Part shown: positions 1-64,000 of the stretch, in pieces
Layout of the letters: every line of letters begins with the position of its first letter
Position numbering within the stretch: the stretch's first letter is position 1
Assembly (NCBI RefSeq): GCF_016126015.1
Contig: NZ_JAEFDB010000001.1
Location: forward strand, 620,001 to 684,000
Direction: 5' to 3'
DNA: 64,000 nucleotides
Source: Capnocytophaga periodontitidis
GTDB taxonomy: Bacteria > Bacteroidota > Bacteroidia > Flavobacteriales > Flavobacteriaceae
Translations under genes and position numbers: made by a program
The notes under the pieces: model-generated
Database searches by the model: none
Seen by the model: only the letters and a program-made list of their open reading frames with translations
Told to the model about the DNA's origin: nothing

Positions 1-1
1 A

Positions 2-70
2 AAAGAAGGTATCCCAAGTGATAATTATAAATATGGACACATAGCCATAGGTGTGGGATACCGTTTATAA
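2..70 (+). CDS. C-terminus of an outer-membrane beta-barrel protein (partial)
   Basis: An open frame enters from the left edge and stops at TAA 68-70. Its last residues read GHIAIGVGYRL, alternating hydrophobic residues with glycines and a near-terminal aromatic, as in the last strand of an outer-membrane barrel. Only 22 residues are visible, so the family is a guess. It lies 26 bp before queA on the same strand. The broken gene at 1173-1645 also looks like a barrel protein, so a family of such genes may surround queA. Confidence 0.45.
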   Translation, partial: KEGIPSDNYKYGHIAIGVGYRL

Positions 71-96
71 ACTAACAATAATTTTGTAGAAAATAT

Positions 97-1146
97 ATGA
101 AACTTTCAAACTTTAATTTTGATCTTCCTAAAGAGTTATTAGCTGAATATCCCAGCGAAAACCGCGATGAAGCTCGCCTAATGGTGGTACATCGTAAAAC
201 AGGAGAAATTGAACACAAATTGTTCAAAGATGTAATTGATTATTTTGATGATGGTGACGTGTTTGTGCTCAACAACACCAAAGTATTCCCAGCTCGTTTA
301 TATGGTAATAAAGAAAAAACTAAAGCAAAAATAGAAGTATTTTTATTGCGTGAATTGAGCGCCGAACAACGTTTATGGGATGTACTCGTCGATCCTGCTC
401 GCAAAATACGTATAGGCAACAAACTCTACTTTGGCAAAAATGCCGAATTAGTAGCCGAGGTAATTGACAATACCACATCTCGCGGTCGTACACTTCGTTT
501 CTTGTATGATGGTACTTATGAAGAGTTTCGCCAGCATCTCACTGAACTTGGACAAACTCCACTACCTAAATACATCTCTCGTCCCGTAGAACCTGAAGAC
601 GAGGAGCGTTATCAAACTATTTACGCTAAATACGAAGGTGCCGTTGCTGCCCCTACTGCTGGTTTGCACTTCTCTAAACACTTGATGAAACGTTTGGAAA
701 TAAAAGGTATTACCTTCGCCGAAGTAACATTACACGTTGGCTTAGGAACTTTCAACCCTGTGGAGGTAGAAGACCTTTCTAAACACAAAATGGATAGCGA
801 AGAGATTCACATTCCTGAAAGTCAAACAAAAATCATCAACACCGCTAAGGAAAATAAAAAACGCGTTTGTGCTGTAGGAACTACTGTAATGCGTGTTTTA
901 GAGAGTTCTGTATCTTCTGATGGCTTTGTAAATCCGTTTGATGGGTGGACAAATAAATTTATTTTTCCTCCTTACGATTTTAGTGTTGCCAATGCAATGA
1001 TCACTAACTTCCACACTCCTAAATCAACTTTACTGATGATGGTATCGGCTTTTGCTGGTCACGATCTCATTATGCGTGCCTATAAAGAAGCTGTAGAACA
1101 AAAATACAAGTTTTATTCTTATGGCGATGCAATGCTAATCTTGTAA
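97..1146 (+). CDS. queA: S-adenosylmethionine:tRNA ribosyltransferase-isomerase QueA
   Basis: QueA transfers and isomerises the ribosyl group of S-adenosylmethionine onto 7-aminomethyl-7-deazaguanine in tRNA, giving epoxyqueuosine in the queuosine pathway; it is cytosolic. The 349-aa length is the family norm. Visible family sequence includes the N-terminal [12 protein letters not shown], an early [14 protein letters not shown], the central [12 protein letters not shown] and the C-terminal [20 protein letters not shown]. The ATG at 97 gives the expected N-terminus. No other queuosine gene is nearby, so the context adds nothing to the assignment. Confidence 0.96.
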
Positions 1147-1172
1147 AAATCAATAACTAAAAATAATCATTA

Positions 1173-1645
1173 ATGAAATTTTTTTATCACTATGGCGTTA
1201 GGAATGAGCACCCTAATAATTTTTGCGCAAGAAGCTGCTTAGCGAGGATTTCCTCACCTTTGAACATACCGACGGACTCAACTATGTAGTAGTGAAAGGG
1301 GCTCGTATCGATGACATTTCTCGCTTGTTTGGCATCCGTAACACTGATATATTACAAGTGAGCTTAACAGAAGGACTTGGTTTTGGCGCTTTATATCCAA
1401 AATCTAATACAAAACTCCTCAATAAAGAACGTTACGACGAATTTCACATTGCAGGGGTAGGAGTAAATGCTAAAGCTGGATTACACCTCACTTTCTTAAA
1501 GTATTTTCGTGTAGTTGGTGAACTTAAAGGTGGTTATATCAATATGTACGACGTACACACTACTTATGATATAGCCGATAAAGCTAAACACGATTTTTTC
1601 TTCTTTGAAACTGTATTAGGTATTGGCGGCGTCTTTAGATTCTAA
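1173..1645 (+). pseudogene. Broken outer-membrane beta-barrel protein gene
   Basis: The remnant is spread over three frames. An ATG at 1173 starts MKFF. A signal-peptide-like MALGMSTLIIFAQEA lies in another frame from 1192 and runs into TAG, and the rest of the protein is open only in a third frame from about 1223. That third-frame part (about 140 aa) has repeated glycine/aromatic strands and ends ETVLGIGGVFRF, a typical barrel C-terminus. Removing one T from the run of seven at 1180-1186 would join MKFF to the signal sequence, but a second lesion near 1220-1240 would remain. The mature N-terminal part appears deleted. I call it a pseudogene; a caller using the TTG at 1223 would report a 140-aa protein. 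Confidence 0.6.
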
Positions 1646-1670
1646 AATTTCACATAACATAGATAATAAA

Positions 1671-1706
1671 AACTGGCGTAGTTTTGAACTATACCAGTTT
1701 TTTTTA
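1671..1706 (+). terminator. Rho-independent terminator
   Basis: AAAACTGG pairs with CCAGTTTT across a loop of about 17 nt and is followed by a T-run. It separates the broken barrel gene from ettA. Confidence 0.65.
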
Positions 1707-1707
1707 T

Positions 1708-1715
1708 TATTTTTG
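1708..1715 (+). promoter_or_regulatory. Bacteroidota -7 box (TATTTTTG) for ettA
   Basis: TATTTTTG fits the Bacteroidota primary sigma factor -7 consensus TAnnTTTG, about 40 bp before the ettA start. It follows directly on the upstream terminator's T-run. Confidence 0.55.
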
Positions 1716-1753
1716 CACCAAATTTACTAATCACTATATTAGCTAATTACATT

Positions 1754-3445
1754 ATGGCAGACGATAAAAAGATTATTTTTTCGATGAATAAGGTAAGTAA
1801 AACCTATTCATCTACTAATAAACAAGTTCTAAAAGACATTTACTTGAGTTTCTTTTATGGAGCTAAAATAGGTATTTTAGGTCTCAATGGCTCTGGTAAG
1901 TCTTCTTTACTAAAAATTATAGCAGGAATTGATAAAAACTATCAGGGCGAAGTGGTTTTCGCTCCTAATTACACTGTAGGGTATTTGGAACAAGAACCAC
2001 ACCTTGATGATGAGAAAACCGTGATAGAAGTAGTACGCGAAGGCGTAGCCGAAACAGTTAAACTACTCGATGAGTTTAACCATATCAACGACCTTTTCGG
2101 CTTGGAAGAAAATTATTCTGACCCCGATAAGATGCAAAAGTTAATGGATAAGCAAGCCGAGCTACAAGATAAGATTGATGCCTTGAACGCTTGGGAACTC
2201 GATAACCAGCTGGAAGTGGCTATGGAAGCCCTCCGCACCCCTGAGCCCGATACACCTATCAAAGTGCTTTCGGGAGGAGAACGCCGTAGGGTAGCACTCT
2301 GTCGTCTGCTCTTGCAACAACCCGATGTACTCCTTTTAGACGAACCTACGAACCACCTCGATGCCGAATCGGTATTGTGGTTAGAACAACACTTGCAACA
2401 GTACGCCGGAACCGTGATAGCCGTAACCCACGACCGTTATTTCTTGGATAATGTAGCAGGCTGGATATTGGAGCTCGACCGCGGAGAAGGAATTCCGTGG
2501 AAAGGTAACTACTCGTCTTGGCTCGACCAGAAAGCCAAACGACTCGCTCAAGAACAGAAAACCGAAAGCAAACGCCAAAAGGTGTTGGAGCGTGAGCTTG
2601 AATGGGTACGACAAGGCGCTAAAGGGCGACAAGCCAAACAAAAGGCACGTTTGCAAAACTACGACCGATTGCTCAATGAAGACCAAAAACAATTAGAAGA
2701 AAAACTTGAAATATACATCCCTAACGGACCTCGTTTGGGAACCAACGTGATAGAAGCACGCCACGTAGCCAAAGCCTTTGGTGATAAATTATTATATGAC
2801 GACCTTAATTTTGTGTTGCCACAAGCAGGTATCGTAGGGGTAATAGGACCTAACGGAGCAGGTAAATCTACCATTTTCCGTATGATTATGGGGGAAGAAA
2901 AACCTGATAGCGGTGAGTTTTTGGTAGGCGAAACTGTAAAAATTGCTTATGTAGACCAAACTCATAAACAGATAGACCCAGAAAAATCTATTTGGGAGAA
3001 CTTCTCGGGCGGACAAGACCTAATAATGATGGGTGGCAGACAGGTGAACTCGCGTGCTTACCTAAGTCGTTTTAACTTTGGCGGTAGTGAGCAAAACAAG
3101 AAAGTAGCAACCCTTTCAGGTGGAGAACGCAATCGCTTGCACCTTGCGATGACCCTAAAAGAAGAAGGTAACGTATTGCTGTTGGACGAGCCTACCAACG
3201 ATTTGGACGTGAATACACTTCGCGCCTTAGAAGAAGGCTTGGAAAACTTCGCTGGCTGTGCAGTAGTAATCTCGCACGACCGTTGGTTCTTAGACCGTAT
3301 CTGCACTCATATTTTAGCTTTTGAAGGTGACTCTCAAGTGTATTTCTTTGAAGGTAGCTTCTCAGAATATGAAGAGAACAAGAAAAAACGCCTTGGCAAA
3401 GAGGTAACACCTACAAGGATTAAATACAAGAAATTGGTACGATGA
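1754..3445 (+). CDS. ettA: Energy-dependent translational throttle protein EttA (ABC-F)
   Basis: EttA is a cytosolic ABC-F ATPase that binds the ribosomal E site and gates translation according to cellular energy state. The 563-aa protein has two ABC cassettes and no membrane segment. Walker A motifs GLNGSGKSS (about residues 43-51) and GPNGAGKST (about 365-373) are paired with LSGGERRR (about 171) and LSGGERNR (about 453) signatures, and both have LLLDEPTN Walker B motifs. The basic linker between them, rich in K/R/Q around residues 255-300, fits the P-site tRNA-interaction motif. Length and linker favour EttA over other ABC-F branches. Its TGA overlaps the ATG of a 26-codon ORF. Confidence 0.9.
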   Translation: MADDKKIIFSMNKVSKTYSSTNKQVLKDIYLSFFYGAKIGILGLNGSGKSSLLKIIAGIDKNYQGEVVFAPNYTVGYLEQEPHLDDEKTVIEVVREGVAETVKLLDEFNHINDLFGLEENYSDPDKMQKLMDKQAELQDKIDALNAWELDNQLEVAMEALRTPEPDTPIKVLSGGERRRVALCRLLLQQPDVLLLDEPTNHLDAESVLWLEQHLQQYAGTVIAVTHDRYFLDNVAGWILELDRGEGIPWKGNYSSWLDQKAKRLAQEQKTESKRQKVLERELEWVRQGAKGRQAKQKARLQNYDRLLNEDQKQLEEKLEIYIPNGPRLGTNVIEARHVAKAFGDKLLYDDLNFVLPQAGIVGVIGPNGAGKSTIFRMIMGEEKPDSGEFLVGETVKIAYVDQTHKQIDPEKSIWENFSGGQDLIMMGGRQVNSRAYLSRFNFGGSEQNKKVATLSGGERNRLHLAMTLKEEGNVLLLDEPTNDLDVNTLRALEEGLENFAGCAVVISHDRWFLDRICTHILAFEGDSQVYFFEGSFSEYEENKKKRLGKEVTPTRIKYKKLVR

Positions 3446-3522
3446 AAGAAAATGATAACAATATTATCATCGGAGTAATTGCCATCGTAATGGTTCTTTT
3501 AGTCTTAATATTCTTCCTTTAA
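3442..3522 (+). CDS. 26-aa single-pass membrane microprotein
   Basis: The ATG overlaps the ettA stop (ATGA at 3442-3445). The frame encodes a short acidic/polar head, MKENDNN, followed by an almost uninterrupted hydrophobic stretch of isoleucine, valine, leucine and phenylalanine, then TAA one base before the RNase H start. The tight coupling on both sides and the clean transmembrane composition argue for a real translated microprotein. I do not recognise a family. It could be a leader-like ORF that couples ettA and rnhA translation. Confidence 0.5.
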   Translation: MKENDNNIIIGVIAIVMVLLVLIFFL

Positions 3523-3523
3523 A

Positions 3524-4165
3524 ATGCCAAAAAAGAAATACTATGTAGTGTGGGAAGGACACAAAACGGGTATCTTTAGCTCGTGGGATAAGTGCAAAAA
3601 AGCCGTTGAAGGCTATCCGTATGCTAAATTTAAGAGTTTTGAGAGTCAGGCAATGGCTGAAAAAGCCTTCAATGAGAACTTTGAGCAATACAAAGGCAAG
3701 AAAGTAGCCTCCTCTCCTACCCTATCCCCCTTAGAATTAGAGCGTATTGGCTCCCCCATATTGCCCTCTATAGCTGTTGATGCTGCTTGCAGTGGTAACC
3801 CTGGAATTATGGAATACCGAGGGGTAGATACCGAAACTCAAGCCGAAATATTTAGAATTGCACCTATAAAAGACGGCACGAACAACATAGGGGAGTTTTT
3901 GGCTATCGTACACGCTTTAGCCTTTATGAAGCAACGCAACCTCAGCTTACCGGTCTATTCTGATAGCAAAATAGCGATGAGCTGGGTGCGCCAAAAGGTG
4001 TGTAAAACTAAAGTGCCACGCACCTCTCATAACGAAAAGATATTTGAACTGATAGCCCGTGCTGAACAATGGTTACACAACAATACTTATCCTAACCCTA
4101 TTTTGAAATGGGAAACCCAAGCGTGGGGCGAAAATCCTGCCGATTTTGGACGTAAAGACAAATAA
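3524..4165 (+). CDS. Viroplasmin-domain ribonuclease H
   Basis: This enzyme degrades the RNA strand of RNA-DNA hybrids. The first 55 or so residues (KKKYYVVWEGHKTGIFSSW) form the caulimovirus-viroplasmin/RNase H1 N-terminal hybrid-binding domain. The catalytic domain from about residue 83 shows the expected carboxylates: DAACSGNPG (first Asp), NNIGEFLA (Glu), YSDSK (second Asp) and PADFGRK (last Asp). The 213-aa length is usual for Bacteroidota members. It is the third gene of a close run ettA-microORF-RNase H, and the NifU-like gene starts 1 base after its stop. Confidence 0.9.
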   Translation: MPKKKYYVVWEGHKTGIFSSWDKCKKAVEGYPYAKFKSFESQAMAEKAFNENFEQYKGKKVASSPTLSPLELERIGSPILPSIAVDAACSGNPGIMEYRGVDTETQAEIFRIAPIKDGTNNIGEFLAIVHALAFMKQRNLSLPVYSDSKIAMSWVRQKVCKTKVPRTSHNEKIFELIARAEQWLHNNTYPNPILKWETQAWGENPADFGRKDK

Positions 4166-4166
4166 A

Positions 4167-5069
4167 ATGACAGACCTTACCCTGAAAATACAACCTACTG
4201 CTAACCCCGACATCATCAAACTCGAAGCTAACAGACCTTTGGTAAAAGGGAGTTATGAGTTTAAAAACGTGGATGAAGCTAAAAACGCTCCTTTAGCTAA
4301 GGAGCTCTTTTATTTGCCCTTTGTAAAAACTGTTTATATTTCGAGTAATTTCATTGCTTTGAAACGCTTTCCCATTGTTGAATGGAAAGAAGTGCAGGAA
4401 GAGGTTGCTCAGCAAGTATTAGTGTATTTACAATCGGGTAAAGATATATTATTAGGCGAAGCTGGAAAACCTATGGGAGAAGCTATTACTGTATATACTG
4501 AAACAACCCCCAATCCCACCGTGATGAAGTTTGTCGCCAATAAGCGTTTGGTACCTACTGTAATAGAGTATAAATCAATAGAAGAAGCCGCAGAGGCTCC
4601 TATGGCAGCAACTCTCTTAACGCGTTTTCCATTTATTGAAGAAGTTTTTTTTGATGATAATTATATATCACTCACTAAAAAAGGTATGGAAGAATGGGAT
4701 ATGATAGCTGCCGACTTGCGCGATTATATCCGTAAATACCTAAGTGAAGGTCGCCCTATCATTAACCCCTCCGAGATAAAAAGGCGACAAGAAGAAGCCC
4801 AAGCGCGCTTGCTCTCTATGGTTACTACCGACGAAATATCGCAACAAATCGTAGCTATCATAGAACAATATGTAAAACCCGCTGTAGCATCCGATGGAGG
4901 TAACATACAATTTATTTCTTACAACCGCGATACCCATCACGTAGAAGTACTCTTACAAGGGGCTTGCAGTGGCTGTCCGTCATCTACTCAAACCTTAAAA
5001 AAAGGCATTGAAGTTATTTTGAAAGACAAGTTAAACAATCCGCTTATCAACGTTGAAGCACTACTTTAA
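4167..5069 (+). CDS. NifU/Nfu-type iron-sulfur cluster scaffold protein
   Basis: The 300-aa product carries two tandem Nfu N-terminal-type modules (TANPDIIKLEANRPLV near residue 10 and TTPNPTVMKFVANKRLV near 112) and a C-terminal NifU-like domain from about residue 220. That domain contains DGGNIQF and the cluster-binding CSGCPSS, a CxxC pair. It is inferred to assemble or deliver Fe-S clusters in the cytosol. The start is the ATG at 4167, one base after the RNase H stop; a TTG 21 bases upstream is inside the previous gene and is less likely. The duplicated N-terminal module is frequent in Bacteroidota. Confidence 0.88.
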   Translation: MTDLTLKIQPTANPDIIKLEANRPLVKGSYEFKNVDEAKNAPLAKELFYLPFVKTVYISSNFIALKRFPIVEWKEVQEEVAQQVLVYLQSGKDILLGEAGKPMGEAITVYTETTPNPTVMKFVANKRLVPTVIEYKSIEEAAEAPMAATLLTRFPFIEEVFFDDNYISLTKKGMEEWDMIAADLRDYIRKYLSEGRPIINPSEIKRRQEEAQARLLSMVTTDEISQQIVAIIEQYVKPAVASDGGNIQFISYNRDTHHVEVLLQGACSGCPSSTQTLKKGIEVILKDKLNNPLINVEALL

Positions 5070-5085
5070 TATTTTATAATTTACT

Positions 5086-8000
5086 GTGAAATCATTCCTA
5101 CAACAATTTACTGAAAACAGCACCTATCAATCTCTATTAAAACACCTACAAACAAAAGAAAATGCAGAGGTTACGGGATTGGCAGGGGCTTCTTTGTCAA
5201 TAGTAATAGCTAACTTGTTCAATACAGTCCATAGACCTCTATTAGTACTGCTACCCGATAAAGAAGAAAGTGCCTACATACTCAATGATTTAGAAACCTT
5301 AGTAGGAGAACAGCAGGTACTTTTCTTTCCTGATAGCTATCGTCGACCTTATCAAATTGAAGATACCGATAATGCCAATGTGTTATTGCGTGCAGAAGTC
5401 CTCAACCAATTGAGTCATAGTACAAAACCATTACTCATTGTCTCCTACCCCGAAGCTCTTTTTGAGAAGGTCATCACACGAAAGCAATTAGAAAAAAATA
5501 CGCTAAAAATCCAAAAAGGAGACTCACTCACTATTGATTTCCTCAATGAGGTGCTTTTCAGCTACCACTTCAACCGCACTGATTTTGTTACCGAACCTGG
5601 TGAGTTCTCAGTACGTGGTGGGATTGTAGATGTATTTTCTTTTTCAAATAATGAACCTTATCGCATTGAATTCTTTGGAAATGAAGTTGATAGCATCCGT
5701 ACATTCGATGTAGAAAGTCAGCTATCTACTGCTCAACTATCTAAAATTACAATTATCCCTAATGTAGAAAACAAAGAAAGTGATGAGATACGACAGTCAT
5801 TCTTGGAGTATATCAGTGAGCAGACATTATTCATTGGTAAGGATATAGGATTTTTTGATGCTAAGATTGAGAAACTTTTTGCTAAAGCTACCGATATTTA
5901 TCAAAAGCTCCCCAATGAAGTAAAGCGTACCCCCCCAGAGGAACTCTATTGTCAAACAACGGATTTATTGAAACAAATCCAGAGATTCCAACAAATAAAC
6001 ATCAATGCTACAACTCCCGCTTCTAAAAACAAAAAGGAGTTCTCTTTTCATACCTCCCCACAACCTTCTTTTAACAAGCAGTTTGAACTCCTTATTAGTT
6101 ACTTCAACAACAAACACAAAGAAGGATTTCAAAACTATATCCTTTGTGGAAGTGAACAACAAGCCAAGCGATTTCAAGATATTTTTGAGGAAATGGAGCA
6201 AAAAGTACCTTACCAAACCATACAATTATCGCTACACGCTGGCTTTGTAGATACTGAATTGAAATGCAATGTCTTCACCGATCATCAAATCTTTGAGCGC
6301 TATTATAAATTTCAGCTAAAGAACGGTTATGCCAAAAAACAAGCCATTACACTTAAAGAGCTGATGCAATTAGAGGTAGGCGATTATGTTACACATATAG
6401 ATCACGGTATTGGTAAGTTCGCTGGCTTACAAAAGATTGAAGTAGAAGGTAAACAACAAGAGGCTATCAAACTGATTTATGGAGATCGTGATGTGTTATT
6501 CGTTAGCATTCACGCGCTACATAAGATTACTAAATATAACGGAAAAGACGGCAAACCACCCAAAATATACAAATTAGGCTCAGGAGCGTGGAAAGCGCTC
6601 AAACAGAAGACCAAGGCTCGTGTAAAAGAAATCGCGTTCAACCTCATTCAGTTATATGCCAAACGAAAAGAAGCTCAAGGTTTTGCCTTTGCTCACGACA
6701 GTTATATGCAGAACGAGTTGGAAGCCTCATTCTTGTATGAGGATACTCCCGACCAAAGCAAGGCTACTGCCGAAGTAAAAGCTGATATGGAAAGCTCTAA
6801 ACCTATGGATAGATTGGTATGTGGTGATGTAGGCTTTGGGAAAACTGAAGTAGCCATTCGCGCTGCCTTCAAAGCTGTCGATAACGGCAAACAAGTAGCT
6901 GTACTCGTACCTACTACTGTGTTGGCTTTCCAACACTTTCAAACATTTAGCCAGCGTATGAAAGACTTTCCTGTGCGCATCGATTATCTCAACCGATTCC
7001 GCACAGCCAAGGAAAAGAAAATCATCTTAGAAGAACTAGCTAAAGGTCAGTTAGATATTATCATCGGCACACATCAAATAGTAGGTGAAAAGGTTACTTA
7101 TAAAGATTTAGGTTTACTGATTGTTGATGAAGAGCAAAAGTTTGGCGTAGGTGTGAAAGATAAGCTCAAAACCCTCAAAGAAAACCTCGATGTACTTACG
7201 CTTACCGCTACACCTATCCCACGCACACTACAATTTAGTTTGATGGCTGCTCGCGACCTTTCGGTTATCAATACCCCTCCTCCTAACCGCTACCCTATTG
7301 ATTCACAAGTAGTGCCTTTCAATGAAGAGGTAATACGCGATGGCATTCGGTATGAAATTCAGCGTGGCGGACAAGTATTCTTTATGCACAATAGGGTTGA
7401 AAATATTCAAGAGGTGGCTGGAATGATTCAGCGATTGCTCCCTGATGCTCGTATCGCCATTGGTCACGGACAAATGGACGGAAAGAAATTAGAAGAGACT
7501 ATGCTCGCCTTTATGGAAGGTAGGTATGATGTATTGGTTGCTACCACTATTATTGAAAGTGGTTTAGATGTTCCTAATGCGAACACTATCTTCATCAACA
7601 ATGCACATAATTTTGGCTTATCCGATTTACACCAAATGCGCGGTCGCGTAGGTAGAAGTAATAAAAAGGCTTTTTGCTACTTCATCACGCCTCCTCTGAT
7701 AGCGATGAGCGACGATGCCCGCAAGCGTATTGAAGCAATAGCTCAGTTCTCCGATTTAGGAAGCGGACTCAATATCGCTATGAAAGATTTAGAGATTAGA
7801 GGGGCTGGCGACCTCTTGGGGGGAGAGCAAAGTGGTTTTATCAATGAAATAGGCTTTGATACCTACCAAAAGATACTACAAGAAGCCATAACAGAACTCA
7901 AAGAAAATGAGTTCTCTGAACTATACCACACTGCCGAAGAAGACAAAACTTACCTCACCGATACTCAAATAGATACTGACTTTGAACTGCTCTTCCCTGA

Positions 8001-8418
8001 CACTTATGTCAATAGAGTAGCCGAACGACTCAATCTTTATAACGAACTGAGTAATCTGTCTAATGAGGAAGCCTTACAAGTCTATGAACGCAATCTTATC
8101 GACCGTTTTGGCAAGTTACCCCCTCAAGCTATCGACTTGCTCAATAGCGTACGTGTAAAATGGTTGGCTACTCGTATGGGAATTGAGAAACTCGTAATGA
8201 AAAACGGAAAGATGACTGGCTATTTCATTGCCGACCAAAATAGTCCGTTCTACCAAAGTGCGCGCTTCCAAAAACTATTGCTCTTTGTACAACGCTACCC
8301 CGATAAGTGTCGTATGCAAGAGAAAGAAACCCGCAACGGCTTGCGTCTATTGCTCATTTTTGAAAACATCAACAGTGTATACCAAGCTCTAAAAGTTATG
8401 CAAATGATAGAAGCGTAA
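5086..8418 (+). CDS. mfd: Transcription-repair coupling factor Mfd
   Basis: Mfd displaces stalled RNA polymerase at DNA lesions and recruits UvrA. The 1110-aa protein shows the UvrB-like N-terminal module (FFPDSYRRPYQIED, VRGGIVDVFSFS), the RNA polymerase-interacting segment (LEVGDYVTHIDHGIGKFAGL, about residue 428), helicase Walker A GDVGFGKTEVA (about 579), Walker B VDEEQKFG (about 679), LTATPIPRTL, and the RecG-like translocation motif MRGRVGRSNKKAFCYF. The start is a GTG; its position gives a normal N-terminus. uvrA is encoded 2.4 kb downstream but is not in the same transcription unit. Confidence 0.96.
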   Translation: MKSFLQQFTENSTYQSLLKHLQTKENAEVTGLAGASLSIVIANLFNTVHRPLLVLLPDKEESAYILNDLETLVGEQQVLFFPDSYRRPYQIEDTDNANVLLRAEVLNQLSHSTKPLLIVSYPEALFEKVITRKQLEKNTLKIQKGDSLTIDFLNEVLFSYHFNRTDFVTEPGEFSVRGGIVDVFSFSNNEPYRIEFFGNEVDSIRTFDVESQLSTAQLSKITIIPNVENKESDEIRQSFLEYISEQTLFIGKDIGFFDAKIEKLFAKATDIYQKLPNEVKRTPPEELYCQTTDLLKQIQRFQQININATTPASKNKKEFSFHTSPQPSFNKQFELLISYFNNKHKEGFQNYILCGSEQQAKRFQDIFEEMEQKVPYQTIQLSLHAGFVDTELKCNVFTDHQIFERYYKFQLKNGYAKKQAITLKELMQLEVGDYVTHIDHGIGKFAGLQKIEVEGKQQEAIKLIYGDRDVLFVSIHALHKITKYNGKDGKPPKIYKLGSGAWKALKQKTKARVKEIAFNLIQLYAKRKEAQGFAFAHDSYMQNELEASFLYEDTPDQSKATAEVKADMESSKPMDRLVCGDVGFGKTEVAIRAAFKAVDNGKQVAVLVPTTVLAFQHFQTFSQRMKDFPVRIDYLNRFRTAKEKKIILEELAKGQLDIIIGTHQIVGEKVTYKDLGLLIVDEEQKFGVGVKDKLKTLKENLDVLTLTATPIPRTLQFSLMAARDLSVINTPPPNRYPIDSQVVPFNEEVIRDGIRYEIQRGGQVFFMHNRVENIQEVAGMIQRLLPDARIAIGHGQMDGKKLEETMLAFMEGRYDVLVATTIIESGLDVPNANTIFINNAHNFGLSDLHQMRGRVGRSNKKAFCYFITPPLIAMSDDARKRIEAIAQFSDLGSGLNIAMKDLEIRGAGDLLGGEQSGFINEIGFDTYQKILQEAITELKENEFSELYHTAEEDKTYLTDTQIDTDFELLFPDTYVNRVAERLNLYNELSNLSNEEALQVYERNLIDRFGKLPPQAIDLLNSVRVKWLATRMGIEKLVMKNGKMTGYFIADQNSPFYQSARFQKLLLFVQRYPDKCRMQEKETRNGLRLLLIFENINSVYQALKVMQMIEA

Positions 8419-8483
8419 TATAACTATTGAACTTAACCTATAGTTTCACATTAAAATAATTTTCCAATAAACACTCTCTTTTG

Positions 8484-8517
8484 GGGCTTGTCCCCTTTCG
8501 GGGGAACGGGGGCTATT
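8484..8517 (+). repeat. C/G-rich hairpin repeat, copy A
   Basis: A CCCC-TTTC-GGGG hairpin within GGCTTGTCCCCTTTCGGGGG and a following GAACGGGGGCTATT. Related copies occur at 17416-17450, 22292-22323 and, degenerate, 56271-56303, always intergenic. Confidence 0.6.
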
Positions 8518-8576
8518 AATGAAACAATTAGAAATTGCTAAATCTAACTCTTGATAGGTATCTAATATTAAACACT

Positions 8577-8858
8577 ATGGAAACATTTAAAAATTGGGTA
8601 GGTAAAAACCCTATTACATTTGGTGGTATTGTAGCTCTTTTGCTTGCTGCTTTTGGTATTTGTCTCATCATAGGTGCTCTAAAAAACTGGGATTGGCTAT
8701 ACGAACCCGATAAACATTACCAAAACAATTGGACTATGGGGCAAATAAGCCGTTATTTAGGTCGTGATATGGCGCGTGTTATTGGTTTTATTACAGGTAT
8801 TTTCTTTATAATCGTAGGAATTTACTTCTCCTATATAGCTTTTACCTATAAAGCATAA
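8577..8858 (+). CDS. Two-pass membrane protein, Imm17-like immunity protein candidate
   Basis: The 93-aa product has two membrane segments: GGIVALLLAAFGICLIIGAL at about residues 14-33 and VIGFITGIFFIIVGIYFSY at about 65-83. The NWDWLYEPD linker and a GR...AR-VIG...GIFFIIVGIY pattern recall the Imm17 family of toxin-immunity proteins, which are small two-helix membrane proteins in Bacteroidota; this is pattern recall, not a database hit. The ATG at 8577 is chosen over an in-frame TTG 42 bases upstream. It is followed 5 bp later by another small gene, suggesting a cluster of orphan immunity genes. Confidence 0.6.
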   Translation: METFKNWVGKNPITFGGIVALLLAAFGICLIIGALKNWDWLYEPDKHYQNNWTMGQISRYLGRDMARVIGFITGIFFIIVGIYFSYIAFTYKA

Positions 8859-8863
8859 ACAAT

Positions 8864-9268
8864 ATGAATGTAAAAAACGAATCTATTTTCCTCGATTTTA
8901 CAACTTTATCTATTGGTGAGTCAGAAAGTTTAATGAAGCTGAGAATTTTCAATCAAAATATAGGGGTTATACTTATAGAAAATCAAGACGTCTTTTCCTC
9001 CAAAATAGAAATACTAGAAAAAATAGTATCAGATTATTATTCTGATAAGAATTTAGATGAAATAAAGGCTATATTCTTTAAAACAATAGTTTCAGAACAT
9101 TGCTTTTTGCCTATTATAGCTACAGACTTATACGAAGAGAAAATCCTAATACTTATTTCAAAACAAAGAATAAAAGACAGTATTAATATCTCTCTTAATA
9201 GTTATGATAGAGTTCAAATACCTTTTTCTCTAAAAACAAGTAACCTATCCTATTTTTATAAATACTAA
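8864..9268 (+). CDS. Hypothetical protein in small-gene cluster
   Basis: A 134-aa AT-rich ORF with no family I recognise. It has no signal peptide or membrane segment. It is acidic and rich in isoleucine, serine and aspartate, consistent with a small alpha/beta cytosolic protein. It starts 5 bp after the Imm17-like gene on the same strand, so the two are probably co-transcribed. By position it could be an immunity protein, but nothing in the sequence shows this directly. Confidence 0.6.
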   Translation: MNVKNESIFLDFTTLSIGESESLMKLRIFNQNIGVILIENQDVFSSKIEILEKIVSDYYSDKNLDEIKAIFFKTIVSEHCFLPIIATDLYEEKILILISKQRIKDSINISLNSYDRVQIPFSLKTSNLSYFYKY

Positions 9269-9316
9269 CCTCAAAATGGAGATATTTGCTAATTCACATC
9301 TCAAAAATATTTAAAT

Positions 9317-9403
9317 ATGGCAAAGAAGAAAAAAATTGAAGCAAAGATAGGTATAATAGTTTCTGTCTCTTTAATTAATTATAAATGTGTTCTTAAACCT
9401 TAA
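9317..9403 (+). CDS. 28-codon ORF, possible gene remnant
   Basis: The frame encodes MAKKKKIEAKIGIIVSVSLIN followed by seven residues (YKCVLKP) and TAA. The lysine-rich start and hydrophobic middle look like the first exported or membrane-associated part of a longer protein that has lost its remainder. No family is recognised. It is supported only by its ATG and by the otherwise empty gap between two small ORFs. Confidence 0.25.
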   Translation: MAKKKKIEAKIGIIVSVSLINYKCVLKP

Positions 9404-9409
9404 TTGATT

Positions 9410-9655
9410 ATGTTATTAGAAGAAGAATTTAAAAAAGCCTTAAGTCTAAAAGAAGAGCCTAAATCATTTCTACTAATGATAGATTTAGTACTTTTAGCAA
9501 GGAGTAAAAATATTTCTGATAAAGAAATAAAAGCTACATTACTACATTTATTTGTGAAGTATTATGAAGAAGGTGAGAATAACAATGAAGAATCTCGCGA
9601 TAAAGCTGATAAAATAGCTGACCTATTAGATGCTATAGAATATGATCGTGTTTGA
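9410..9655 (+). CDS. Small acidic hypothetical protein
   Basis: An 81-aa, strongly charged and probably all-helical protein (LLEEEFKKALSLKEEP at the N-terminus; EEGENNNEESRDKADKIADL towards the C-terminus). The ATG at 9410 is preferred over a TTG two codons earlier. No family is recognised. It belongs to the accessory run of small AT-rich genes between mfd and uvrA; small size, acidity and position are compatible with an immunity or antitoxin-like role, which is speculation. Confidence 0.5.
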   Translation: MLLEEEFKKALSLKEEPKSFLLMIDLVLLARSKNISDKEIKATLLHLFVKYYEEGENNNEESRDKADKIADLLDAIEYDRV

Positions 9656-9701
9656 AACAAAGAATATTTTGTACATAGTATAAAACAAAACAAACAAAAA
9701 T

Positions 9702-10673
9702 ATGCAAAATACAACCCATTACAATCAGAGATTGAAAATCAATGAACTAAATAACACTACTAATTTAGAGGAAGCTATAAAAAATACTGAACATTTGTAT
9801 ATTAGTAACCTATTAGGTGATGAAGAGCTTTTGTCATCTATTAATTCATATTTAAAGAAGTACAATAAGAAACTTTGGCTGTCTTTAAATAAAAGTACAG
9901 AGATGAATCAGGAAAATTTAAAACAATTACGTTATTTAACCAATTTAAAGAAACTAAAAATAATTGTATTCAATGGCTTTATAGAGGATTTATCAGAGTT
10001 ATCACATATCAATGATTTAGAAGAATTTACGATATATGATAATGTAAAAAAAGGTATATCCTTAGTTCCTTTGGCTAAGTTTAAAAACTTATCTTCTTTA
10101 AGTTTACATACTGGGTTGTCTATAAGACAATACGCTGTACTCAATACATTTGAAAAGCTAGAACACTTGAGCGCTCAAGAGATAGATTTTTCTAAACTCA
10201 ATAATTTACCTATTAAAGAACTTACAGTTAATAATAAACTTATTCATAACGAATTGATTATAGAGAAATTTCCTAATATAGAATATATTTCTTTACAGAA
10301 CTGTAAAGATGTTAGTATAGAAAATATTGCTTCATTACCTGTGGTTTCTGATGTGCGATTGAGGTATATGCCTCATATTACAAGGCTTACTTCTTTTAAA
10401 AATAAAGAAAATATATTTCATCTCGAATGTGTTCATTTAAAGAATCTTGAAAGTATAGAAGCTCTTTTTGAATTGAAGCAACTAAAATATCTGATGATTA
10501 CAGATTTAGAGAAACTTAAAGCTGAAGACTTTTATAGATTAAAGGAACTTCCTAATTTAAAAGTAGCTTATATAACATTTAAAAGTGCAAAAGAAAATGA
10601 TAAATTTATAACATTTGCTAATGCTCATAATTGGATATATAAACAGCCTTCTTTAGCTAAAACAACTCTTTAA
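9702..10673 (+). CDS. Leucine-rich-repeat-like protein
   Basis: A 323-aa protein with repeated hydrophobic cores spaced about 22-25 residues: LKQLRYLTNLKKLKIIVF, LSELSHINDLEEFTIY, LVPLAKFKNLSSLSLH, LPIKELTVNN, FPNIEYISLQNC, LKNLESIEALFELKQLKYL and LKELPNLKVAYITF. These match irregular leucine-rich repeats covering nearly the whole chain. There is no signal peptide or anchor, so it is probably cytosolic and binds another protein. Partner and role are unknown. It ends the AT-rich small-gene cluster and precedes uvrA by 136 bp. Confidence 0.65.
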   Translation: MQNTTHYNQRLKINELNNTTNLEEAIKNTEHLYISNLLGDEELLSSINSYLKKYNKKLWLSLNKSTEMNQENLKQLRYLTNLKKLKIIVFNGFIEDLSELSHINDLEEFTIYDNVKKGISLVPLAKFKNLSSLSLHTGLSIRQYAVLNTFEKLEHLSAQEIDFSKLNNLPIKELTVNNKLIHNELIIEKFPNIEYISLQNCKDVSIENIASLPVVSDVRLRYMPHITRLTSFKNKENIFHLECVHLKNLESIEALFELKQLKYLMITDLEKLKAEDFYRLKELPNLKVAYITFKSAKENDKFITFANAHNWIYKQPSLAKTTL

Positions 10674-10775
10674 CCCTACCTTAGAAAAAGCTTGAAAGAA
10701 CCTTGGAAGAACCTTGGAGCTATCTTAGAGAAACCTTTGTTTTTGTCAAAATATTTATTATACCAATTTTTTCCG

Positions 10776-10783
10776 TACTTTTG
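10776..10783 (+). promoter_or_regulatory. Bacteroidota -7 box (TACTTTTG) for uvrA
   Basis: TACTTTTG matches TAnnTTTG, 27 bp before the uvrA ATG, in an otherwise AT-rich gap. Confidence 0.6.
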
Positions 10784-10809
10784 CCCCTTGATAATATTAT
10801 CATTTCAAA

Positions 10810-13647
10810 ATGAAGAAGAAAACTACAAATATCACCCCTGTAGAAAACCTTGAAGTTCAAGGCGCAAGGGCGCATAACCTCAAAAATATAGACCTTTCCA
10901 TTCCCCGCGAAAAACTTGTTGTCTTCACTGGGCTTTCTGGTAGTGGCAAGTCCTCATTGGCTTTTGATACTATTTATGCCGAAGGACAACGCCGTTATAT
11001 CGAGACTTTCTCGGCTTATGCTCGTCAGTTTCTCGGGGGATTAGAGCGCCCCGATGTAGATAAAATCGACGGACTATCGCCTGTGATTGCTATCGAACAG
11101 AAAACTACCTCCAAATCACCGCGCTCTACAGTGGGTACAATCACCGAAATCTACGACTTCTTGCGCCTGCTTTTTGCCCGTGCTTCCGATGCTTATAGCT
11201 ATGCTACAGGCGAAAAGATGGTAAGTTATACCGATAACCAAATTCAGGAACTCATTACCAAAGAATACAAAGGCAAACGCATTAACCTATTAGCGCCCGT
11301 GGTTCAATCGAGAAAAGGACATTACCGCGAGCTCTTTGAGCAGATTGCCAAACAAGGCTTTGTAAAGGTGCGTACCGATGGCGAAATTCGTGATATCGAA
11401 AAAGGTATGAAGCTCGACCGTTACAAAACACACGATATTGAAATCGTGATCGACCGTATGCTAATTGATGATACTGACGACACCCAAAAACGCCTACAAG
11501 AAAGTATTAAAATTGCAATGAACTACGGCGACGATGTGCTAATGGTTTTAGAACATGACCAAAAAAAAGCTCACTATTTCAGCAGACATTTGATGTGTCC
11601 TTCTTCGGGCATTTCATATCCTCTTCCTGAACCTAATACCTTCTCATTCAATTCTCCTAAAGGAATGTGTCCGCACTGCAATGGGTTGGGTGAAGTGCAA
11701 GAAATTAACCTCTCCAAGATTATCCCCGACCCTTCTATCTCTATCAAGAATGGAGGAATTACAGCAGTGGGAGAGCAAAAGAACACTTGGATTTTCAAAC
11801 AATTAGAGCTCATCGTCCAAAAGTTCGGTCATAAACTCTCCGATCCTATTGAGGCACTTCCTAAAGAAGCAATGGACATTATTCTCTATGGTGGTAAAGA
11901 TAAATACGCTATCAAATCGGATGTATTAGGCATTACGCGCAATTTTGAAATTGATTTCGAAGGTATCATCAACTTCATCAAAAGTCAGCACGAAAATGCC
12001 GATATGGCAGCTATCAAGCGCTGGGCAGAAGAGTTTATGGATACCATTCCTTGTGAAGAATGTCACGGCACTCGCTTGCGCAAAGAGGCGCTTTACTTTA
12101 AAATAGCTGATAAAAATATAGCTGAACTATCTGCCTTAGATATTACAGATTTATTGGCGTGGTTCAAATCATTACCTGAGCATCTCTCTACCAAACAACG
12201 CAAAATATCTGAAGAAATCATCAAAGAAATCACCACCAGACTCCAATTCCTCATAGATGTAGGGCTTACTTATTTAGCTCTTAACCGAAGTTCTAAGTCG
12301 TTATCTGGAGGGGAGGCACAGCGCATCAGACTGGCAACACAGATAGGTTCACAACTCACTGGAGTACTCTATATACTCGATGAACCTAGCATCGGTTTGC
12401 ATCAGCGAGATAACAAAAGGCTTATCAACTCGCTAAAATCACTTAGAGATATTGGCAACTCAGTAATTGTGGTAGAACACGATGAAGAAATGATACAAGA
12501 AGCCGATTATGTAGTAGATATAGGACCGAAAGCGGGCGTAAATGGAGGGGATATAATCTTCCAAGGAACGCCTAAAGAGTTGCTAAAAGCAAATACCATC
12601 ACCGCCGACTATATGAGCGGGAGAAAGCGAATTGAAATACCAACCCAAAGGCGCAAAGGCAACGGCAAAGAAATTATTCTAAAAGGCTGTACAGGCAACA
12701 ACTTGAAGAACGTAACCGTAAAGTTTCCTTTAGGGGTAATGATAGGGGTAACAGGTGTATCAGGAAGTGGAAAATCAACGCTTATTAATGAGACACTGTA
12801 TCCTATCTTAAACGCTCACTTCTTCAATGGCGTAAAAAAACCGATGCCTTACAAAAGTATTGAAGGCTTAGAACATATTGATAAGGTAATCGATATCGAC
12901 CAATCACCTATTGGGCGTACACCACGTTCAAATCCTGCTACCTACACCGGTGTTTTCAGTGAAATACGCAACCTCTTCACCCAAGTACCCGAAGCGCAAA
13001 TACGTGGCTATAAACCAGGTAGATTTAGTTTCAACGTGAAAGGCGGTAGATGCGAAACCTGCGAAGGCTCAGGCTTAAAGGTGATTGAAATGAACTTCCT
13101 TCCTGATGTCTATGTGCCTTGCGAAACTTGTAAAGGAAAACGTTTCAACCGCGAGACGCTTGAAGTGCGATACAAAGGGAAATCTATTGCCGATGTACTT
13201 GATATGACCATAAGTGAGGCCGTAAAATTCTTTGAACCTATCCCTAAAATATACCGCAAGCTAAAAACTATTGAAGAGGTAGGTTTAGGTTATATTACTT
13301 TAGGGCAACAATCTACTACCCTTTCAGGAGGAGAAGCCCAACGGGTGAAGTTAGCCACAGAACTTTCTAAAATAGACACGGGCAATACTTTTTATATATT
13401 AGATGAACCCACCACAGGACTCCATTTCGAAGATGTAAAAGTACTCCTCGAAGTACTCGACCGTTTAGTAGATAAAGGCAATACTGTTCTGGTAATAGAG
13501 CACAACCTCGATGTTATCAGAAAAGTAGATTATATCATAGATATAGGGCACGATGGGGGTAAAGCAGGTGGCGAAGTAATAGCCTTTGGTACTCCTGAAG
13601 AGGTAGCTAAAAACAAGAAGAGTTTCACTGCCGAGTACCTAAAATAA
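10810..13647 (+). CDS. uvrA: Excinuclease ABC subunit A
   Basis: UvrA is the damage-sensing ATPase of nucleotide excision repair and loads UvrB on DNA. The 945-aa length is normal. Two ABC modules are visible, with Walker [10 protein letters not shown] (about residue 41) and GVSGSGKST (about 650), signatures [16 protein letters not shown] and [17 protein letters not shown], and Walker [13 protein letters not shown] and [12 protein letters not shown]. Zinc-binding cysteines appear as [17 protein letters not shown] and CETCEGSG with a distal CETCKGKR. It has its own promoter and is followed by a strong hairpin. Confidence 0.97.
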
Positions 13648-13648
13648 A

Positions 13649-13679
13649 AAGGGCGTGCTTTAATAGCACGCCTCTTCTT
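13649..13679 (+). terminator. Terminator between convergent genes
   Basis: GGCGTGCT pairs with AGCACGCC around a 5-nt loop and is followed by TCTTCTTT. It sits between the uvrA stop and the stop of the convergent HEAT-like gene, and probably serves uvrA. Confidence 0.75.
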
Positions 13680-15511
13680 TATAAAGATTTCTCTATTTGC
13701 TCCGCTATTTCTTTGAAGAAATCGCTCTTTGTTTTCTCGTATAATTCGCGGAACTTCTTTATGTATTCCTTAGGGAAAGGCTTCCAAAACTCAGTATCTT
13801 CTACCATTGTATGGTAATAATATAAATGAGTCTTAGAGATCTTTGCTATTGACTCATATAACACTTCAAACTTATCAGGTATATTGCTCTTCATAATAAA
13901 GCGATACAGAAACTCTCCCCTATAAATAGATACTTTAGGAAGTATTTTCAAAACAAGCTCATTAAGTCGAGAACTATTTTTTTCTAAAACTGAAAGAACT
14001 TTAAGTGCTTCTAAACTGTAATTATCATCATATTTCTTGAGATTTAACAGATAATTGTAAAACAAGTCTGCCCAACGTGAATCTATTTTATCAGCCGTAA
14101 TAGGATGCAGTTTTTTATAGAAAAAACCTACAGCATATATCCCTTTAGTTCCTGCTAATCCTTCTATAGCATCATAAGGAGCAAGTACTTTTCCAAATTG
14201 AGGAGCAAAAATCTCATAGATTTTCTCTTTGCTATATTCGGCTTCTCCGTTAAGAATACGATAAAAATAATCAGTAAAAAGAGGATATGCCCAATCACTA
14301 TGTACTAATGTATCAGTGTATTGTTCATAAAAAGGTATGATTTTCTCTTGTTTAAATGTATCTAATACATCTACAAGGCGTGGTATAATATGATAATTAG
14401 TAACCGAACGCTTCTTAGCCATCGCATTGAAGAGTTTATTACCAAACATTTCTCCCAAAAGTGCATAAGTCTCAGGGTAATCTTTATTTTTCAACACTTC
14501 CAACTCTATAGGCAAACGTTCAAAAGCTGCTACTACTGCTTTCTCGTCAGAGTCATCCATTGCAAGTAACGCTTCAAAGTATTCACGCACTTTTTGAACA
14601 AACGACTGATAGTTCGTGGGTAGCGGAACTGTAGCAATAGCATTTGCTAAGAGTTCCGCATTTCCTTTCTGTTTGTTATTGCTGTACAATTCGTAAAGTT
14701 TGTCAATACTGCGTTGCGTACCGAGTTTGGCTAACGCTTTATAAGCTGCTCCTCGTACCACTTTATTCTTATCACTTGCCAAACTAATGATAAAGTCTTC
14801 TGTCTTTTCATCTTTCTTATCTGAAAGTATAATGACGGCTTCAGCTTGTAGGTTAGGCAAGTTTTCGGCAAATATTTTATCTACCAAAGCATCTATTCCT
14901 TCATAACCTAATTGGTGTAACAAACGCAATCGGCGTACGTGCTCTGTTTTGTCTTCCAAACGAAAGTCTGATAAAAGGATGGGGAGCATTGCTTTCCCAC
15001 AAGTAGGGATAATAGTTTCCTCTACATAATCGGCAAGTTCAGTGTATTTATCTGCTAAAGCATAACTCAAGTAACCATAAGTCCGCGAATCGTCAAACAG
15101 CTTGCGTTCAAAAGCATCTTTAAGTACCTCTAAGCGTCCCGACTTGCTCTCAGTAAGAGCTTGTAACACGGGTTTCAGCTGTAAATAGGAATAAGTAGTA
15201 TTCACATCTGCCAAAGCGATAGTGGGAACCTGCTCGCTCTTTTGGGCTTCAGCCTCTACAGTAACGCCTTGTGTGTAGAGTACTGAATAGAGCAAAGTAG
15301 CAACATTCAATAACTTTTCGGCAGCTTGTGTACTTTCTACTTGTAGCAAAGATTCTACTTCTTGGGCTAATTTATTGAATACAGGAGCTTTTTCACCTAA
15401 CTTTTTCAGTATAGGAACGTGCTTCTGTAGGCGTGGATCATTCTTCGCAAACTTACTTCCCGCTATAAACAAGCGATTCAGTTCTTGTTGTAAATCGTAT
15501 AAGGGTTTCAT
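13679..15511 (-). CDS. HEAT-repeat-like protein, paralogue 1
   Basis: A 610-aa, largely helical protein. The part around residues 180-290 has HEAT-like repeats (VRRLRLLHQLGYEGIDALVD, LQAEAVIILSDKKDEKTEDF, VVRGAAYKALAKLGTQRSID). There is no signal peptide or membrane segment, so a cytosolic scaffold is likely. It is a tandem duplicate of the gene at 15521-17350: the first 52 residues are identical and the first 300 or so very similar, while the C-terminal 300 residues have diverged strongly. With the upstream SWIM zinc-finger gene it forms a probable minus-strand operon. Such pairs often accompany MoxR-ATPase/VWA genes, but none is present here. Confidence 0.75.
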   Translation of the reverse strand: MKPLYDLQQELNRLFIAGSKFAKNDPRLQKHVPILKKLGEKAPVFNKLAQEVESLLQVESTQAAEKLLNVATLLYSVLYTQGVTVEAEAQKSEQVPTIALADVNTTYSYLQLKPVLQALTESKSGRLEVLKDAFERKLFDDSRTYGYLSYALADKYTELADYVEETIIPTCGKAMLPILLSDFRLEDKTEHVRRLRLLHQLGYEGIDALVDKIFAENLPNLQAEAVIILSDKKDEKTEDFIISLASDKNKVVRGAAYKALAKLGTQRSIDKLYELYSNNKQKGNAELLANAIATVPLPTNYQSFVQKVREYFEALLAMDDSDEKAVVAAFERLPIELEVLKNKDYPETYALLGEMFGNKLFNAMAKKRSVTNYHIIPRLVDVLDTFKQEKIIPFYEQYTDTLVHSDWAYPLFTDYFYRILNGEAEYSKEKIYEIFAPQFGKVLAPYDAIEGLAGTKGIYAVGFFYKKLHPITADKIDSRWADLFYNYLLNLKKYDDNYSLEALKVLSVLEKNSSRLNELVLKILPKVSIYRGEFLYRFIMKSNIPDKFEVLYESIAKISKTHLYYYHTMVEDTEFWKPFPKEYIKKFRELYEKTKSDFFKEIAEQIEKSL

Positions 15512-15520
15512 TTTAATCTG

Positions 15521-17350
15521 CTATTTAACTGATTTCTCAATCTCATCTGCTATGTCTTCAAATACATTTAGCTTGTTCTTCTTTGCTAAAGCTCTAAACT
15601 TCTCTACATATTCCTTAGGAAACTTATTCCAGAAATCTGCATTAGAAAGATAGTAAAGATAGTAATAAGAATTACCTGCTTTTACTCTCTCTAAGGTATG
15701 ATAAATCACCTCAAACTTATTAGGGAAATTGCGCTTTAATACCAAGTGGAACAACCATATCATATCATCTGAATATGATTGAGACAGAGCTTTCAATAAC
15801 AAATCATCTAATCTTTGGCTTGTTCCTTCTAAAGCATCAAGTATAAAGAGTGCTCTATAGGTATAATTGTTGTTGAGCTTTTTAAGACTATTGATGAAAG
15901 AATACAAAGTGTCTACCCAGCGAGGATCTAACCTATCTACTCTCACTTCCGATTCTTTGCGAGCGTTATAAGCATAAGCTCCTGCTATACCGCTAAAAGC
16001 CTCTAAAATACTATCCGTCGCCGCCGATTTTCCCAATTGAGAACTGAATACCTCAAAGAGTTTTTCTTTGCTGTAGTTCTCATTCTTGAAAGCACTATAG
16101 AAATAGTTAATCCACATATCGCTATAGCCATTGGTATAGGAGAGAAGTTGCTTATGGGTATCATAAAAGGCGAGTACTTTATCGCTGTTCAAGGTATTTA
16201 ATACCCCCGTCATATTGTTAGCGGTAGGGTCATACGTATTCTTGAACACTTTCTTGCGTCGTGTATTAAACTCTTTGTTCTGCAACATCTCCGCAAAGAG
16301 CCTATATACTCCTTCACAATCCTTATTTGCTAAAATATCTATATCAATAACAAAGCGTTCAAAAGCTGCACTAAGCGCTTTCTCATCTGAATCATCTATG
16401 GTTAATAACTGCTGATAACGCTCTTGTATTTTCTCCACAAATGGTAGGAAATACTCAGGAGCAGCTACTTTGGCCATAGCTTCTGCCAAGAGCTCTGCAT
16501 TGCCTTTCTGCTTATTGGTGTTGTACAATTCGTAGAGCTTATCAATACTGCGTTGCGTACCAAGTTTTGCTAAGGCGCTATATGCTGCTCCTCGTACTGC
16601 TTTGTTCTTATCACCCGTCAAACTGATGATAAATGCTTCGGTTTGTTCATCCTTCTTGTCTGCTATAATATCAATAGCTTCTGCTTGCAGATTGGGGAGA
16701 TTTTCACTAAATATTTTGTCTACTAAGGTGCCTATTCCTGCATATCCTAATTGGTATAACAAGCGCAATCGGCGTACATTCTCATTTTTGTCTTCTAAAC
16801 GGAAGTCGGCAATAAGGAAAGGTATCATCGCTTTCCCACAAGCAGGAATGATAGTATTTTCAACGTAATAAGTAAGTTCTGAATACTTGTCAGCCAAAGC
16901 ATAACTCAAATATCCATAAGTGCGTGAATCGTCAAATACCTTGCGTTCAAAGGCATCTTGCAATATTTCCAAACGTCCTGAGTTGCTTTGGGTAAGGGCT
17001 TGTAGTACAGGTTTCAGCTGTAAATAGGAATAGGTAGTATTCACATCCGCCAATTGTATGGTAGGGATTTGGCTTTCTTTTGTAGTCTCTGTCTCTAAAG
17101 TAACACCTTGAGTATAGAGCACTGAATAGAGCAAAGTAGAAACACCCAATAGTTTTTCGGCAGTTTGTGTGCTCTCTACTTGTAGCAAAGCTTCTACTTC
17201 TTGGGCTAATTTATTGAAAACAGGGGCTTTTTCGCCTAACTTTTTCAGTATAGGAACGTGCTTCTGCAAGCGTGGGTCGTTCTTGGCAAACTTACTTCCC
17301 GCTATAAACAAGCGATTCAGTTCTTGTTGTAAATCGTATAAAGGCTTCAT
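15521..17350 (-). CDS. HEAT-repeat-like protein, paralogue 2
   Basis: A 609-aa paralogue of the gene at 13679-15511, lying 9 bp upstream of it on the same strand. HEAT-like helical pairs are visible around residues 180-290 (VRRLRLLYQLGYAGIGTLVD, VRGAAYSALAKLGTQRSID). The start is the ATG giving MKPLYDLQQEL, which matches the start of paralogue 1; a TTG 12 bases upstream is less likely. The C-terminal half differs from its twin. Function is unknown; the repeats suggest a protein-binding scaffold working with the adjacent SWIM protein. Confidence 0.75.
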   Translation of the reverse strand: MKPLYDLQQELNRLFIAGSKFAKNDPRLQKHVPILKKLGEKAPVFNKLAQEVEALLQVESTQTAEKLLGVSTLLYSVLYTQGVTLETETTKESQIPTIQLADVNTTYSYLQLKPVLQALTQSNSGRLEILQDAFERKVFDDSRTYGYLSYALADKYSELTYYVENTIIPACGKAMIPFLIADFRLEDKNENVRRLRLLYQLGYAGIGTLVDKIFSENLPNLQAEAIDIIADKKDEQTEAFIISLTGDKNKAVRGAAYSALAKLGTQRSIDKLYELYNTNKQKGNAELLAEAMAKVAAPEYFLPFVEKIQERYQQLLTIDDSDEKALSAAFERFVIDIDILANKDCEGVYRLFAEMLQNKEFNTRRKKVFKNTYDPTANNMTGVLNTLNSDKVLAFYDTHKQLLSYTNGYSDMWINYFYSAFKNENYSKEKLFEVFSSQLGKSAATDSILEAFSGIAGAYAYNARKESEVRVDRLDPRWVDTLYSFINSLKKLNNNYTYRALFILDALEGTSQRLDDLLLKALSQSYSDDMIWLFHLVLKRNFPNKFEVIYHTLERVKAGNSYYYLYYLSNADFWNKFPKEYVEKFRALAKKNKLNVFEDIADEIEKSVK

Positions 17351-17415
17351 AATAATTGACAATTGATAATTAACAATTAACCCAAAGTCCGCTTTGAAAT
17401 AATTATTTACTTTTG

Positions 17416-17450
17416 CGGATTATCCCTTTTCGAGGGAACGGGGGCTTTTT
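17416..17450 (+). repeat. C/G-rich hairpin repeat, copy B
   Basis: GATTATCCCTTTTCGAGGGA followed by ACGGGGGC. Related to the copies near 8484 and 22292. It lies in the 120-bp gap between the SWIM gene and the HEAT paralogue. Confidence 0.55.
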
Positions 17451-17470
17451 AGCTATCGTATAATTTAGTA

Positions 17471-18916
17471 TTAGTAGAGTAGTCTAATTACTTTCTCTGC
17501 TGTGATGAGTGAAAGTGGTTGCGCTGATAGTAATCCGCTGGCTACATCGTTGTGCATCATTACCACAAGGGAAAGCCCCTCAGCATTTGCTGGTAAAAAC
17601 GACTTCAAATTGCCCGTTGGTGATACAGCGCCTTCCTTAATATCTCTTAGGGTGATAGCAAAACCATTGGCATCTTCTACTACCAAGTCCTCCCCTACTC
17701 TATAAGTCTTATGCAACGACAAAAGCACTACGGGGTGTTTATCCATTAGCGGATTCTTAATAGTGTTCTTTACAGCCTTTATAGTCTCGGCAAATTGCCC
17801 CGAAGCAAAAGCTTTCACTGTTGCAAGGTCAGCTTGTGATAGCGGACGCTCTGAAGCTCCATCAGCCTCCCAACGAATACGCGGATTGGTATCCCCAGGA
17901 TAGATGTAAAGATCTTTTAGTTGTAACACGCTGAACACACTATTGTCTTCTTTAATATACTTCGCAGCTTTATAAGGACGATAGTTCAATGTTTTATAGA
18001 TTTTACCCGTTTTGAGATTGAGCCATACGCCCTTATCTACATACTCTTTGCGCGCCTCATTGTCATAACTGTTGAACGACAATTGCACCAAAGAAGCATT
18101 CTCTTCATATTGCCCATACTGCATCAACTCAACGAGTTTCCACACATAGCCTATTTGCTCTTCAATTGCTGAAGACAGTTCAGGAGTCCCTTCTGGGTCT
18201 TCCTTGCGCGCCCTGAGGTAGTCAGTAGCTTTTTTAAGCAAAGCCGAAAGATAGTTTAAGTTGTCTACCACCGCAGTATATTCCTCATTCTTTACTTCCT
18301 CAATAGAAAGCAACAGATTGTTGAAAGCCGTTTGAATACCGCCTATGTAGTAGTTTCCTAAGTCTTTTATCTGTGTCTTGAGGGTCGCACGCATTTTAGC
18401 ATCCACTGATGAGAGCCCTGTATTCACCATATCGCGCAACAACTTTTGGGCAGTTTCAATACCTGTGAGCTGAGCATCTATCTTCTTAGTAAAAGCAGCC
18501 TTATTCACTTTTTTAGGCTTCTCGGCTTTCTCTTTGATAGATTCCTTTTCTTGAGCTTTCTTCTCTTGTTTCTTCTCTATCTTCTCACGCTTAGAGAGAA
18601 TGTCATCAGGTACTTCTCCTTCGGTAAACTGACCTGCATTCGTTTCAAAACAGTAAAGCAAACCCACAGAGTGTTTACACGGAAACTGACGACTCGGGCA
18701 GTTACAGCGGAATACAGGGTTATTAGGGTCTACATAATCGGCAGAGCAGTAGTAAGGATTCTTCCCACTCCCTGCGCATTCACCCCATATAAGGTTCTTT
18801 TCTGCGTTGATTTTTAAGTTGCTGAATTTATTTTTCTTCACCAACTCACGTCCTTTTTTAGCCGCCTCAGCATTAGGGGCAAGCTCTTCAATCTTCTGTT
18901 GCGTTACTTCTATCAT
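17471..18916 (-). CDS. SWIM zinc-finger protein
   Basis: The 481-aa protein contains the SWIM motif FRCNCPSRQFPCKHSVGLLY (about residues 65-85), with the CxCx(n)CxH ligands that bind zinc and usually contact DNA or protein. It is followed by a lysine/glutamate-rich coiled-coil-like stretch at about residues 117-150. The remainder is unfamiliar. The ATG at 18916 is chosen because a TATCTTTG promoter box at 18950-18957 lies inside a longer in-frame extension and rules that extension out. It probably heads an operon with the two HEAT paralogues downstream. SWIM/HEAT neighbours are recurrent in Bacteroidota, but the pathway is not established from this sequence. Confidence 0.8.
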   Translation of the reverse strand: MIEVTQQKIEELAPNAEAAKKGRELVKKNKFSNLKINAEKNLIWGECAGSGKNPYYCSADYVDPNNPVFRCNCPSRQFPCKHSVGLLYCFETNAGQFTEGEVPDDILSKREKIEKKQEKKAQEKESIKEKAEKPKKVNKAAFTKKIDAQLTGIETAQKLLRDMVNTGLSSVDAKMRATLKTQIKDLGNYYIGGIQTAFNNLLLSIEEVKNEEYTAVVDNLNYLSALLKKATDYLRARKEDPEGTPELSSAIEEQIGYVWKLVELMQYGQYEENASLVQLSFNSYDNEARKEYVDKGVWLNLKTGKIYKTLNYRPYKAAKYIKEDNSVFSVLQLKDLYIYPGDTNPRIRWEADGASERPLSQADLATVKAFASGQFAETIKAVKNTIKNPLMDKHPVVLLSLHKTYRVGEDLVVEDANGFAITLRDIKEGAVSPTGNLKSFLPANAEGLSLVVMMHNDVASGLLSAQPLSLITAEKVIRLLY

Positions 18917-18949
18917 ATTTTTATTGTGATTTTTATATACTTTAAAGCG

Positions 18950-18957
18950 CAAAGATA
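18950..18957 (-). promoter_or_regulatory. Bacteroidota -7 box for the SWIM/HEAT operon
   Basis: Read on the minus strand this is TATCTTTG, matching TAnnTTTG, 34 bp before the ATG at 18916. It decides the start of the SWIM gene. Confidence 0.65.
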
Positions 18958-19051
18958 CTAAAAACAATCTAAAAAGCAAATATTACTCTTTTGAACTCTA
19001 TCTAATATCAATCAACCATCCAAAGTGTAGTTCCCCCTACAAAGCTCTATG

Positions 19052-19495
19052 TTATTCAGGTACTTCATCATATTTCTTATCATCCTTAAAGTCTGAAATA
19101 GGGATAATATCTCCCGAAATAGGCTCTATAATCCGAATATCATCACCATTATTCCTATTTACATAAAGAATATAATACGTTTCAAACCGAATAGAACTAT
19201 CATACCCTATCCTAATCTCATAAAACTCTTCACCGTCAATAGTAGCAGCATCCGAAAAATAACTAATACCCCTCTTCCCATCCGAAATTGTCTCTATATA
19301 CTTAGCCACTCGTTTAGCCAAAGGCAAAGCAAGCACTCTATCCTCAGCTTCTTCTAAACTGATATAAGCCGAAGTATCTTTTACAACAAGTGAATCAACA
19401 ACAGGCACACCTTCCTTAGGCTCCTGACTACCAAACCATTGACAGCCAAAAAGACCACCAATACATAGTAATAATAGAATCTTTACTTTATTCAT
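19052..19495 (-). CDS. Hypothetical lipoprotein
   Basis: A 147-aa protein with a lipoprotein signal peptide: MNKVKILLLLCIGGLFGC ends in the lipobox LFGC with Cys18. The mature part has EEAEDRVLALPLAKRVAKYI and a compact beta-rich domain with YEIRIGYDSSIRFETYYILY. It is expected at the outer or inner membrane, facing the periplasm or surface. I do not recognise the family. It stands alone with its own promoter box upstream. Confidence 0.75.
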   Translation of the reverse strand: MNKVKILLLLCIGGLFGCQWFGSQEPKEGVPVVDSLVVKDTSAYISLEEAEDRVLALPLAKRVAKYIETISDGKRGISYFSDAATIDGEEFYEIRIGYDSSIRFETYYILYVNRNNGDDIRIIEPISGDIIPISDFKDDKKYDEVPE

Positions 19496-19524
19496 AATGT
19501 AACTTATTACTTAAAAAAAGTGCA

Positions 19525-19532
19525 CAAAAATA
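19525..19532 (-). promoter_or_regulatory. Bacteroidota -7 box for the lipoprotein gene
   Basis: On the minus strand TATTTTTG matches TAnnTTTG, 30 bp before the lipoprotein ATG. Confidence 0.5.
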
Positions 19533-19617
19533 TAATAAAATCTTCAATTACAAAATTTTACCCTTAAATTATCAATAAATTCACTCTGTTTCTTATTTTC
19601 TATTTATAAATATTTCT

Positions 19618-19625
19618 TACCTTTG
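19618..19625 (+). promoter_or_regulatory. Bacteroidota -7 box (TACCTTTG) for prfC
   Basis: TACCTTTG lies 48 bp before the prfC ATG and matches TAnnTTTG exactly. Confidence 0.65.
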
Positions 19626-19672
19626 CCCCCAATTTACAAATCAGCTAATCAGCTAATCAACAAATAAACACT

Positions 19673-21262
19673 ATGTCTTTACAACAAGAAATACAAAAGC
19701 GCCGTACCTTTGGCATCATATCTCACCCTGATGCCGGAAAAACTACCCTCACCGAAAAACTTCTACTCTTCGGAGGGGCTATACAAGAAGCTGGCGCCGT
19801 AAAATCAAATAAAATAAAAAAAGGAGCTACTTCCGACTTTATGGAAATTGAACGTCAACGTGGCATTTCCGTTGCCACTTCAGTACTCGCTTTCAATTAT
19901 AAAGAACATAAAATAAACATCTTAGACACCCCTGGTCACAAGGATTTCGCCGAAGACACCTTCCGCACTCTCACCGCCGTCGATAGTGTCATCGTAGTTA
20001 TCGACGTCGCCAAAGGGGTGGAAGAGCAAACCGAAAAGCTCGTCGAAGTATGCCGTATGCGTAACATCTCTATGATTGTCTTTATCAACAAGTTAGACCG
20101 TGAAGGGAAAGACGCCTTCGACCTGTTGGACGAAGTAGAGCAAAAACTCGGCTTAAAGGTAACACCACTGAGTTTTCCCATAGGTATAGGCTATGATTTC
20201 AAAGGAATTTATAACATTTGGGAGAAGAATATCAACCTATTCTCTGGCGATAGCCGAAAGAACATAGAAGAAACTATCGCCTTTACCGACATCAACAGCC
20301 CCGAATTAGAGAAGATAATATCCAAACAATCAGCCGAAAATCTCCGCTCCGATTTAGAGTTAGTATATGAAGTATACCCAAAATTCAACCGCGAAGCCTA
20401 TCTCAATGGAGAGCAGCAACCTGTTTTCTTTGGCTCTGCACTCAACAACTTTGGCGTACGTGAGCTACTCGATTGCTTTGTCGAAATCGCCCCTTCACCA
20501 CGCCCCAAAGCCAGCGAAGAGCGCATCGTAAACCCCGATGAACCTTCCTTCACAGGTTTCGTCTTCAAGATTCACGCCAATATGGACCCTAACCACCGTG
20601 ATCGTTTGGCTTTTGTAAAGATTGTTTCAGGCACTTTTGAACGCAACAAACCCTATTTGCACACACGTCTTGGCAAGAAGCTAAAGTTCTCCAGCCCGAA
20701 TGCTTTCTTTGCCGAAAAGAAAGAAGTAGTGGATATATCTTATGCAGGAGATATTGTAGGCTTGCACGACACAGGAAATTTCAAAATAGGAGATACACTC
20801 ACCGAAGGCGAAATGCTACATTTCAAGGGAATACCAAGTTTCTCTCCTGAGCACTTCCGTTACATCAACAATGCCGATCCACTGAAATCCAAACAGTTAG
20901 AAAAAGGCATCGACCAGTTAATGGACGAAGGCGTAGCGCAGCTCTTCAAGTTAGATTTCAATGGCCGCAAGGTCATCGGAACGGTGGGAGCGCTTCAATA
21001 TGAGGTCATTCAATACCGATTGGAGCACGAATACGGAGCGAAGTGTAGTTATGAAAACTTTCCTATCTACAAAGCCTGCTGGGTAGAAGCGCCCGAAAAC
21101 CCTAAAGACCCCGAATATCTCGATTTCCTACGCGTAAAACAGAAGTTCTTAGCGCGCGACAAACAGAACCAATTAGTCTTCCTCGCCGACTCTGCATTCT
21201 CTATCGAGATGGTAAAACAAAAATACCCGAACCTGAAGCTACACTTCACATCCGAGTACTAA
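19673..21262 (+). CDS. prfC: Peptide chain release factor 3
   Basis: RF3 is a ribosome-bound GTPase that recycles RF1/RF2 after termination. The 529-aa protein has G1 ISHPDAGKTTLTEKLL (about residues 17-32), the switch region with RGISVATSV, G3 DTPGHKDFAEDT and G4 NKLDREGKD. The domain order and length match RF3 rather than EF-G (about 700 aa) or TypA (about 600 aa). The ATG at 19673 is supported by the upstream promoter box. It converges on gldA with a 27-bp gap. Confidence 0.95.
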   Translation: MSLQQEIQKRRTFGIISHPDAGKTTLTEKLLLFGGAIQEAGAVKSNKIKKGATSDFMEIERQRGISVATSVLAFNYKEHKINILDTPGHKDFAEDTFRTLTAVDSVIVVIDVAKGVEEQTEKLVEVCRMRNISMIVFINKLDREGKDAFDLLDEVEQKLGLKVTPLSFPIGIGYDFKGIYNIWEKNINLFSGDSRKNIEETIAFTDINSPELEKIISKQSAENLRSDLELVYEVYPKFNREAYLNGEQQPVFFGSALNNFGVRELLDCFVEIAPSPRPKASEERIVNPDEPSFTGFVFKIHANMDPNHRDRLAFVKIVSGTFERNKPYLHTRLGKKLKFSSPNAFFAEKKEVVDISYAGDIVGLHDTGNFKIGDTLTEGEMLHFKGIPSFSPEHFRYINNADPLKSKQLEKGIDQLMDEGVAQLFKLDFNGRKVIGTVGALQYEVIQYRLEHEYGAKCSYENFPIYKACWVEAPENPKDPEYLDFLRVKQKFLARDKQNQLVFLADSAFSIEMVKQKYPNLKLHFTSEY

Positions 21263-21289
21263 CACCTGACACCTGTCCCCTGACACCTA

Positions 21290-22189
21290 TTACCTACCCC
21301 CTGTTACCTGAATAAACGTTTCCTCCAAGTCTCTATGTTTATGGTTGATTTGGAGGATTTTCAATCCGTTCTCCTTAGCAAAGTCAAACACAACAGGACG
21401 CATATCTTCCTCAGTGTCAAAGGTGATTTGATATAAGAAATCATATACATTTTGCGCTGCCGACACATTAGGCAAAGCGCGTAAAAGGCGTTCCTCTACA
21501 CGGAAATCGAACGCTACTTCTATCACTTGTTCCTTGCCTTGCAGCTCACTCATCTTCTTATCAAGCACTATATTGCCTTGGTGCAGTACGATTACCCTAT
21601 CGGCAACCGCCTGAATTTCCTGCATAATATGTGACGAAAGCAAAACCGTCTTCTCTTTGCCAAGCTCTTTAATGATATGGCGTATCTCTATCAACTGATT
21701 TGGGTCGAGTCCTGTTGTCGGCTCATCGAGAATGAGTATCTCAGGATTGTGAATAAGAGCTGAAGCGAGTCCCACACGTTGGCGATAACCTTTCGAGAGT
21801 GCCTCTATCTTCTTATTGCTCTCTGGTGTGAGTCCCGTAAGGGCAATCACCTCCTCTACCCTACTCTTAGGTACATTTGGATATAGATCTGAAGTAAAAC
21901 GCAAATATTCTCTCACATACATTTCGGTATACAAAGGGTTGTGCTCAGGCAAATAGCCAATAGTCTTTTGTGCCTCAATAGGATGCTGAAGCGTATCAAT
22001 CCCGTTAATAGTAACCGAGCCACTGGTAGGCATCAATGCCCCCGTTATCATCTTCATTGTTGTAGATTTCCCTGCTCCATTAGGACCTAAAAAACCGGTA
22101 ATTTCTCCCTTTTGGAGCTCAAAGCTAATAGCATTTACAGCCGTTTGCTGTCCATATATCTTTGTTAATTGATTGACTGTTACTGACAT
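21290..22189 (-). CDS. gldA: Gliding-motility ABC transporter ATP-binding protein GldA
   Basis: The 299-aa ABC ATPase has Walker A FLGPNGAGKSTTMK (about residues 34-47), the Q-loop with IGYLPEHNPLYTEMYVREYL, signature LSKGYRQRVGLASAL, Walker [17 protein letters not shown] and an H-loop SSHIMQEIQ. The PEHNPLY and GLDPNQLIEIR segments are those of GldA from gliding Flavobacteriia, which works with the membrane proteins GldF and GldG. Those partners are not adjacent; in Flavobacterium johnsoniae gldA also lies apart from gldFG. A role in a general exporter cannot be excluded, since close homologues occur in non-gliders. Confidence 0.85.
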   Translation of the reverse strand: MSVTVNQLTKIYGQQTAVNAISFELQKGEITGFLGPNGAGKSTTMKMITGALMPTSGSVTINGIDTLQHPIEAQKTIGYLPEHNPLYTEMYVREYLRFTSDLYPNVPKSRVEEVIALTGLTPESNKKIEALSKGYRQRVGLASALIHNPEILILDEPTTGLDPNQLIEIRHIIKELGKEKTVLLSSHIMQEIQAVADRVIVLHQGNIVLDKKMSELQGKEQVIEVAFDFRVEERLLRALPNVSAAQNVYDFLYQITFDTEEDMRPVVFDFAKENGLKILQINHKHRDLEETFIQVTGGR

Positions 22190-22207
22190 TTCATTTTATT
22201 TTGGGCT

Positions 22208-22215
22208 CAAAAGTA
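22208..22215 (-). promoter_or_regulatory. Bacteroidota -7 box for gldA
   Basis: On the minus strand TACTTTTG lies 18 bp before the gldA ATG. Confidence 0.55.
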
Positions 22216-22291
22216 CAATATTTCTTTATTCTAACAAATTATTTTTAAATATATTTTAATTTCTCCCACCACTCCCACCACTCTCTTTTCC

Positions 22292-22323
22292 AGATTGTCC
22301 CCCTTCGGGGGATCGGGGGCTAT
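22292..22323 (+). repeat. C/G-rich hairpin repeat, copy C
   Basis: GATTGTCCCCCTTCGGGGGA followed by TCGGGGGCTAT, with a perfect CCCCC-TT-CGGGGG hairpin. It lies in the 259-bp gap between the divergent gldA and DPP7 genes, next to short C-rich CTCCCACCA repeats. Confidence 0.6.
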
Positions 22324-22410
22324 CCCACAACTCCCATAATTCCCATAAACTACTCATATACCTCGTACAATTGGCTAATCATCAAATTTGCTAATTTACT
22401 AATTATCTCG

Positions 22411-22418
22411 TACCTTTG
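22411..22418 (+). promoter_or_regulatory. Bacteroidota -7 box (TACCTTTG) for the S46 peptidase
   Basis: TACCTTTG lies 31 bp before the ATG at 22449. Its position excludes the in-frame upstream initiation at 22416. Confidence 0.65.
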
Positions 22419-22448
22419 CCCCCTAATAAATCATTATATCACTTTTTT

Positions 22449-24584
22449 ATGAAGAAAATAACACTTGTAATATTAGCTTTCTTGTTGCTCACTCCCGTAG
22501 CAAGAGCTGATGAAGGAATGTGGTTTTTGATGTTCATCGAACGTCTCAACCAAAGAGATATGCAGAAGTTAGGCTTACAACTCACTGCTCAAGAAATTTA
22601 TAGCATCAATAACAACAGTCTCAAAGATGCTATCGTGCAGTTCAATGGAGGTTGTACTGCGAGCATCATCTCCAAAGATGGTTTAGTACTCACTAACCAC
22701 CACTGTGGCTATGGCAATATTGCCCAACTTTCAACCCCCGAAAGCAACCACTTAAAGAACGGATTCTGGGCGCACTCTCACGCCGAAGAACTCTCCCCTA
22801 AACAATCATTCGTCCGTTTCTTCGTCCGTATGGACAATGTAACCGACCGTATGTTGGCTGCTGTTACTCCCTCAATGAGCGAAAAAGAACGCGAAGCCGC
22901 TCTCAACCAAGAAATGTCTAAAATACAAAAAGAAAACAGCGAAGGTGGTAAATATGTAGTTTCTGTGCGTTCATTCTTCCAAGGCAATGAATATTATTAC
23001 TTTGTATATCAAGACTTCAAAGATGTACGCCTCGTAGGTACACCTCCTGAAAACATCGGAAAATTCGGTGGTGATACCGACAACTGGGAATGGCCTCGCC
23101 AAACAGGTGATTTCTCTCTCTTCCGTGTATACACTGATAAAGATGGAAATGCCGCCGACTATTCTCCTAACAACATTCCTCTAAAAGCCAAACGTTACCT
23201 CAAAGTGAGCCTCAAAGGCGTACAAGATAAGGACTTTGCGATGATTATGGGATACCCTGGACGCACCAACCGTTGGGAAAGCTCTTATTGGGTTGATCAA
23301 AAAGTAAAATATACTTATCCTGCTTGGGTCGAAGCCTCCAAAACAGCAATGGATGCAATGAAACGCTATATGGATAAAGACGATGCCGTACGCTTGCAAT
23401 ACGCCTCTTTATACTCTCAATTAGCCAACTATTGGAAAAACCGCCAAGGTATGATTGATGCTCTTACAGCCCATAAAACAGCCGCTGAAAAACGCAAAAC
23501 CGAAGCTATTTTTGGAAAATGGGCTAATAAAACCGAAAATAAAGCCGAATACGGCGAAGTGCTCAACACTTTAGCTAAATATTTTGAAAAGACAAACTTG
23601 CGCTCTGCCGATGAGAACTATGTGAGTATCTTGTCCCGCGCTTCTTTCTTTATCAAAATGCCTTCCCTATACATCAACACTGTCGCTGCCGCCCAACGTG
23701 GTGGTATGCCCGAAACCGACTTGCAAAACAGAATTGACAACATTCTTGCTAATTACGATAAGATAAACGCTAATGTCGAAAAAGAAATCCTTGCTGATAT
23801 GTTGCAACTCTATGCAAACAAGGGGAATAACGTACCTGCTTTGCTAAAAGATGTTAAAACAAAATACAAAGGTAACTTCCTCAAGTATGTCAATGAACTC
23901 TTAGCAGGTAGCATTTACCGCAGTAAAGAAGCCTTACAAGCTAATACACAACGCAATGTAGAAGAACTCTTAAAAGACCCTTTGTTACAACTCGCTGAAG
24001 CCCTTGTCGAAGACTTCCGTTTACCTTCTCAAGAGATTATAGACTTAGAAGATAGCTATGCCAAAGCCTACCGCAAGTTCGTAAAAGGAATGCGCGATTC
24101 TAAAATTAGCACAATCTTGTATCCTGATGCTAATTCCACCTTGCGCCTTACCTATGGTACAGTAAGTCCATTGGCTGCCGATAAACGCAACCCCGATGTG
24201 AAAAAGAACTACTATACCACTTTCAAATCTTTAATGGCTAAATATAAAAAAGGCGACCCTGAATTTGATATGTCTCAACGTATGCTCGACCTTTATAAAA
24301 AGAAAGAGTTTGGTAGATATATAGACAAAGATGGCTCTATGCACGTAAACTTCCTTACCAACAACGACATTACAGGTGGTAACTCTGGATCACCTGTGAT
24401 GAATGGCAAAGGAGAACTCATAGGTCTCGCTTTCGATGGTAATATCGAAGCAATGGCTGGCGATGTAATTTTTGATAAACAACTACAGCGCACCATCAAT
24501 GTCGATATCCGCTATGTACTTTGGGTAATTGATATTTATGCCAATGCTAAAAACATCATCAACGAAATTGAAACAGTACAATAA
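22449..24584 (+). CDS. S46 dipeptidyl-peptidase, DPP7 type
   Basis: A periplasmic serine exopeptidase that removes dipeptides from peptide N-termini, feeding amino-acid catabolism in asaccharolytic and oral Bacteroidota. The 711-aa precursor has a signal peptide, MKKITLVILAFLLLTPVARA. Catalytic triad: His in LTNHHCGYG (about residue 83), Asp in FGGDTDNWEW (about 210) and Ser in TGGNSGSPV (about 646). The S1 segment reads LAFDGNIEA; the glycine corresponds to DPP7 with its hydrophobic P1 preference, whereas DPP11 has arginine there (NFDRN). The DPP7/DPP11 split is from memory of the family. The ATG at 22449 follows from the signal peptide and the promoter. Confidence 0.85.
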   Translation: MKKITLVILAFLLLTPVARADEGMWFLMFIERLNQRDMQKLGLQLTAQEIYSINNNSLKDAIVQFNGGCTASIISKDGLVLTNHHCGYGNIAQLSTPESNHLKNGFWAHSHAEELSPKQSFVRFFVRMDNVTDRMLAAVTPSMSEKEREAALNQEMSKIQKENSEGGKYVVSVRSFFQGNEYYYFVYQDFKDVRLVGTPPENIGKFGGDTDNWEWPRQTGDFSLFRVYTDKDGNAADYSPNNIPLKAKRYLKVSLKGVQDKDFAMIMGYPGRTNRWESSYWVDQKVKYTYPAWVEASKTAMDAMKRYMDKDDAVRLQYASLYSQLANYWKNRQGMIDALTAHKTAAEKRKTEAIFGKWANKTENKAEYGEVLNTLAKYFEKTNLRSADENYVSILSRASFFIKMPSLYINTVAAAQRGGMPETDLQNRIDNILANYDKINANVEKEILADMLQLYANKGNNVPALLKDVKTKYKGNFLKYVNELLAGSIYRSKEALQANTQRNVEELLKDPLLQLAEALVEDFRLPSQEIIDLEDSYAKAYRKFVKGMRDSKISTILYPDANSTLRLTYGTVSPLAADKRNPDVKKNYYTTFKSLMAKYKKGDPEFDMSQRMLDLYKKKEFGRYIDKDGSMHVNFLTNNDITGGNSGSPVMNGKGELIGLAFDGNIEAMAGDVIFDKQLQRTINVDIRYVLWVIDIYANAKNIINEIETVQ

Positions 24585-24619
24585 AGAGTAAAAATTAGAA
24601 ATTAGGAGTTAGAGGATAG

Positions 24620-24655
24620 GGTAACCCTATCCCCTATCCCCTATCCCCTAACACC
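24620..24655 (+). repeat. Short tandem CCCTATC-type repeat
   Basis: AACCCTATCCCCTATCCCCT continues with a further imperfect CCCTAACACC unit, giving about four units of a 7-bp repeat immediately before the MATE start codon. Confidence 0.6.
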
Positions 24656-24657
24656 TG

Positions 24658-26049
24658 ATGCCTAACTTATCAAACTACACAAAAGAATTTAAATACAACT
24701 TCAAGATTGCTTACCCTGTCATTTTAGGAATGTTGGGGCACACCTTTGTAGGCTTTGTCGATAACGTAATGGTTGGCAAAGTAGGCATTACCGAGCTCGG
24801 TGCCGCGGCTTTGGGAAATACCGCTATCTTTATCGCTATGTCCTTCGCTATAGGCTTCTCGGTAGCAACTACTTCCTTGGTAGCAATGAACGATGAAGCT
24901 GGCGATAAACAAACCGTGCAATCCATCCTCAACCACAGTATGCTACTCAATATCATACTCAGCACGGTACTTTTCTTGCTGATGTTCTTTGTAGAACCGG
25001 TGATGAGAATCACAGGACAAAGTGAAAATGTAATCGCTTTAGCAGTTCCCTATACTCATTTGGTTGCCTTTTCATTGATACCTTTAGGCGTATTCAGCAC
25101 TTTCAAACAATTCGCCGATGGTCTTTCTATGACCAAATATGCAATGTATGTTACCCTATTGGCAAACCTTATCAATATATTTGGTAATTATCTCTTCATC
25201 TATGGCAATTGGGGTTGCCCAAAATTAGGAGTATTAGGTGCTGGAGTAGGAACGCTCATTTCGCGTATAGCAATGCCTATAATGCTCTATTATATGCTCA
25301 AGTATTTACCTAAAACTAAAGAATACGTTACCCATATCAGTTTCAAAAACATAACTGAATCAATGATAAGAAAGATAAGCAACATTGGACTTCCTACAGG
25401 ATTACAAATGATTTTTGAAACAGGTATTTTCTCTGCTGCTATATGGATAAGCGGTGTATTGGGTGAAAACCAACTCTCAGCTAACCAAATAGCTCTCAAC
25501 CTAGCAAGTATGACTTTTATGGTTGCTAACGGATTAGGTATCACAGCTATGATACGTGTCGGTAATCAGTTAGGAGCTAAAAACTATGTCAATTTACGTC
25601 GGGTTGCCTTTTCTGTATTCTTATTAGTGTTGTGTACCCAAGTCTTTTTTGCAGGACTCTTAGCCTTATTACGCGATTGGTTACCCTCATTGTATTTGGA
25701 AATGGACAATATCGAAAAAGCAACTACCAATGCAGCTGTAATAAGCGAAGCCGCAAACCTACTGCTGATAGCTGCTATTTTCCAAATCTCCGATGGATTA
25801 CAAGTTACAGCTCTCGGGGCATTGCGTGGAGTCCAAGATGCTAAAATTCCTATGGTCATTACCTTTATAGCCTATTGGCTCATTGCCTTCCCTATTCTTT
25901 GTTTTTTAGGGCTTCACACTTCTTTAGGTACTATGGGTATTTGGATAGGATTACTCACAGGGCTCACTGCTGCTGCTATATGCCTCTTGTATAGGTTCAA
26001 CCATATCAGCTTGCGACTCATTACCAACCGTCATAAATTACCCAATTAA
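24658..26049 (+). CDS. MATE-family multidrug efflux transporter
   Basis: A 463-aa inner-membrane protein with twelve predicted membrane segments and the MATE pattern. Examples are VILGMLGHTFVGFVDNVMVG in the first segments, an early GAAALGNTAIFIAMSFAIGF, and the second half starting with IRKISNIGLPTGLQMIFETG and NGLGITAMIRVGNQLGAKN. Such proteins export cationic drugs or metabolites in exchange for sodium or protons. The substrate cannot be read from sequence. It is preceded by a short run of C-rich CCCTAT repeats (24620-24650) and has no visible partner genes. Confidence 0.9.
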   Translation: MPNLSNYTKEFKYNFKIAYPVILGMLGHTFVGFVDNVMVGKVGITELGAAALGNTAIFIAMSFAIGFSVATTSLVAMNDEAGDKQTVQSILNHSMLLNIILSTVLFLLMFFVEPVMRITGQSENVIALAVPYTHLVAFSLIPLGVFSTFKQFADGLSMTKYAMYVTLLANLINIFGNYLFIYGNWGCPKLGVLGAGVGTLISRIAMPIMLYYMLKYLPKTKEYVTHISFKNITESMIRKISNIGLPTGLQMIFETGIFSAAIWISGVLGENQLSANQIALNLASMTFMVANGLGITAMIRVGNQLGAKNYVNLRRVAFSVFLLVLCTQVFFAGLLALLRDWLPSLYLEMDNIEKATTNAAVISEAANLLLIAAIFQISDGLQVTALGALRGVQDAKIPMVITFIAYWLIAFPILCFLGLHTSLGTMGIWIGLLTGLTAAAICLLYRFNHISLRLITNRHKLPN

Positions 26050-26076
26050 CAAATTGCCTAATTGACAAATTATTAT

Positions 26077-26084
26077 TACCTTTG
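26077..26084 (+). promoter_or_regulatory. Bacteroidota -7 box (TACCTTTG) for ychF
   Basis: TACCTTTG lies 27 bp before the ychF ATG, in a 61-bp gap. Confidence 0.65.
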
Positions 26085-26110
26085 CACGCTCTTTAATTTA
26101 AAAAACGAAT

Positions 26111-27202
26111 ATGAAAGCAGGAATTGTTGGACTGCCCAACGTGGGAAAGTCTACTCTATTTAATTGTTTATCAAATGCTAAAGCTCAAAGTGCCAACTTC
26201 CCGTTTTGCACTATAGAACCTAATTTAGGGGTAGTAAACGTACCCGATCCCCGTTTAGAAAAACTCGAAACTCTTGTAAAACCTGAACGTGTATTACCTG
26301 CAACCGTAGAAATTGTAGACATCGCAGGTCTTGTAAAAGGCGCGAGCAAAGGTGAAGGTTTAGGCAACCAATTTTTAGGAAATATACGTGAGTGTAATGC
26401 TATTATCCACGTGTTGCGCTGCTTTGAAAACGACAATATCGTACATGTAGATGGTAGTGTAGACCCCATCCGCGATAAAGAAACTATTGATATAGAACTA
26501 CAACTAAAAGACCTCGAAACTGTCGAAAAACGCCTCGAAAAAGTAACCCGTGCTGCCAAAGCTGGTGATAAAAGAGCCGCTAAGGAAATGGACTTGCTCA
26601 ATTGTGTGAAAGACGCTTTGCTTACTGGCGTTTCTGCCCGCGCTGTACAAGTAGCTGACGATGAAAAAGAATTATTAGAGAGCTTTCAATTGCTCACTGC
26701 TAAACCTGTGTTATACGTGTGTAATGTCGATGAAAAATCAGCTAAAAATGGTAATGCTTATGTAGAACGTGTAAGAGAAGCGGTAAAAAATGAAGAAGCC
26801 GAAATCATCGTTTTAGCTGTAGCCACCGAAGCTGATATCACCGAATTAGAAAGCTATGAGGAACGCCAAATGTTCTTGGAAGATATAGGATTAGACGAAC
26901 CTGGTGCTTCTAAATTGATTCGAGCTGCTTATCATTTGCTAAACTTGCAAACTTACTTCACCGCAGGAGTAAAAGAAGTACGCGCTTGGACAATCCACAA
27001 AGGAGATACGGCTCCTCAAGCTGCTGGCGTTATCCATACTGATTTCGAAAAAGGATTCATCCGCGCCGAAGTAATCGCTTATAATGATTTTATCACCTAT
27101 GGTAGTGAAGCTAAAGTCAAAGAAGCTGGAAAAATGCGCGTTGAAGGTAAAGAATATATTGTAAAAGACGGTGATATTATGCACTTCCGCTTCAATGTAT
27201 AA
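26111..27202 (+). CDS. ychF: Redox-regulated ATPase/GTPase YchF
   Basis: A universally conserved Obg-family P-loop NTPase that prefers ATP and binds ribosomes. The 363-aa length matches. G1 is [15 protein letters not shown] (residues 4-18), G3 is [20 protein letters not shown], and the C-terminal TGS domain includes [20 protein letters not shown] and [16 protein letters not shown]. It may form a transcription unit with tpiA, which starts 32 bp downstream, though their functions are unrelated. Confidence 0.96.
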
Positions 27203-27233
27203 CCAAAATTGCTAATTATTAATATTTCATTAT

Positions 27234-27983
27234 ATGAGAAAAAAAATTGTAGCAGGTAACTGGAAAATGAACAACGACCTCAACAAATCGTTAGCCCTCA
27301 TTTCCGACCTATTGAAAAAAGTACCTCAAACTGATGCCGAGGTAATGATTGCCCCTACCTTTGTAAACCTTATCCCAGCAGTAGAAGCTGCTAAAGGTAG
27401 CAAAATCGAAGTGATTGCCCAAAATATGCACTTTGCCGAAAGCGGTGCTTATACTGGTGAGATTTCAGCTGAAATGTTGAATAGTATTGGTGTAAAAACC
27501 ACTATTTTAGGTCACTCCGAACGCCGTGCTTACTTCAACGAAACCGACGAAAGTTTGGCTAAAAAAGTAGACACTGCCCTCAAACACAATATGCGTGTAG
27601 TATTCTGTATTGGCGAAGAATTAGCCGATCGTAAAGCTAACAAACACTTCAATGTTGTAGGTAGCCAAATCAAAAACGGCTTGTTCCACTTGCCTGCTGA
27701 GGCTTGGCAACACATCGTATTGGCTTATGAACCCGTATGGGCAATTGGTACAGGCGAAACTGCAACCCCAGAACAAGCGCAAGAAATCCATCACTTCATC
27801 CGCAAAACTATCGCCGATAAATACGGTAAAGAAGTAGCCGATAAAGTATCTATCTTGTATGGTGGTAGCGTAAAACCTGATAATGCTAAAGAAATCTTCG
27901 CTAAAGAAGACGTTGATGGCGGTCTCATCGGAGGCGCTGCCCTCAAAGCCGATGATTTTGTTACTATCATCAAAAGTATTTAA
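27234..27983 (+). CDS. tpiA: Triosephosphate isomerase
   Basis: It interconverts glyceraldehyde-3-phosphate and dihydroxyacetone phosphate in glycolysis. The 249-aa TIM barrel begins MRKKIVAGNWKMN with the phosphate-gripping Asn/Lys. It contains the catalytic His in TILGHSERRAYF (about residue 97) and the catalytic Glu in LAYEPVWAIGTGETA (about 167), and ends with the phosphate-binding YGGSVKPDNA and GGLIGGAAL. It follows ychF at 32 bp. Confidence 0.97.
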   Translation: MRKKIVAGNWKMNNDLNKSLALISDLLKKVPQTDAEVMIAPTFVNLIPAVEAAKGSKIEVIAQNMHFAESGAYTGEISAEMLNSIGVKTTILGHSERRAYFNETDESLAKKVDTALKHNMRVVFCIGEELADRKANKHFNVVGSQIKNGLFHLPAEAWQHIVLAYEPVWAIGTGETATPEQAQEIHHFIRKTIADKYGKEVADKVSILYGGSVKPDNAKEIFAKEDVDGGLIGGAALKADDFVTIIKSI

Positions 27984-28002
27984 TTGTTATTGTTAATACA
28001 CA

Positions 28003-28180
28003 AACTTTGGAGCTGTCTGAAAAGTTTCAAAATCGTATTTTACCCCTACACTTTGTCAAAGTCTCGCACCTTTGGCAAAGTTGATTACTCTAATAATCAA
28101 TTACTTTTTTGGGGTATGTTCTGTAAGGGCGTTTTGCAAACGCCCTTATAATATAGAACTTTTTGGACAGCCTCAAAGTC
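28003..28180 (+). mobile_element. MITE-like element with terminal inverted repeats
   Basis: The left end, ACTTTGGAGCTGTCTGAAAA, and the right end, which read on the minus strand is ACTTTGAGGCTGTCCAAAAA, form an imperfect terminal inverted repeat of about 22-24 bp. The roughly 170-bp interior has no ORF. It contains ACTTTGTCAAAGT paired with CTTTGGCAAAG (28048-28082) and the palindrome GGGCGTTTTGCAAACGCCC (about 28127-28145). A one-ended relative lies at 51988-52127. Size, coding silence and end sequence fit a non-autonomous element mobilised by a transposase in trans; the exact ends are uncertain. Confidence 0.65.
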
Positions 28181-28200
28181 TATTTTTTTAAAACTAAAAA

Positions 28201-29223
28201 ATGTTACAAAACGACTTATTCCTTAGAGTACTCAACAGCGAAATTACCCAGCGTCCTCCCGTGTGGATGATGCGTCAAGCTGGTAGATACCTTCCTGAAT
28301 TTAGAGCCCTACGCGACAAATATGACTTTTTCACGCGTTGCCAAACCCCCGAGTTAGCAGCCGAAATTACCGTACAACCTGTCGATATAGTAGGTGTAGA
28401 TGCCGCTATCTTATTTTCCGATATATTGGTAGTACCCCAAGCGATGAACATACCTTTTGAAATGAAAAAAAGTGTCGGACCTTGGTTGCCTAACCCTATT
28501 CGTACCGCTAAGGATGTAGCGCAAGTAACAATTCCTAATATCCAAGAACGTTTGGGGTATGTGATAGAAGCTGTCAAACTTACCAAACAAATGCTCAACA
28601 ACCGTGTTCCTCTCATCGGCTTTGCTGGATCTCCTTGGACGATACTCTGCTATGCTGTCGAAGGTGCTGGTTCACGTGACTATGCTACTGCCAAAGAATT
28701 TTGCTTCACACAACCTGAATTAGCGCATCAACTATTGCAAAAAATTACCGATACTACCATTCTCTACCTCAAAGAAAAAGTAAAAGCAGGTGTCGATGCC
28801 GTACAATTGTTCGATAGCTGGGGTGGCGTTTTAGCCCCTGACGACTATCGTACTTTTTCTTGGCAATACCTTAACCAAATAGTAGAAACTCTTGCTCCGC
28901 TTACCAAAGTGATAGTATTTGCTAAAGGTTGTTGGTATGCCCTCCCCGAAATGGCTACTTCTAAAGCTGCTGCCTTAGGTGTCGATTGGACTTGTGCCCC
29001 AAAAACAGCACGTCAGCTCACGGGTGGCAATAAAGTACTACAAGGTAACTTCGATCCTTCACAATTGCTCGCTCGTCCTACTCAAATTAAGAAAAAAGTA
29101 AAAGAAATGATCGATGCTTTTGGTAAAGACCACTACATCGCCAACTTAGGACACGGCATCCTGCCTAATGTTCCCGTTGAAAACGCTATCGCCTTTGTAG
29201 AAGCTGTAAAAGAATATCATTAA
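28201..29223 (+). CDS. hemE: Uroporphyrinogen decarboxylase
   Basis: It converts uroporphyrinogen III to coproporphyrinogen III in haem synthesis. The 340-aa protein starts with the family signature [20 protein letters not shown] (about residues 18-37, with the substrate-binding Arg), has the conserved Asp in [13 protein letters not shown], and contains [16 protein letters not shown] and the C-terminal [15 protein letters not shown]. It has no other haem genes beside it. lspA follows at 9 bp. Confidence 0.97.
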
Positions 29224-29232
29224 GAAAAAAAT

Positions 29233-29829
29233 ATGAAATTAAAACACGCATTCCTTATTATTCTGTTGGTACTTATCATCGACCAATGGAGCAAAATATA
29301 CATTAAAACACACTTTATCCTCAACGAAGCCGTAACCGTTTTCAGTTGGTTTCAAATCTACTTTGTAGAAAACGAAGGTGCAGCTTGGGGTACTAAAATC
29401 CCCGGCGAATACGGCAAACTCATTCTTACCCTCTTCCGCATTGTAGCGGTAATAGGTATCGGCTATTGGCTGGTATCGGCAGTGAGAAAGCAACAACCTA
29501 AGATACTTATCATTTGCATTTCTTTAATATTGGCAGGAGCTCTGGGCAATATCATCGATTCGGTGTTTTACGGCATAATTTTCGACCATAGTTATGGTAA
29601 CATTGCTACCCTATTTGCCGAAAATCCTTACGGAACCCTCTTGCACGGCAAAGTGGTGGATATGTTCTACTTCCCTATTATCGATACTACACTTCCCAGC
29701 TGGGTACCCTTTTGGGGAGGCGAACGCTTTCGTTTCTTCGAGCCCGTGTTCAATGTGGCTGACTCTGCAATATGTATAGCAGTGGGGCTGATGATTTTAT
29801 ATCACAAAAAGATATTTCCTAAAAACTAA
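29233..29829 (+). CDS. lspA: Lipoprotein signal peptidase LspA
   Basis: This inner-membrane aspartyl peptidase cleaves prolipoprotein signal peptides before the lipid-modified cysteine. The 198-aa protein has four membrane segments, an N-terminal LIIDQWSKIYIKTHF, the FVENEGAAWG segment, and catalytic aspartates in GNIIDSVFYG (about residue 100) and FNVADSAICIAVG (about 175). It is longer than the enterobacterial enzyme because of a periplasmic loop insertion, common in Bacteroidota. mutS2 starts on the base after its stop. Confidence 0.95.
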   Translation: MKLKHAFLIILLVLIIDQWSKIYIKTHFILNEAVTVFSWFQIYFVENEGAAWGTKIPGEYGKLILTLFRIVAVIGIGYWLVSAVRKQQPKILIICISLILAGALGNIIDSVFYGIIFDHSYGNIATLFAENPYGTLLHGKVVDMFYFPIIDTTLPSWVPFWGGERFRFFEPVFNVADSAICIAVGLMILYHKKIFPKN

Positions 29830-32001
29830 ATGAATACAAAAACACTTGAAGACTTAGAGTTCCCCATTGTACTCTCTCATTTGTCTGACCTTTGCCTTAC
29901 TGAACTCGGCAAGAAATACGCCTTACGTATCAAACCTTTCGACAATCAGGAGACGCTGTTATTGGCACTGAATCAAACCAATGAATACCTATCGTCTTTT
30001 GATAATAACAACACAATCCCTTCACACTATTGCGAATCTATCACTTCCGAAATTAAACTTCTATCTATTGAAAACGCCTTGTTAGAAGTGTCGAGCATTA
30101 GGAAGATTCATCGTATCAGCGAGGTTGTAAACACCCAAATTCTCTTCTTTAAGAAGTTCAAAACGCTATACCCTACCCTTTTCGAAACCGCTGATAGTAT
30201 TGAGTATACTACCGAACTGCTGAACGCTATCGATAAAGTGTTGGACAAGTACGGCGAGATAAAAAACGAAGCCTCTCCTACGCTTGGCAATATACGTCGC
30301 GAGCTGAGTGCCTTGAAAGGAAAACTAAACGAAAGTTTCAACCGTGCTCTCGCCGAGTATAACACTGCCGACTATCTGGATGATATCCGCGAGACCGTAG
30401 TAGAAAACCGTCGCGTGCTGGCAGTGAAAGCGATGTACCGTCGAAAAGTACAGGGTACCGTATGGGGGAGCTCAAAAACGGGTAGCATAGTGTATATAGA
30501 ACCGCGACAAACCGAAATCTACTCTCGAGAACTCTCCAATCTGCTTTATGACGAAAAAGAGGAAATCCAGCGTATATTAAGAGAACTTACCGCCTTCATC
30601 AGTCAGTTTGCCGACCTGCTGAAAGACTATCAGCGATACATCACAGCCGTTGATATTATTTGTGCCAAAGCTAAGTACGCTCACCAAATGAACGCACTTT
30701 TGCCAGAAATCACTCAGGAGCGCGAACTATTCCTCCGTGAAGCATATCACCCTTTGCTGTACCTGAGCAATGCCAAAAAAGGTGTTACTACCTTCCCTCA
30801 AACCATAGAACTGAATGATGAAAATCGTATTATCGTCATCTCGGGACCTAATGCGGGCGGAAAGAGTATTACGCTTAAAACCATTGGCTTATTGCAATTA
30901 ATGTTACAAAGTGGAATGCTCGTTCCGGTGCATCATCGTTCTAAAATGTGTTTGTTTGAACGCATTCTTACCGATATCGGCGATAACCAATCTATTGAAA
31001 ACCACCTTAGCACATACAGCTACCGACTCAAAAATATGAATTACTTCCTCAAGAAGTGCAATCACTGCACCTTGTTTTTGATAGATGAGTTCGGGACAGG
31101 TAGCGACCCTGAATTAGGAGGTGCTTTGGCTGAAATATTCTTAGAAGAGTTCTACCACCGAAAGGCTTTTGGGGTGATTACCACCCATTACACCAATTTA
31201 AAAATGCTGGCAGATGAATTGCCTCACGCCAGCAATGCCAATATGCTTTTCAACGATAAAACCTTAGAGCCCATCTATAAGCTAATAATAGGCGAAGCGG
31301 GAAGTTCTTTCACTTTTGAAGTGGCGCAGAAAAACGGCATTCCGTTTAGCCTCATCAATCGGGCTAAGAAAAAAATAGAGAAAGGAAAAGTGCGTTTTGA
31401 TGCCACTATCGCCAAATTGCAGAAAGAACGCTCCAAAATGGAAAAAACTGCCGAAACCCTGAAAGATGAGGAAACCAAAGCCCGCGAAGAAGCCAAACGT
31501 TTGGAAGAACTCAATGATAAAATAAAAAGCAAACTCGTAAATTATCAAGAGCTCTATGACCAAAACCAACGTATGATTACCTTAGGTAGTAAGGTAGACC
31601 AGATAGCCGAACGTTATTTCTACGATGGTAAGCGTCGCCCTTTGGTATCCGAATTTCTCAAACTCATTGAAATGGAAAACGCCAAGCGTAAACAAATGAG
31701 CAAAGAGGAACGTACCAAGCAAAAAGAGGAGAAAAAAACTACTACCGAAGAAGTTCATAAACAAATGGAGGCTATCCGCCAGCAACGCAAAGAAGAAAAG
31801 AAAGAGCGTATTGCCCAAGAACGCGCCGAAAAGGAAAAGCTACAACGCGCCCTTTCAGTAGGCGACCGTGTGCGCATTAAAGACAGCCGGAGCGTGGGAA
31901 GTATCGATAAGATTGAAAAAGGCAAAGCCATAGTAAATTACGGGGCGTTTACTACCTCTGTTTCTTTGGACGAATTGGAACTCGTACAGAAAATAAGATA
32001 A
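29830..32001 (+). CDS. MutS2-family ATPase lacking the Smr domain
   Basis: A MutS-superfamily protein implicated in suppressing recombination or resolving stalled ribosomes. The 723-aa protein has the MutS core and clamp (residues 1-320), Walker A ISGPNAGGKSITLKTIGLL (about residue 337), Walker B LFLIDEFGTGSDPELGG and the ITTHYTNLK switch. A long charged coiled coil covers about residues 515-675, followed by a KOW-like end (VGDRVRIKDSRSVGSIDKI). The usual C-terminal Smr nuclease with its HGxG motif is absent, as in many Bacteroidota. It directly abuts lspA. Confidence 0.9.
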   Translation: MNTKTLEDLEFPIVLSHLSDLCLTELGKKYALRIKPFDNQETLLLALNQTNEYLSSFDNNNTIPSHYCESITSEIKLLSIENALLEVSSIRKIHRISEVVNTQILFFKKFKTLYPTLFETADSIEYTTELLNAIDKVLDKYGEIKNEASPTLGNIRRELSALKGKLNESFNRALAEYNTADYLDDIRETVVENRRVLAVKAMYRRKVQGTVWGSSKTGSIVYIEPRQTEIYSRELSNLLYDEKEEIQRILRELTAFISQFADLLKDYQRYITAVDIICAKAKYAHQMNALLPEITQERELFLREAYHPLLYLSNAKKGVTTFPQTIELNDENRIIVISGPNAGGKSITLKTIGLLQLMLQSGMLVPVHHRSKMCLFERILTDIGDNQSIENHLSTYSYRLKNMNYFLKKCNHCTLFLIDEFGTGSDPELGGALAEIFLEEFYHRKAFGVITTHYTNLKMLADELPHASNANMLFNDKTLEPIYKLIIGEAGSSFTFEVAQKNGIPFSLINRAKKKIEKGKVRFDATIAKLQKERSKMEKTAETLKDEETKAREEAKRLEELNDKIKSKLVNYQELYDQNQRMITLGSKVDQIAERYFYDGKRRPLVSEFLKLIEMENAKRKQMSKEERTKQKEEKKTTTEEVHKQMEAIRQQRKEEKKERIAQERAEKEKLQRALSVGDRVRIKDSRSVGSIDKIEKGKAIVNYGAFTTSVSLDELELVQKIR

Positions 32002-32040
32002 TTTTATCGAAATTTTATTTGCTACATAAAATATAATTGC

Positions 32041-32048
32041 TAATTTTG
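32041..32048 (+). promoter_or_regulatory. Bacteroidota -7 box (TAATTTTG) for the TonB receptor
   Basis: TAATTTTG lies 29 bp before the receptor ATG. Confidence 0.6.
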
Positions 32049-32076
32049 CATCATTCTAAATTAATAACTATATTTT

Positions 32077-34593
32077 ATGTTCAAACACATCATATTATTT
32101 GTAATGCTCGTGATGAGCCCACTGCTTTTTGGGCAACATCACAAAATCAAAGGAACTATTTTAGATGAAAACAAGTTTCCTGTAGCTGGGGTGTCTATCC
32201 AATTGCAGACGAACCCTAACATTGCCACTCAAACCGATGCTAATGGACTGTATACACTCAGCTTTACACCTAATGGCAAAGAGGTAACCTTAGAAATTAT
32301 CAAAGAAGGGTTTGAAAAACAAACGATCGTTGTTACGCTTCAAAACAACGAAAACCGCGTCACTTACGTAGATTTTACACTCCCAAAGGAGGCTATTGCT
32401 TTGGAAGAAGTAGTAGTGAGTGATAACCCTAGCTTGATTGCTAACTCCGAGAGTTTATCGCGAAAAAAATTAGATAAAGTTCCTGGGGGTACCAATATAG
32501 CCAACTTAAAGGATTTGTCCGAAAAGCGTTCTCAAACCCTCAAAGATGCTCTTGTGCGTCAACCAGGGGTAGTTATTCAAGAGTTTTTCGGTGGTAACGA
32601 CCAGCCTCGCCTCAATATCAGAGGTTCAGGAATACAAAGCAATCCACAATCGCGTGGGGTTGCCCTATATCAAGATGGTATTCCTATTAATTTCGCTGAT
32701 GGATCGTACATTATAGGTGTTTTAGAACCTCAAGCTTCTAATTTAGTAGAAGTATACCGCGGAGCTAATGCTATGGAATATGGCGGAGCTACCTTAGGAG
32801 GTGCTATGAACTTCGTGACCAAAAATGGCTATAACGCCTCTCCTCTTAGTGTAAAAATGGAAGCAGGTAGTTTCAATTACTTCAACAGTAGTCTTTCTTC
32901 AGGATTTTCTTCTGGCAAAAACGATGGCTTTATTTCTACCTCGTATAGCAAAAGCGATGGATACCGCACCTACAACTCTTCCAAACGCTTCAACGCTTTG
33001 CTGAATATTGGCAGACAGTTTACCAATAAGTTTGAAACTCGCCTATATGCCTCATTTACCGATTTGTATTTCGATATTCCAGGTCCTCTTACCAAACAAC
33101 AATACGAAAGTGATAGCAAACAAATAAATGGAGCTCCTAAACTCACCGTTCCCTATGCTTTCGGACCTAATGTACAACGCGATAAACCTAATAGATCAAG
33201 CAAAATTGCACGTTTTGGTAGTAAGTCGGCTTATAAATTTAACAACCATAGTTTGCTCACTGCTACTTTGTATTACCAATATGCTGATGATGCCTTTGTA
33301 TATCCCATAGCTACCAATATACGTCACGATTACAACAACGATTATGGTTTGCGCCTTACTTATGATTATAATACTCGTAAAAACGATTTGTCAATAGGAG
33401 TACAACTCAGCCAAGGCAAAATGCATCAATTGCGAAACATCAACGAAAAAGGAAGTTTTGGCACATTATTTGCTAAACAAGACCTCTTATCAAACCACGC
33501 TGTAGCCTACATTTCCGATGTATACAAAATCACCGATAAATTCCTTGTGAATGTAGCCGTACAAGGTAGTTATGACACCCGAAAGGTAGAAGATAAATTT
33601 GAGGGTAGCAGCCGACCTATATCCTTCTTTGCTGGTCAAAATTTGCGCCGTGTCCAAAGCCCTTCTCCTATAAAAAAACTTGATAGTGAGTATACGTACA
33701 ACGCTGTCAATCCCAAAGCAGGTGTGATTTATAAGTTTAGCGATAATGCCCAAGTATATGGTAATTATAGCTTTAGCTATGAACCCCCTACCTTCCTTGA
33801 AATCATTCGCTTAACAGGAGGTGCTGCAATGAGTGGTACACAAGTAATTTTCCCTAATAGTAGCAATGCCAATTCCAGTGCTAAAAATATTGCAGCCTTT
33901 GAATTGAAAGCTCAAAAAGCACAGACTGCCGAAATTGGAACTAAAGGAAATATTGATGATGCCTTAGTGTGGAATGTAAGTGCCTATCACTCTTGGGTAA
34001 AAGATGAGATTTTTACCCTCACCGATGGCGAAATTGGCATCAATGGTATTACTGTAAACGCTCCTTATACCACTGTCCACCGAGGAGTTGAGGTAGCATT
34101 GCAATCTACCTTTGCCAAACGTATATTTTCAAGCAAAGGTGATGCCTTTACCCTTTTTGTAAACTACAATTATAGCGATTTCTTCTTTGATGGAGGCGCT
34201 CTAAAAGGCAACCAAATAGCAGGTATCCCTAAACATTACATCTATGGCGCTTTAGACTACAAACACCCTTCTGGATTCTTTGCCGAGTTCAATATTGAAG
34301 CACTCCCTGAAGATACCCCTACCGACCATAAAAATACTTATTACCAAGATGCCTATCAACTGTTAGGGGCTAAAATAGGATTTAAAAAAGGAAACTGGAC
34401 GTTCTTCTTCCAAGGTAATAATTTAGCCGATACAGTTTATGCATCCAGCTATTTAATTCAAGACCAAGTAACTCCTCCTCCTGCAAAAGTAGGCAACAGA
34501 GTCTTGCAACCTACCCCCTCCATTGTCGATAAAACAAACTTTATTCCTGGTGTCGGACGTAACTTTGTAGGTGGTATAACTTACACTTGGTAA
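32077..34593 (+). CDS. TonB-dependent outer-membrane receptor
   Basis: An 838-aa outer-membrane importer. The signal peptide MFKHIILFVMLVMSPLLFG is followed by a carboxypeptidase-regulatory-like domain (HKIKGTILDENKFPVAGVSI, about residues 22-105) and a plug domain with LNIRGSGIQSNPQSRGVALY and VEVYRGANAMEYGGATLGGA. Barrel strands run to the terminal FVGGITYTW. The substrate is unknown: no SusD partner, siderophore gene or regulator lies beside it. The plug resembles receptors for iron chelates, but that is weak evidence. It is monocistronic with its own promoter. Confidence 0.9.
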   Translation: MFKHIILFVMLVMSPLLFGQHHKIKGTILDENKFPVAGVSIQLQTNPNIATQTDANGLYTLSFTPNGKEVTLEIIKEGFEKQTIVVTLQNNENRVTYVDFTLPKEAIALEEVVVSDNPSLIANSESLSRKKLDKVPGGTNIANLKDLSEKRSQTLKDALVRQPGVVIQEFFGGNDQPRLNIRGSGIQSNPQSRGVALYQDGIPINFADGSYIIGVLEPQASNLVEVYRGANAMEYGGATLGGAMNFVTKNGYNASPLSVKMEAGSFNYFNSSLSSGFSSGKNDGFISTSYSKSDGYRTYNSSKRFNALLNIGRQFTNKFETRLYASFTDLYFDIPGPLTKQQYESDSKQINGAPKLTVPYAFGPNVQRDKPNRSSKIARFGSKSAYKFNNHSLLTATLYYQYADDAFVYPIATNIRHDYNNDYGLRLTYDYNTRKNDLSIGVQLSQGKMHQLRNINEKGSFGTLFAKQDLLSNHAVAYISDVYKITDKFLVNVAVQGSYDTRKVEDKFEGSSRPISFFAGQNLRRVQSPSPIKKLDSEYTYNAVNPKAGVIYKFSDNAQVYGNYSFSYEPPTFLEIIRLTGGAAMSGTQVIFPNSSNANSSAKNIAAFELKAQKAQTAEIGTKGNIDDALVWNVSAYHSWVKDEIFTLTDGEIGINGITVNAPYTTVHRGVEVALQSTFAKRIFSSKGDAFTLFVNYNYSDFFFDGGALKGNQIAGIPKHYIYGALDYKHPSGFFAEFNIEALPEDTPTDHKNTYYQDAYQLLGAKIGFKKGNWTFFFQGNNLADTVYASSYLIQDQVTPPPAKVGNRVLQPTPSIVDKTNFIPGVGRNFVGGITYTW

Positions 34594-34633
34594 AAATCTT
34601 ACAATTTAGTTTTGCACATATCAAAAAAGATTG

Positions 34634-34641
34634 TATCTTTG
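34634..34641 (+). promoter_or_regulatory. Bacteroidota -7 box (TATCTTTG) for rpsP-rimM
   Basis: TATCTTTG lies 50 bp before the rpsP ATG. The intervening leader contains the small hairpin GAGGTCGTGAACCTC. Confidence 0.65.
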
Positions 34642-34690
34642 CGCCCGAATTAATAACCGAGGTCGTGAACCTCACTAATTAAATTTTTTT

Positions 34691-35224
34691 ATGCCAGTAA
34701 AAATCAGATTACAACGTCACGGTAAAAAAGGCAAACCTTTCTATTGGATTGTAGCCGCCAACTCACGTGCAAAAAGAGATGGTAAATTCCTTGAAAAATT
34801 AGGAACTTACAACCCAGTTTCTAACCCTGCTCAAATCGAAATTGATGTAGATGCAGCAGTAAAATGGTTGAAAAACGGTGCTCAACCAAGTGATACAGCT
34901 CGTCGTATCCTTTCTTACAAAGGTGTATTGCTTAAATATCACTTGTTAGGCGGTGTTGCCAAAGGTGCCCTTACCGAAGAACAAGCTGAAGCTAAATTCA
35001 AAGCTTGGTTAGACGAAAAAGCTAACAAAGTATCTTCTAAAGAACAAAAATTAGCTAAAGAAAAAGCAGATGCTAAAGCTAAAGCGTTAAGTGCTGAAAA
35101 AGAAGCTAACGAAAAACGTAAAAACGACGCTGCTGCTAAAGCTGCTGAGGCTGCTGCCGAAGCTACCGCTGAACAAGCTGAAGCTGAAGCTCCTGCCGAA
35201 GAAAACAACGAAACTGAAGCATAG
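34691..35224 (+). CDS. rpsP: 30S ribosomal protein S16 with C-terminal extension
   Basis: S16 binds 16S rRNA during 30S assembly. The first 80 or so residues are canonical (MPVKIRLQRHGKKGKPFYWI, KFLEKLGTYNPVSNPAQI). The remaining 95 or so residues form a lysine/alanine/glutamate-rich helical tail ending in an acidic AEAPAEENNETEA, making 177 aa against the usual 80-90. Such tails are common in Bacteroidota S16. rimM follows 9 bp downstream, the conserved ribosome-assembly pairing. Confidence 0.96.
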   Translation: MPVKIRLQRHGKKGKPFYWIVAANSRAKRDGKFLEKLGTYNPVSNPAQIEIDVDAAVKWLKNGAQPSDTARRILSYKGVLLKYHLLGGVAKGALTEEQAEAKFKAWLDEKANKVSSKEQKLAKEKADAKAKALSAEKEANEKRKNDAAAKAAEAAAEATAEQAEAEAPAEENNETEA

Positions 35225-35233
35225 ACTCATAAT

Positions 35234-35764
35234 ATGACCATTAAAGATTGTTTTTATGTAGGAACAATTGTGTCAAAGTTTAGCTTTAAAGGGGAAGTGC
35301 TCATCAAATTAGATTCTGACGACCCCGAAATGTACGAAGAATTGGAATCAGTTTTTATTGCTTTAGGCAATAATCTGGTTCCTTTTTTTGTTGAAAAAAG
35401 CTCTTTGCACAAATCCGATTTACTTCGTGTAAAATTTGAAGAAGTTAATAGCGAAGCCGATGCCGATGCTTTGCTAAAACACAAAATCTACTTGCCCTTA
35501 GCAGCTCTTCCTAAACTTTCGGGTAATAAGTTCTATTACCACGAAGTAATAGGATTTGAGGTTGAAGATGTAAAATATGGGAAAGTAGGTAAAATTGTGA
35601 GTATCAACGATACTACTTTTCAACCGTTATTCGAAATAGAAAATGAAAACGGTAAAGAAATTCTCATCCCTATGAACGATGAGTTTATTGAAAAAGTAGA
35701 TCGCCCTAACCAAAAAATCATCGTAAAAACCCCCGACGGTCTTATCGATTTATATGTAAATTAA
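35234..35764 (+). CDS. rimM: Ribosome maturation factor RimM
   Basis: RimM helps mature the 30S head and binds S19. The 176-aa protein has the N-terminal RimM barrel (CFYVGTIVSKFSFKGEVLIK) and a PRC-barrel C-terminal half (YYHEVIGFEVEDVKYGKVGK, EILIPMNDEFIEKVD). It follows rpsP at 9 bp and is presumably co-transcribed with it. trmD, often third in this operon, is not here; a transketolase subunit gene with its own promoter follows. Confidence 0.94.
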   Translation: MTIKDCFYVGTIVSKFSFKGEVLIKLDSDDPEMYEELESVFIALGNNLVPFFVEKSSLHKSDLLRVKFEEVNSEADADALLKHKIYLPLAALPKLSGNKFYYHEVIGFEVEDVKYGKVGKIVSINDTTFQPLFEIENENGKEILIPMNDEFIEKVDRPNQKIIVKTPDGLIDLYVN

Positions 35765-35796
35765 ACTTTTTATTAGGAGAAATTAATAAAAAGCAT

Positions 35797-35804
35797 TACC
35801 TTTG
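35797..35804 (+). promoter_or_regulatory. Bacteroidota -7 box (TACCTTTG) for the transketolase gene
   Basis: TACCTTTG lies 32 bp before the ATG and separates this gene from rpsP-rimM. Confidence 0.65.
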
Positions 35805-35835
35805 TCGCTCAATAACATTAACACTCATTTTTCCA

Positions 35836-36789
35836 ATGAAAAAATATATCGATACAGGAAAAAAAGATACCCGAAGTGGCTTCGGCGCTGGGCTTGCCGA
35901 ATTAGGTCGCAAAAACCCTAACGTAGTAGCCCTTTGTGCCGACTTGATTGGCTCCCTAAAAATGGAAAAATTTATTGAAGAAAACCCTACCCGTTTCTTC
36001 CAAATAGGTATTGCTGAAGCTAATATGATGGGCATTGCTGCTGGTCTTACTATCGGTGGTAAAATCCCCTTTACAGGCACTTTCGCAGCTTTCTCTACAG
36101 GTCGTGTTTATGACCAAATACGTCAATCAATTGCCTATTCTAATAAAAATGTAAAAATATGCGCCTCTCACGCCGGACTTACCTTAGGCGAAGACGGGGC
36201 TACTCACCAAATATTGGAGGACATCGGACTGATGAAAATGTTGCCTAATATGGTGGTTATCAATCCTTGTGACTACAATCAAACTAAAGCAGCAACCCTT
36301 GCTATTGCCGATTATGTAGGTCCCGTATACCTCCGCTTCGGTCGTCCTACTGTGGCTAACTTCACTCCTGAAAACCAAACTTTTGAAATAGGCAAAGGAA
36401 TCTTGCTAAACGAAGGTTCTGATGTTACCATCGTTGCTACAGGTCATTTAGTTTGGGAAGCGCTTTTAGCTTGTGAAGCCTTAGAACAACAAGATATCTC
36501 TGTCGAAGTGATTAATATCCATACTATCAAACCTTTAGACGAAGAAATCATCCTCAATTCTGTAAAGAAAACCAAAGCAATCGTTACTTGTGAAGAACAT
36601 AATTACTACGGAGGTCTGGGTGAAAGTGTAGCTCGTGTACTTACACAACACTACCCTACTCCACAAGAGTTTGTTGCCGTAAACGACACCTTTGGTGAAA
36701 GCGGTACACCTACTCAACTTATGCAAAAATATGGGTTAGATAAAGAGGGTATTTTAAAAGCAGTTCAAAAAGTACTGAAAAGAAAATAA
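35836..36789 (+). CDS. Transketolase C-terminal subunit (split form)
   Basis: The 317-aa protein corresponds to the C-terminal half of transketolase. It has the pyrimidine-binding domain (IGIAEANMMGIAAGLTIGGK with the catalytic Glu, FAAFSTGRVYDQIRQSIAYS, SHAGLTLGEDGATHQILEDI) and the C-terminal transferase-like domain (VEVINIHTIKPLDEEII). The diphosphate-binding N-terminal half with the GDG motif is missing. In split systems it is a separate gene, normally directly upstream, but here the upstream gene is rimM. The partner must lie elsewhere for activity in the pentose phosphate pathway. Confidence 0.9.
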   Translation: MKKYIDTGKKDTRSGFGAGLAELGRKNPNVVALCADLIGSLKMEKFIEENPTRFFQIGIAEANMMGIAAGLTIGGKIPFTGTFAAFSTGRVYDQIRQSIAYSNKNVKICASHAGLTLGEDGATHQILEDIGLMKMLPNMVVINPCDYNQTKAATLAIADYVGPVYLRFGRPTVANFTPENQTFEIGKGILLNEGSDVTIVATGHLVWEALLACEALEQQDISVEVINIHTIKPLDEEIILNSVKKTKAIVTCEEHNYYGGLGESVARVLTQHYPTPQEFVAVNDTFGESGTPTQLMQKYGLDKEGILKAVQKVLKRK

Positions 36790-36794
36790 ATAGT

Positions 36795-37649
36795 ATGATA
36801 CAATCAATGACAGGATTCGGAAAGAGCGTGTTATCTCTTGCCGATAAACATATCAGTATAGAAATCAAATCTTTAAATAGCAAAAGTATTGATATCAACA
36901 CGCGTATTCCTCAGGTATATCGCGAAAAAGAACTCGACTTTCGCAAACTTATTGCTGAACAATTGCAACGCGGAAAAGTAGATTTTAGCATCTTCATAGA
37001 AAATACAGGTACTCAAACACCTTCTAAAATCAATCCTAACATCGTAAAATCGTACATAGAACAAATGCGTGCGATTGTGGATGGCGACCTTACCGAGTTG
37101 CTTAAAATGGCAGTGCGTATGCCTGATGCCTTGCAAACCACTTCCGAAAGTATTTCTGAAGAAGAACTTTCTGTTATTTTTCAACATATCAACCTTGCCA
37201 TTGCCGATTTGCAAAACTTTCGTACTCAGGAAGGTAAAGTGTTAGAGAAAGATTTTGTATTACGAATTAACAATATCAACCGCCTATTACAAGAAGTACA
37301 AGGTCTTGACGAAGAGCGCTTAGCTTTGATACGCGAACGCCTTGAAAAAGCAGTTGCCGATATCCAAAATGTAGATGCCAATCGCTTTGAACAAGAACTT
37401 ATTTTCTATTTAGAAAAATTGGATATTACCGAAGAAAAAATCCGACTCAAAAAGCACTTAGACTATTTTCTAGAAACCCTCCATAGCGAAGAATCTAACG
37501 GACGAAAACTGAGCTTTATTGCTCAAGAAATTGGACGAGAGGTAAATACCTTAGGATCTAAAGCTAACTTTGCCCCTATGCAACAGTTAGTTGTCCAAAT
37601 GAAAGACGAACTCGAAAAAATTAAAGAACAAGTATTAAACGTATTATAA
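36795..37649 (+). CDS. YicC family protein (endoribonuclease)
   Basis: A 284-aa member of the YicC/YloC family, reported as an endoribonuclease. Family sequence is visible at the N-terminus (MIQSMTGFGKSVLSLADKHI, IEIKSLNSKSIDINTRIPQV) and the C-terminal DUF1732 region (EEKIRLKKHLDYFLETLHSE, GRKLSFIAQEIGREVNTLGS KANFA split by convention). It starts 5 bp after the transketolase gene and is followed by gmk and nadD; the yicC-gmk neighbourhood is widely conserved. Confidence 0.92.
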   Translation: MIQSMTGFGKSVLSLADKHISIEIKSLNSKSIDINTRIPQVYREKELDFRKLIAEQLQRGKVDFSIFIENTGTQTPSKINPNIVKSYIEQMRAIVDGDLTELLKMAVRMPDALQTTSESISEEELSVIFQHINLAIADLQNFRTQEGKVLEKDFVLRINNINRLLQEVQGLDEERLALIRERLEKAVADIQNVDANRFEQELIFYLEKLDITEEKIRLKKHLDYFLETLHSEESNGRKLSFIAQEIGREVNTLGSKANFAPMQQLVVQMKDELEKIKEQVLNVL

Positions 37650-37680
37650 TTTGCTAATTTACCAATTTGCTAATTAAAAA

Positions 37681-38247
37681 ATGAACAAACTAATTATTTT
37701 CTCAGCTCCCTCAGGGAGTGGCAAAACTACCATAGTAAAACACTTGTTATCTCTTGAAAAACTTAACTTAGCCTTTTCTATTTCGGCTACCTCTCGCGCA
37801 CCTCGCGGTGTGGAACAACACGGCAAAGAATACTATTTCCTTTCAGCCGATGAGTTCAAAAATCGCATACAGCACGATGATTTTATGGAATGGGAAGAAG
37901 TATATGCTGGCTGTTACTATGGCACCCTAAAATCTGAAGTAGAACGTCTTTGGGCAAATGGTAAAAATGTAGTATTTGACCTTGATGTTGCTGGAGGTCT
38001 CCGCTTGAAAAAAAAATATCCTGACCAAACCTTGGCAATTTTTGTAGAACCACCAAGCCTCGTTGCCTTAGAAGAGCGTTTGCGCAATCGCAAAACCGAA
38101 ACAGAAGAAAAAATACAAATGCGCCTCAACAAAGCTGAACAAGAAATGGCAACTGCCCATCAATTTGATGTAATTATCAAAAACGACGATTTGCAACAAG
38201 CCCTACAAGAGGCTGAACGTATAGTAACCGAATTTATCAATCGATGA
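37681..38247 (+). CDS. gmk: Guanylate kinase
   Basis: It phosphorylates GMP to GDP using ATP. The 188-aa protein starts with the P-loop IIFSAPSGSGKTTIVKHLL and carries the GMP-binding segment SISATSRAPRGVEQHGKEYY and the FDLDVAGGLRLKKKYP motif. The length is normal. Its TGA overlaps the nadD ATG by four bases, indicating translational coupling. Confidence 0.96.
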   Translation: MNKLIIFSAPSGSGKTTIVKHLLSLEKLNLAFSISATSRAPRGVEQHGKEYYFLSADEFKNRIQHDDFMEWEEVYAGCYYGTLKSEVERLWANGKNVVFDLDVAGGLRLKKKYPDQTLAIFVEPPSLVALEERLRNRKTETEEKIQMRLNKAEQEMATAHQFDVIIKNDDLQQALQEAERIVTEFINR

Positions 38248-38828
38248 AAAAACAAATAGGCTTATTCTTTGGATCATTCAACCCTATCCATATTGGGCAT
38301 CTCATCATTGCTAATCATCTGGTAGAACACAGTGCAATGGACGAATTGTGGTTAGTCATAACTCCTCAAAACCCTTTTAAAGAAAAACAATCGCTGTTAG
38401 ACAACCACTTGAGGTTAGAAATGACAAATTTGGCAATAGAAGAATATCCCAAGTTAAGAGCTTCAAACATCGAATTTCAGTTGCCTCAACCCAATTATAC
38501 AGTAAACACTTTAGCCTATTTGGAAGAAAAACACCCTCAAGCTAACTTTGCCTTAATTATGGGTGAAGACAACCTAAAGAGCTTTCACAAATGGAAAAAC
38601 TACGAGTATATTTTAGCTAATTACCCTATTTATGTATATCCTCGTATTTCAGAGGGAGATATCCCCCAATCCTTAATCAATCACCCACAAATCACTCGTA
38701 TAAATGCCCCTATTATTGAACTCTCTGCTACTTTTATACGTGAAGAACTCAAAGTAGGGCGCAATATACGTCCATTACTCCCTGAAAAAGTATGGCAATA
38801 TATCGATAAACTGGGACTCTATAGATAA
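38244..38828 (+). CDS. nadD: Nicotinate-nucleotide adenylyltransferase
   Basis: It adenylates nicotinate mononucleotide in NAD synthesis. The 194-aa protein has the nucleotidyltransferase motif GLFFGSFNPIHIGHLIIAN (the HxGH signature at about residues 16-19), LIMGEDNLKSFHKWKNYEYI and the C-terminal SATFIREELKVGRNIRPLLP with the ISxTxxR-like element. The ATGA overlap with gmk is conserved coupling in Bacteroidota. Confidence 0.95.
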   Translation: MKKQIGLFFGSFNPIHIGHLIIANHLVEHSAMDELWLVITPQNPFKEKQSLLDNHLRLEMTNLAIEEYPKLRASNIEFQLPQPNYTVNTLAYLEEKHPQANFALIMGEDNLKSFHKWKNYEYILANYPIYVYPRISEGDIPQSLINHPQITRINAPIIELSATFIREELKVGRNIRPLLPEKVWQYIDKLGLYR

Positions 38829-38917
38829 AAAATTTATCAATTTCTCTCCAAGTCTCTCTGAGATACTCCCAAAACTTCATTTTTCAGTAATTTGATCATC
38901 AATAAAATTAAAACAAA

Positions 38918-39385
38918 ATGTCAAAAACAAAAATACTAATGGTTTGCTTAGGTAATATTTGCCGTTCACCTTTAGCCGAAGGTGTGATGAGAAGCAAGCT
39001 CCCTTCCGATAACTTTGAAGTAGATTCAGCTGGTACTGCCAATTATCACGTCGGTGATGCCCCTGATGATCGTTCTATTGCTTCTGGTAAACAACACGGA
39101 ATAGACATCTCTATGCTTAGAGGACGACAATTTTCTGCCAAAGATTTCTCACACTTCGATTATATCTTCGTAATGGACAGAAGTAACTACCAAAACGTGA
39201 TCCGTCTTGCTAAGAACGAAAAAGAACGCGCTAAAGTACATTTTTTAGCCGATGCTTTAGGAGGAATGGCACAACGTGAAATCCCCGACCCTTATTATGG
39301 TACAGAAGCCGATTTTGAAAACGTCTATCAGCTCATTGATGAGGCTTGCACAAAAGTTGCTCACAAACTATCTCCTAACCCCTAA
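38918..39385 (+). CDS. Low-molecular-weight protein-tyrosine phosphatase
   Basis: A cytosolic phosphatase of 155 aa with the active-site P-loop VCLGNICRSPLAEGVM (CX5R, residues 9-16) and the general-acid Asp in EIPDPYYG (about residue 128). An FDYIFVMDRSNYQNV segment precedes it. Substrates cannot be inferred; bacterial homologues act on tyrosine kinases of polysaccharide export, but no such gene is close. recR follows 15 bp downstream. Confidence 0.93.
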   Translation: MSKTKILMVCLGNICRSPLAEGVMRSKLPSDNFEVDSAGTANYHVGDAPDDRSIASGKQHGIDISMLRGRQFSAKDFSHFDYIFVMDRSNYQNVIRLAKNEKERAKVHFLADALGGMAQREIPDPYYGTEADFENVYQLIDEACTKVAHKLSPNP

Positions 39386-39400
39386 CTACTATCTCCTAAA

Positions 39401-40021
39401 ATGGACTTCTCATCTAAACTCTTAGAAAACGCCGTATACGAAATAGCACAATTGCCCTCTATAGGCAAGCGCACCGCCTTGCGTTTAGCCTTACACCTGC
39501 TCAAACAACCCGAAGAGCAATCCTTGCAGTTAGCACAAGCCATTGTAGCTTTGCGCACCCATATACAGTATTGCAAAAACTGCCATAACATTTCCGATGT
39601 CGACCTTTGCGAAATATGTGCCAATCCCACTCGTGACACAGGCATCATCTGTGTTGTAGAGGATTTCCGCGATGTAATGGCAATAGAGAACACAGGACAA
39701 TTCAGAGGGCAGTATCACGTCTTAGGAGGCAAAATATCCCCCATTGATGGGATTACCCCCTCCAATTTACACATCGCATCACTGATAGAAAAAGTAAAAG
39801 CAGGCAAAGTAACAGAACTCATTCTCGCCCTGAGCAACACTATGGAAGGTGATACAACCAACTTCTATATCTACAAACAAGTAGAGCCCTATCACATCAC
39901 TATCTCCACCATAGCACGCGGCATAGCTGTAGGCAGCGAACTCGAATACACCGATGAAGTAACCTTAGGTCGCAGCATCGCCCATCGCATCCCTTTTGAA
40001 AAAGCCATCAAAGCAGTATAA
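39401..40021 (+). CDS. recR: Recombination mediator protein RecR
   Basis: RecR works with RecO and RecF to load RecA at gaps. The 206-aa protein has a helix-hairpin-helix ([17 protein letters not shown]), the four-cysteine zinc finger [19 protein letters not shown] (about residues 57-75) and the Toprim domain starting [16 protein letters not shown]. The length is normal. It is the last housekeeping gene before the restriction island. Confidence 0.96.
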
Positions 40022-40227
40022 TCCTCACCCCCAAGTCCCTCTCCCCCATTATTACGCGCAGCTCCTACTTCTCCTTTACTTCGCCTCGTCTGACCCGTCT
40101 GCCCCTCCCTCTACCTGCTCGTGCGGCTCGCACCTCACATTACTCCGCCCCATCCTACTTGTCTGACTCGTCCTACCTCATCCTACTATCAAACTTATCC
40201 TCTCTAAAACTCTCTCAAAAAAAACTA
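40022..40227 (+). repeat. C/T-rich non-coding stretch with GTGCGGCTCGCACCT repeat
   Basis: The stretch after recR holds no ORF. It is pyrimidine-rich on the plus strand, with many CTCGTC/CTACCT units and one copy of GCTCGTGCGGCTCGCACCTC at about 40116-40136, a self-complementary GTGCGGCTCGCAC unit. The same unit recurs twice in the 49.5-kb gap on the other side of the island. Confidence 0.55.
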
Positions 40228-40272
40228 ATTTCATTAGGTTATTCAACTTTTTTACACTACATTTGCCGCACT
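40228..40272 (+). promoter_or_regulatory. Promoter of the restriction island, left copy of a 45-bp direct repeat
   Basis: It contains the -7 box TACATTTG at 40258-40265. The whole 45 bp matches 48861-48905 at 39 of 45 positions by my alignment, far beyond the promoter consensus. It lies about 55 bp before the helicase start. Confidence 0.7.
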
Positions 40273-40323
40273 GTATAAAATAAAGACATCTTTATTTTAT
40301 ACAAAATATATAACAACTTGATT

Positions 40324-43300
40324 ATGAGTTCAAAGTTTTTTACCAATACTGAAGGGAATACCTTATTCAAAAAGTTTGAGGGTATTATTCAAGCAATGAA
40401 GCCAGCTGCTTTCAAAGCTGTTTCAGCTTATTTTCGTTCTTCAGGCTACTTCAAAATGCGTGAAATGCTAAAAGAAGTAGAAGAAGTTAAGATATTAGTG
40501 GGTATCAATGTAGATACTCTTATAGCTGATGCTCAAAAAAGAGGAATTCTCTACTTTAAAAATTCGGATAAAACTAAAGAAGAGTTTGAAAAGTGGTTTA
40601 TTGAGGATGTAAAAGAAGCTCAATACTCTAAAGAAGTAGAAGAAAGTATCTTGCAGTTTATTCAAGATATTGTAGATAAGCGTATTGAAGTAAGGGTACA
40701 CAATAGTCAATCTATTCATGCTAAATTTTATATTATTTTACCAAAAGAACATAGTGAATACACTGATGGTTGGGTAGTAATGGGCTCTTCTAATCTTACT
40801 GATGCAGGTATTGGTAGTAAAAAAGCTCCTAACTATGAATTGAATATAGCTTTAAAGGACTTTGATGATGTAGAATTTGCAAAAAAAGAGTTTGATAAAC
40901 TATGGGAAGACTCTGATGTATTACTTCCTGCTGATGTAGAAGGACTAATTAAGAAAACTTATATTGGACAAGCGTTTACTCCTTTTGAAATATTTATAAA
41001 ACTACTTATAGAGTATTTTGGAAAAAATATTGATTACGATCCTAATACAGTGGGTGACTTGCCTTCAACCTACAAAAAGTTAAGTTATCAAATAGATGCT
41101 GTAAACCAAGGATTTGACATGCTACAAAAACACAATGGTTTTTTCTTAGCTGATGTGGTTGGATTAGGAAAAACAGTTATAGCCTCGATGATAGCTAAAC
41201 GTTTTTGTATAGCCAATGGTTTTGCACAAACTAAAATATTAGTAGTTACTCCTCCAGCAGTAGAAAAGAGCTGGAAGCAAACTTTTAGAGATTTTAGGTT
41301 AGATAAGAATACTAAGTTTATTACCAATGGTAGTCTCAATAAAATAGTAGATGAAAAAGATTTGGATAACTATTGGGAAATAGATGAATATGATTTAATT
41401 TTAGTAGATGAAGCGCATAAATACCGCAATCATAGATCGCAAGGTTTTGATTACTTACAACGAATTTGTAAAACCCCACGAAAAGCTGAAGGACTTATAG
41501 AGGGAGATAAGAAAAAAGTAATACTTATTTCAGCGACCCCTCTTAATAACCGTCCGGAAGATCTTTATTATCAAGTACAACTATTCCAAGATATTCGTAC
41601 AAGTACTTTGGAAAAAGTAAATAATTTGCAAAACTTCTTTGCTCCATTGATTCGTGAATACAAAGATATTATGAATACTACCACTCCTGATATGGGAAAA
41701 GTAAGGAATATCTATAAGCAAATTCGTGAAAAAGTAATAGCTGAGATTACAGTGCGCAGGACACGAAAAGACCTTAAGAAATATCCTAAATATTTAGATG
41801 ATTTAAAAGACCAAGGTATTATTTTCCCTGAAATTGCACCTTTACAAACTATCGAATACCAATTTGATATTCCTCTTGGTAGATTGTTTTATGATACAAT
41901 ATTTAACTTAACAAATGATGATAAAATAGGTTATTATCGTTATCAGGCTATTCGCTTTTTGAACAAAGAGATACAAGAAAAATACTATGAAAAAGCTGAA
42001 TTAGTATCTCAATCGTTAGCGGGTATTATGAAAACTTTAATGGTGAAGCGTTTGGAAAGTAGTTTTGTAGCATTTAAGAAAACATTAGAGAACTTATTAA
42101 AATCAACCCAACGGATGATTGAAATGTTTGAAAATGACAGAGTTTATATTGCGCCTGACTTAAATATCAACACTCTATATGAAAAAGGTTTTTCGGAAGA
42201 GGAAATAGAAGAGATAATCCTTCAGAAAAATGCAAAAAATGCAAGAAATAATATCTTTTCGGCAGATGATTTTGATCCTGCTCTCTTAGAAGGATTAAAA
42301 AAAGATGCAAGTTCACTGAAAACACTTTTTGAAAAATGGGAAAAAATAAAGAATGACCCTAAAATAGATAAGTTATTTAGTATTCTAAATAGTACTTTAC
42401 TTGATAAAGAAAAGAATCCTTCACAACAGTTAATTATTTTTACTGAAAGTAATGATACAGCTGATTATTTAACAGAAAAACTTTCAACTAAAATAGCTCC
42501 TAACAAAATATTGAAAGTTTCTTCAGAAAATAGAAGTAAAATATTTGATGATATTCAAGCTAACTTTGATGCTAACTATACAAAAGAGCGAAGAAATGAT
42601 TTGCAAATACTCATTACTACCGATGTGCTTGCTGAGGGTATCAACTTACATCGTGCTAATGTATTGTTAAATTATGATACCCCTTGGAATGCTACTAAGC
42701 TAATGCAACGCCTCGGACGTATCAACCGAATAGGAAGTGAATCAGGTATTGTATATAACTATATTTTTTACCCTTCAGCACAAGGTGATGAAGAAATAAA
42801 GTTGTACAAAAATGCTTATGTTAAACTGCAAGGTTTCCATTCTGCTTTTGGAGAAGATGCACAAGTATTCTCTAAAGAAGAATTAGTAGAACAATTTGAG
42901 CTTTTTAAAGAAGGAGGTGAAGGAGAAGAAGACAAACGTTTGCACTATCTGCGTTTTATTCGTGAATTTAAAGATAATAACCCTAAGGAATTTAAACGTA
43001 TTTCTAACATTCCTTTCAAAGCCCGTACAGCTCGTAAAAACGAAAACACTCCATTTGATGATGTAAAAAATGGTTCTATCATTTTTATGAAATCACCTTA
43101 TAAAAGTGAATTTTATAGAGTGAACGGAAAAGAAGAAATAGAAAGTATTGACTTTTTGGAAGCAGCCGAACGCTTCGAAGCTACTGTTTTGGAGAAAGGT
43201 TTTGAGGTGCCAGCATCTCATTATAAAGATGTAAATTTGGCACAAAGTAAGTTCGAAAACGATACCATACAAGCTAATATTGAAACTGTAACCCCGACTG

Positions 43301-43623
43301 ATAAAGCAGATGGAAATACAATGCAAGCTAAGAAATTCTTACGTGATATAAAAGGAACTTTAAATAACGAAGAACTAAAAATAGCTTGCGATCAGCTTAT
43401 CAAACTTATTGACAAAGGTACTTTTACAAATATACCTACTGATATAAAGAAGATAAGACAGCAGTTAGATAAACAAAAAATAACATTTGGAAATGCACAA
43501 CAACTTATTCTGAATTTAGCTAATAAATACGGAGTATCATCTTTTGATAGTATAAAAAATAATAAGGAAAAAGCATTGGATATATTACCCGAAATAGTAA
43601 TCACTGAAACATTTATTAAATAG
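40324..43623 (+). CDS. PLD-nuclease/SNF2-type helicase of a restriction system
   Basis: A 1099-aa fusion. The N-terminal part carries a phospholipase D-like nuclease signature: SIHAKFYIIL (HxK, about residue 131) followed by MGSSNLTDAG (about 155-165). The helicase has Walker A VVGLGKTVIAS (about 278), DEAH box LILVDEAHKYRN (about 361), motif III ISATPLNNRP (about 403) and motif VI QRLGRINRIG (about 795), an SNF2-like superfamily-2 translocase. The ATG at 40324 is preferred to a TTG two codons earlier. One base separates its stop from the methyltransferase start. Inferred role: ATP-dependent translocation and cleavage of unmodified DNA. DISARM DrmD is an alternative relative. Confidence 0.85.
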   Translation: MSSKFFTNTEGNTLFKKFEGIIQAMKPAAFKAVSAYFRSSGYFKMREMLKEVEEVKILVGINVDTLIADAQKRGILYFKNSDKTKEEFEKWFIEDVKEAQYSKEVEESILQFIQDIVDKRIEVRVHNSQSIHAKFYIILPKEHSEYTDGWVVMGSSNLTDAGIGSKKAPNYELNIALKDFDDVEFAKKEFDKLWEDSDVLLPADVEGLIKKTYIGQAFTPFEIFIKLLIEYFGKNIDYDPNTVGDLPSTYKKLSYQIDAVNQGFDMLQKHNGFFLADVVGLGKTVIASMIAKRFCIANGFAQTKILVVTPPAVEKSWKQTFRDFRLDKNTKFITNGSLNKIVDEKDLDNYWEIDEYDLILVDEAHKYRNHRSQGFDYLQRICKTPRKAEGLIEGDKKKVILISATPLNNRPEDLYYQVQLFQDIRTSTLEKVNNLQNFFAPLIREYKDIMNTTTPDMGKVRNIYKQIREKVIAEITVRRTRKDLKKYPKYLDDLKDQGIIFPEIAPLQTIEYQFDIPLGRLFYDTIFNLTNDDKIGYYRYQAIRFLNKEIQEKYYEKAELVSQSLAGIMKTLMVKRLESSFVAFKKTLENLLKSTQRMIEMFENDRVYIAPDLNINTLYEKGFSEEEIEEIILQKNAKNARNNIFSADDFDPALLEGLKKDASSLKTLFEKWEKIKNDPKIDKLFSILNSTLLDKEKNPSQQLIIFTESNDTADYLTEKLSTKIAPNKILKVSSENRSKIFDDIQANFDANYTKERRNDLQILITTDVLAEGINLHRANVLLNYDTPWNATKLMQRLGRINRIGSESGIVYNYIFYPSAQGDEEIKLYKNAYVKLQGFHSAFGEDAQVFSKEELVEQFELFKEGGEGEEDKRLHYLRFIREFKDNNPKEFKRISNIPFKARTARKNENTPFDDVKNGSIIFMKSPYKSEFYRVNGKEEIESIDFLEAAERFEATVLEKGFEVPASHYKDVNLAQSKFENDTIQANIETVTPTDKADGNTMQAKKFLRDIKGTLNNEELKIACDQLIKLIDKGTFTNIPTDIKKIRQQLDKQKITFGNAQQLILNLANKYGVSSFDSIKNNKEKALDILPEIVITETFIK

Positions 43624-43624
43624 T

Positions 43625-46600
43625 ATGAAAGATTTAATACAAATACTCTCATCTCCTTATCGTCAGGAAGATTGGATTAGCTTCTTGAAAGAACTTTTTG
43701 CTCATAATTCAGGTACAGGAGTTATATTGCAAAAACCTCAAAGAATAGAGCTTTCTAAAAGTGAAAAAGTGAAAGAAGCTTATGAATTAGGTAATTATGA
43801 AACTACCGAAGGGAGGCTTATTGGTATTTACCAAGTAAATATTAGTGAAGATATGTTGCTATATCGCAACAAAGTAGGACTTCGCCAATTGATGAAAAAT
43901 ATCTACAAATATAACGTAGATGGTGTGTTGGTAGTTTTTGTACAAGAAAATAAATGGCGATTGTCATATATTTCCGAAATTATAAAAGAAGTAGATGAGA
44001 AAGGTAAGATTATTAAGGAAATTACGAATGAAAAACGCTTTACTTACTTGTTAGGAGAAGGAGAAAAGACAAAAACAGCCACAGATAGACTTCAACTTTT
44101 AGTAGGAAAAGAACTTTCGTTAGAAGATTTTAAAAATGCCTTCGCAGTAGAGGCACTTAATAATGATTTCTTTGATAGATATAAGGATATCTATGAAGAT
44201 TTTGTACAACATATTACAGGAGTTCGTTATGAAATGGATAAAAAAACAAAAAAATATATTGAGATAAAGAAACACGAACCACACCCTAATTTTGATGGTT
44301 ATAAGAACTATAAAGATTATCCTATGCCACATCCTGATAGTGAAACACAACCTTTTAAAAATAAGGAATATCCTAATCTTTTTAATGGAAATAAAAAAGC
44401 TGTTCGTGATTTTGTAAAACGAATGATGGGACGGATTGTCTTTTTGTACTTTATACAAAAGAAAGGCTGGTTAGCAGTACCTAAGGGTAAAAATTGGGGA
44501 GAAGGTAATTATGATTATTTATGCCAATTGTATAAAGAAACACCTAAAGAAGACCAACCTTATTTTTATGAAAAACGTTTGTTACCATTATTTTTTGAAT
44601 GTTTTACAGATAAAAAGTCAGAGAGTGAAACAAATAACTTGCGTTTCCCTTATCTTAATGGAGGGTTATTTGATAAAACACAAGACCAACACTTTGATAA
44701 GGTAAATTTGCCTTACTCTATTTTTACTGAACTTTTTGATACCTTTAACTCCTACAACTTTACCGTCTATGAAGATGCTCCTAATGAACATACTGTAGCT
44801 GTAGACCCTGAGATGCTAGGGCATATCTTTGAAAATCTTTTGGAAGATAATAAGGATAAGGGGGCTTTCTATACCCCTAAAGAAATTGTACATTATATGT
44901 GTAAAGAAAGTCTAAAAACCTTTTTACTTTCTAAAATAGTTTCAGATAATAATCAATCAGAAAAAGCAAAAGATGTTATTACAAAAATAATAGAGCATCA
45001 ACCCCTTAATGAAGAGGAAAGAAAATATATAAAAGAAAAAGGGAATGTTATTACTACCTCTTTAGAAAACGTAAAAATATGTGACCCTGCTATTGGGTCT
45101 GGAGCCTTCCCTATGGGACTTTTGCAAGAAATATACTATATCAAAATTACCTTGCAACAATTAGGAGTGACAACAGAACAGACCGATGCTCAGATTAAAA
45201 AACATATCATTGAGCAAAATATCTATGGAGTTGATATTGATGCAGGTGCAGTAGACATAGCCCGCTTGCGCTTTTGGTTAAGTTTGGTAGTAGATGAACA
45301 ACTTCCACAGCCACTTCCAAACTTAGACTTTAAGATTATGCAAGGAAATAGCTTGTTAGAAAGCTATCACGGAGTAGATCTGAGTAACCTTTTACAGGAT
45401 AATAACAATTTAATGCTTGTTGAAAATGCACAAAAAGACCTATTTGGGAACTATGTAGAACCACAACTTAGAATAACCTTTACCAAAAAAGACTTTACTG
45501 AAAGCTTGCAACAAGATATCAAAAAATATTTTAGTATTACAGATGCTGAAACAAAGAAGAGTTTAAAAAAACAAATTAACAACAAAATACAGGAGCATAT
45601 AGATTATAATTTGGAGTTGCGTAGAAATCATTTGGAAAGATTAAAGTTAGAAATTACTCCTAAATATAAAAATACTACTTTGACTCTTAAGCAAGAAAGA
45701 GAAAAAGAATCCTTAGAGCAGGAGATAGCAAAATTAGATATAAGCCGTAAGGAAATAATAAAACTACAAGAAACAGATGAAAAACCTTTTTTTTTGTGGC
45801 ATATATATTTTGCTGATGTATTTAAAGGGGCAAATAATTTAGACAATTCTGGGTTTGACATTGTTATTGGGAACCCACCATATGGAGCTAAACTTTCACA
45901 AGAAGACAAAGAGGTTTTAAAGAAGAAATATATATCAGCTCAAACCATTAAAGGAATACAGAAAGGTTCATTAGATACGTATACACTCTTTATTGAATTA
46001 GGCTATAACCTATTGAAAAAAGGAGGAAATTTAGGTTTTATAGTGCCTATATCTATTACATCAAGTGAAGCTGTAACAGGAATTCATAAACTATTAAGAA
46101 ATAATTGTAGAGCAATAAAGCTATCCTCTTATGCGGTTCGTCCTAAACCTGTTTTTGAAAATGCAATGGTAAATACTTCCATTATTCAATATGTGAAAAC
46201 AAATACACCTTGTGAGAGTATTTTATCTACTAAAATGTATAGAAGAGGAAAAAACTTTAATCTTGAACAGCTTATCAATAACTTAGAATTTGTTGAAACA
46301 AAAGATCTAATGTTATTAGGGCGTATTCCAAAAATCAGCTATAATATAGAAAGAAATATTTTAACAAAAATACTCAATCAAAAAACTATATCTAAATATC
46401 TATCAGAGAAAGGAAGTCCTATATATTATAGAGCTGCAGGAGGAAGATATTTTAAAGTTGTCACAAATTATTCAACAGGTTCTTCTGCTGAAAAAATGCT
46501 ATTATTTTCTTCTAAATTATCTAATTCTATTGGAGGAATACTAAGTAGTAATCTTTCTTTTTGGTTTTATCAGATTTATTCTGACAATCTTAATTGGAAA

Positions 46601-46894
46601 AGTTATGAAATAGAGAATTTTACAATACCCTATCTTAATGATAAAGATATTGTAGCATTAGAAAAACTTTATCAAAAATACTTAGCTGATATAGAAAATA
46701 ATGCTAAGAATAGGACTGTAACAGAAGATTCAAGCTATCATATCAGTGAATTTAAGGAATATAAAATTCAGAAATCAAAGCACATCATAGACCAAATAGA
46801 TGATCTTATTTGCCCTTTGTATGGTCTTACACAAGAGGAAATAGATTTTATAAAAAACTATGAAATTGAATTTAGACTATCTGATAATGATTAA
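43625..46894 (+). CDS. Eco57I-class DNA adenine methyltransferase with invertible C-terminal specificity half
   Basis: A 1089-aa protein. The AdoMet motif I is CDPAIGSGAFPMGLLQEI (about residues 487-504) and the catalytic motif IV is GFDIVIGNPPYG (about 741-752), the NPPY signature of N6-adenine methyltransferases. Residues 1-380 or so are a large N-terminal region of uncertain function, without an obvious PD-(D/E)xK motif. The C-terminal 337 residues form the target-recognition region, ending IDQIDDLICPLYGLTQEEID. The DNA encoding residues 735-752 is repeated in inverted orientation at 48093-48144, so the recognition half can be exchanged with the silent cassette. Inferred role: modifies host DNA and sets sequence specificity for the helicase-nuclease partner. 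Confidence 0.9.
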   Translation: MKDLIQILSSPYRQEDWISFLKELFAHNSGTGVILQKPQRIELSKSEKVKEAYELGNYETTEGRLIGIYQVNISEDMLLYRNKVGLRQLMKNIYKYNVDGVLVVFVQENKWRLSYISEIIKEVDEKGKIIKEITNEKRFTYLLGEGEKTKTATDRLQLLVGKELSLEDFKNAFAVEALNNDFFDRYKDIYEDFVQHITGVRYEMDKKTKKYIEIKKHEPHPNFDGYKNYKDYPMPHPDSETQPFKNKEYPNLFNGNKKAVRDFVKRMMGRIVFLYFIQKKGWLAVPKGKNWGEGNYDYLCQLYKETPKEDQPYFYEKRLLPLFFECFTDKKSESETNNLRFPYLNGGLFDKTQDQHFDKVNLPYSIFTELFDTFNSYNFTVYEDAPNEHTVAVDPEMLGHIFENLLEDNKDKGAFYTPKEIVHYMCKESLKTFLLSKIVSDNNQSEKAKDVITKIIEHQPLNEEERKYIKEKGNVITTSLENVKICDPAIGSGAFPMGLLQEIYYIKITLQQLGVTTEQTDAQIKKHIIEQNIYGVDIDAGAVDIARLRFWLSLVVDEQLPQPLPNLDFKIMQGNSLLESYHGVDLSNLLQDNNNLMLVENAQKDLFGNYVEPQLRITFTKKDFTESLQQDIKKYFSITDAETKKSLKKQINNKIQEHIDYNLELRRNHLERLKLEITPKYKNTTLTLKQEREKESLEQEIAKLDISRKEIIKLQETDEKPFFLWHIYFADVFKGANNLDNSGFDIVIGNPPYGAKLSQEDKEVLKKKYISAQTIKGIQKGSLDTYTLFIELGYNLLKKGGNLGFIVPISITSSEAVTGIHKLLRNNCRAIKLSSYAVRPKPVFENAMVNTSIIQYVKTNTPCESILSTKMYRRGKNFNLEQLINNLEFVETKDLMLLGRIPKISYNIERNILTKILNQKTISKYLSEKGSPIYYRAAGGRYFKVVTNYSTGSSAEKMLLFSSKLSNSIGGILSSNLSFWFYQIYSDNLNWKSYEIENFTIPYLNDKDIVALEKLYQKYLADIENNAKNRTVTEDSSYHISEFKEYKIQKSKHIIDQIDDLICPLYGLTQEEIDFIKNYEIEFRLSDND
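45828..45879 (+). repeat. Inverted repeat, expressed copy (52 bp)
   Basis: Identical over 52 bp to the reverse complement of 48093-48144. The next base differs (A here, G there, a silent third position) and six more bases then match. It encodes ANNLDNSGFDIVIGNPP. A 26-bp stretch at 45851-45876, with GGGTT/AACCC ends and a GT centre, has the size and symmetry of a serine-invertase crossover site (inference). Confidence 0.95.
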
Positions 46895-46926
46895 CAAAAA
46901 AGTGAGTTTTTTAACTCACTTTTTTG
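46895..46926 (+). terminator. Bidirectional terminator between expressed gene and silent cassette
   Basis: AAAAAAGTGAGTT and AACTCACTTTTTT form a perfect 13-bp stem with a TTTT loop, with A and T runs on either side so that it can act in both directions. The stop codon of the silent cassette (46916-46918) lies inside it. Either orientation of the invertible segment therefore ends its message here. Confidence 0.85.
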
Positions 46927-48151
46927 TTTCATATTCTTCTTTTGATATAATACTTTCAATATTAGGATCTATTACTTTTAGCTCTTCATACGTTAGGTTA
47001 TAAAGTTTATAGACTAAGATATCTATTTGGTTTTCTATATTTGTAATATCAGCTTTAGGATTCTCTCTTTTTGCCTTAATAGCCTCATTTACTAAATTAA
47101 CAATAGGAGATTGATTCTCAGAAATAATAATAGATAAAGGTCTTAGTTTTTCTAATTTTACTTGAGGGAATACTTTTCCTGTTTCTCTTACATTATTTTC
47201 ATATAGATACCTTAAGTATTTAGAATTTAATAAACCACAAAGATATTCATATGACACTCTATTAATAAAAGAATCTTTTATAATTCCTGCTTGAATACTT
47301 CGTCCAAACCAAATGCCTATATAATCTATTGTACAAATAGGATATTGAGCTGTCTGTCTCCAAATAAGTTTAGGAATTATTTTAAAATATTTTCTATTTA
47401 AAATGACTCTTTCATTTTCATTGAGTTTAATATCATTTCTTACAAAACGGTTTGTATTTTCTATGATATAATAGGCATTAATATCTTCTCCTTTCCAAAA
47501 TTCCTTATCACTTTCAGTTTCTTTTTCTCCTTTATATAAAAGACGTTTTGATAAATCTGATTTCCCTTTATCAGATAATCCCACATTTACTCTTTGATAG
47601 TTAATTCCTGCATCTTTTAGCTCCATTATCTCGCCTAAAGAATACTCATTTTCTGCTTTTCTCCTAATGTTCATGCCAAATATATTGCTATCAGTATCGT
47701 TAAAAGTTGTTTGTTCTATCTCTGAGAAAACTATTTTATCAAATGAACCTAAAAATTTTGAGTTTGTAGAAAGGTCTGCTATTTTTATTTTACTGCTTTC
47801 TTTTTTCTTTTCAAGAATTATAATAGCAGTAGAAACTACAGCATTATTAAACACATTTTCACCTAAATTAATGATTATATTCAAATCATATTGTAATAAA
47901 AATTTGCGTAAATCTTTATATCTTGGTTGTAATAAATATGTATTAGGAGTGATATAAGCTAATATACCTTTTTTATTTAAAAGCTCTATTCCTTTTTGAA
48001 AAAATATTTTATATATTTCAGTAAAACTCTTAGTAGTTTCAGGATATATTTTTTTTAATATAGGAACCCATTTATCAATGTCAGATCCATACGGTGGGTT
48101 CCCAATAACAATGTCAAACCCAGAATTGTCTAAATTATTTGCCCTAAATAC
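46916..48151 (-). CDS. Silent alternative C-terminal cassette of the methyltransferase
   Basis: The minus-strand frame is open for 411 codons, from just after a TAG at 48152-48154. It begins with the sequence shared with the expressed gene (ANNLDNSGFDIVIGNPPYG) and continues into a different recognition half (SDIDKWVPILKKIYPETTKS, then GIELLNKKGILAYITPNTYL and GENVFNNAVVSTAIIILEKK), ending in KEEYETKK. It has no start codon before NPPY, no ribosome-binding site and no promoter box, so it should be silent as it stands; a caller may use TTG 47884 and report 322 aa. Inversion at the repeats would place 408 of its residues after residue 735 of the methyltransferase, in frame. Confidence 0.88.
   Translation of the reverse strand, partial: VFRANNLDNSGFDIVIGNPPYGSDIDKWVPILKKIYPETTKSFTEIYKIFFQKGIELLNKKGILAYITPNTYLLQPRYKDLRKFLLQYDLNIIINLGENVFNNAVVSTAIIILEKKKESSKIKIADLSTNSKFLGSFDKIVFSEIEQTTFNDTDSNIFGMNIRRKAENEYSLGEIMELKDAGINYQRVNVGLSDKGKSDLSKRLLYKGEKETESDKEFWKGEDINAYYIIENTNRFVRNDIKLNENERVILNRKYFKIIPKLIWRQTAQYPICTIDYIGIWFGRSIQAGIIKDSFINRVSYEYLCGLLNSKYLRYLYENNVRETGKVFPQVKLEKLRPLSIIISENQSPIVNLVNEAIKAKRENPKADITNIENQIDILVYKLYNLTYEELKVIDPNIESIISKEEYETKK
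48093..48144 (-). repeat. Inverted repeat, silent copy (52 bp)
   Basis: The reverse complement of 45828-45879, with no mismatch over 52 bp. Upstream similarity continues weakly as GTATTT with a 3-bp deletion. The candidate 26-bp crossover site is 48096-48121. The perfect identity next to wholly different downstream sequence is what recombination between the two copies would maintain. Confidence 0.95.
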
Positions 48152-48254
48152 CTAACTCCTTTTTATCTATAGAAATTGACAATATTATTTAAGTTATACA
48201 ATTATTTCTAACAAAATTTGTATATTTAAAATTAATATCAAATTTACTTATACA

Positions 48255-48848
48255 ATGATTTATGGATATATTCGGGTAAGTTCCGATAAGCAAACAGTAG
48301 AAAACCAACGTTTTGAAATTAGTAATTTCTGTGAGAAAAACAGCCTAACTATTGATGTTTGGGTAGAAGAAACTATTTCGGGTATGACAAGAGTAGAGAA
48401 TAGAAAACTCGGCAAACTCCTTAAAAGAATGAAAAAAGGCGATGTGCTTATTTGCTCAGAATTGTCGCGTTTGGGGCGTAACCTCTTGATGATTATGGGG
48501 GTACTTAATGAGTGTATGAACCGCGATATTCAGGTGTGGACAATTAAAGATAATTACCGCTTGGGGAGTGATATCAATAGCAAGGTGTTGGCGTTTGCCT
48601 TTGGGCTATCTGCTGAGATTGAACGTAACCTTATCAGTCAGCGTACCAAAGAGGCGTTGGCACGCAAGAAAGCAGAGGGAGTAGTTCTCGGTCGCCCTAA
48701 AGGTAGTAAGTCCGCTAAAACGAAACTCACAGGGCAAGAAAAGAAAATTAAGGAACTTTTAGAGAAAAAAGTATCGTATTCGACTATTGGGCGTATTCTT
48801 GGGGTGCATAGGCTTACAGTAAGTACTTTTGTAAAAGAACGATTATAA
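48255..48848 (+). CDS. Serine site-specific invertase, Mpi family
   Basis: A 197-aa small serine recombinase. The N-terminus MIYGYIRVSSDKQTVENQRF carries the catalytic serine (Ser9 or Ser10). The active-site arginines are in SELSRLGRNLLMIM (about residues 74-87). The long E-helix AFAFGLSAEIERNLISQRTK leads to a C-terminal helix-turn-helix (SYSTIGRILGVHRLTVSTFV). Sequence and length match the Bacteroidota Mpi invertase, which inverts capsule promoters in Bacteroides. It lies 111 bp outside the inverted repeat, so inversion does not disturb it. Inferred role: inversion of the methyltransferase cassette, possibly together with sites elsewhere in the genome. Confidence 0.93.
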   Translation: MIYGYIRVSSDKQTVENQRFEISNFCEKNSLTIDVWVEETISGMTRVENRKLGKLLKRMKKGDVLICSELSRLGRNLLMIMGVLNECMNRDIQVWTIKDNYRLGSDINSKVLAFAFGLSAEIERNLISQRTKEALARKKAEGVVLGRPKGSKSAKTKLTGQEKKIKELLEKKVSYSTIGRILGVHRLTVSTFVKERL

Positions 48849-48860
48849 ATGTATTATCCG

Positions 48861-48905
48861 ATTTTATTAGGCTTTTCAACTTTTTTATAATACATTTGCA
48901 GCACT
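48861..48905 (+). promoter_or_regulatory. Promoter, right copy of the 45-bp direct repeat
   Basis: It contains TACATTTG at 48891-48898, 31 bp before the SGNH gene start. It resembles the island promoter at 40228-40272 at 39 of 45 positions, so the same sequence borders the restriction island on both sides. Confidence 0.7.
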
Positions 48906-48928
48906 TATCTTAAAATATTTACAAAGAT

Positions 48929-49372
48929 ATGAAACGTATTTTAATTGCTTTTTTTACAGTATTGCTCACTCAACTTAGCGAGGCTCAAACTCAAAAGTAT
49001 TCAACTTTTTATGTGCAGCGTGCTAGTTTGTTCAGCAAATTGGCTATCACCCCAAAAGACATTGTTTTTATTGGCAATAGTATTACCAATGGTGCTGAAT
49101 GGAATGAACTTTTCCCACGAAAACGAGTCAAAAACAGAGGGATTAGCGGTGATACTTCCGAAGAGGTATACGACCGATTAGACCCCATTGTAAAAGGCAA
49201 ACCTACCAAAATATTTATCCTCATCGGGATTAATGATATTTCTCGTGGGATAGAGGTGGAAACTATTGTGCAGAATATGAAGCGAATTGTTGAGAAAATA
49301 CAAAACGAATCGCCTAAAACGAAGATTTACAAAATAATTCACCGTCAGGTGAAAATTCGTGAGATAATGTAA
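48929..49372 (+). pseudogene. C-terminally truncated SGNH/GDSL hydrolase
   Basis: The 147-aa ORF has a signal peptide (MKRILIAFFTVLLTQLSEAQ), the SGNH block I DIVFIGNSITNGAEW (catalytic Ser at about residue 51), block II NRGISGDTSEEVYDR and block III IFILIGINDISRG. After SPKTKIY the sequence changes to KIIHRQVKIREIM and stops. The last third, including block V with the catalytic Asp and His, is missing, so the enzyme cannot work in the usual way. Full family members are about 210-230 aa. The truncation lies at the right border of the restriction island, consistent with a rearrangement there. Confidence 0.7.
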
Positions 49373-49670
49373 AGCAAAGAGTTTTTTACAGTCCTTATTT
49401 CGTGCAAATTCGTGTTCACATACCCAGCTGTGAGCCCTCGCTGGCTTTGTGGGAGATAAAAACTATACTTCTCCCACACCTCCCATTACTCCCACACCTC
49501 CCATCCCTGCCCGTGCGGCTCGCACCTCCCATTATCGCCCGTGCGGCTCGCACCTGCCCGTGCAACTTGTATTAAATCACAAGTTATCTTCTTTACAGAT
49601 TGTCTTCTTTCGATGAAATTGACGGGCAACACTTTTTTTATTAAAAATTTTTGTGGTTTAGAAAAATGTC
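49373..49670 (+). repeat. Non-coding stretch with C-rich and GTGCGGCTCGCACCT repeats
   Basis: No gene is visible. It has CTCCCACACCTCCCATTACT-type C-rich repeats (49470-49505) and two copies of GCCCGTGCGGCTCGCACCT 28 bp apart (49509-49527 and 49537-49555), followed by a partial GCCCGTGCAAC. Near the start are echoes of ATTCGTG (49348, 49400 and 49410). The same GTGCGGCTCGCACCT unit stands left of the restriction island at about 40120. Confidence 0.6.
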
Positions 49671-49671
49671 G

Positions 49672-49679
49672 TATATTTG
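49672..49679 (+). promoter_or_regulatory. Bacteroidota -7 box (TATATTTG) for recQ
   Basis: TATATTTG matches TAnnTTTG, with a TTTG at 49650-49653 at about the right distance for the -33 element. It lies 55 bp before recQ. Confidence 0.65.
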
Positions 49680-49733
49680 TAAAATATATCTGATGACAGA
49701 AAAACTCAACACTAAAACAGGAGAATATTTAAT

Positions 49734-51923
49734 ATGAAAATGACAAAAAATGATTTACACAATGCCCTGAAACACTACTTTGGGTTTGAAGCGTTCAAAG
49801 GGCATCAAGAAGAAATTATTACCAGCGTGATCAACAAAGAAAATACCTTTGTAATTATGCCCACAGGTGGTGGTAAATCATTGTGCTACCAATTGCCTGC
49901 CTTAGTTCTGGAGGGAACTGCTATTGTGATTTCCCCCCTTATCGCCTTGATGAAAAACCAAGTAGATGCGATGCGTGGTATTTCATCTACCGATAGTATT
50001 GCCCACGTACTCAACTCTTCTCTTACCAAAAACGAAATCCGCGAGGTAATGGAGGATATCAGCGCTGGCAAAACCAAATTGTTATATGTCGCCCCCGAGT
50101 CCCTCATCAAAGAGGAATATGCTAACTTTCTCAAAACTGTTCCTATCTCCTTTGTCGCTGTAGACGAGGCGCATTGCATCTCTGAATGGGGACACGATTT
50201 CCGCCCTGAGTACCGCAATATCAAAACCATTATTGAGCGTCTGGGCAGCAATATCCCTATCGTCGCGCTTACAGCTACAGCTACCCCAAAAGTGCAAGAG
50301 GATATCCTCAAAAATTTGGGAATGCTCGAAGCCAATGTATTTAAATCATCATTCAACCGCCCTAATCTCTATTATGAAGTACGTCCTAAAACCAAAAATG
50401 TAGATGCCGATATTATCCGTTTTGTAAAACAGAACAGCAAAAAATCAGGAATTATATACTGTCTCAGCCGTAAAAAGGTAGAAGATCTTGCTCAAACCTT
50501 ACAAGTAAACGGTATTTCGGCGGTACCTTACCACGCGGGATTAGATGCCAAAACACGCGCCAAACACCAAGATATGTTCTTAATGGAAGAGGTAGATGTG
50601 GTGGTAGCAACCATCGCCTTTGGTATGGGTATTGACAAACCCGATGTACGCTTTGTAATCCACCACGATATCCCAAAAAGTATTGAAAGTTACTATCAAG
50701 AAACAGGACGTGCCGGTCGTGATGGTGGTGAAGGGCATTGCTTAGCTTTCTATTCTTATAAAGATGTAGAAAAACTCGAAAAATTTATGATAGGCAAGCC
50801 TATAGCCGAGCAAGAGATAGGACAAGCGCTCTTGCAGGACATCGTAGCTTACGCCGAAACCTCTAGTTCACGTCGTAAATTTATCTTGCATTACTTTGGT
50901 GAAGAGTTTGACGAGGTAAATGGCGAAGGTGCCAATATGGACGACAATGTGCGTTTTCCTAAAGAGAAGAAGGAAGCTAAAGATGATGTAGTAAAATTGC
51001 TCAACGTGATTATTGCTACCAAACAGAAGTTCAAAGCTAAAGAAATTGTAAATACACTTATCGGTAAAGTGAGTGCTCTTATCAAAGCACATCGTATTGA
51101 TGAGCAAGACTTCTTTGGCATTGGTAAAGATAAAGACGATGCTTATTGGATGGCTCTCCTTCGTCAAGTAATGGTAAACGGACTCATACGCAAGGATATA
51201 GAAACTTACGGAGTAATGTTTATCACCGATAAAGGAAAGGAATTCTTAAAAGAAGTGCCTTCATTTATGATGACTGAAGACCATAGTTATGAAGAAGAAC
51301 CGGAAGATATCAACAGTGCTAATGCTGTAGCAGCCGACCCTGTACTTCTTGATATGCTAAAAGATTTGCGCAAAAAGGTAGCCAAACAGAAAGGGGTGCC
51401 TCCGTTTGTGGTATTCCAAGACCCTTCACTCGAAGATATGGCTCTCAAATATCCTATTACCATTCAGGAACTTACCAATGTACACGGAATAGGAGAAGGC
51501 AAAGCTAAAAAATACGGTAGTGAGTTTGTAAAACTCATTGAGCGTTATGTAGAGGAAAATGATATTGTACGCGCTGAGGATTTAATTGTAAAAACTACAG
51601 GGTCTAACTCGGCTCTAAAATTGTTTATCATTCAGAATATAGACCGCAAATTGCCATTGCCCGACATCGCCCAAGCCAAAGGGTTGGAGATGGACGAATT
51701 TCTCAAAGAAATGGAACAAATCGTATACAGCGGTACCAAGCTAAATATTGACTATTGGGTAAACGAAATCTTTGATGAAGAACAACAAGAAGAGCTTCAC
51801 GAATACTTTATGGAAGCTGAAAGTGATAAAATATCTTTAGCTTCTAAAGAATTTGCCGGTGAATACGAAGATGATGAACTAAGAATCTACCGATTGAAAT
51901 TTATCAGTGAAGTAGCAAATTAA
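49734..51923 (+). CDS. recQ: ATP-dependent DNA helicase RecQ
   Basis: A 3'-5' DNA helicase in recombination and replication repair. The 729-aa protein has Walker A IMPTGGGKSLCYQLPALV (about residues 41-58), the DEAH box with the aromatic-rich loop AVDEAHCISEWGHDFRPEY (about 141-159), VALTATATPKVQ and QETGRAGRDGG. An RQC region follows, and an HRDC domain from about residue 540 (PPFVVFQDPSLEDMALKYP). Its C-terminal tail is longer than in Escherichia coli, as in other Bacteroidota. Either of two close in-frame ATGs could be the start. Confidence 0.95.
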   Translation: MKMTKNDLHNALKHYFGFEAFKGHQEEIITSVINKENTFVIMPTGGGKSLCYQLPALVLEGTAIVISPLIALMKNQVDAMRGISSTDSIAHVLNSSLTKNEIREVMEDISAGKTKLLYVAPESLIKEEYANFLKTVPISFVAVDEAHCISEWGHDFRPEYRNIKTIIERLGSNIPIVALTATATPKVQEDILKNLGMLEANVFKSSFNRPNLYYEVRPKTKNVDADIIRFVKQNSKKSGIIYCLSRKKVEDLAQTLQVNGISAVPYHAGLDAKTRAKHQDMFLMEEVDVVVATIAFGMGIDKPDVRFVIHHDIPKSIESYYQETGRAGRDGGEGHCLAFYSYKDVEKLEKFMIGKPIAEQEIGQALLQDIVAYAETSSSRRKFILHYFGEEFDEVNGEGANMDDNVRFPKEKKEAKDDVVKLLNVIIATKQKFKAKEIVNTLIGKVSALIKAHRIDEQDFFGIGKDKDDAYWMALLRQVMVNGLIRKDIETYGVMFITDKGKEFLKEVPSFMMTEDHSYEEEPEDINSANAVAADPVLLDMLKDLRKKVAKQKGVPPFVVFQDPSLEDMALKYPITIQELTNVHGIGEGKAKKYGSEFVKLIERYVEENDIVRAEDLIVKTTGSNSALKLFIIQNIDRKLPLPDIAQAKGLEMDEFLKEMEQIVYSGTKLNIDYWVNEIFDEEQQEELHEYFMEAESDKISLASKEFAGEYEDDELRIYRLKFISEVAN

Positions 51924-51941
51924 CAGAAGTACACATAAAAT

Positions 51942-51983
51942 AAAAAAAGAGAATTAGGCAAAAATGCTTAATTCTCTTTTTTA
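51942..51983 (+). terminator. recQ terminator
   Basis: AAAAAGAGAATTA pairs with TAATTCTCTTTTT, with GCA/TGC pairing closing the loop and a T-run following. It lies 20 bp after the recQ stop. Confidence 0.85.
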
Positions 51984-51987
51984 TCGT

Positions 51988-52127
51988 TACACTTTGCCAA
52001 AGTTTAAAATTGTCTGTGCGAATCGCACCTTTGGCAAAACCCATTAATTTGATTATCAATAATTTTTGTAGTATGTTATGGGACGTTTTGCAAACGCCCA
52101 CATAAATAAAACTTTTTGGACACCCTC
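51988..52127 (+). repeat. MITE-related repeat, left end missing
   Basis: It shares with 28003-28180 the ACTTTGCCAAAGT / GCACCTTTGGCAAA pair, the GACGTTTTGCAAACGCCC palindrome and the right end AACTTTTTGGACACCCTC. The left terminal repeat is absent. It lies between the convergent recQ and ald genes. Confidence 0.6.
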
Positions 52128-52137
52128 TTTTTATATC

Positions 52138-53310
52138 TTATAAAAACAATAAATGTAGTGGTTTACAAGGCAATCCAAACCATTCTGAAACAGTACTATG
52201 GGTAAGGATTCCGTGGTAAGAATAAAGTCCGTTTCTAAAACCTTTATCTATTTGTAAGAGGTTTTCTACTCCTCCCTCCTCTCCTATTTTCAGCAGGTAA
52301 GGCAATAAAATATTACTCAACGACGTTGAAGCTGTACGGGCATAACGTGAAGAAAGATTAGGTACCCCGCAATGTACAACTTCGTATTTAGTGAAGGTGA
52401 GTTGTTCTAAAGTTGTAAGTCCGCTTGTTTCCACACAACCTCCATTGCCTATACTTGTATCTACAATCACAGCGCCTCGTGACATCTGTTGTACCATATC
52501 TTCTGTAACAACTATAGGTGAGCGATGAGTTCCCGTCATAGCTCCTATAAGTACGTTACAACGCTTCAAAGATTCTCGAAGTAATTGAGGTTGTAAGGTT
52601 GCGGTATATACTGAAGAAGGTAAATGTGTGCGTAGTTTCCTTAAATCGGTAAGGGAGGAAGCAAATATCTTTACATTAGCACCTAATCCTAAGGCAGCTT
52701 TAGCAGCAGCTTCTGTGATGTTATTAGCTCCCAAAAGTACCACCTCTATAGGAGGTACTCCTGTAATATTTCCAAATAGAAGTCGATTTTCTTCTGTGAT
52801 GAGTTCTGAAGCAGTAAGCACAGCAGCTATACCCGTAAGCTCATCCACCGATTGTTGTATAGGATAGTTTTCAGCCTCATCTTTGATATATTCAAAAGCT
52901 AAAGCAGTAATCTGCTTTTGTGTAAGCATCTCAAAATAGGATATATCTTGTGTATTGAGTTGTAAAGTTGAAAACAATACTGTTTGAGGATTGAAGTAAG
53001 CGAGTTCTTCAGTAGTAGGAGGCTCAACCTTCAGTACCATTGGACAAGCAAAAACTGCTTCGGTATCATACACAATTTCGGCACCTGCCTCGCTGTAATC
53101 AGCATCAGGAAAGTGAGCTTCTTCACCTGCCCCAGCCTCTACGAGAATTTGGTGACCATTAGTTACTAATACCGCCACTTCATCAGGCGTTAAGCAAATT
53201 CGTTTCTCTTGAAAAGTGCGTTCTTTAGGAAGTCCTATTTTCAACGATTGTTGCTCATTGCTCACCGCTAAGCGTTCTTCTTGTGGTAATAGTTGAGATA
53301 TGGTTTGCAT
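52138..53310 (-). CDS. ald: Alanine dehydrogenase
   Basis: An NAD-dependent enzyme interconverting alanine and pyruvate plus ammonia. The 390-aa protein has the substrate-binding KIGLPKERTFQEKRICLTPD (about residues 25-44), GHQILVEAGAGEEAHFPDAD, the Rossmann-region VVLLGANNITEAAAKAALGL (with GxNNxTE in place of the usual GxGxxG) and the C-terminal VHCGVPNLSSRYARTASTSL. The altered nucleotide-binding glycines match the Bacteroidota branch. It shares one base with the dnaA stop (TAATG), so the two are translationally coupled. Confidence 0.85.
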   Translation of the reverse strand: MQTISQLLPQEERLAVSNEQQSLKIGLPKERTFQEKRICLTPDEVAVLVTNGHQILVEAGAGEEAHFPDADYSEAGAEIVYDTEAVFACPMVLKVEPPTTEELAYFNPQTVLFSTLQLNTQDISYFEMLTQKQITALAFEYIKDEAENYPIQQSVDELTGIAAVLTASELITEENRLLFGNITGVPPIEVVLLGANNITEAAAKAALGLGANVKIFASSLTDLRKLRTHLPSSVYTATLQPQLLRESLKRCNVLIGAMTGTHRSPIVVTEDMVQQMSRGAVIVDTSIGNGGCVETSGLTTLEQLTFTKYEVVHCGVPNLSSRYARTASTSLSNILLPYLLKIGEEGGVENLLQIDKGFRNGLYSYHGILTHSTVSEWFGLPCKPLHLLFL

Positions 53311-54731
53311 TAGTCTGAGAATTTAGTTTCTAAATCACTCACATATTTCTTGAAAGCGCGATCGGTTTCTATTAAGTTTTCCACTGTTTTGCAAGCGTGT
53401 AGCACTGTGGCGTGATCACGTTGCCCTATCTGGCTTCCAATGGTAGAAAGTGAGTTTTTAGTGTATTTCTTCGAGAAAAACATTGCCAATTGTCGAGCTT
53501 GTACTACATTGCGTTTACGGGTCTTGGAATGTAGTGATTCGATATCTAAATTGAAGTAATCGGCTATAATTTGCTGAATGTGGTCAATAGTCAAATCGTT
53601 TTTATTATTTTTCACCGATTTATCGATAATGCTTTGTGCGAGTTCTATAGAATATTCTTTGCGATTAAACGCTGCTTGTGCAATCAATGAGTTGCTCACC
53701 CCTTCTAATTCACGTACATTCGTACGTATATTTTCAGCCAAATAAGCAATTATATCTTCTCCTATTTCGGCTCCATCATTATAGAATTTATTTTCTAAAA
53801 TCTTGTAACGTGTTTCGTAATCAGGAGTTTGTAATTCAGCCGAAAGCCCCCATTTAAAACGAGAAAGAAGACGTTGTTCTATATCAAATAAATCTACAGG
53901 AGCTTTATCCGAAGTGAGGATTACCTGCTTGCCGTTTTGGTGTAGGTGATTGAAGATATGAAAGAAAGCATCTTGAGTTTTCACCTTCCCCGAAAGGAAT
54001 TGAATATCATCTACGATAAGTACATCGATGAGCTGATAGAAGTGAATAAAGTCGTTAAGAGTATTTTTATCCTTGTCTTTAGCTGTAGAAGCACTGATAA
54101 ACTGTTGAGTAAACTTTTCAGCAGAAACATAAAGCACTTTTTTCTTGGGGTATTTTTCTTTAATATCCACCCCTATAGCGTGAGCTAAGTGAGTTTTTCC
54201 TAAGCCTACCCCTCCAAAAATAAATAGTGGATTAAAAGCCGTTCCACCAGGTTTATTGGCTACTGCCATACCTGCAGAACGTGCCAAACGATTAGAAGCA
54301 CCTTCTACAAAATTATCAAAGTTTTGATGTAAATTGAGTTGAGGATCAACAGTTATCTCACGAATTCCAGGTATTACAAAAGGATTTTTAAGCCCAGGGT
54401 CTTTGGTCTCAGTAGCTAAAGTCAAAGTCTGTTTTGCTAATTCTGGACGATTTGTACTTGGAAGTTGTTCTTTAGTAAGTGGATTATCAACAATATACAC
54501 AAGGCGGGAGTTTACTCCCAAAGTAAATGTCATTGCCGATTTGAGAAGAGAAATAAAATTTTCTTCTAACCATTCATAAAAGAATCTACTTGGAACTTTG
54601 ATTTTCAAAGCGTTCCCTTCTAATTCAACAGGGATAATAGGAACAAACCAAGTATTAAATTGTTGCTCAGTGATGTTGTCTTTTATAAATTCAAGACACT
54701 TACTCCAAACTTTTTCAGCTGCTTCTTTCAT
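53310..54731 (-). CDS. dnaA: Chromosomal replication initiator DnaA
   Basis: DnaA binds oriC and opens it for replication. The 473-aa protein has the N-terminal domain I (WSKCLEFIKDNITEQQFNTW), Walker A FGGVGLGKTHLAHAIG (about residues 184-199), Walker B VLIVDDIQFLSGK and the domain IV DNA-binding signature QRDHATVLHACKTVENL (about 436-452). The length is normal. Its stop overlaps the ald start. Instead of dnaN, the downstream gene is ald, as is usual for scattered dnaA loci in Bacteroidota. Confidence 0.97.
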   Translation of the reverse strand: MKEAAEKVWSKCLEFIKDNITEQQFNTWFVPIIPVELEGNALKIKVPSRFFYEWLEENFISLLKSAMTFTLGVNSRLVYIVDNPLTKEQLPSTNRPELAKQTLTLATETKDPGLKNPFVIPGIREITVDPQLNLHQNFDNFVEGASNRLARSAGMAVANKPGGTAFNPLFIFGGVGLGKTHLAHAIGVDIKEKYPKKKVLYVSAEKFTQQFISASTAKDKDKNTLNDFIHFYQLIDVLIVDDIQFLSGKVKTQDAFFHIFNHLHQNGKQVILTSDKAPVDLFDIEQRLLSRFKWGLSAELQTPDYETRYKILENKFYNDGAEIGEDIIAYLAENIRTNVRELEGVSNSLIAQAAFNRKEYSIELAQSIIDKSVKNNKNDLTIDHIQQIIADYFNLDIESLHSKTRKRNVVQARQLAMFFSKKYTKNSLSTIGSQIGQRDHATVLHACKTVENLIETDRAFKKYVSDLETKFSD

Positions 54732-54932
54732 TTTTTAGGGTGCTACTTTTTAGCTAAAAATTTGATTATTAGATTTTTTTACTAATTTTGCCGGTGATAA
54801 AACTGTTCTTTTTTCAGTCAGCAAAATTGTGAATAATTTTTGAATAAAAAAAATATTTAACATTTGTTTTTCTGAATTTATTTTATAAGGGAACGATGTT
54901 AATCTTTTGTTAATGTTTATATCTATCTAATT
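54732..54932 (+). other. dnaA upstream region with a single DnaA box; possible but weak oriC candidate
   Basis: This AT-rich 201-bp gap between divergent dnaA and the thioesterase gene contains one exact DnaA-box match, TTATTCACA on the minus strand (54828-54836), in an AAAAAAAATATTTAACATTT-rich context. A single box is more consistent with dnaA autoregulation than with a full origin. A plus-strand TAATTTTG at about 54783 could be a promoter box. Confidence 0.3.
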
Positions 54933-55349
54933 ATGAAAGAATTACACTTCGATTATGTACTGCGTACTCGCTATGCAGAAACCGACCAAATGGGGGTAGT
55001 ATATTATGGAAATTATCCTCAATACCTCGAATTGGGAAGAGTGGAATGGTTGCGCTCTATTGGTTTTACCTATAAAGCAATGGAAGAAGAAGGGGTTATG
55101 ATGCCTGTGGTTTCTTTGCAAATTCAATATAAAAAACCAGCCCTATATGATGAGTTGATTATCATTCGCACCAAACTAAAAGAATTGCCTTCTACAAAAA
55201 TTGAGTTTGATTATGAGATTCTTAATGAAAGAGGAGAGTTACTTTCCATAGCTAACACCATATTAGTATTTGTAGATGCAAAAACTTTTAGACCAGTGCG
55301 CTGTCCTGAAAAGGTATTAAAACTGATTGAAGAGAAGATGAGTGATTAG
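54933..55349 (+). CDS. Acyl-CoA thioesterase, YbgC/4HBT family
   Basis: A 138-aa hot-dog-fold thioesterase. The family motif is YAETDQMGVVYYGNYPQYLE (about residues 14-33, with the catalytic Asp), followed by GRVEWLRSIGFTYKAMEEEG. The substrate is an acyl-CoA of unknown chain. No tol-pal genes accompany it, so the YbgC role in envelope phospholipid turnover is not supported by context. It is transcribed away from dnaA. Confidence 0.9.
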   Translation: MKELHFDYVLRTRYAETDQMGVVYYGNYPQYLELGRVEWLRSIGFTYKAMEEEGVMMPVVSLQIQYKKPALYDELIIIRTKLKELPSTKIEFDYEILNERGELLSIANTILVFVDAKTFRPVRCPEKVLKLIEEKMSD

Positions 55350-55365
55350 TCGCTAATAATGAATC

Positions 55366-55399
55366 GTTAGTCGTTAGTATCTCTTTACTAACGACTAAC
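55366..55399 (+). terminator. Strong hairpin between convergent genes
   Basis: GTTAGTCGTTAGTA and TACTAACGACTAAC form a perfect 14-bp stem with a 6-nt loop between the thioesterase and purine nucleoside phosphorylase stops. It has no long T-run but probably ends transcription from both sides. The units TTAGTCG and ACGACTA recur at the flanks. Confidence 0.55.
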
Positions 55400-55416
55400 G
55401 ACTAAAAAGCTAAAGA

Positions 55417-56244
55417 CTATCTGTAGTTTTTAATGAGATTTTTCACTAAAAGAATTACATTAGGCATTGCTATATTAGCTGCATTGAGTACTTCTTCGTG
55501 TGATACATCTGGCGAAATTTCTGGACCTCCTAAATCGGTGATAACTGAAAGGGCACACACCTCCATATTTTGATGACGTGCTACAATCACTTCAGGTACA
55601 GTACTCATCCCTACTGCATCACCTCCTAAAATACGCACCATACCATATTCGGCTGGCGTTTCAAACGAAGGTCCTTGCAACCCTACATACACACCTTTTT
55701 GAAGTTTGATATTATGCTCTTTAGCTGTTTTTTCTAATTCAGCTATCATAGCGTGATTATAAGGTTTGCTCATATCGGGAAAACGTACCCCAAACTGGTC
55801 TAAGTTCTTACCTCGCAAAGGGTGTTCTGGAAACATATTGATATGATCGCGAATCACCATTACATCTCCTATAGAAAAATTAGGATTCACTCCTCCCGAA
55901 GCATTAGAAACGATGAGTCGCTTGATACCTAATTGTGCAAACACACGTATCGGAAAAGTTACTTCTTGCATTGTATAGCCTTCGTAATAGTGCACACGCC
56001 CTGCCATCATCAACACATAACGGTTCTCTATTTTGCCATAAATAAGTTTGCCTTTGTGTCCAGCTACAGTCGATTTAGGAAAGTTAGGAATATTGTTGTA
56101 TTTAATTTCCGAAATCACTTCCACTTCATCTTCTAATTTGTGAAGTCCAGACCCTAAAATAATAGCAAACTCTGGAGTGTGTTCTGTAATGTACGACTGT
56201 ATGATGCGAGCCGTCTCGTTAATTTTGTCGTAAATTTGTTGCAT
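55417..56244 (-). CDS. Purine nucleoside phosphorylase
   Basis: It cleaves purine nucleosides with phosphate in salvage. The 275-aa protein is of the trimeric type: GSGLHKLEDEVEV near residue 32 (phosphate loop), STVAGHKGKLIYGKIENRYV, MMAGRVHYYEGYTMQEVTFP (about residues 79-98), SNASGGVNPNFSIGDVMVI and GVYVGLQGPSFETPAEYGMV. Active-site residues His, Tyr and Glu fall at the expected motifs. The N-terminus and length agree with the ATG at 56244. Confidence 0.94.
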   Translation of the reverse strand: MQQIYDKINETARIIQSYITEHTPEFAIILGSGLHKLEDEVEVISEIKYNNIPNFPKSTVAGHKGKLIYGKIENRYVLMMAGRVHYYEGYTMQEVTFPIRVFAQLGIKRLIVSNASGGVNPNFSIGDVMVIRDHINMFPEHPLRGKNLDQFGVRFPDMSKPYNHAMIAELEKTAKEHNIKLQKGVYVGLQGPSFETPAEYGMVRILGGDAVGMSTVPEVIVARHQNMEVCALSVITDLGGPEISPDVSHEEVLNAANIAMPNVILLVKNLIKNYR

Positions 56245-56270
56245 ATTTCTTTATTTTTTTGTCGATTTTG

Positions 56271-56303
56271 TAGATTGTCTGCCTTTGGAGGAATGGGAAC
56301 TAT
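56271..56303 (+). repeat. C/G-rich hairpin repeat, degenerate copy D
   Basis: TAGATTGTCTGCCTTTGGAG followed by GAATGGGAACTATT matches copies A-C with several substitutions. It lies in the 74-bp gap between the M48 and purine nucleoside phosphorylase genes. Confidence 0.45.
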
Positions 56304-56318
56304 TGATAAATTTACTAA

Positions 56319-57134
56319 TTATTGAAAATTAGTAACACCAAATTTAGCAGCTTCTGCTCTTGCTTTAGGCACTAAGGCGGTAAGATTTTTAATCCGTGAA
56401 GCATCAGAAGGGTGCGTACTAAGTAACGAACTGGTTGATTTACCTCCTTTTAATGCTGCCATACGTTTCCATAACTCAGGAGCTTCAGAAGGATCATAGC
56501 CCGCAATTGCCATAATTTGAATACCTATAGCATCAGCCTCTGTTTCATTGGAACGGCTGAAAGGCAACATCACTCCTAAATTAGAACCTAAGCCATAAGC
56601 CAGCATAAACTGGTCTGTATAAGCGGCATATTTGCTGCTTTGTAAAGCTATAGAACCTGCTATAGCTCCTATTTGTTGTAAGGTACTTGCACTCATACGT
56701 TGTGCACCGTGATCAGCTAAAGCGTGTGCAACCTCGTGTCCCATAACCACAGCTAAACCTGCTTCGGTTTTTGTTACAGGTAAAATCCCTGTATAAACTA
56801 CAATTTTGCCCCCTGGCATACACCAAGCGTTTACTTCAGGACTATCTACTAAGTTGTACTCCCAGCGATAATCATCTAAATAACCTTGATAACCATTGGT
56901 ATCGAGCCATAATTTGGCTGCTTTGGCTATACGTTCGCCCACTCGCTTTACCATAGCAGCATCATTAGTGCCTTTCAACACCTTATTTGAATTTAAAAAG
57001 GTGGAATATTGACTAAATGCCATTGGAAAAACTTTGCTATTAGGCATAAAGTTAAGGGTACTCTTCCCTGTAAAAGGATTCGTTTTACAAGAAGAGATCA
57101 TTAAAAGTAATGTGATTAAGATTAATTTCTTCAT
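56319..57134 (-). CDS. M48-family metallopeptidase lipoprotein
   Basis: The 271-aa protein has a lipoprotein signal (MKKLILITLLLMISSC, Cys16) and the zinc-protease motif AVVMGHEVAHALADHGAQRM (HEVAH at about residues 131-135), with the third ligand in SNETEADAIGIQIMAIAGYD. It resembles Oma1/LoiP-type single-domain peptidases that turn over envelope proteins. The lipidated cysteine puts it on the periplasmic face of a membrane. It is monocistronic with its own promoter box. Confidence 0.92.
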   Translation of the reverse strand: MKKLILITLLLMISSCKTNPFTGKSTLNFMPNSKVFPMAFSQYSTFLNSNKVLKGTNDAAMVKRVGERIAKAAKLWLDTNGYQGYLDDYRWEYNLVDSPEVNAWCMPGGKIVVYTGILPVTKTEAGLAVVMGHEVAHALADHGAQRMSASTLQQIGAIAGSIALQSSKYAAYTDQFMLAYGLGSNLGVMLPFSRSNETEADAIGIQIMAIAGYDPSEAPELWKRMAALKGGKSTSSLLSTHPSDASRIKNLTALVPKARAEAAKFGVTNFQ

Positions 57135-57151
57135 AAAAATTTATTTGAGGG

Positions 57152-57159
57152 CAAAGATA
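57152..57159 (-). promoter_or_regulatory. Bacteroidota -7 box for the M48 peptidase
   Basis: On the minus strand TATCTTTG lies 17 bp before the ATG at 57134. Confidence 0.6.
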
Positions 57160-57288
57160 ATAAATAATTAATAACTGACAATCATCAATTAACATTATTT
57201 AACAAATTGTAAATTATTCAATTCTCTATCCCTATCTCCTAATCCCTAATTTTTGTCCATTGTTACTTGTTAATTGTTAATTAATTCG

Positions 57289-57296
57289 TACCTTTG
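57289..57296 (+). promoter_or_regulatory. Bacteroidota -7 box (TACCTTTG) for pyrG
   Basis: TACCTTTG lies 18 bp before the pyrG ATG, with a TTTTG run about 35 bp further upstream. Confidence 0.65.
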
Positions 57297-57308
57297 CGCG
57301 CAAATTAG

Positions 57309-58934
<1,626 letters not shown>

Positions 58935-58955
58935 ACAACAGATAAAAACAATTAT

Positions 58956-60785
58956 ATGGACGAAAGAAAATTCGATGTAAAGAGTATTATAGGTTTTGCC
59001 TTAATTTTTGTACTCTTAATGTGGTTTATGAACAATAATAAACCTTCTCAAGAAGAATTAGCCAAGCACAAAGCTCAACAAGAACAACAAGCTAATAAAA
59101 CTGCTGCCAATACTCAAAATAACACTTCTACTGTTCAACCTACCGATTTGGGAAACTTTGCCTATTCAACTACCTTGCCTTCTGCTAAAAATGAGGTAAC
59201 TGTATTAGAAAATAAAGACCTTAAAATCACTATCAGTAACCGTGGCGGACAGCTTAAAGAGGTGTTGCTCAAAGAATTCAAAACCTATGATTCTTTGCCT
59301 GTTTACTTAGTAAAAGATTGGAATGCTACTTTTAGTCTTGACTTTACTACTGCTCAGGACAAAAAATTAAACACCAAAGATTTGTATTTTGAGCCTGCCC
59401 TAAGTGAAAACAATGATAGCCAAGTGCTTTCTATGAAGCTTAAAACTTCCAAAAATACTTATTTAGAATATGTATACACCTTGCCTAAAGAGGGATATAT
59501 GCTCGACTTAGTAGTGCGTTCTCAAGGTTTAGCAGGAGCTGTAAACACTTCTAAACCTATGAACATCGATTGGAAATTACAAGCTCGCCGTATGGAGAAA
59601 AGTGTAACCTATGAAAACCGTTACACTCAAGCTGCTATACAATATGAAGGTGACCGTATCAATCGTATGAGCCAAGCTGGTAACGACGAACAAAAAGAAG
59701 AAAAAGTTAGTTGGGTGGCTTATAAACAACACTTGTTTACTTCTGTTCTTATCTCCGACAATCCGTTTGAGAAAGGTGATTTCGTTTCTCACAATATTGC
59801 TATGAATGAAGGAAAAGAAGTAAAATACACTAAAAACTTCCTTACTTCTTTACCTGTAAAAGCTAAAAGTGGAGAATTGAGTGAATCACTGCACTTCTAT
59901 TTCGGTCCTAGTGATTACAACGTTCTCAAACAATATAACGATAAATACGAACTTACTGAACTCATTCCATTAGGTTGGGGTATCTTCGGTTGGTTGAACA
60001 AATGGTTATTCATTCCTCTTTACAATTTCCTTGCTGATTATTTTTCTGTAGGATTAGTAATTATATTGATGACCTTTATCGTGCGTATATTGCTATCGCC
60101 TATCGTTTATAAATCGTATGTTTCTCAAGCTAAAATGAAGGTATTACGCCCTGAGATTGACGAAATCAATAAAAAATACGACGAACCTATGAAACGCCAA
60201 CAAGAAACTATGGCTCTGTATAGCAAAGCAGGAGTAAATCCACTCAGTGGTTGTATCCCAGCTCTTTTACAATTGCCTGTGTTCTTAGCGCTCTTTAACT
60301 TCTTCCCTACCGAATTTGGATTGAGACAAAAAAGTTTCTTATGGGCTCACGATTTGTCATCTTACGATGCTATTTTCGAACTTCCTTTCTCTATACCTTT
60401 CTATGGTAGTCACGTGAGTTTATTCCCATTGTTAGCTTCTATTGCTATATTAGTTTATTCATTGATGACTATGGCTCAAACTGTACAGCCTCAACAACCT
60501 GGTATGCCTAATATGAAGTTCCTCATCTATCTATCTCCTATAATGATGCTGTTCTTCTTCAACAACTACGCCAGCGGACTCAGTTTGTACTACTTTATAT
60601 CTAACTTATTGACTATAGGAATTATGTTAGCTATCAAGTATTGGATTATAGACGAGAAGAAGATTCACGCTCAAATACAAGAAAATAAGAAAAAACCTAA
60701 AAAAGAAAGTAAATTCCAAGCTAAAATGCGTGAGATGATGGAACAAGCTGAAGCACAACGCAAAGCTCAACAAAATAAACGTTAG
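58956..60785 (+). CDS. yidC: Membrane protein insertase YidC
   Basis: YidC inserts and folds inner-membrane proteins with or without SecYEG. The 609-aa protein has an N-terminal membrane anchor (IIGFALIFVLLMWFMN) and a large periplasmic domain (about residues 60-340). The conserved insertase core contains VGLVIILMTFIVRILLSPIV, the coiled C1 loop (KMKVLRPEIDEINKKYDEPM) and GCIPALLQLPVFLALFNFFP. It ends with the basic tail EAQRKAQQNKR. This is the typical gene order and length for Flavobacteriia. Confidence 0.97.
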   Translation: MDERKFDVKSIIGFALIFVLLMWFMNNNKPSQEELAKHKAQQEQQANKTAANTQNNTSTVQPTDLGNFAYSTTLPSAKNEVTVLENKDLKITISNRGGQLKEVLLKEFKTYDSLPVYLVKDWNATFSLDFTTAQDKKLNTKDLYFEPALSENNDSQVLSMKLKTSKNTYLEYVYTLPKEGYMLDLVVRSQGLAGAVNTSKPMNIDWKLQARRMEKSVTYENRYTQAAIQYEGDRINRMSQAGNDEQKEEKVSWVAYKQHLFTSVLISDNPFEKGDFVSHNIAMNEGKEVKYTKNFLTSLPVKAKSGELSESLHFYFGPSDYNVLKQYNDKYELTELIPLGWGIFGWLNKWLFIPLYNFLADYFSVGLVIILMTFIVRILLSPIVYKSYVSQAKMKVLRPEIDEINKKYDEPMKRQQETMALYSKAGVNPLSGCIPALLQLPVFLALFNFFPTEFGLRQKSFLWAHDLSSYDAIFELPFSIPFYGSHVSLFPLLASIAILVYSLMTMAQTVQPQQPGMPNMKFLIYLSPIMMLFFFNNYASGLSLYYFISNLLTIGIMLAIKYWIIDEKKIHAQIQENKKKPKKESKFQAKMREMMEQAEAQRKAQQNKR

Positions 60786-60814
60786 TCTATAGATTAACGA
60801 TTAAAAAACAAATA

Positions 60815-60868
60815 CACTTTGCCAAAGTTCTCTATTGCTATTGCACTACGATCTTTGGCAAAGTTTTT
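60815..60868 (+). repeat. CTTTGCCAAAG repeat hairpin after yidC
   Basis: ACTTTGCCAAAG and CTTTGGCAAAGT flank 28 bp and pair as a long stem, then a T-run follows, so it probably acts as the yidC terminator. It is the core of the MITE-like repeats at 28048 and 51988, without their ends. Confidence 0.65.
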
Positions 60869-60917
60869 ATATAAAACTATATAATGGTATAGTTTTTGCT
60901 AATAACGTTTTCAAACA

Positions 60918-61382
60918 ATGAAAAGAAAATTTATCAACATATTATTATCAGTACTCATCTTGTTTTCTAATTCAGGATGGGCTATTTCTTTTCATTATTG
61001 TCAAGACCACTTATCGTCAGTTTCTTTAGAATATATCACTTCTTCTGTAGATGAAGAAGTAAGTGATTGTGCTGATATGGACTCTTGTTGTGCTTCTGAG
61101 GACGACGATAATGATGAGAGTAAAACAGAAACTTCACATAAAAAATGCTGTGACGATACAGCTATATCATCTTCTATTTCTGATAGTACTTCAGTAGTAA
61201 AAGCGTTGGAATTACAACCACAACCTTTTGTAGTAAGTTCTTTGGCTTTTCCTACTTTGGAAGTGGTAAGTATTCCTCAGACTGTAAAGAAAGCCATCAC
61301 GAGAGATTTCTTTACGCAGTTGAATGCGCCACCTCTTTATGAATTGTACTGCCAAAGAGTGTTTTATTCAGATAAAAAATAA
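60918..61382 (+). CDS. HYC_CC_PP-type secreted metal-binding protein
   Basis: A 154-aa exported protein. The signal peptide MKRKFINILLSVLILFSNSG is followed by the FHYC motif (about residue 28), an acidic region with SCCASEDDDND, then HKKCCDD (about 76-82) and the C-terminal NAPPLYELYCQRVF. HYC, CC and PP elements in this order define a Bacteroidota family encoded beside copper-related TonB receptors (from memory). The cysteine/histidine/acidic make-up suggests copper binding in the periplasm or at the surface. The receptor gene is 88 bp downstream. Confidence 0.75.
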   Translation: MKRKFINILLSVLILFSNSGWAISFHYCQDHLSSVSLEYITSSVDEEVSDCADMDSCCASEDDDNDESKTETSHKKCCDDTAISSSISDSTSVVKALELQPQPFVVSSLAFPTLEVVSIPQTVKKAITRDFFTQLNAPPLYELYCQRVFYSDKK

Positions 61383-61470
61383 GAGATAAGAGGTAATAAG
61401 AAAGGAGTTTATTATCTCTGTTTTCTAATTCTTAAAATCTAATTTCTAAACTGAATAAAACAGAAAAATA

Positions 61471-63726
61471 ATGTACAAAAAATATATTTTTTTAATAGGG
61501 CTGTTGTTGCCCTTGTCTGTCTTTGCCCAACATTTTAGCAAAGGAAAAGTGGTAGACGAAAACAACGCACCTCTTATAGGGGCAGATGTGTATTGGGAGG
61601 GTACTGAAATAGGTGTATCTACTGATAATGAAGGAGCTTTTACACTGAAACGCACAGATGCTTCTAATACTTTGGCAGTAAGCTATATTGGTTATAAAAA
61701 GAAAACCGTAAAAGTAAGCGGTAATGCGTCTTTACATATTCAATTGGAACCAGAATTGGCTTTGGAAGAGGTAGTAGTAAGCCAGAAGCGTGCTAATACG
61801 ATGAAATCGCAATGGCAAGTAGCTGATGTTCACACAATGAGTAGTGGAGAACTACTAAAAGCAGCTTGTTGCAACCTATCTGAGAGTTTTTCTACTAACC
61901 CATCGATTGATGTAAACTTCTCGGATGCTGTTACGGGTAACAAACAGATAAAGATGCTGGGCTTAACCAGTCCGTACATACTAATGGCAGAGGAGAATAT
62001 CCCTACAATGCGCGGTGCTTCGCAAGCCTACGGACTCTCATTTGTACCAGGTACGTGGATTGAGAGTATCCAGATAACCAAAGGAGCAGGAAGTGTGATT
62101 AATGGGTATGAGAGTATTTCGGGACAAATCAACTATGAGATAGAAAAGCCTATCAGTAGTCGTCCTTTCTTCTTAAACTTGTATGCTTCAGAAGATAATC
62201 GTTATGAACTCAATGCTCATATCAATCAAAAATTATCTGATAAGTGGGCGACTACCCTTTTTGCACACGGCAATGTACGCCAGCAGAAAGCCGACCACAA
62301 TCACGATGGTTTCATAGATAACCCCATAGGTAATCAAATCAACTTGTTGAATCGTTGGCAGTATGCGAATGCAGAAAAAGGGTGGGTAGGTTTTTTGAAT
62401 CTCCACTATATGAAAGATGAGCGCCAAGCAGGAGAGTTGCGCTTTAATCGGCTAACCGACAAAGGAACTACCAATGCATGGGGCAGTGAAGTAAACTCCG
62501 AACGCTTTAGTGCATCTAATAAAATAGGGTATGTATTCCCAGACACACCTTATAAGAGCATAGGGTTGCAGAACTCTTTTCAGTCTCATCGTCAAGACTC
62601 TTATTTTGGGTTGAACCGCTATGATATACACCAAAAGAGCTGGTATGGCAATTTGATATACAATTCTATAATCACCAATACCAAACACAAATTTGCCACA
62701 GGACTCAACGGAACTTATGACGACTATAATGAGGAGCTCACTACTTCGGCTCTTGCAGGAGATTTTTCGCGTGTAGATCGCTCAGTAGGTGCCTTCTTTG
62801 AATACACTTATGACAATTTGAGTAACTTCAGTTTTGTGGCAGGTGTACGTGCTGATAGTCATAATCATTTAGGAAACTTTATTACGCCACGTTTGCATGT
62901 GCGTTATAATCCTTGGAAACAAGCGACTTTCAGAGTATCGGCAGGGCGAGGCAAACGCGCTGCTAATGTGATAGCAGAGAACCAACAACTCTTGGCATCT
63001 GCACGTCAGCTTACCATTATAGGAGGTGATGGAGGCAAGCTCTATGGATTGAATCCCGAAATCGCTTGGAACTACGGAGTGAGCTTTTTACAAGCATTTA
63101 AAATATTAGGTAAAAGTGCAGAGTTTTCAGTAGATTTCTACCGCACAGATTTTGACAATCAAGTGGTAGTAGATTTGGATAACTCAGCCCAACAAGCCTT
63201 GTTTTACAACCTCAATGGGAATAGTTTTGCGAACTCTCTACAAGCGGAATTTAGTATTACTCCAGCTAAAGGGTTGGACTTCAAAGCTGCCTATAAGTAT
63301 TATGATGTGCAAACGCAGTTTACTAAAGGACAAATGGAGAAGACTCTTACCCCAAAGCATCGCTGGTTTGCCAATGTAGCTTACGAGACTCCTGAGCGCC
63401 ACGAGAACAAGCATTCTCAATGGAAGTTTGATGTAACCTTCAACTGGTTAGGAGAACAACGCTTGCCTACAACCGCTACGAACCCTATAGCCTATAGGTT
63501 AAACGATTATGCGCCATCATTTGCTACACTCAATGCTCAAATCACCAAAGTATTTTCTAAGACATTCGAGGTATATATAGGAGGGGAAAACATCACCAAT
63601 TATAAACAAGAGAATGGTATTTTGGCAGCCAATAATCCTTTTGGCGCATATTTTGATAGTACAATGCAGTACGCTCCTGCCTTTGGACAGATGTATTATG
63701 CAGGATTAAGATTTAAATTATTATAA
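61471..63726 (+). CDS. TonB-dependent receptor, probable copper-linked
   Basis: A 751-aa outer-membrane receptor. The signal peptide MYKKYIFLIGLLLPLSVFAQ is followed by a carboxypeptidase-regulatory-like domain (SKGKVVDENNAPLIGADVYW, about residues 23-95). A plug follows with the unusual LLKAACCNLSESFSTNPSID, KQIKMLGLTSPYILMAEENI and TKGAGSVINGYESISGQINY. The barrel ends YYAGLRFKLL. The tandem cysteines in the plug, the preceding HYC_CC_PP gene and the following heavy-metal-associated domain gene suggest a metal (copper) import or sensing role. That is context-based inference. Confidence 0.88.
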   Translation: MYKKYIFLIGLLLPLSVFAQHFSKGKVVDENNAPLIGADVYWEGTEIGVSTDNEGAFTLKRTDASNTLAVSYIGYKKKTVKVSGNASLHIQLEPELALEEVVVSQKRANTMKSQWQVADVHTMSSGELLKAACCNLSESFSTNPSIDVNFSDAVTGNKQIKMLGLTSPYILMAEENIPTMRGASQAYGLSFVPGTWIESIQITKGAGSVINGYESISGQINYEIEKPISSRPFFLNLYASEDNRYELNAHINQKLSDKWATTLFAHGNVRQQKADHNHDGFIDNPIGNQINLLNRWQYANAEKGWVGFLNLHYMKDERQAGELRFNRLTDKGTTNAWGSEVNSERFSASNKIGYVFPDTPYKSIGLQNSFQSHRQDSYFGLNRYDIHQKSWYGNLIYNSIITNTKHKFATGLNGTYDDYNEELTTSALAGDFSRVDRSVGAFFEYTYDNLSNFSFVAGVRADSHNHLGNFITPRLHVRYNPWKQATFRVSAGRGKRAANVIAENQQLLASARQLTIIGGDGGKLYGLNPEIAWNYGVSFLQAFKILGKSAEFSVDFYRTDFDNQVVVDLDNSAQQALFYNLNGNSFANSLQAEFSITPAKGLDFKAAYKYYDVQTQFTKGQMEKTLTPKHRWFANVAYETPERHENKHSQWKFDVTFNWLGEQRLPTTATNPIAYRLNDYAPSFATLNAQITKVFSKTFEVYIGGENITNYKQENGILAANNPFGAYFDSTMQYAPAFGQMYYAGLRFKLL

Positions 63727-63727
63727 G

Positions 63728-64000
63728 ATGAAAACACGTATTTTATTATGGATAGCTTTGAGCTTTTTTGGACTCACTATCACAAGTGCACAACAAGCAC
63801 CTAACAAAAGTAAAAAAGTAGAGTTTGCTGTAGGAGGCAACTGTGAACAGTGTAAGGCGCGTATAGAAAAAGCGGCTTATAGCGTAAAGGGCGTAAAGAG
63901 CGCTAATTGGAATATCAAGAGCGGCAATATGACCCTTATTTTTGACGAGCGCAAATGCAGTGAAAGTGATGTGCAGAAAGCTATTGCCAAAGTAGGACAC
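63728..64000 (+). CDS. Periplasmic heavy-metal-associated (HMA) domain protein, partial
   Basis: The frame starts 1 base after the receptor stop and runs off the window after 91 codons. A signal peptide (MKTRILLWIALSFFGLTITS) leads to an HMA domain: VEFAVGGNCEQCKARIEKAA, where GNCEQC holds the CxxC metal site (about residues 39-42), then VKGVKSANWNIKSGNMTLIF. It is a CopZ-like metal-binding protein placed outside the cytoplasm, presumably the partner of the receptor upstream. The end of the protein is not visible. Confidence 0.85.
   Translation, partial: MKTRILLWIALSFFGLTITSAQQAPNKSKKVEFAVGGNCEQCKARIEKAAYSVKGVKSANWNIKSGNMTLIFDERKCSESDVQKAIAKVGH

What the first reader, a model, noticed from the sequence alone, without database searches (positions are those of the whole stretch)
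45828..48144. Invertible C-terminal half of an Eco57I-class methyltransferase
A perfect 52-bp inverted repeat links the expressed methyltransferase to a tail-to-tail silent cassette that encodes a different target-recognition half. Both copies encode ANNLDNSGFDIVIGNPP in the same frame, so inversion gives an intact alternative enzyme of 1143 aa in place of 1089 aa. The repeat sits on the catalytic NPPY motif, so only the specificity half changes. This would switch both the genome's methylation motif and the target of the linked nuclease, a phase-variable epigenetic and defence switch. Invertible hsdS genes of Type I systems are known; the same trick in this helicase-linked architecture is, to my knowledge, little described.
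Basis: partly seen in the sequence, partly recalled or inferred. Interest (0 to 1): 0.95.

Follow-up and report, generated by a model that had tools for sequence, protein, structure and literature searches.

The report
Invertible specificity switch in restriction system
A bacterial DNA-marking enzyme appears to carry a spare, backwards copy of the half that chooses its DNA target, next to a DNA-flipping enzyme that could swap the two, letting cells change which DNA sequence they mark and probably which viral DNA they attack.

Summary
Confirmed. Arms 45828-45889 and 48083-48144 form an inverted repeat (62 nt, 97%; first 52 nt identical) joining an Eco57I-class methyltransferase gene (1089 aa) to a tail-to-tail second C-terminal half without its own start. 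In-silico inversion gives an intact 1143-aa enzyme. The upstream gene encodes a PLD-SNF2 helicase.

The system recurs in relatives. In-silico inversion keeps the enzyme open at 10 of 10 arm pairs in 9 loci. Inverted repeats were found in 11 of 14 loci with the recombinase and 0 of 47 without it. The window's expressed half is silent, 97% identical, in another species. Two other genomes hold one locus with the cassette block inverted between repeat sites; undoing it makes 13.6 kb collinear.

Inversion is very likely, though not seen in this species. A changed methylation motif and restriction target are inferred. Invertible restriction specificity is a known kind (hsdS; from recall also Type II and PglX); this helicase-linked, Mpi-associated, cassette-sharing family is a variant.

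The parts
40318..43623 (+). PLD (HKD) nuclease-like + SNF2 helicase, 1101 aa, upstream partner (a likely ATG lies two codons after the listed TTG)
   Evidence: Pfam PLDc_2, SNF2-rel_dom, Helicase_C; PADLOC C3a139 'HKD+Snf2' E 5.8e-44; PLD pattern HxK...GSxN in the N-terminus of 56 of 77 helicases, the window's included
43625..45827 (+). Constant N-terminal part of the methyltransferase: N-terminal beta-rich domain and SAM-binding part
   Evidence: ATG one base after the helicase stop; Eco57I/N6_Mtase domains; AF2 model and PDB matches
45828..45889 (+). Left inverted-repeat arm over the GFDIVIGNPPY motif; 52 bases (45828-45879) identical to the right arm
45832..46894 (+). C-terminal half now in the expressed position (TRD1): rest of the methyltransferase fold plus target recognition region
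   Evidence: TRD1 is silent in L028 at 97% aa identity
46893..46928 (.). Hairpin spanning the 21-nt gap between the two tail-to-tail stop codons, A-rich on one side and T-rich on the other: likely bidirectional terminator
   Evidence: -19 kcal/mol, z -8.2; gap; the scan lists it on the + strand only
46916..48142 (-). Silent alternative C-terminal half (TRD2), 408 codons, no start codon at its 5' end
   Evidence: Eco57I + TaqI_C; 94% identical silent copy in L014, dN/dS 0.29 NG86, 0.22 YN00
48083..48144 (-). Right inverted-repeat arm
48255..48848 (+). Mpi-family serine recombinase (197 aa), likely invertase of the segment
   Evidence: PF00239 E 1.8e-33; NF009949 350 bits against a curated cut-off of 272; YIRVS and SELSRLGR motifs

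Best explanation
A two-state, site-specific DNA inversion switch for the target specificity of a helicase-linked restriction-modification system. The Mpi-family serine recombinase (48255-48848) recombines the two inverted copies of the coding repeat at the GFDIVIGNPPY motif. This flips the 2.3-kb segment, so that either TRD1 (1089-aa enzyme) or TRD2 (1143-aa enzyme) is fused in frame to the constant N-terminal part. Shown: the repeat, the frame, the recombinase, its association with such repeats in relatives, selection on the silent half, and a natural inversion of the homologous locus between two other genomes. Inferred: that this recombinase acts on this segment, that it flips in this species, that the two halves recognise different motifs, and that the PLD-SNF2 helicase restricts DNA lacking the current mark, so that flipping changes both epigenome and defence target.
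For: Repeat and in-frame products. Recombinase passes the curated Mpi-family cut-off. Frame kept at 10 of 10 arm pairs in 9 loci, products 999-1149 aa. Of 61 loci with at least 3 kb downstream, 11 of the 14 with the recombinase have the inverted repeat and 0 of the 47 without it; in the subset from one database scan, 4 of 6 and 0 of 42. The same C-terminal families occur in the expressed position in some genomes and silent in others. Purifying selection (NG86/YN00): dN/dS 0.057/0.047 between the window's expressed TRD1 and the silent L028 copy, 0.29/0.22 between two silent TRD2 copies. L151 against L152: upstream part 99.7% nt, cassette block inverted, flanks collinear; after in-silico inversion one alignment spans 13,594 bases. 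Terminator-like hairpin between the tail-to-tail halves. P. nigrescens DSM 13386 'plasmid' records of 2697, 2697 and 2630 bases are the cassette segments cut inside the repeats.
Against: No read-level or strain-level evidence in the window's species: the single assembly shows one orientation, and sister species G023 has the same kind of half in the expressed position. 3 of the 14 recombinase-bearing loci did not pass the repeat criterion (L027, L080, L096): L027 has no silent half, L080 has a strong repeat only between its two silent halves, L096 has a 42-nt 88% repeat. Recombinases of this subfamily also occur with no such methyltransferase beside them: L157 and a tandem pair in the window's own genome, L117. 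The association is not corrected for phylogeny. dN/dS of silent TRD2 (0.29) is higher than of the helicase (0.071); for TRD1 in the expressed position in both window and L014 it is 0.44 (NG86). The strict PLD pattern is absent from 21 of 77 helicases, including cassette-bearing loci L012, L029, L046, L080, L096, L109, L111, so the restriction role of the partner is unsure. No methylome data; neither motif is known. L151/L152 have three sites, and their helicase and constant MTase part are only 33-36% identical to the window's.
Confidence: 0.82

Rival explanations
1. Static partial duplication: the silent half is a pseudogene left by duplication or homologous recombination of a restriction locus, and the repeat is only a conserved coding motif, not an active site.
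For: Only one orientation is seen in the window genome, and G023 has the same kind of half in the expressed position. The repeat covers a conserved coding motif. L027 shows that loci of this kind can exist without a silent half.
Against: The silent half is open and under purifying selection. Frame kept at 10 of 10 arm pairs. Association with the recombinase, 11 of 14 against 0 of 47. Natural inversion in L151/L152. Halves found in both states.
Confidence: 0.05
2. The segment inverts, but by RecA-dependent homologous recombination between the repeats; the recombinase is incidental or acts elsewhere.
For: Inverted repeats of this length can recombine homologously at low rate (general knowledge). 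Two Mpi-family paralogues at 70% and 66% lie elsewhere in the genome, with no such methyltransferase seen beside them.
Against: Inverted repeats in 11 of 14 loci with a recombinase of this subfamily and in 0 of 47 without. Of 16 loci picked by the recombinase alone in other genomes, 11 have an adjacent methyltransferase, 4 lie at contig ends and 1 has neither.
Confidence: 0.05
3. The segment inverts, but the two halves recognise the same or overlapping motifs, or one form is inactive, so that the switch is on/off rather than a change of specificity.
For: No methylome; a Pfam TaqI_C hit appears only in TRD2.
Against: Both halves are open and constrained. They are only 33.6% identical overall. 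In structures of relatives this half is where target recognition lies (PMC11341690, passages seen).
Confidence: 0.08

Closest known systems
Phase-variable Type I R-M systems with invertible hsdS (S. pneumoniae, S. suis, B. fragilis)
   Same: Inverted repeats inside coding sequence swap target recognition regions between expressed and silent copies (PMC4948785, PMC7394358, PMC10790761: listing with start of abstract only; PMC5903667: passages; the B. fragilis paper: citation only).
   Different: There a separate S subunit is altered, and the pneumococcal recombinase PsrA is a tyrosine recombinase (PMC7096588, title and start of abstract only). Here methylation and recognition are one chain, the repeat lies on the catalytic NPPY motif, and the recombinase is an Mpi-family serine invertase.
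Type II R-M among gene-altering programmed inversions (Milman, Yelin, Kishony, NAR 2023)
   Same: From recall of its abstract, that survey named Type II R-M systems as a new family hit by programmed inversions and used long reads. Here I saw only its citation; the paper is not held.
   Different: I cannot tell whether its Type II cases have this helicase partner, this recombinase or this repeat position. It may already include relatives of this locus.
BREX PglX/BrxX
   Same: Foldseek's best match of the methyltransferase, over the full length though at low TM-score, and a weak HMM match. Phase variation of PglX is reported (PMC9122589, passages); inverted truncated pglX copies with a recombinase are known to me from recall only.
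   Different: Score far below the curated PglX cut-off (66.7 against 500), and the partner is a PLD-SNF2 helicase; none of the 8 window proteins scanned is a PglZ or other BREX protein.
MmeI / Type IIG-IIL enzymes
   Different: No acidic residue is invariant or 90% conserved in the N-terminal nuclease position over 34 sequences; the likely nuclease is the partner (inference).
Mpi of Bacteroides fragilis (master DNA invertase)
   Same: Recombinase family.
   Different: Mpi flips promoters (recalled); here a coding segment would be flipped and the recombinase is encoded beside it.

Membership tests
Mpi-family serine invertase (NF009949) | Curated HMM cut-off | tested here: met
   350 bits against 272
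Mpi-family serine invertase (NF009949) | Catalyses inversion of DNA between inverted sites | not testable with these tools
   Only association and a natural inversion in relatives
Gene-altering programmed inversion | Inverted repeats inside a gene, with a silent partial copy in opposite orientation | tested here: met
Gene-altering programmed inversion | Inversion yields an alternative open gene product | tested here: met
   1089 to 1143 aa; 10 of 10 arm pairs in 9 loci
Gene-altering programmed inversion | Both orientations observed in nature | tested here: inconclusive
   Seen in homologous loci L151/L152, not in the window's species
Phase-variable Type I R-M (hsdS) | Separate HsdS specificity subunit with HsdM and HsdR | tested here: not met
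   Single Eco57I-class chain with PLD-SNF2 partner; no HsdS or HsdR among the 8 and 6 window proteins scanned
Type IIG R-M | Endonuclease, methyltransferase and TRD in one chain | tested here: inconclusive
   MTase and TRD present; the invariant and 90%-conserved residues that one search lists for the N-domain (34 sequences) include no Asp or Glu before residue 175; its model gave no PDB match at E <= 0.001
BREX (PglX) | PglX curated model score | tested here: not met
   66.7 bits against 500
DISARM | DrmD model score of the helicase | tested here: not met
   156.8 bits against 610 (NF038317)
Phasevarion | Switch changes expression of many genes through methylation | not testable with these tools
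   No methylome or transcriptome available

The most novel reading that the evidence does not exclude
These loci are receptacles for a pool of interchangeable specificity halves that moves between restriction systems, genera and classes (window lineage, Prevotella, Bacteroidaceae, Treponema), using one recombinase subfamily and a conserved coding site on the catalytic motif: an integron-like cassette trade in restriction specificity, with inversion as the local read-out. Support: TRD1 is 97% identical (aa) between the window and L028, while their constant MTase parts are 53% and their helicases 44% identical. The TRD1 family recurs at about 50-99% identity across genera in both states, and one silent half is 60% identical between P. 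denticola and Treponema berlinense.
Probability: 0.35. Interest if true: 0.78.

Novelty: new variant of a known kind. Interest (0 to 1): 0.6.

Why it matters
If the switch works as inferred, one clone holds cells with two different methylomes and two different anti-phage targets, so that a phage that has acquired one mark still meets resistance from the other part of the population. Because methylation and recognition sit in one chain, a single flip changes both protection and attack at once. The recombinase-plus-repeat signature gives a direct way to find such systems, and orientation-locked clones would make the long-standing question of how methylation switches alter gene expression and phage resistance directly testable. 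Naturally swapped halves are also a set of interchangeable specificity modules for this enzyme fold.

Tried and rejected
Considered and rejected: chance repeat (52 identical bases, in frame, two places only in the genome); Type I hsdS system (no HsdS/HsdR among the window proteins scanned); BREX or DISARM membership (scores far below cut-offs); inert pseudogene.

The 2697- and 2630-base P. nigrescens 'plasmids' were considered as excised circles. Their ends lie inside the repeats at unequal places. The 2697-base segment lies between inverted sites, so simple site-specific excision cannot produce it. The 2630-base length does not fit the roughly 2611-base spacing of the direct sites (12806 to 15417 in L012), as I read the coordinates. 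I therefore read them as assembly fragments of a rearranging locus, not as proof of circles.

Led nowhere: repeat patterns in viral contigs (0 hits); phage records (7 records, each under 60% identity); a simple dyad scan for the crossover core (no clear common core in the window repeat); fold of the N-terminal domain (no match at E <= 0.001); promoter-like sites around the silent half (13 found, 11.7 expected by shuffling, so nothing can be said about a promoter); an attempt to reach more Prevotella genomes through a named locus. Papers: Milman 2023, Chanin 2024 and Goldfarb 2015 are not held. In the 10 paper searches none of the listed titles and abstract starts, nor the passages I opened, reports an invertible Type II or IIG target region; I read no paper whole, and the library is partial.

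Rows dropped: 2 of 95 loci had no NPPY motif in frame (L079, L112) and 32 more had under 3 kb downstream, leaving 61.
Full report
OBSERVATION. The inverted repeat is real and at the stated coordinates: arms 45828-45889 and 48083-48144, 62 nt, 97% complementary, with the first 52 bases identical. A search of the 3.23-Mb genome with 81 bases around the left arm found only these two places. Both arms encode ANNLDNSGFDIVIGNPP in the methyltransferase frame; inverting the segment in a script changes the product from 1089 to 1143 aa without a stop. In the window, shifting the register by one or two bases gives a stop within 3-5 codons of the junction.

ANATOMY. The order is: PLD-SNF2 helicase (40318-43623), then one base after its stop the methyltransferase (43625-46894), then a 21-nt gap covered by a strong terminator-like hairpin (46893-46928; -19 kcal/mol, z -8.2), then a tail-to-tail silent half (46916-48142, minus), then a serine recombinase (48255-48848, plus). 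The silent frame is open over 408 codons but has no start codon near its 5' end. It matches the end of the Eco57I domain and the TaqI_C specificity domain. The recombinase passes NCBI's curated cut-off for the 'master DNA invertase Mpi family' (350 against 272 bits); the finding does not mention it.

THE SAME ARRANGEMENT IN RELATIVES. In the window's genus 7 of 20 held genomes have a match. Of the 8 loci read there, 6 carry inverted repeats between the methyltransferase gene and downstream DNA (window, L014, L028, L029, L031, L032), L027 has none of this kind, and L030 runs off its contig. A scan of genome contigs returned 80 further relatives, the best of 395 found, with its pattern limit reached. 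Over the 61 loci with enough downstream sequence (of 95), 14 have a recombinase of at least 50% identity within 8 kb; 11 of those 14 have an inverted repeat between the C-terminal half and downstream DNA, and 0 of the 47 without it do (Fisher p 9e-10; for the loci alone 4 of 6 and 0 of 42, p 8e-5; neither corrected for phylogeny). The three exceptions: L027 has no silent half, L080 has its long repeat between two silent halves, L096 has a 42-nt repeat at 88%. In-silico inversion at 10 arm pairs in 9 loci left an open enzyme each time (999-1149 aa).

THE SILENT HALVES ARE USED. TRD2 is silent both in the window and in G023, yet dN/dS between them is 0.29 (NG86; 0.22 by YN00; dS 0.085). TRD1, in the expressed position in the window and silent in G299 (L028), is 97% identical with dN/dS 0.057 (0.047 by YN00). 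For comparison the helicase gives 0.071, and TRD1 in the expressed position of window and L014, which are far more diverged, 0.44. Among 26 halves in 14 loci, the TRD1 family is in the expressed position in window, L014, L029 and L046 and silent in L028, L012 and L102; a second family is expressed in L080 and silent in L012 and L046.

A NATURAL INVERSION. A search with the P. nigrescens recombinase in 399 genomes of the family of G534 found 11 with a close match (E <= 1e-90). Two of the 11, of different genera, hold nearly the same locus (L151, L152). From the helicase into the methyltransferase up to the NPPY repeat they are 99.7% identical and collinear; the block of three halves between that repeat and the one beside the recombinase is inverted; recombinase and downstream DNA are collinear again (95% and 91%). 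Undoing the inversion in a script gives one alignment over 13,594 bases (94.9% identity). A half in the expressed position in L151 is silent in L152 at 99.8% DNA identity; the half that replaces it is 87% identical between the two. Of the 16 recombinase loci read in other genomes, 11 have an adjacent methyltransferase, 4 lie at contig ends and 1 (L157) has neither; the tandem pair in the window's own genome (L117) has none beside it either.

ASSEMBLY SIGNS. P. nigrescens FDAARGOS_1486 has one expressed and two silent halves. Strain DSM 13386 has three deposited 'plasmids' of 2697, 2697 and 2630 bases that are 100% identical to these segments and end inside the repeats. I read them as fragments that an assembler could not place because the locus rearranges; they are suggestive only.

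AGAINST. No reads and no second strain of the window's species were available. The window genome shows one orientation, and G023 has the same kind of half expressed. Viral contigs hold no exact copy of the repeat patterns. Specificity change and restriction are inferred from homology.

KNOWN OR NEW. Inverting hsdS genes of Type I systems are well known (PMC4948785 and PMC7394358, listing and start of abstract; PMC5903667, passages). From recall, Milman et al. 2023 found Type II systems among programmed inversions, and inverted pglX copies are reported in BREX; neither could be read. So the principle is known. The helicase-linked architecture, the Mpi-family invertase, the crossover on the catalytic motif, and halves shared over genera and classes make it a variant worth describing. 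No call gives the name of the window's genus; from memory I suspect Capnocytophaga.

Noticed in passing
G000:C1:473866-475150 (L117:7789-9169): Two tandem Mpi-family recombinase genes in an element with a phage-type integrase, an HNH protein and a DnaG-like primase; one is 85% identical to the P. nigrescens recombinase, yet no methyltransferase of this family was seen beside it.
   Followed up: partly
L109:12294-14131, L111:12135-14130, L031:3646-6660, L032:9503-12502: Related systems with the same recombinase subfamily have their inverted repeats downstream of the NPPY motif, inside the target-recognition half (e.g. 314-322 nt, or perfect 29-34 nt): a second swap point.
   Followed up: partly
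NZ_CP133466, NZ_CP133467, NZ_CP133468 (L116, L011, L010): Three deposited circular 'plasmids' of P. nigrescens DSM 13386 look like assembly fragments of this rearranging locus, not real plasmids.
   Followed up: partly
window 43625-44239 (residues 1-205): N-terminal domain with a confident predicted fold (pLDDT 89.6) but no solved-structure match at E <= 0.001; invariant G56, R112, T134, K137, G144, T151 among others.
   Followed up: partly
window about 45370-45827 (residues 580-735): The stretch before the repeat differs strongly between window and G023 (alignment) although the helicase is 97% and residues 1-579 about 93% identical: possibly another exchanged segment.
   Followed up: no
window 40228-40272 and 48861-48905: 45-nt direct repeats (87%) flank the whole restriction island and look like Bacteroidota promoters (TAnnTTTG, recalled); they may mark its insertion.
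   Followed up: no
L027 (G314:C1): Nearly the same helicase (99%) with a different C-terminal half, no silent copy, and a more distant recombinase (72%): perhaps a locked or reduced form.
   Followed up: no
L012:12805-14064 (P. nigrescens): An AAA_14/DUF4143 ATPase gene sits inside the cassette block between two silent halves and would move with it.
   Followed up: no
L153:29-766, L155:22-813, L158:9542-10198, L161:8685-9308: Recombinase genes at or within about 0.5 kb of contig ends, as expected if assemblies break at rearranging cassettes.
   Followed up: no
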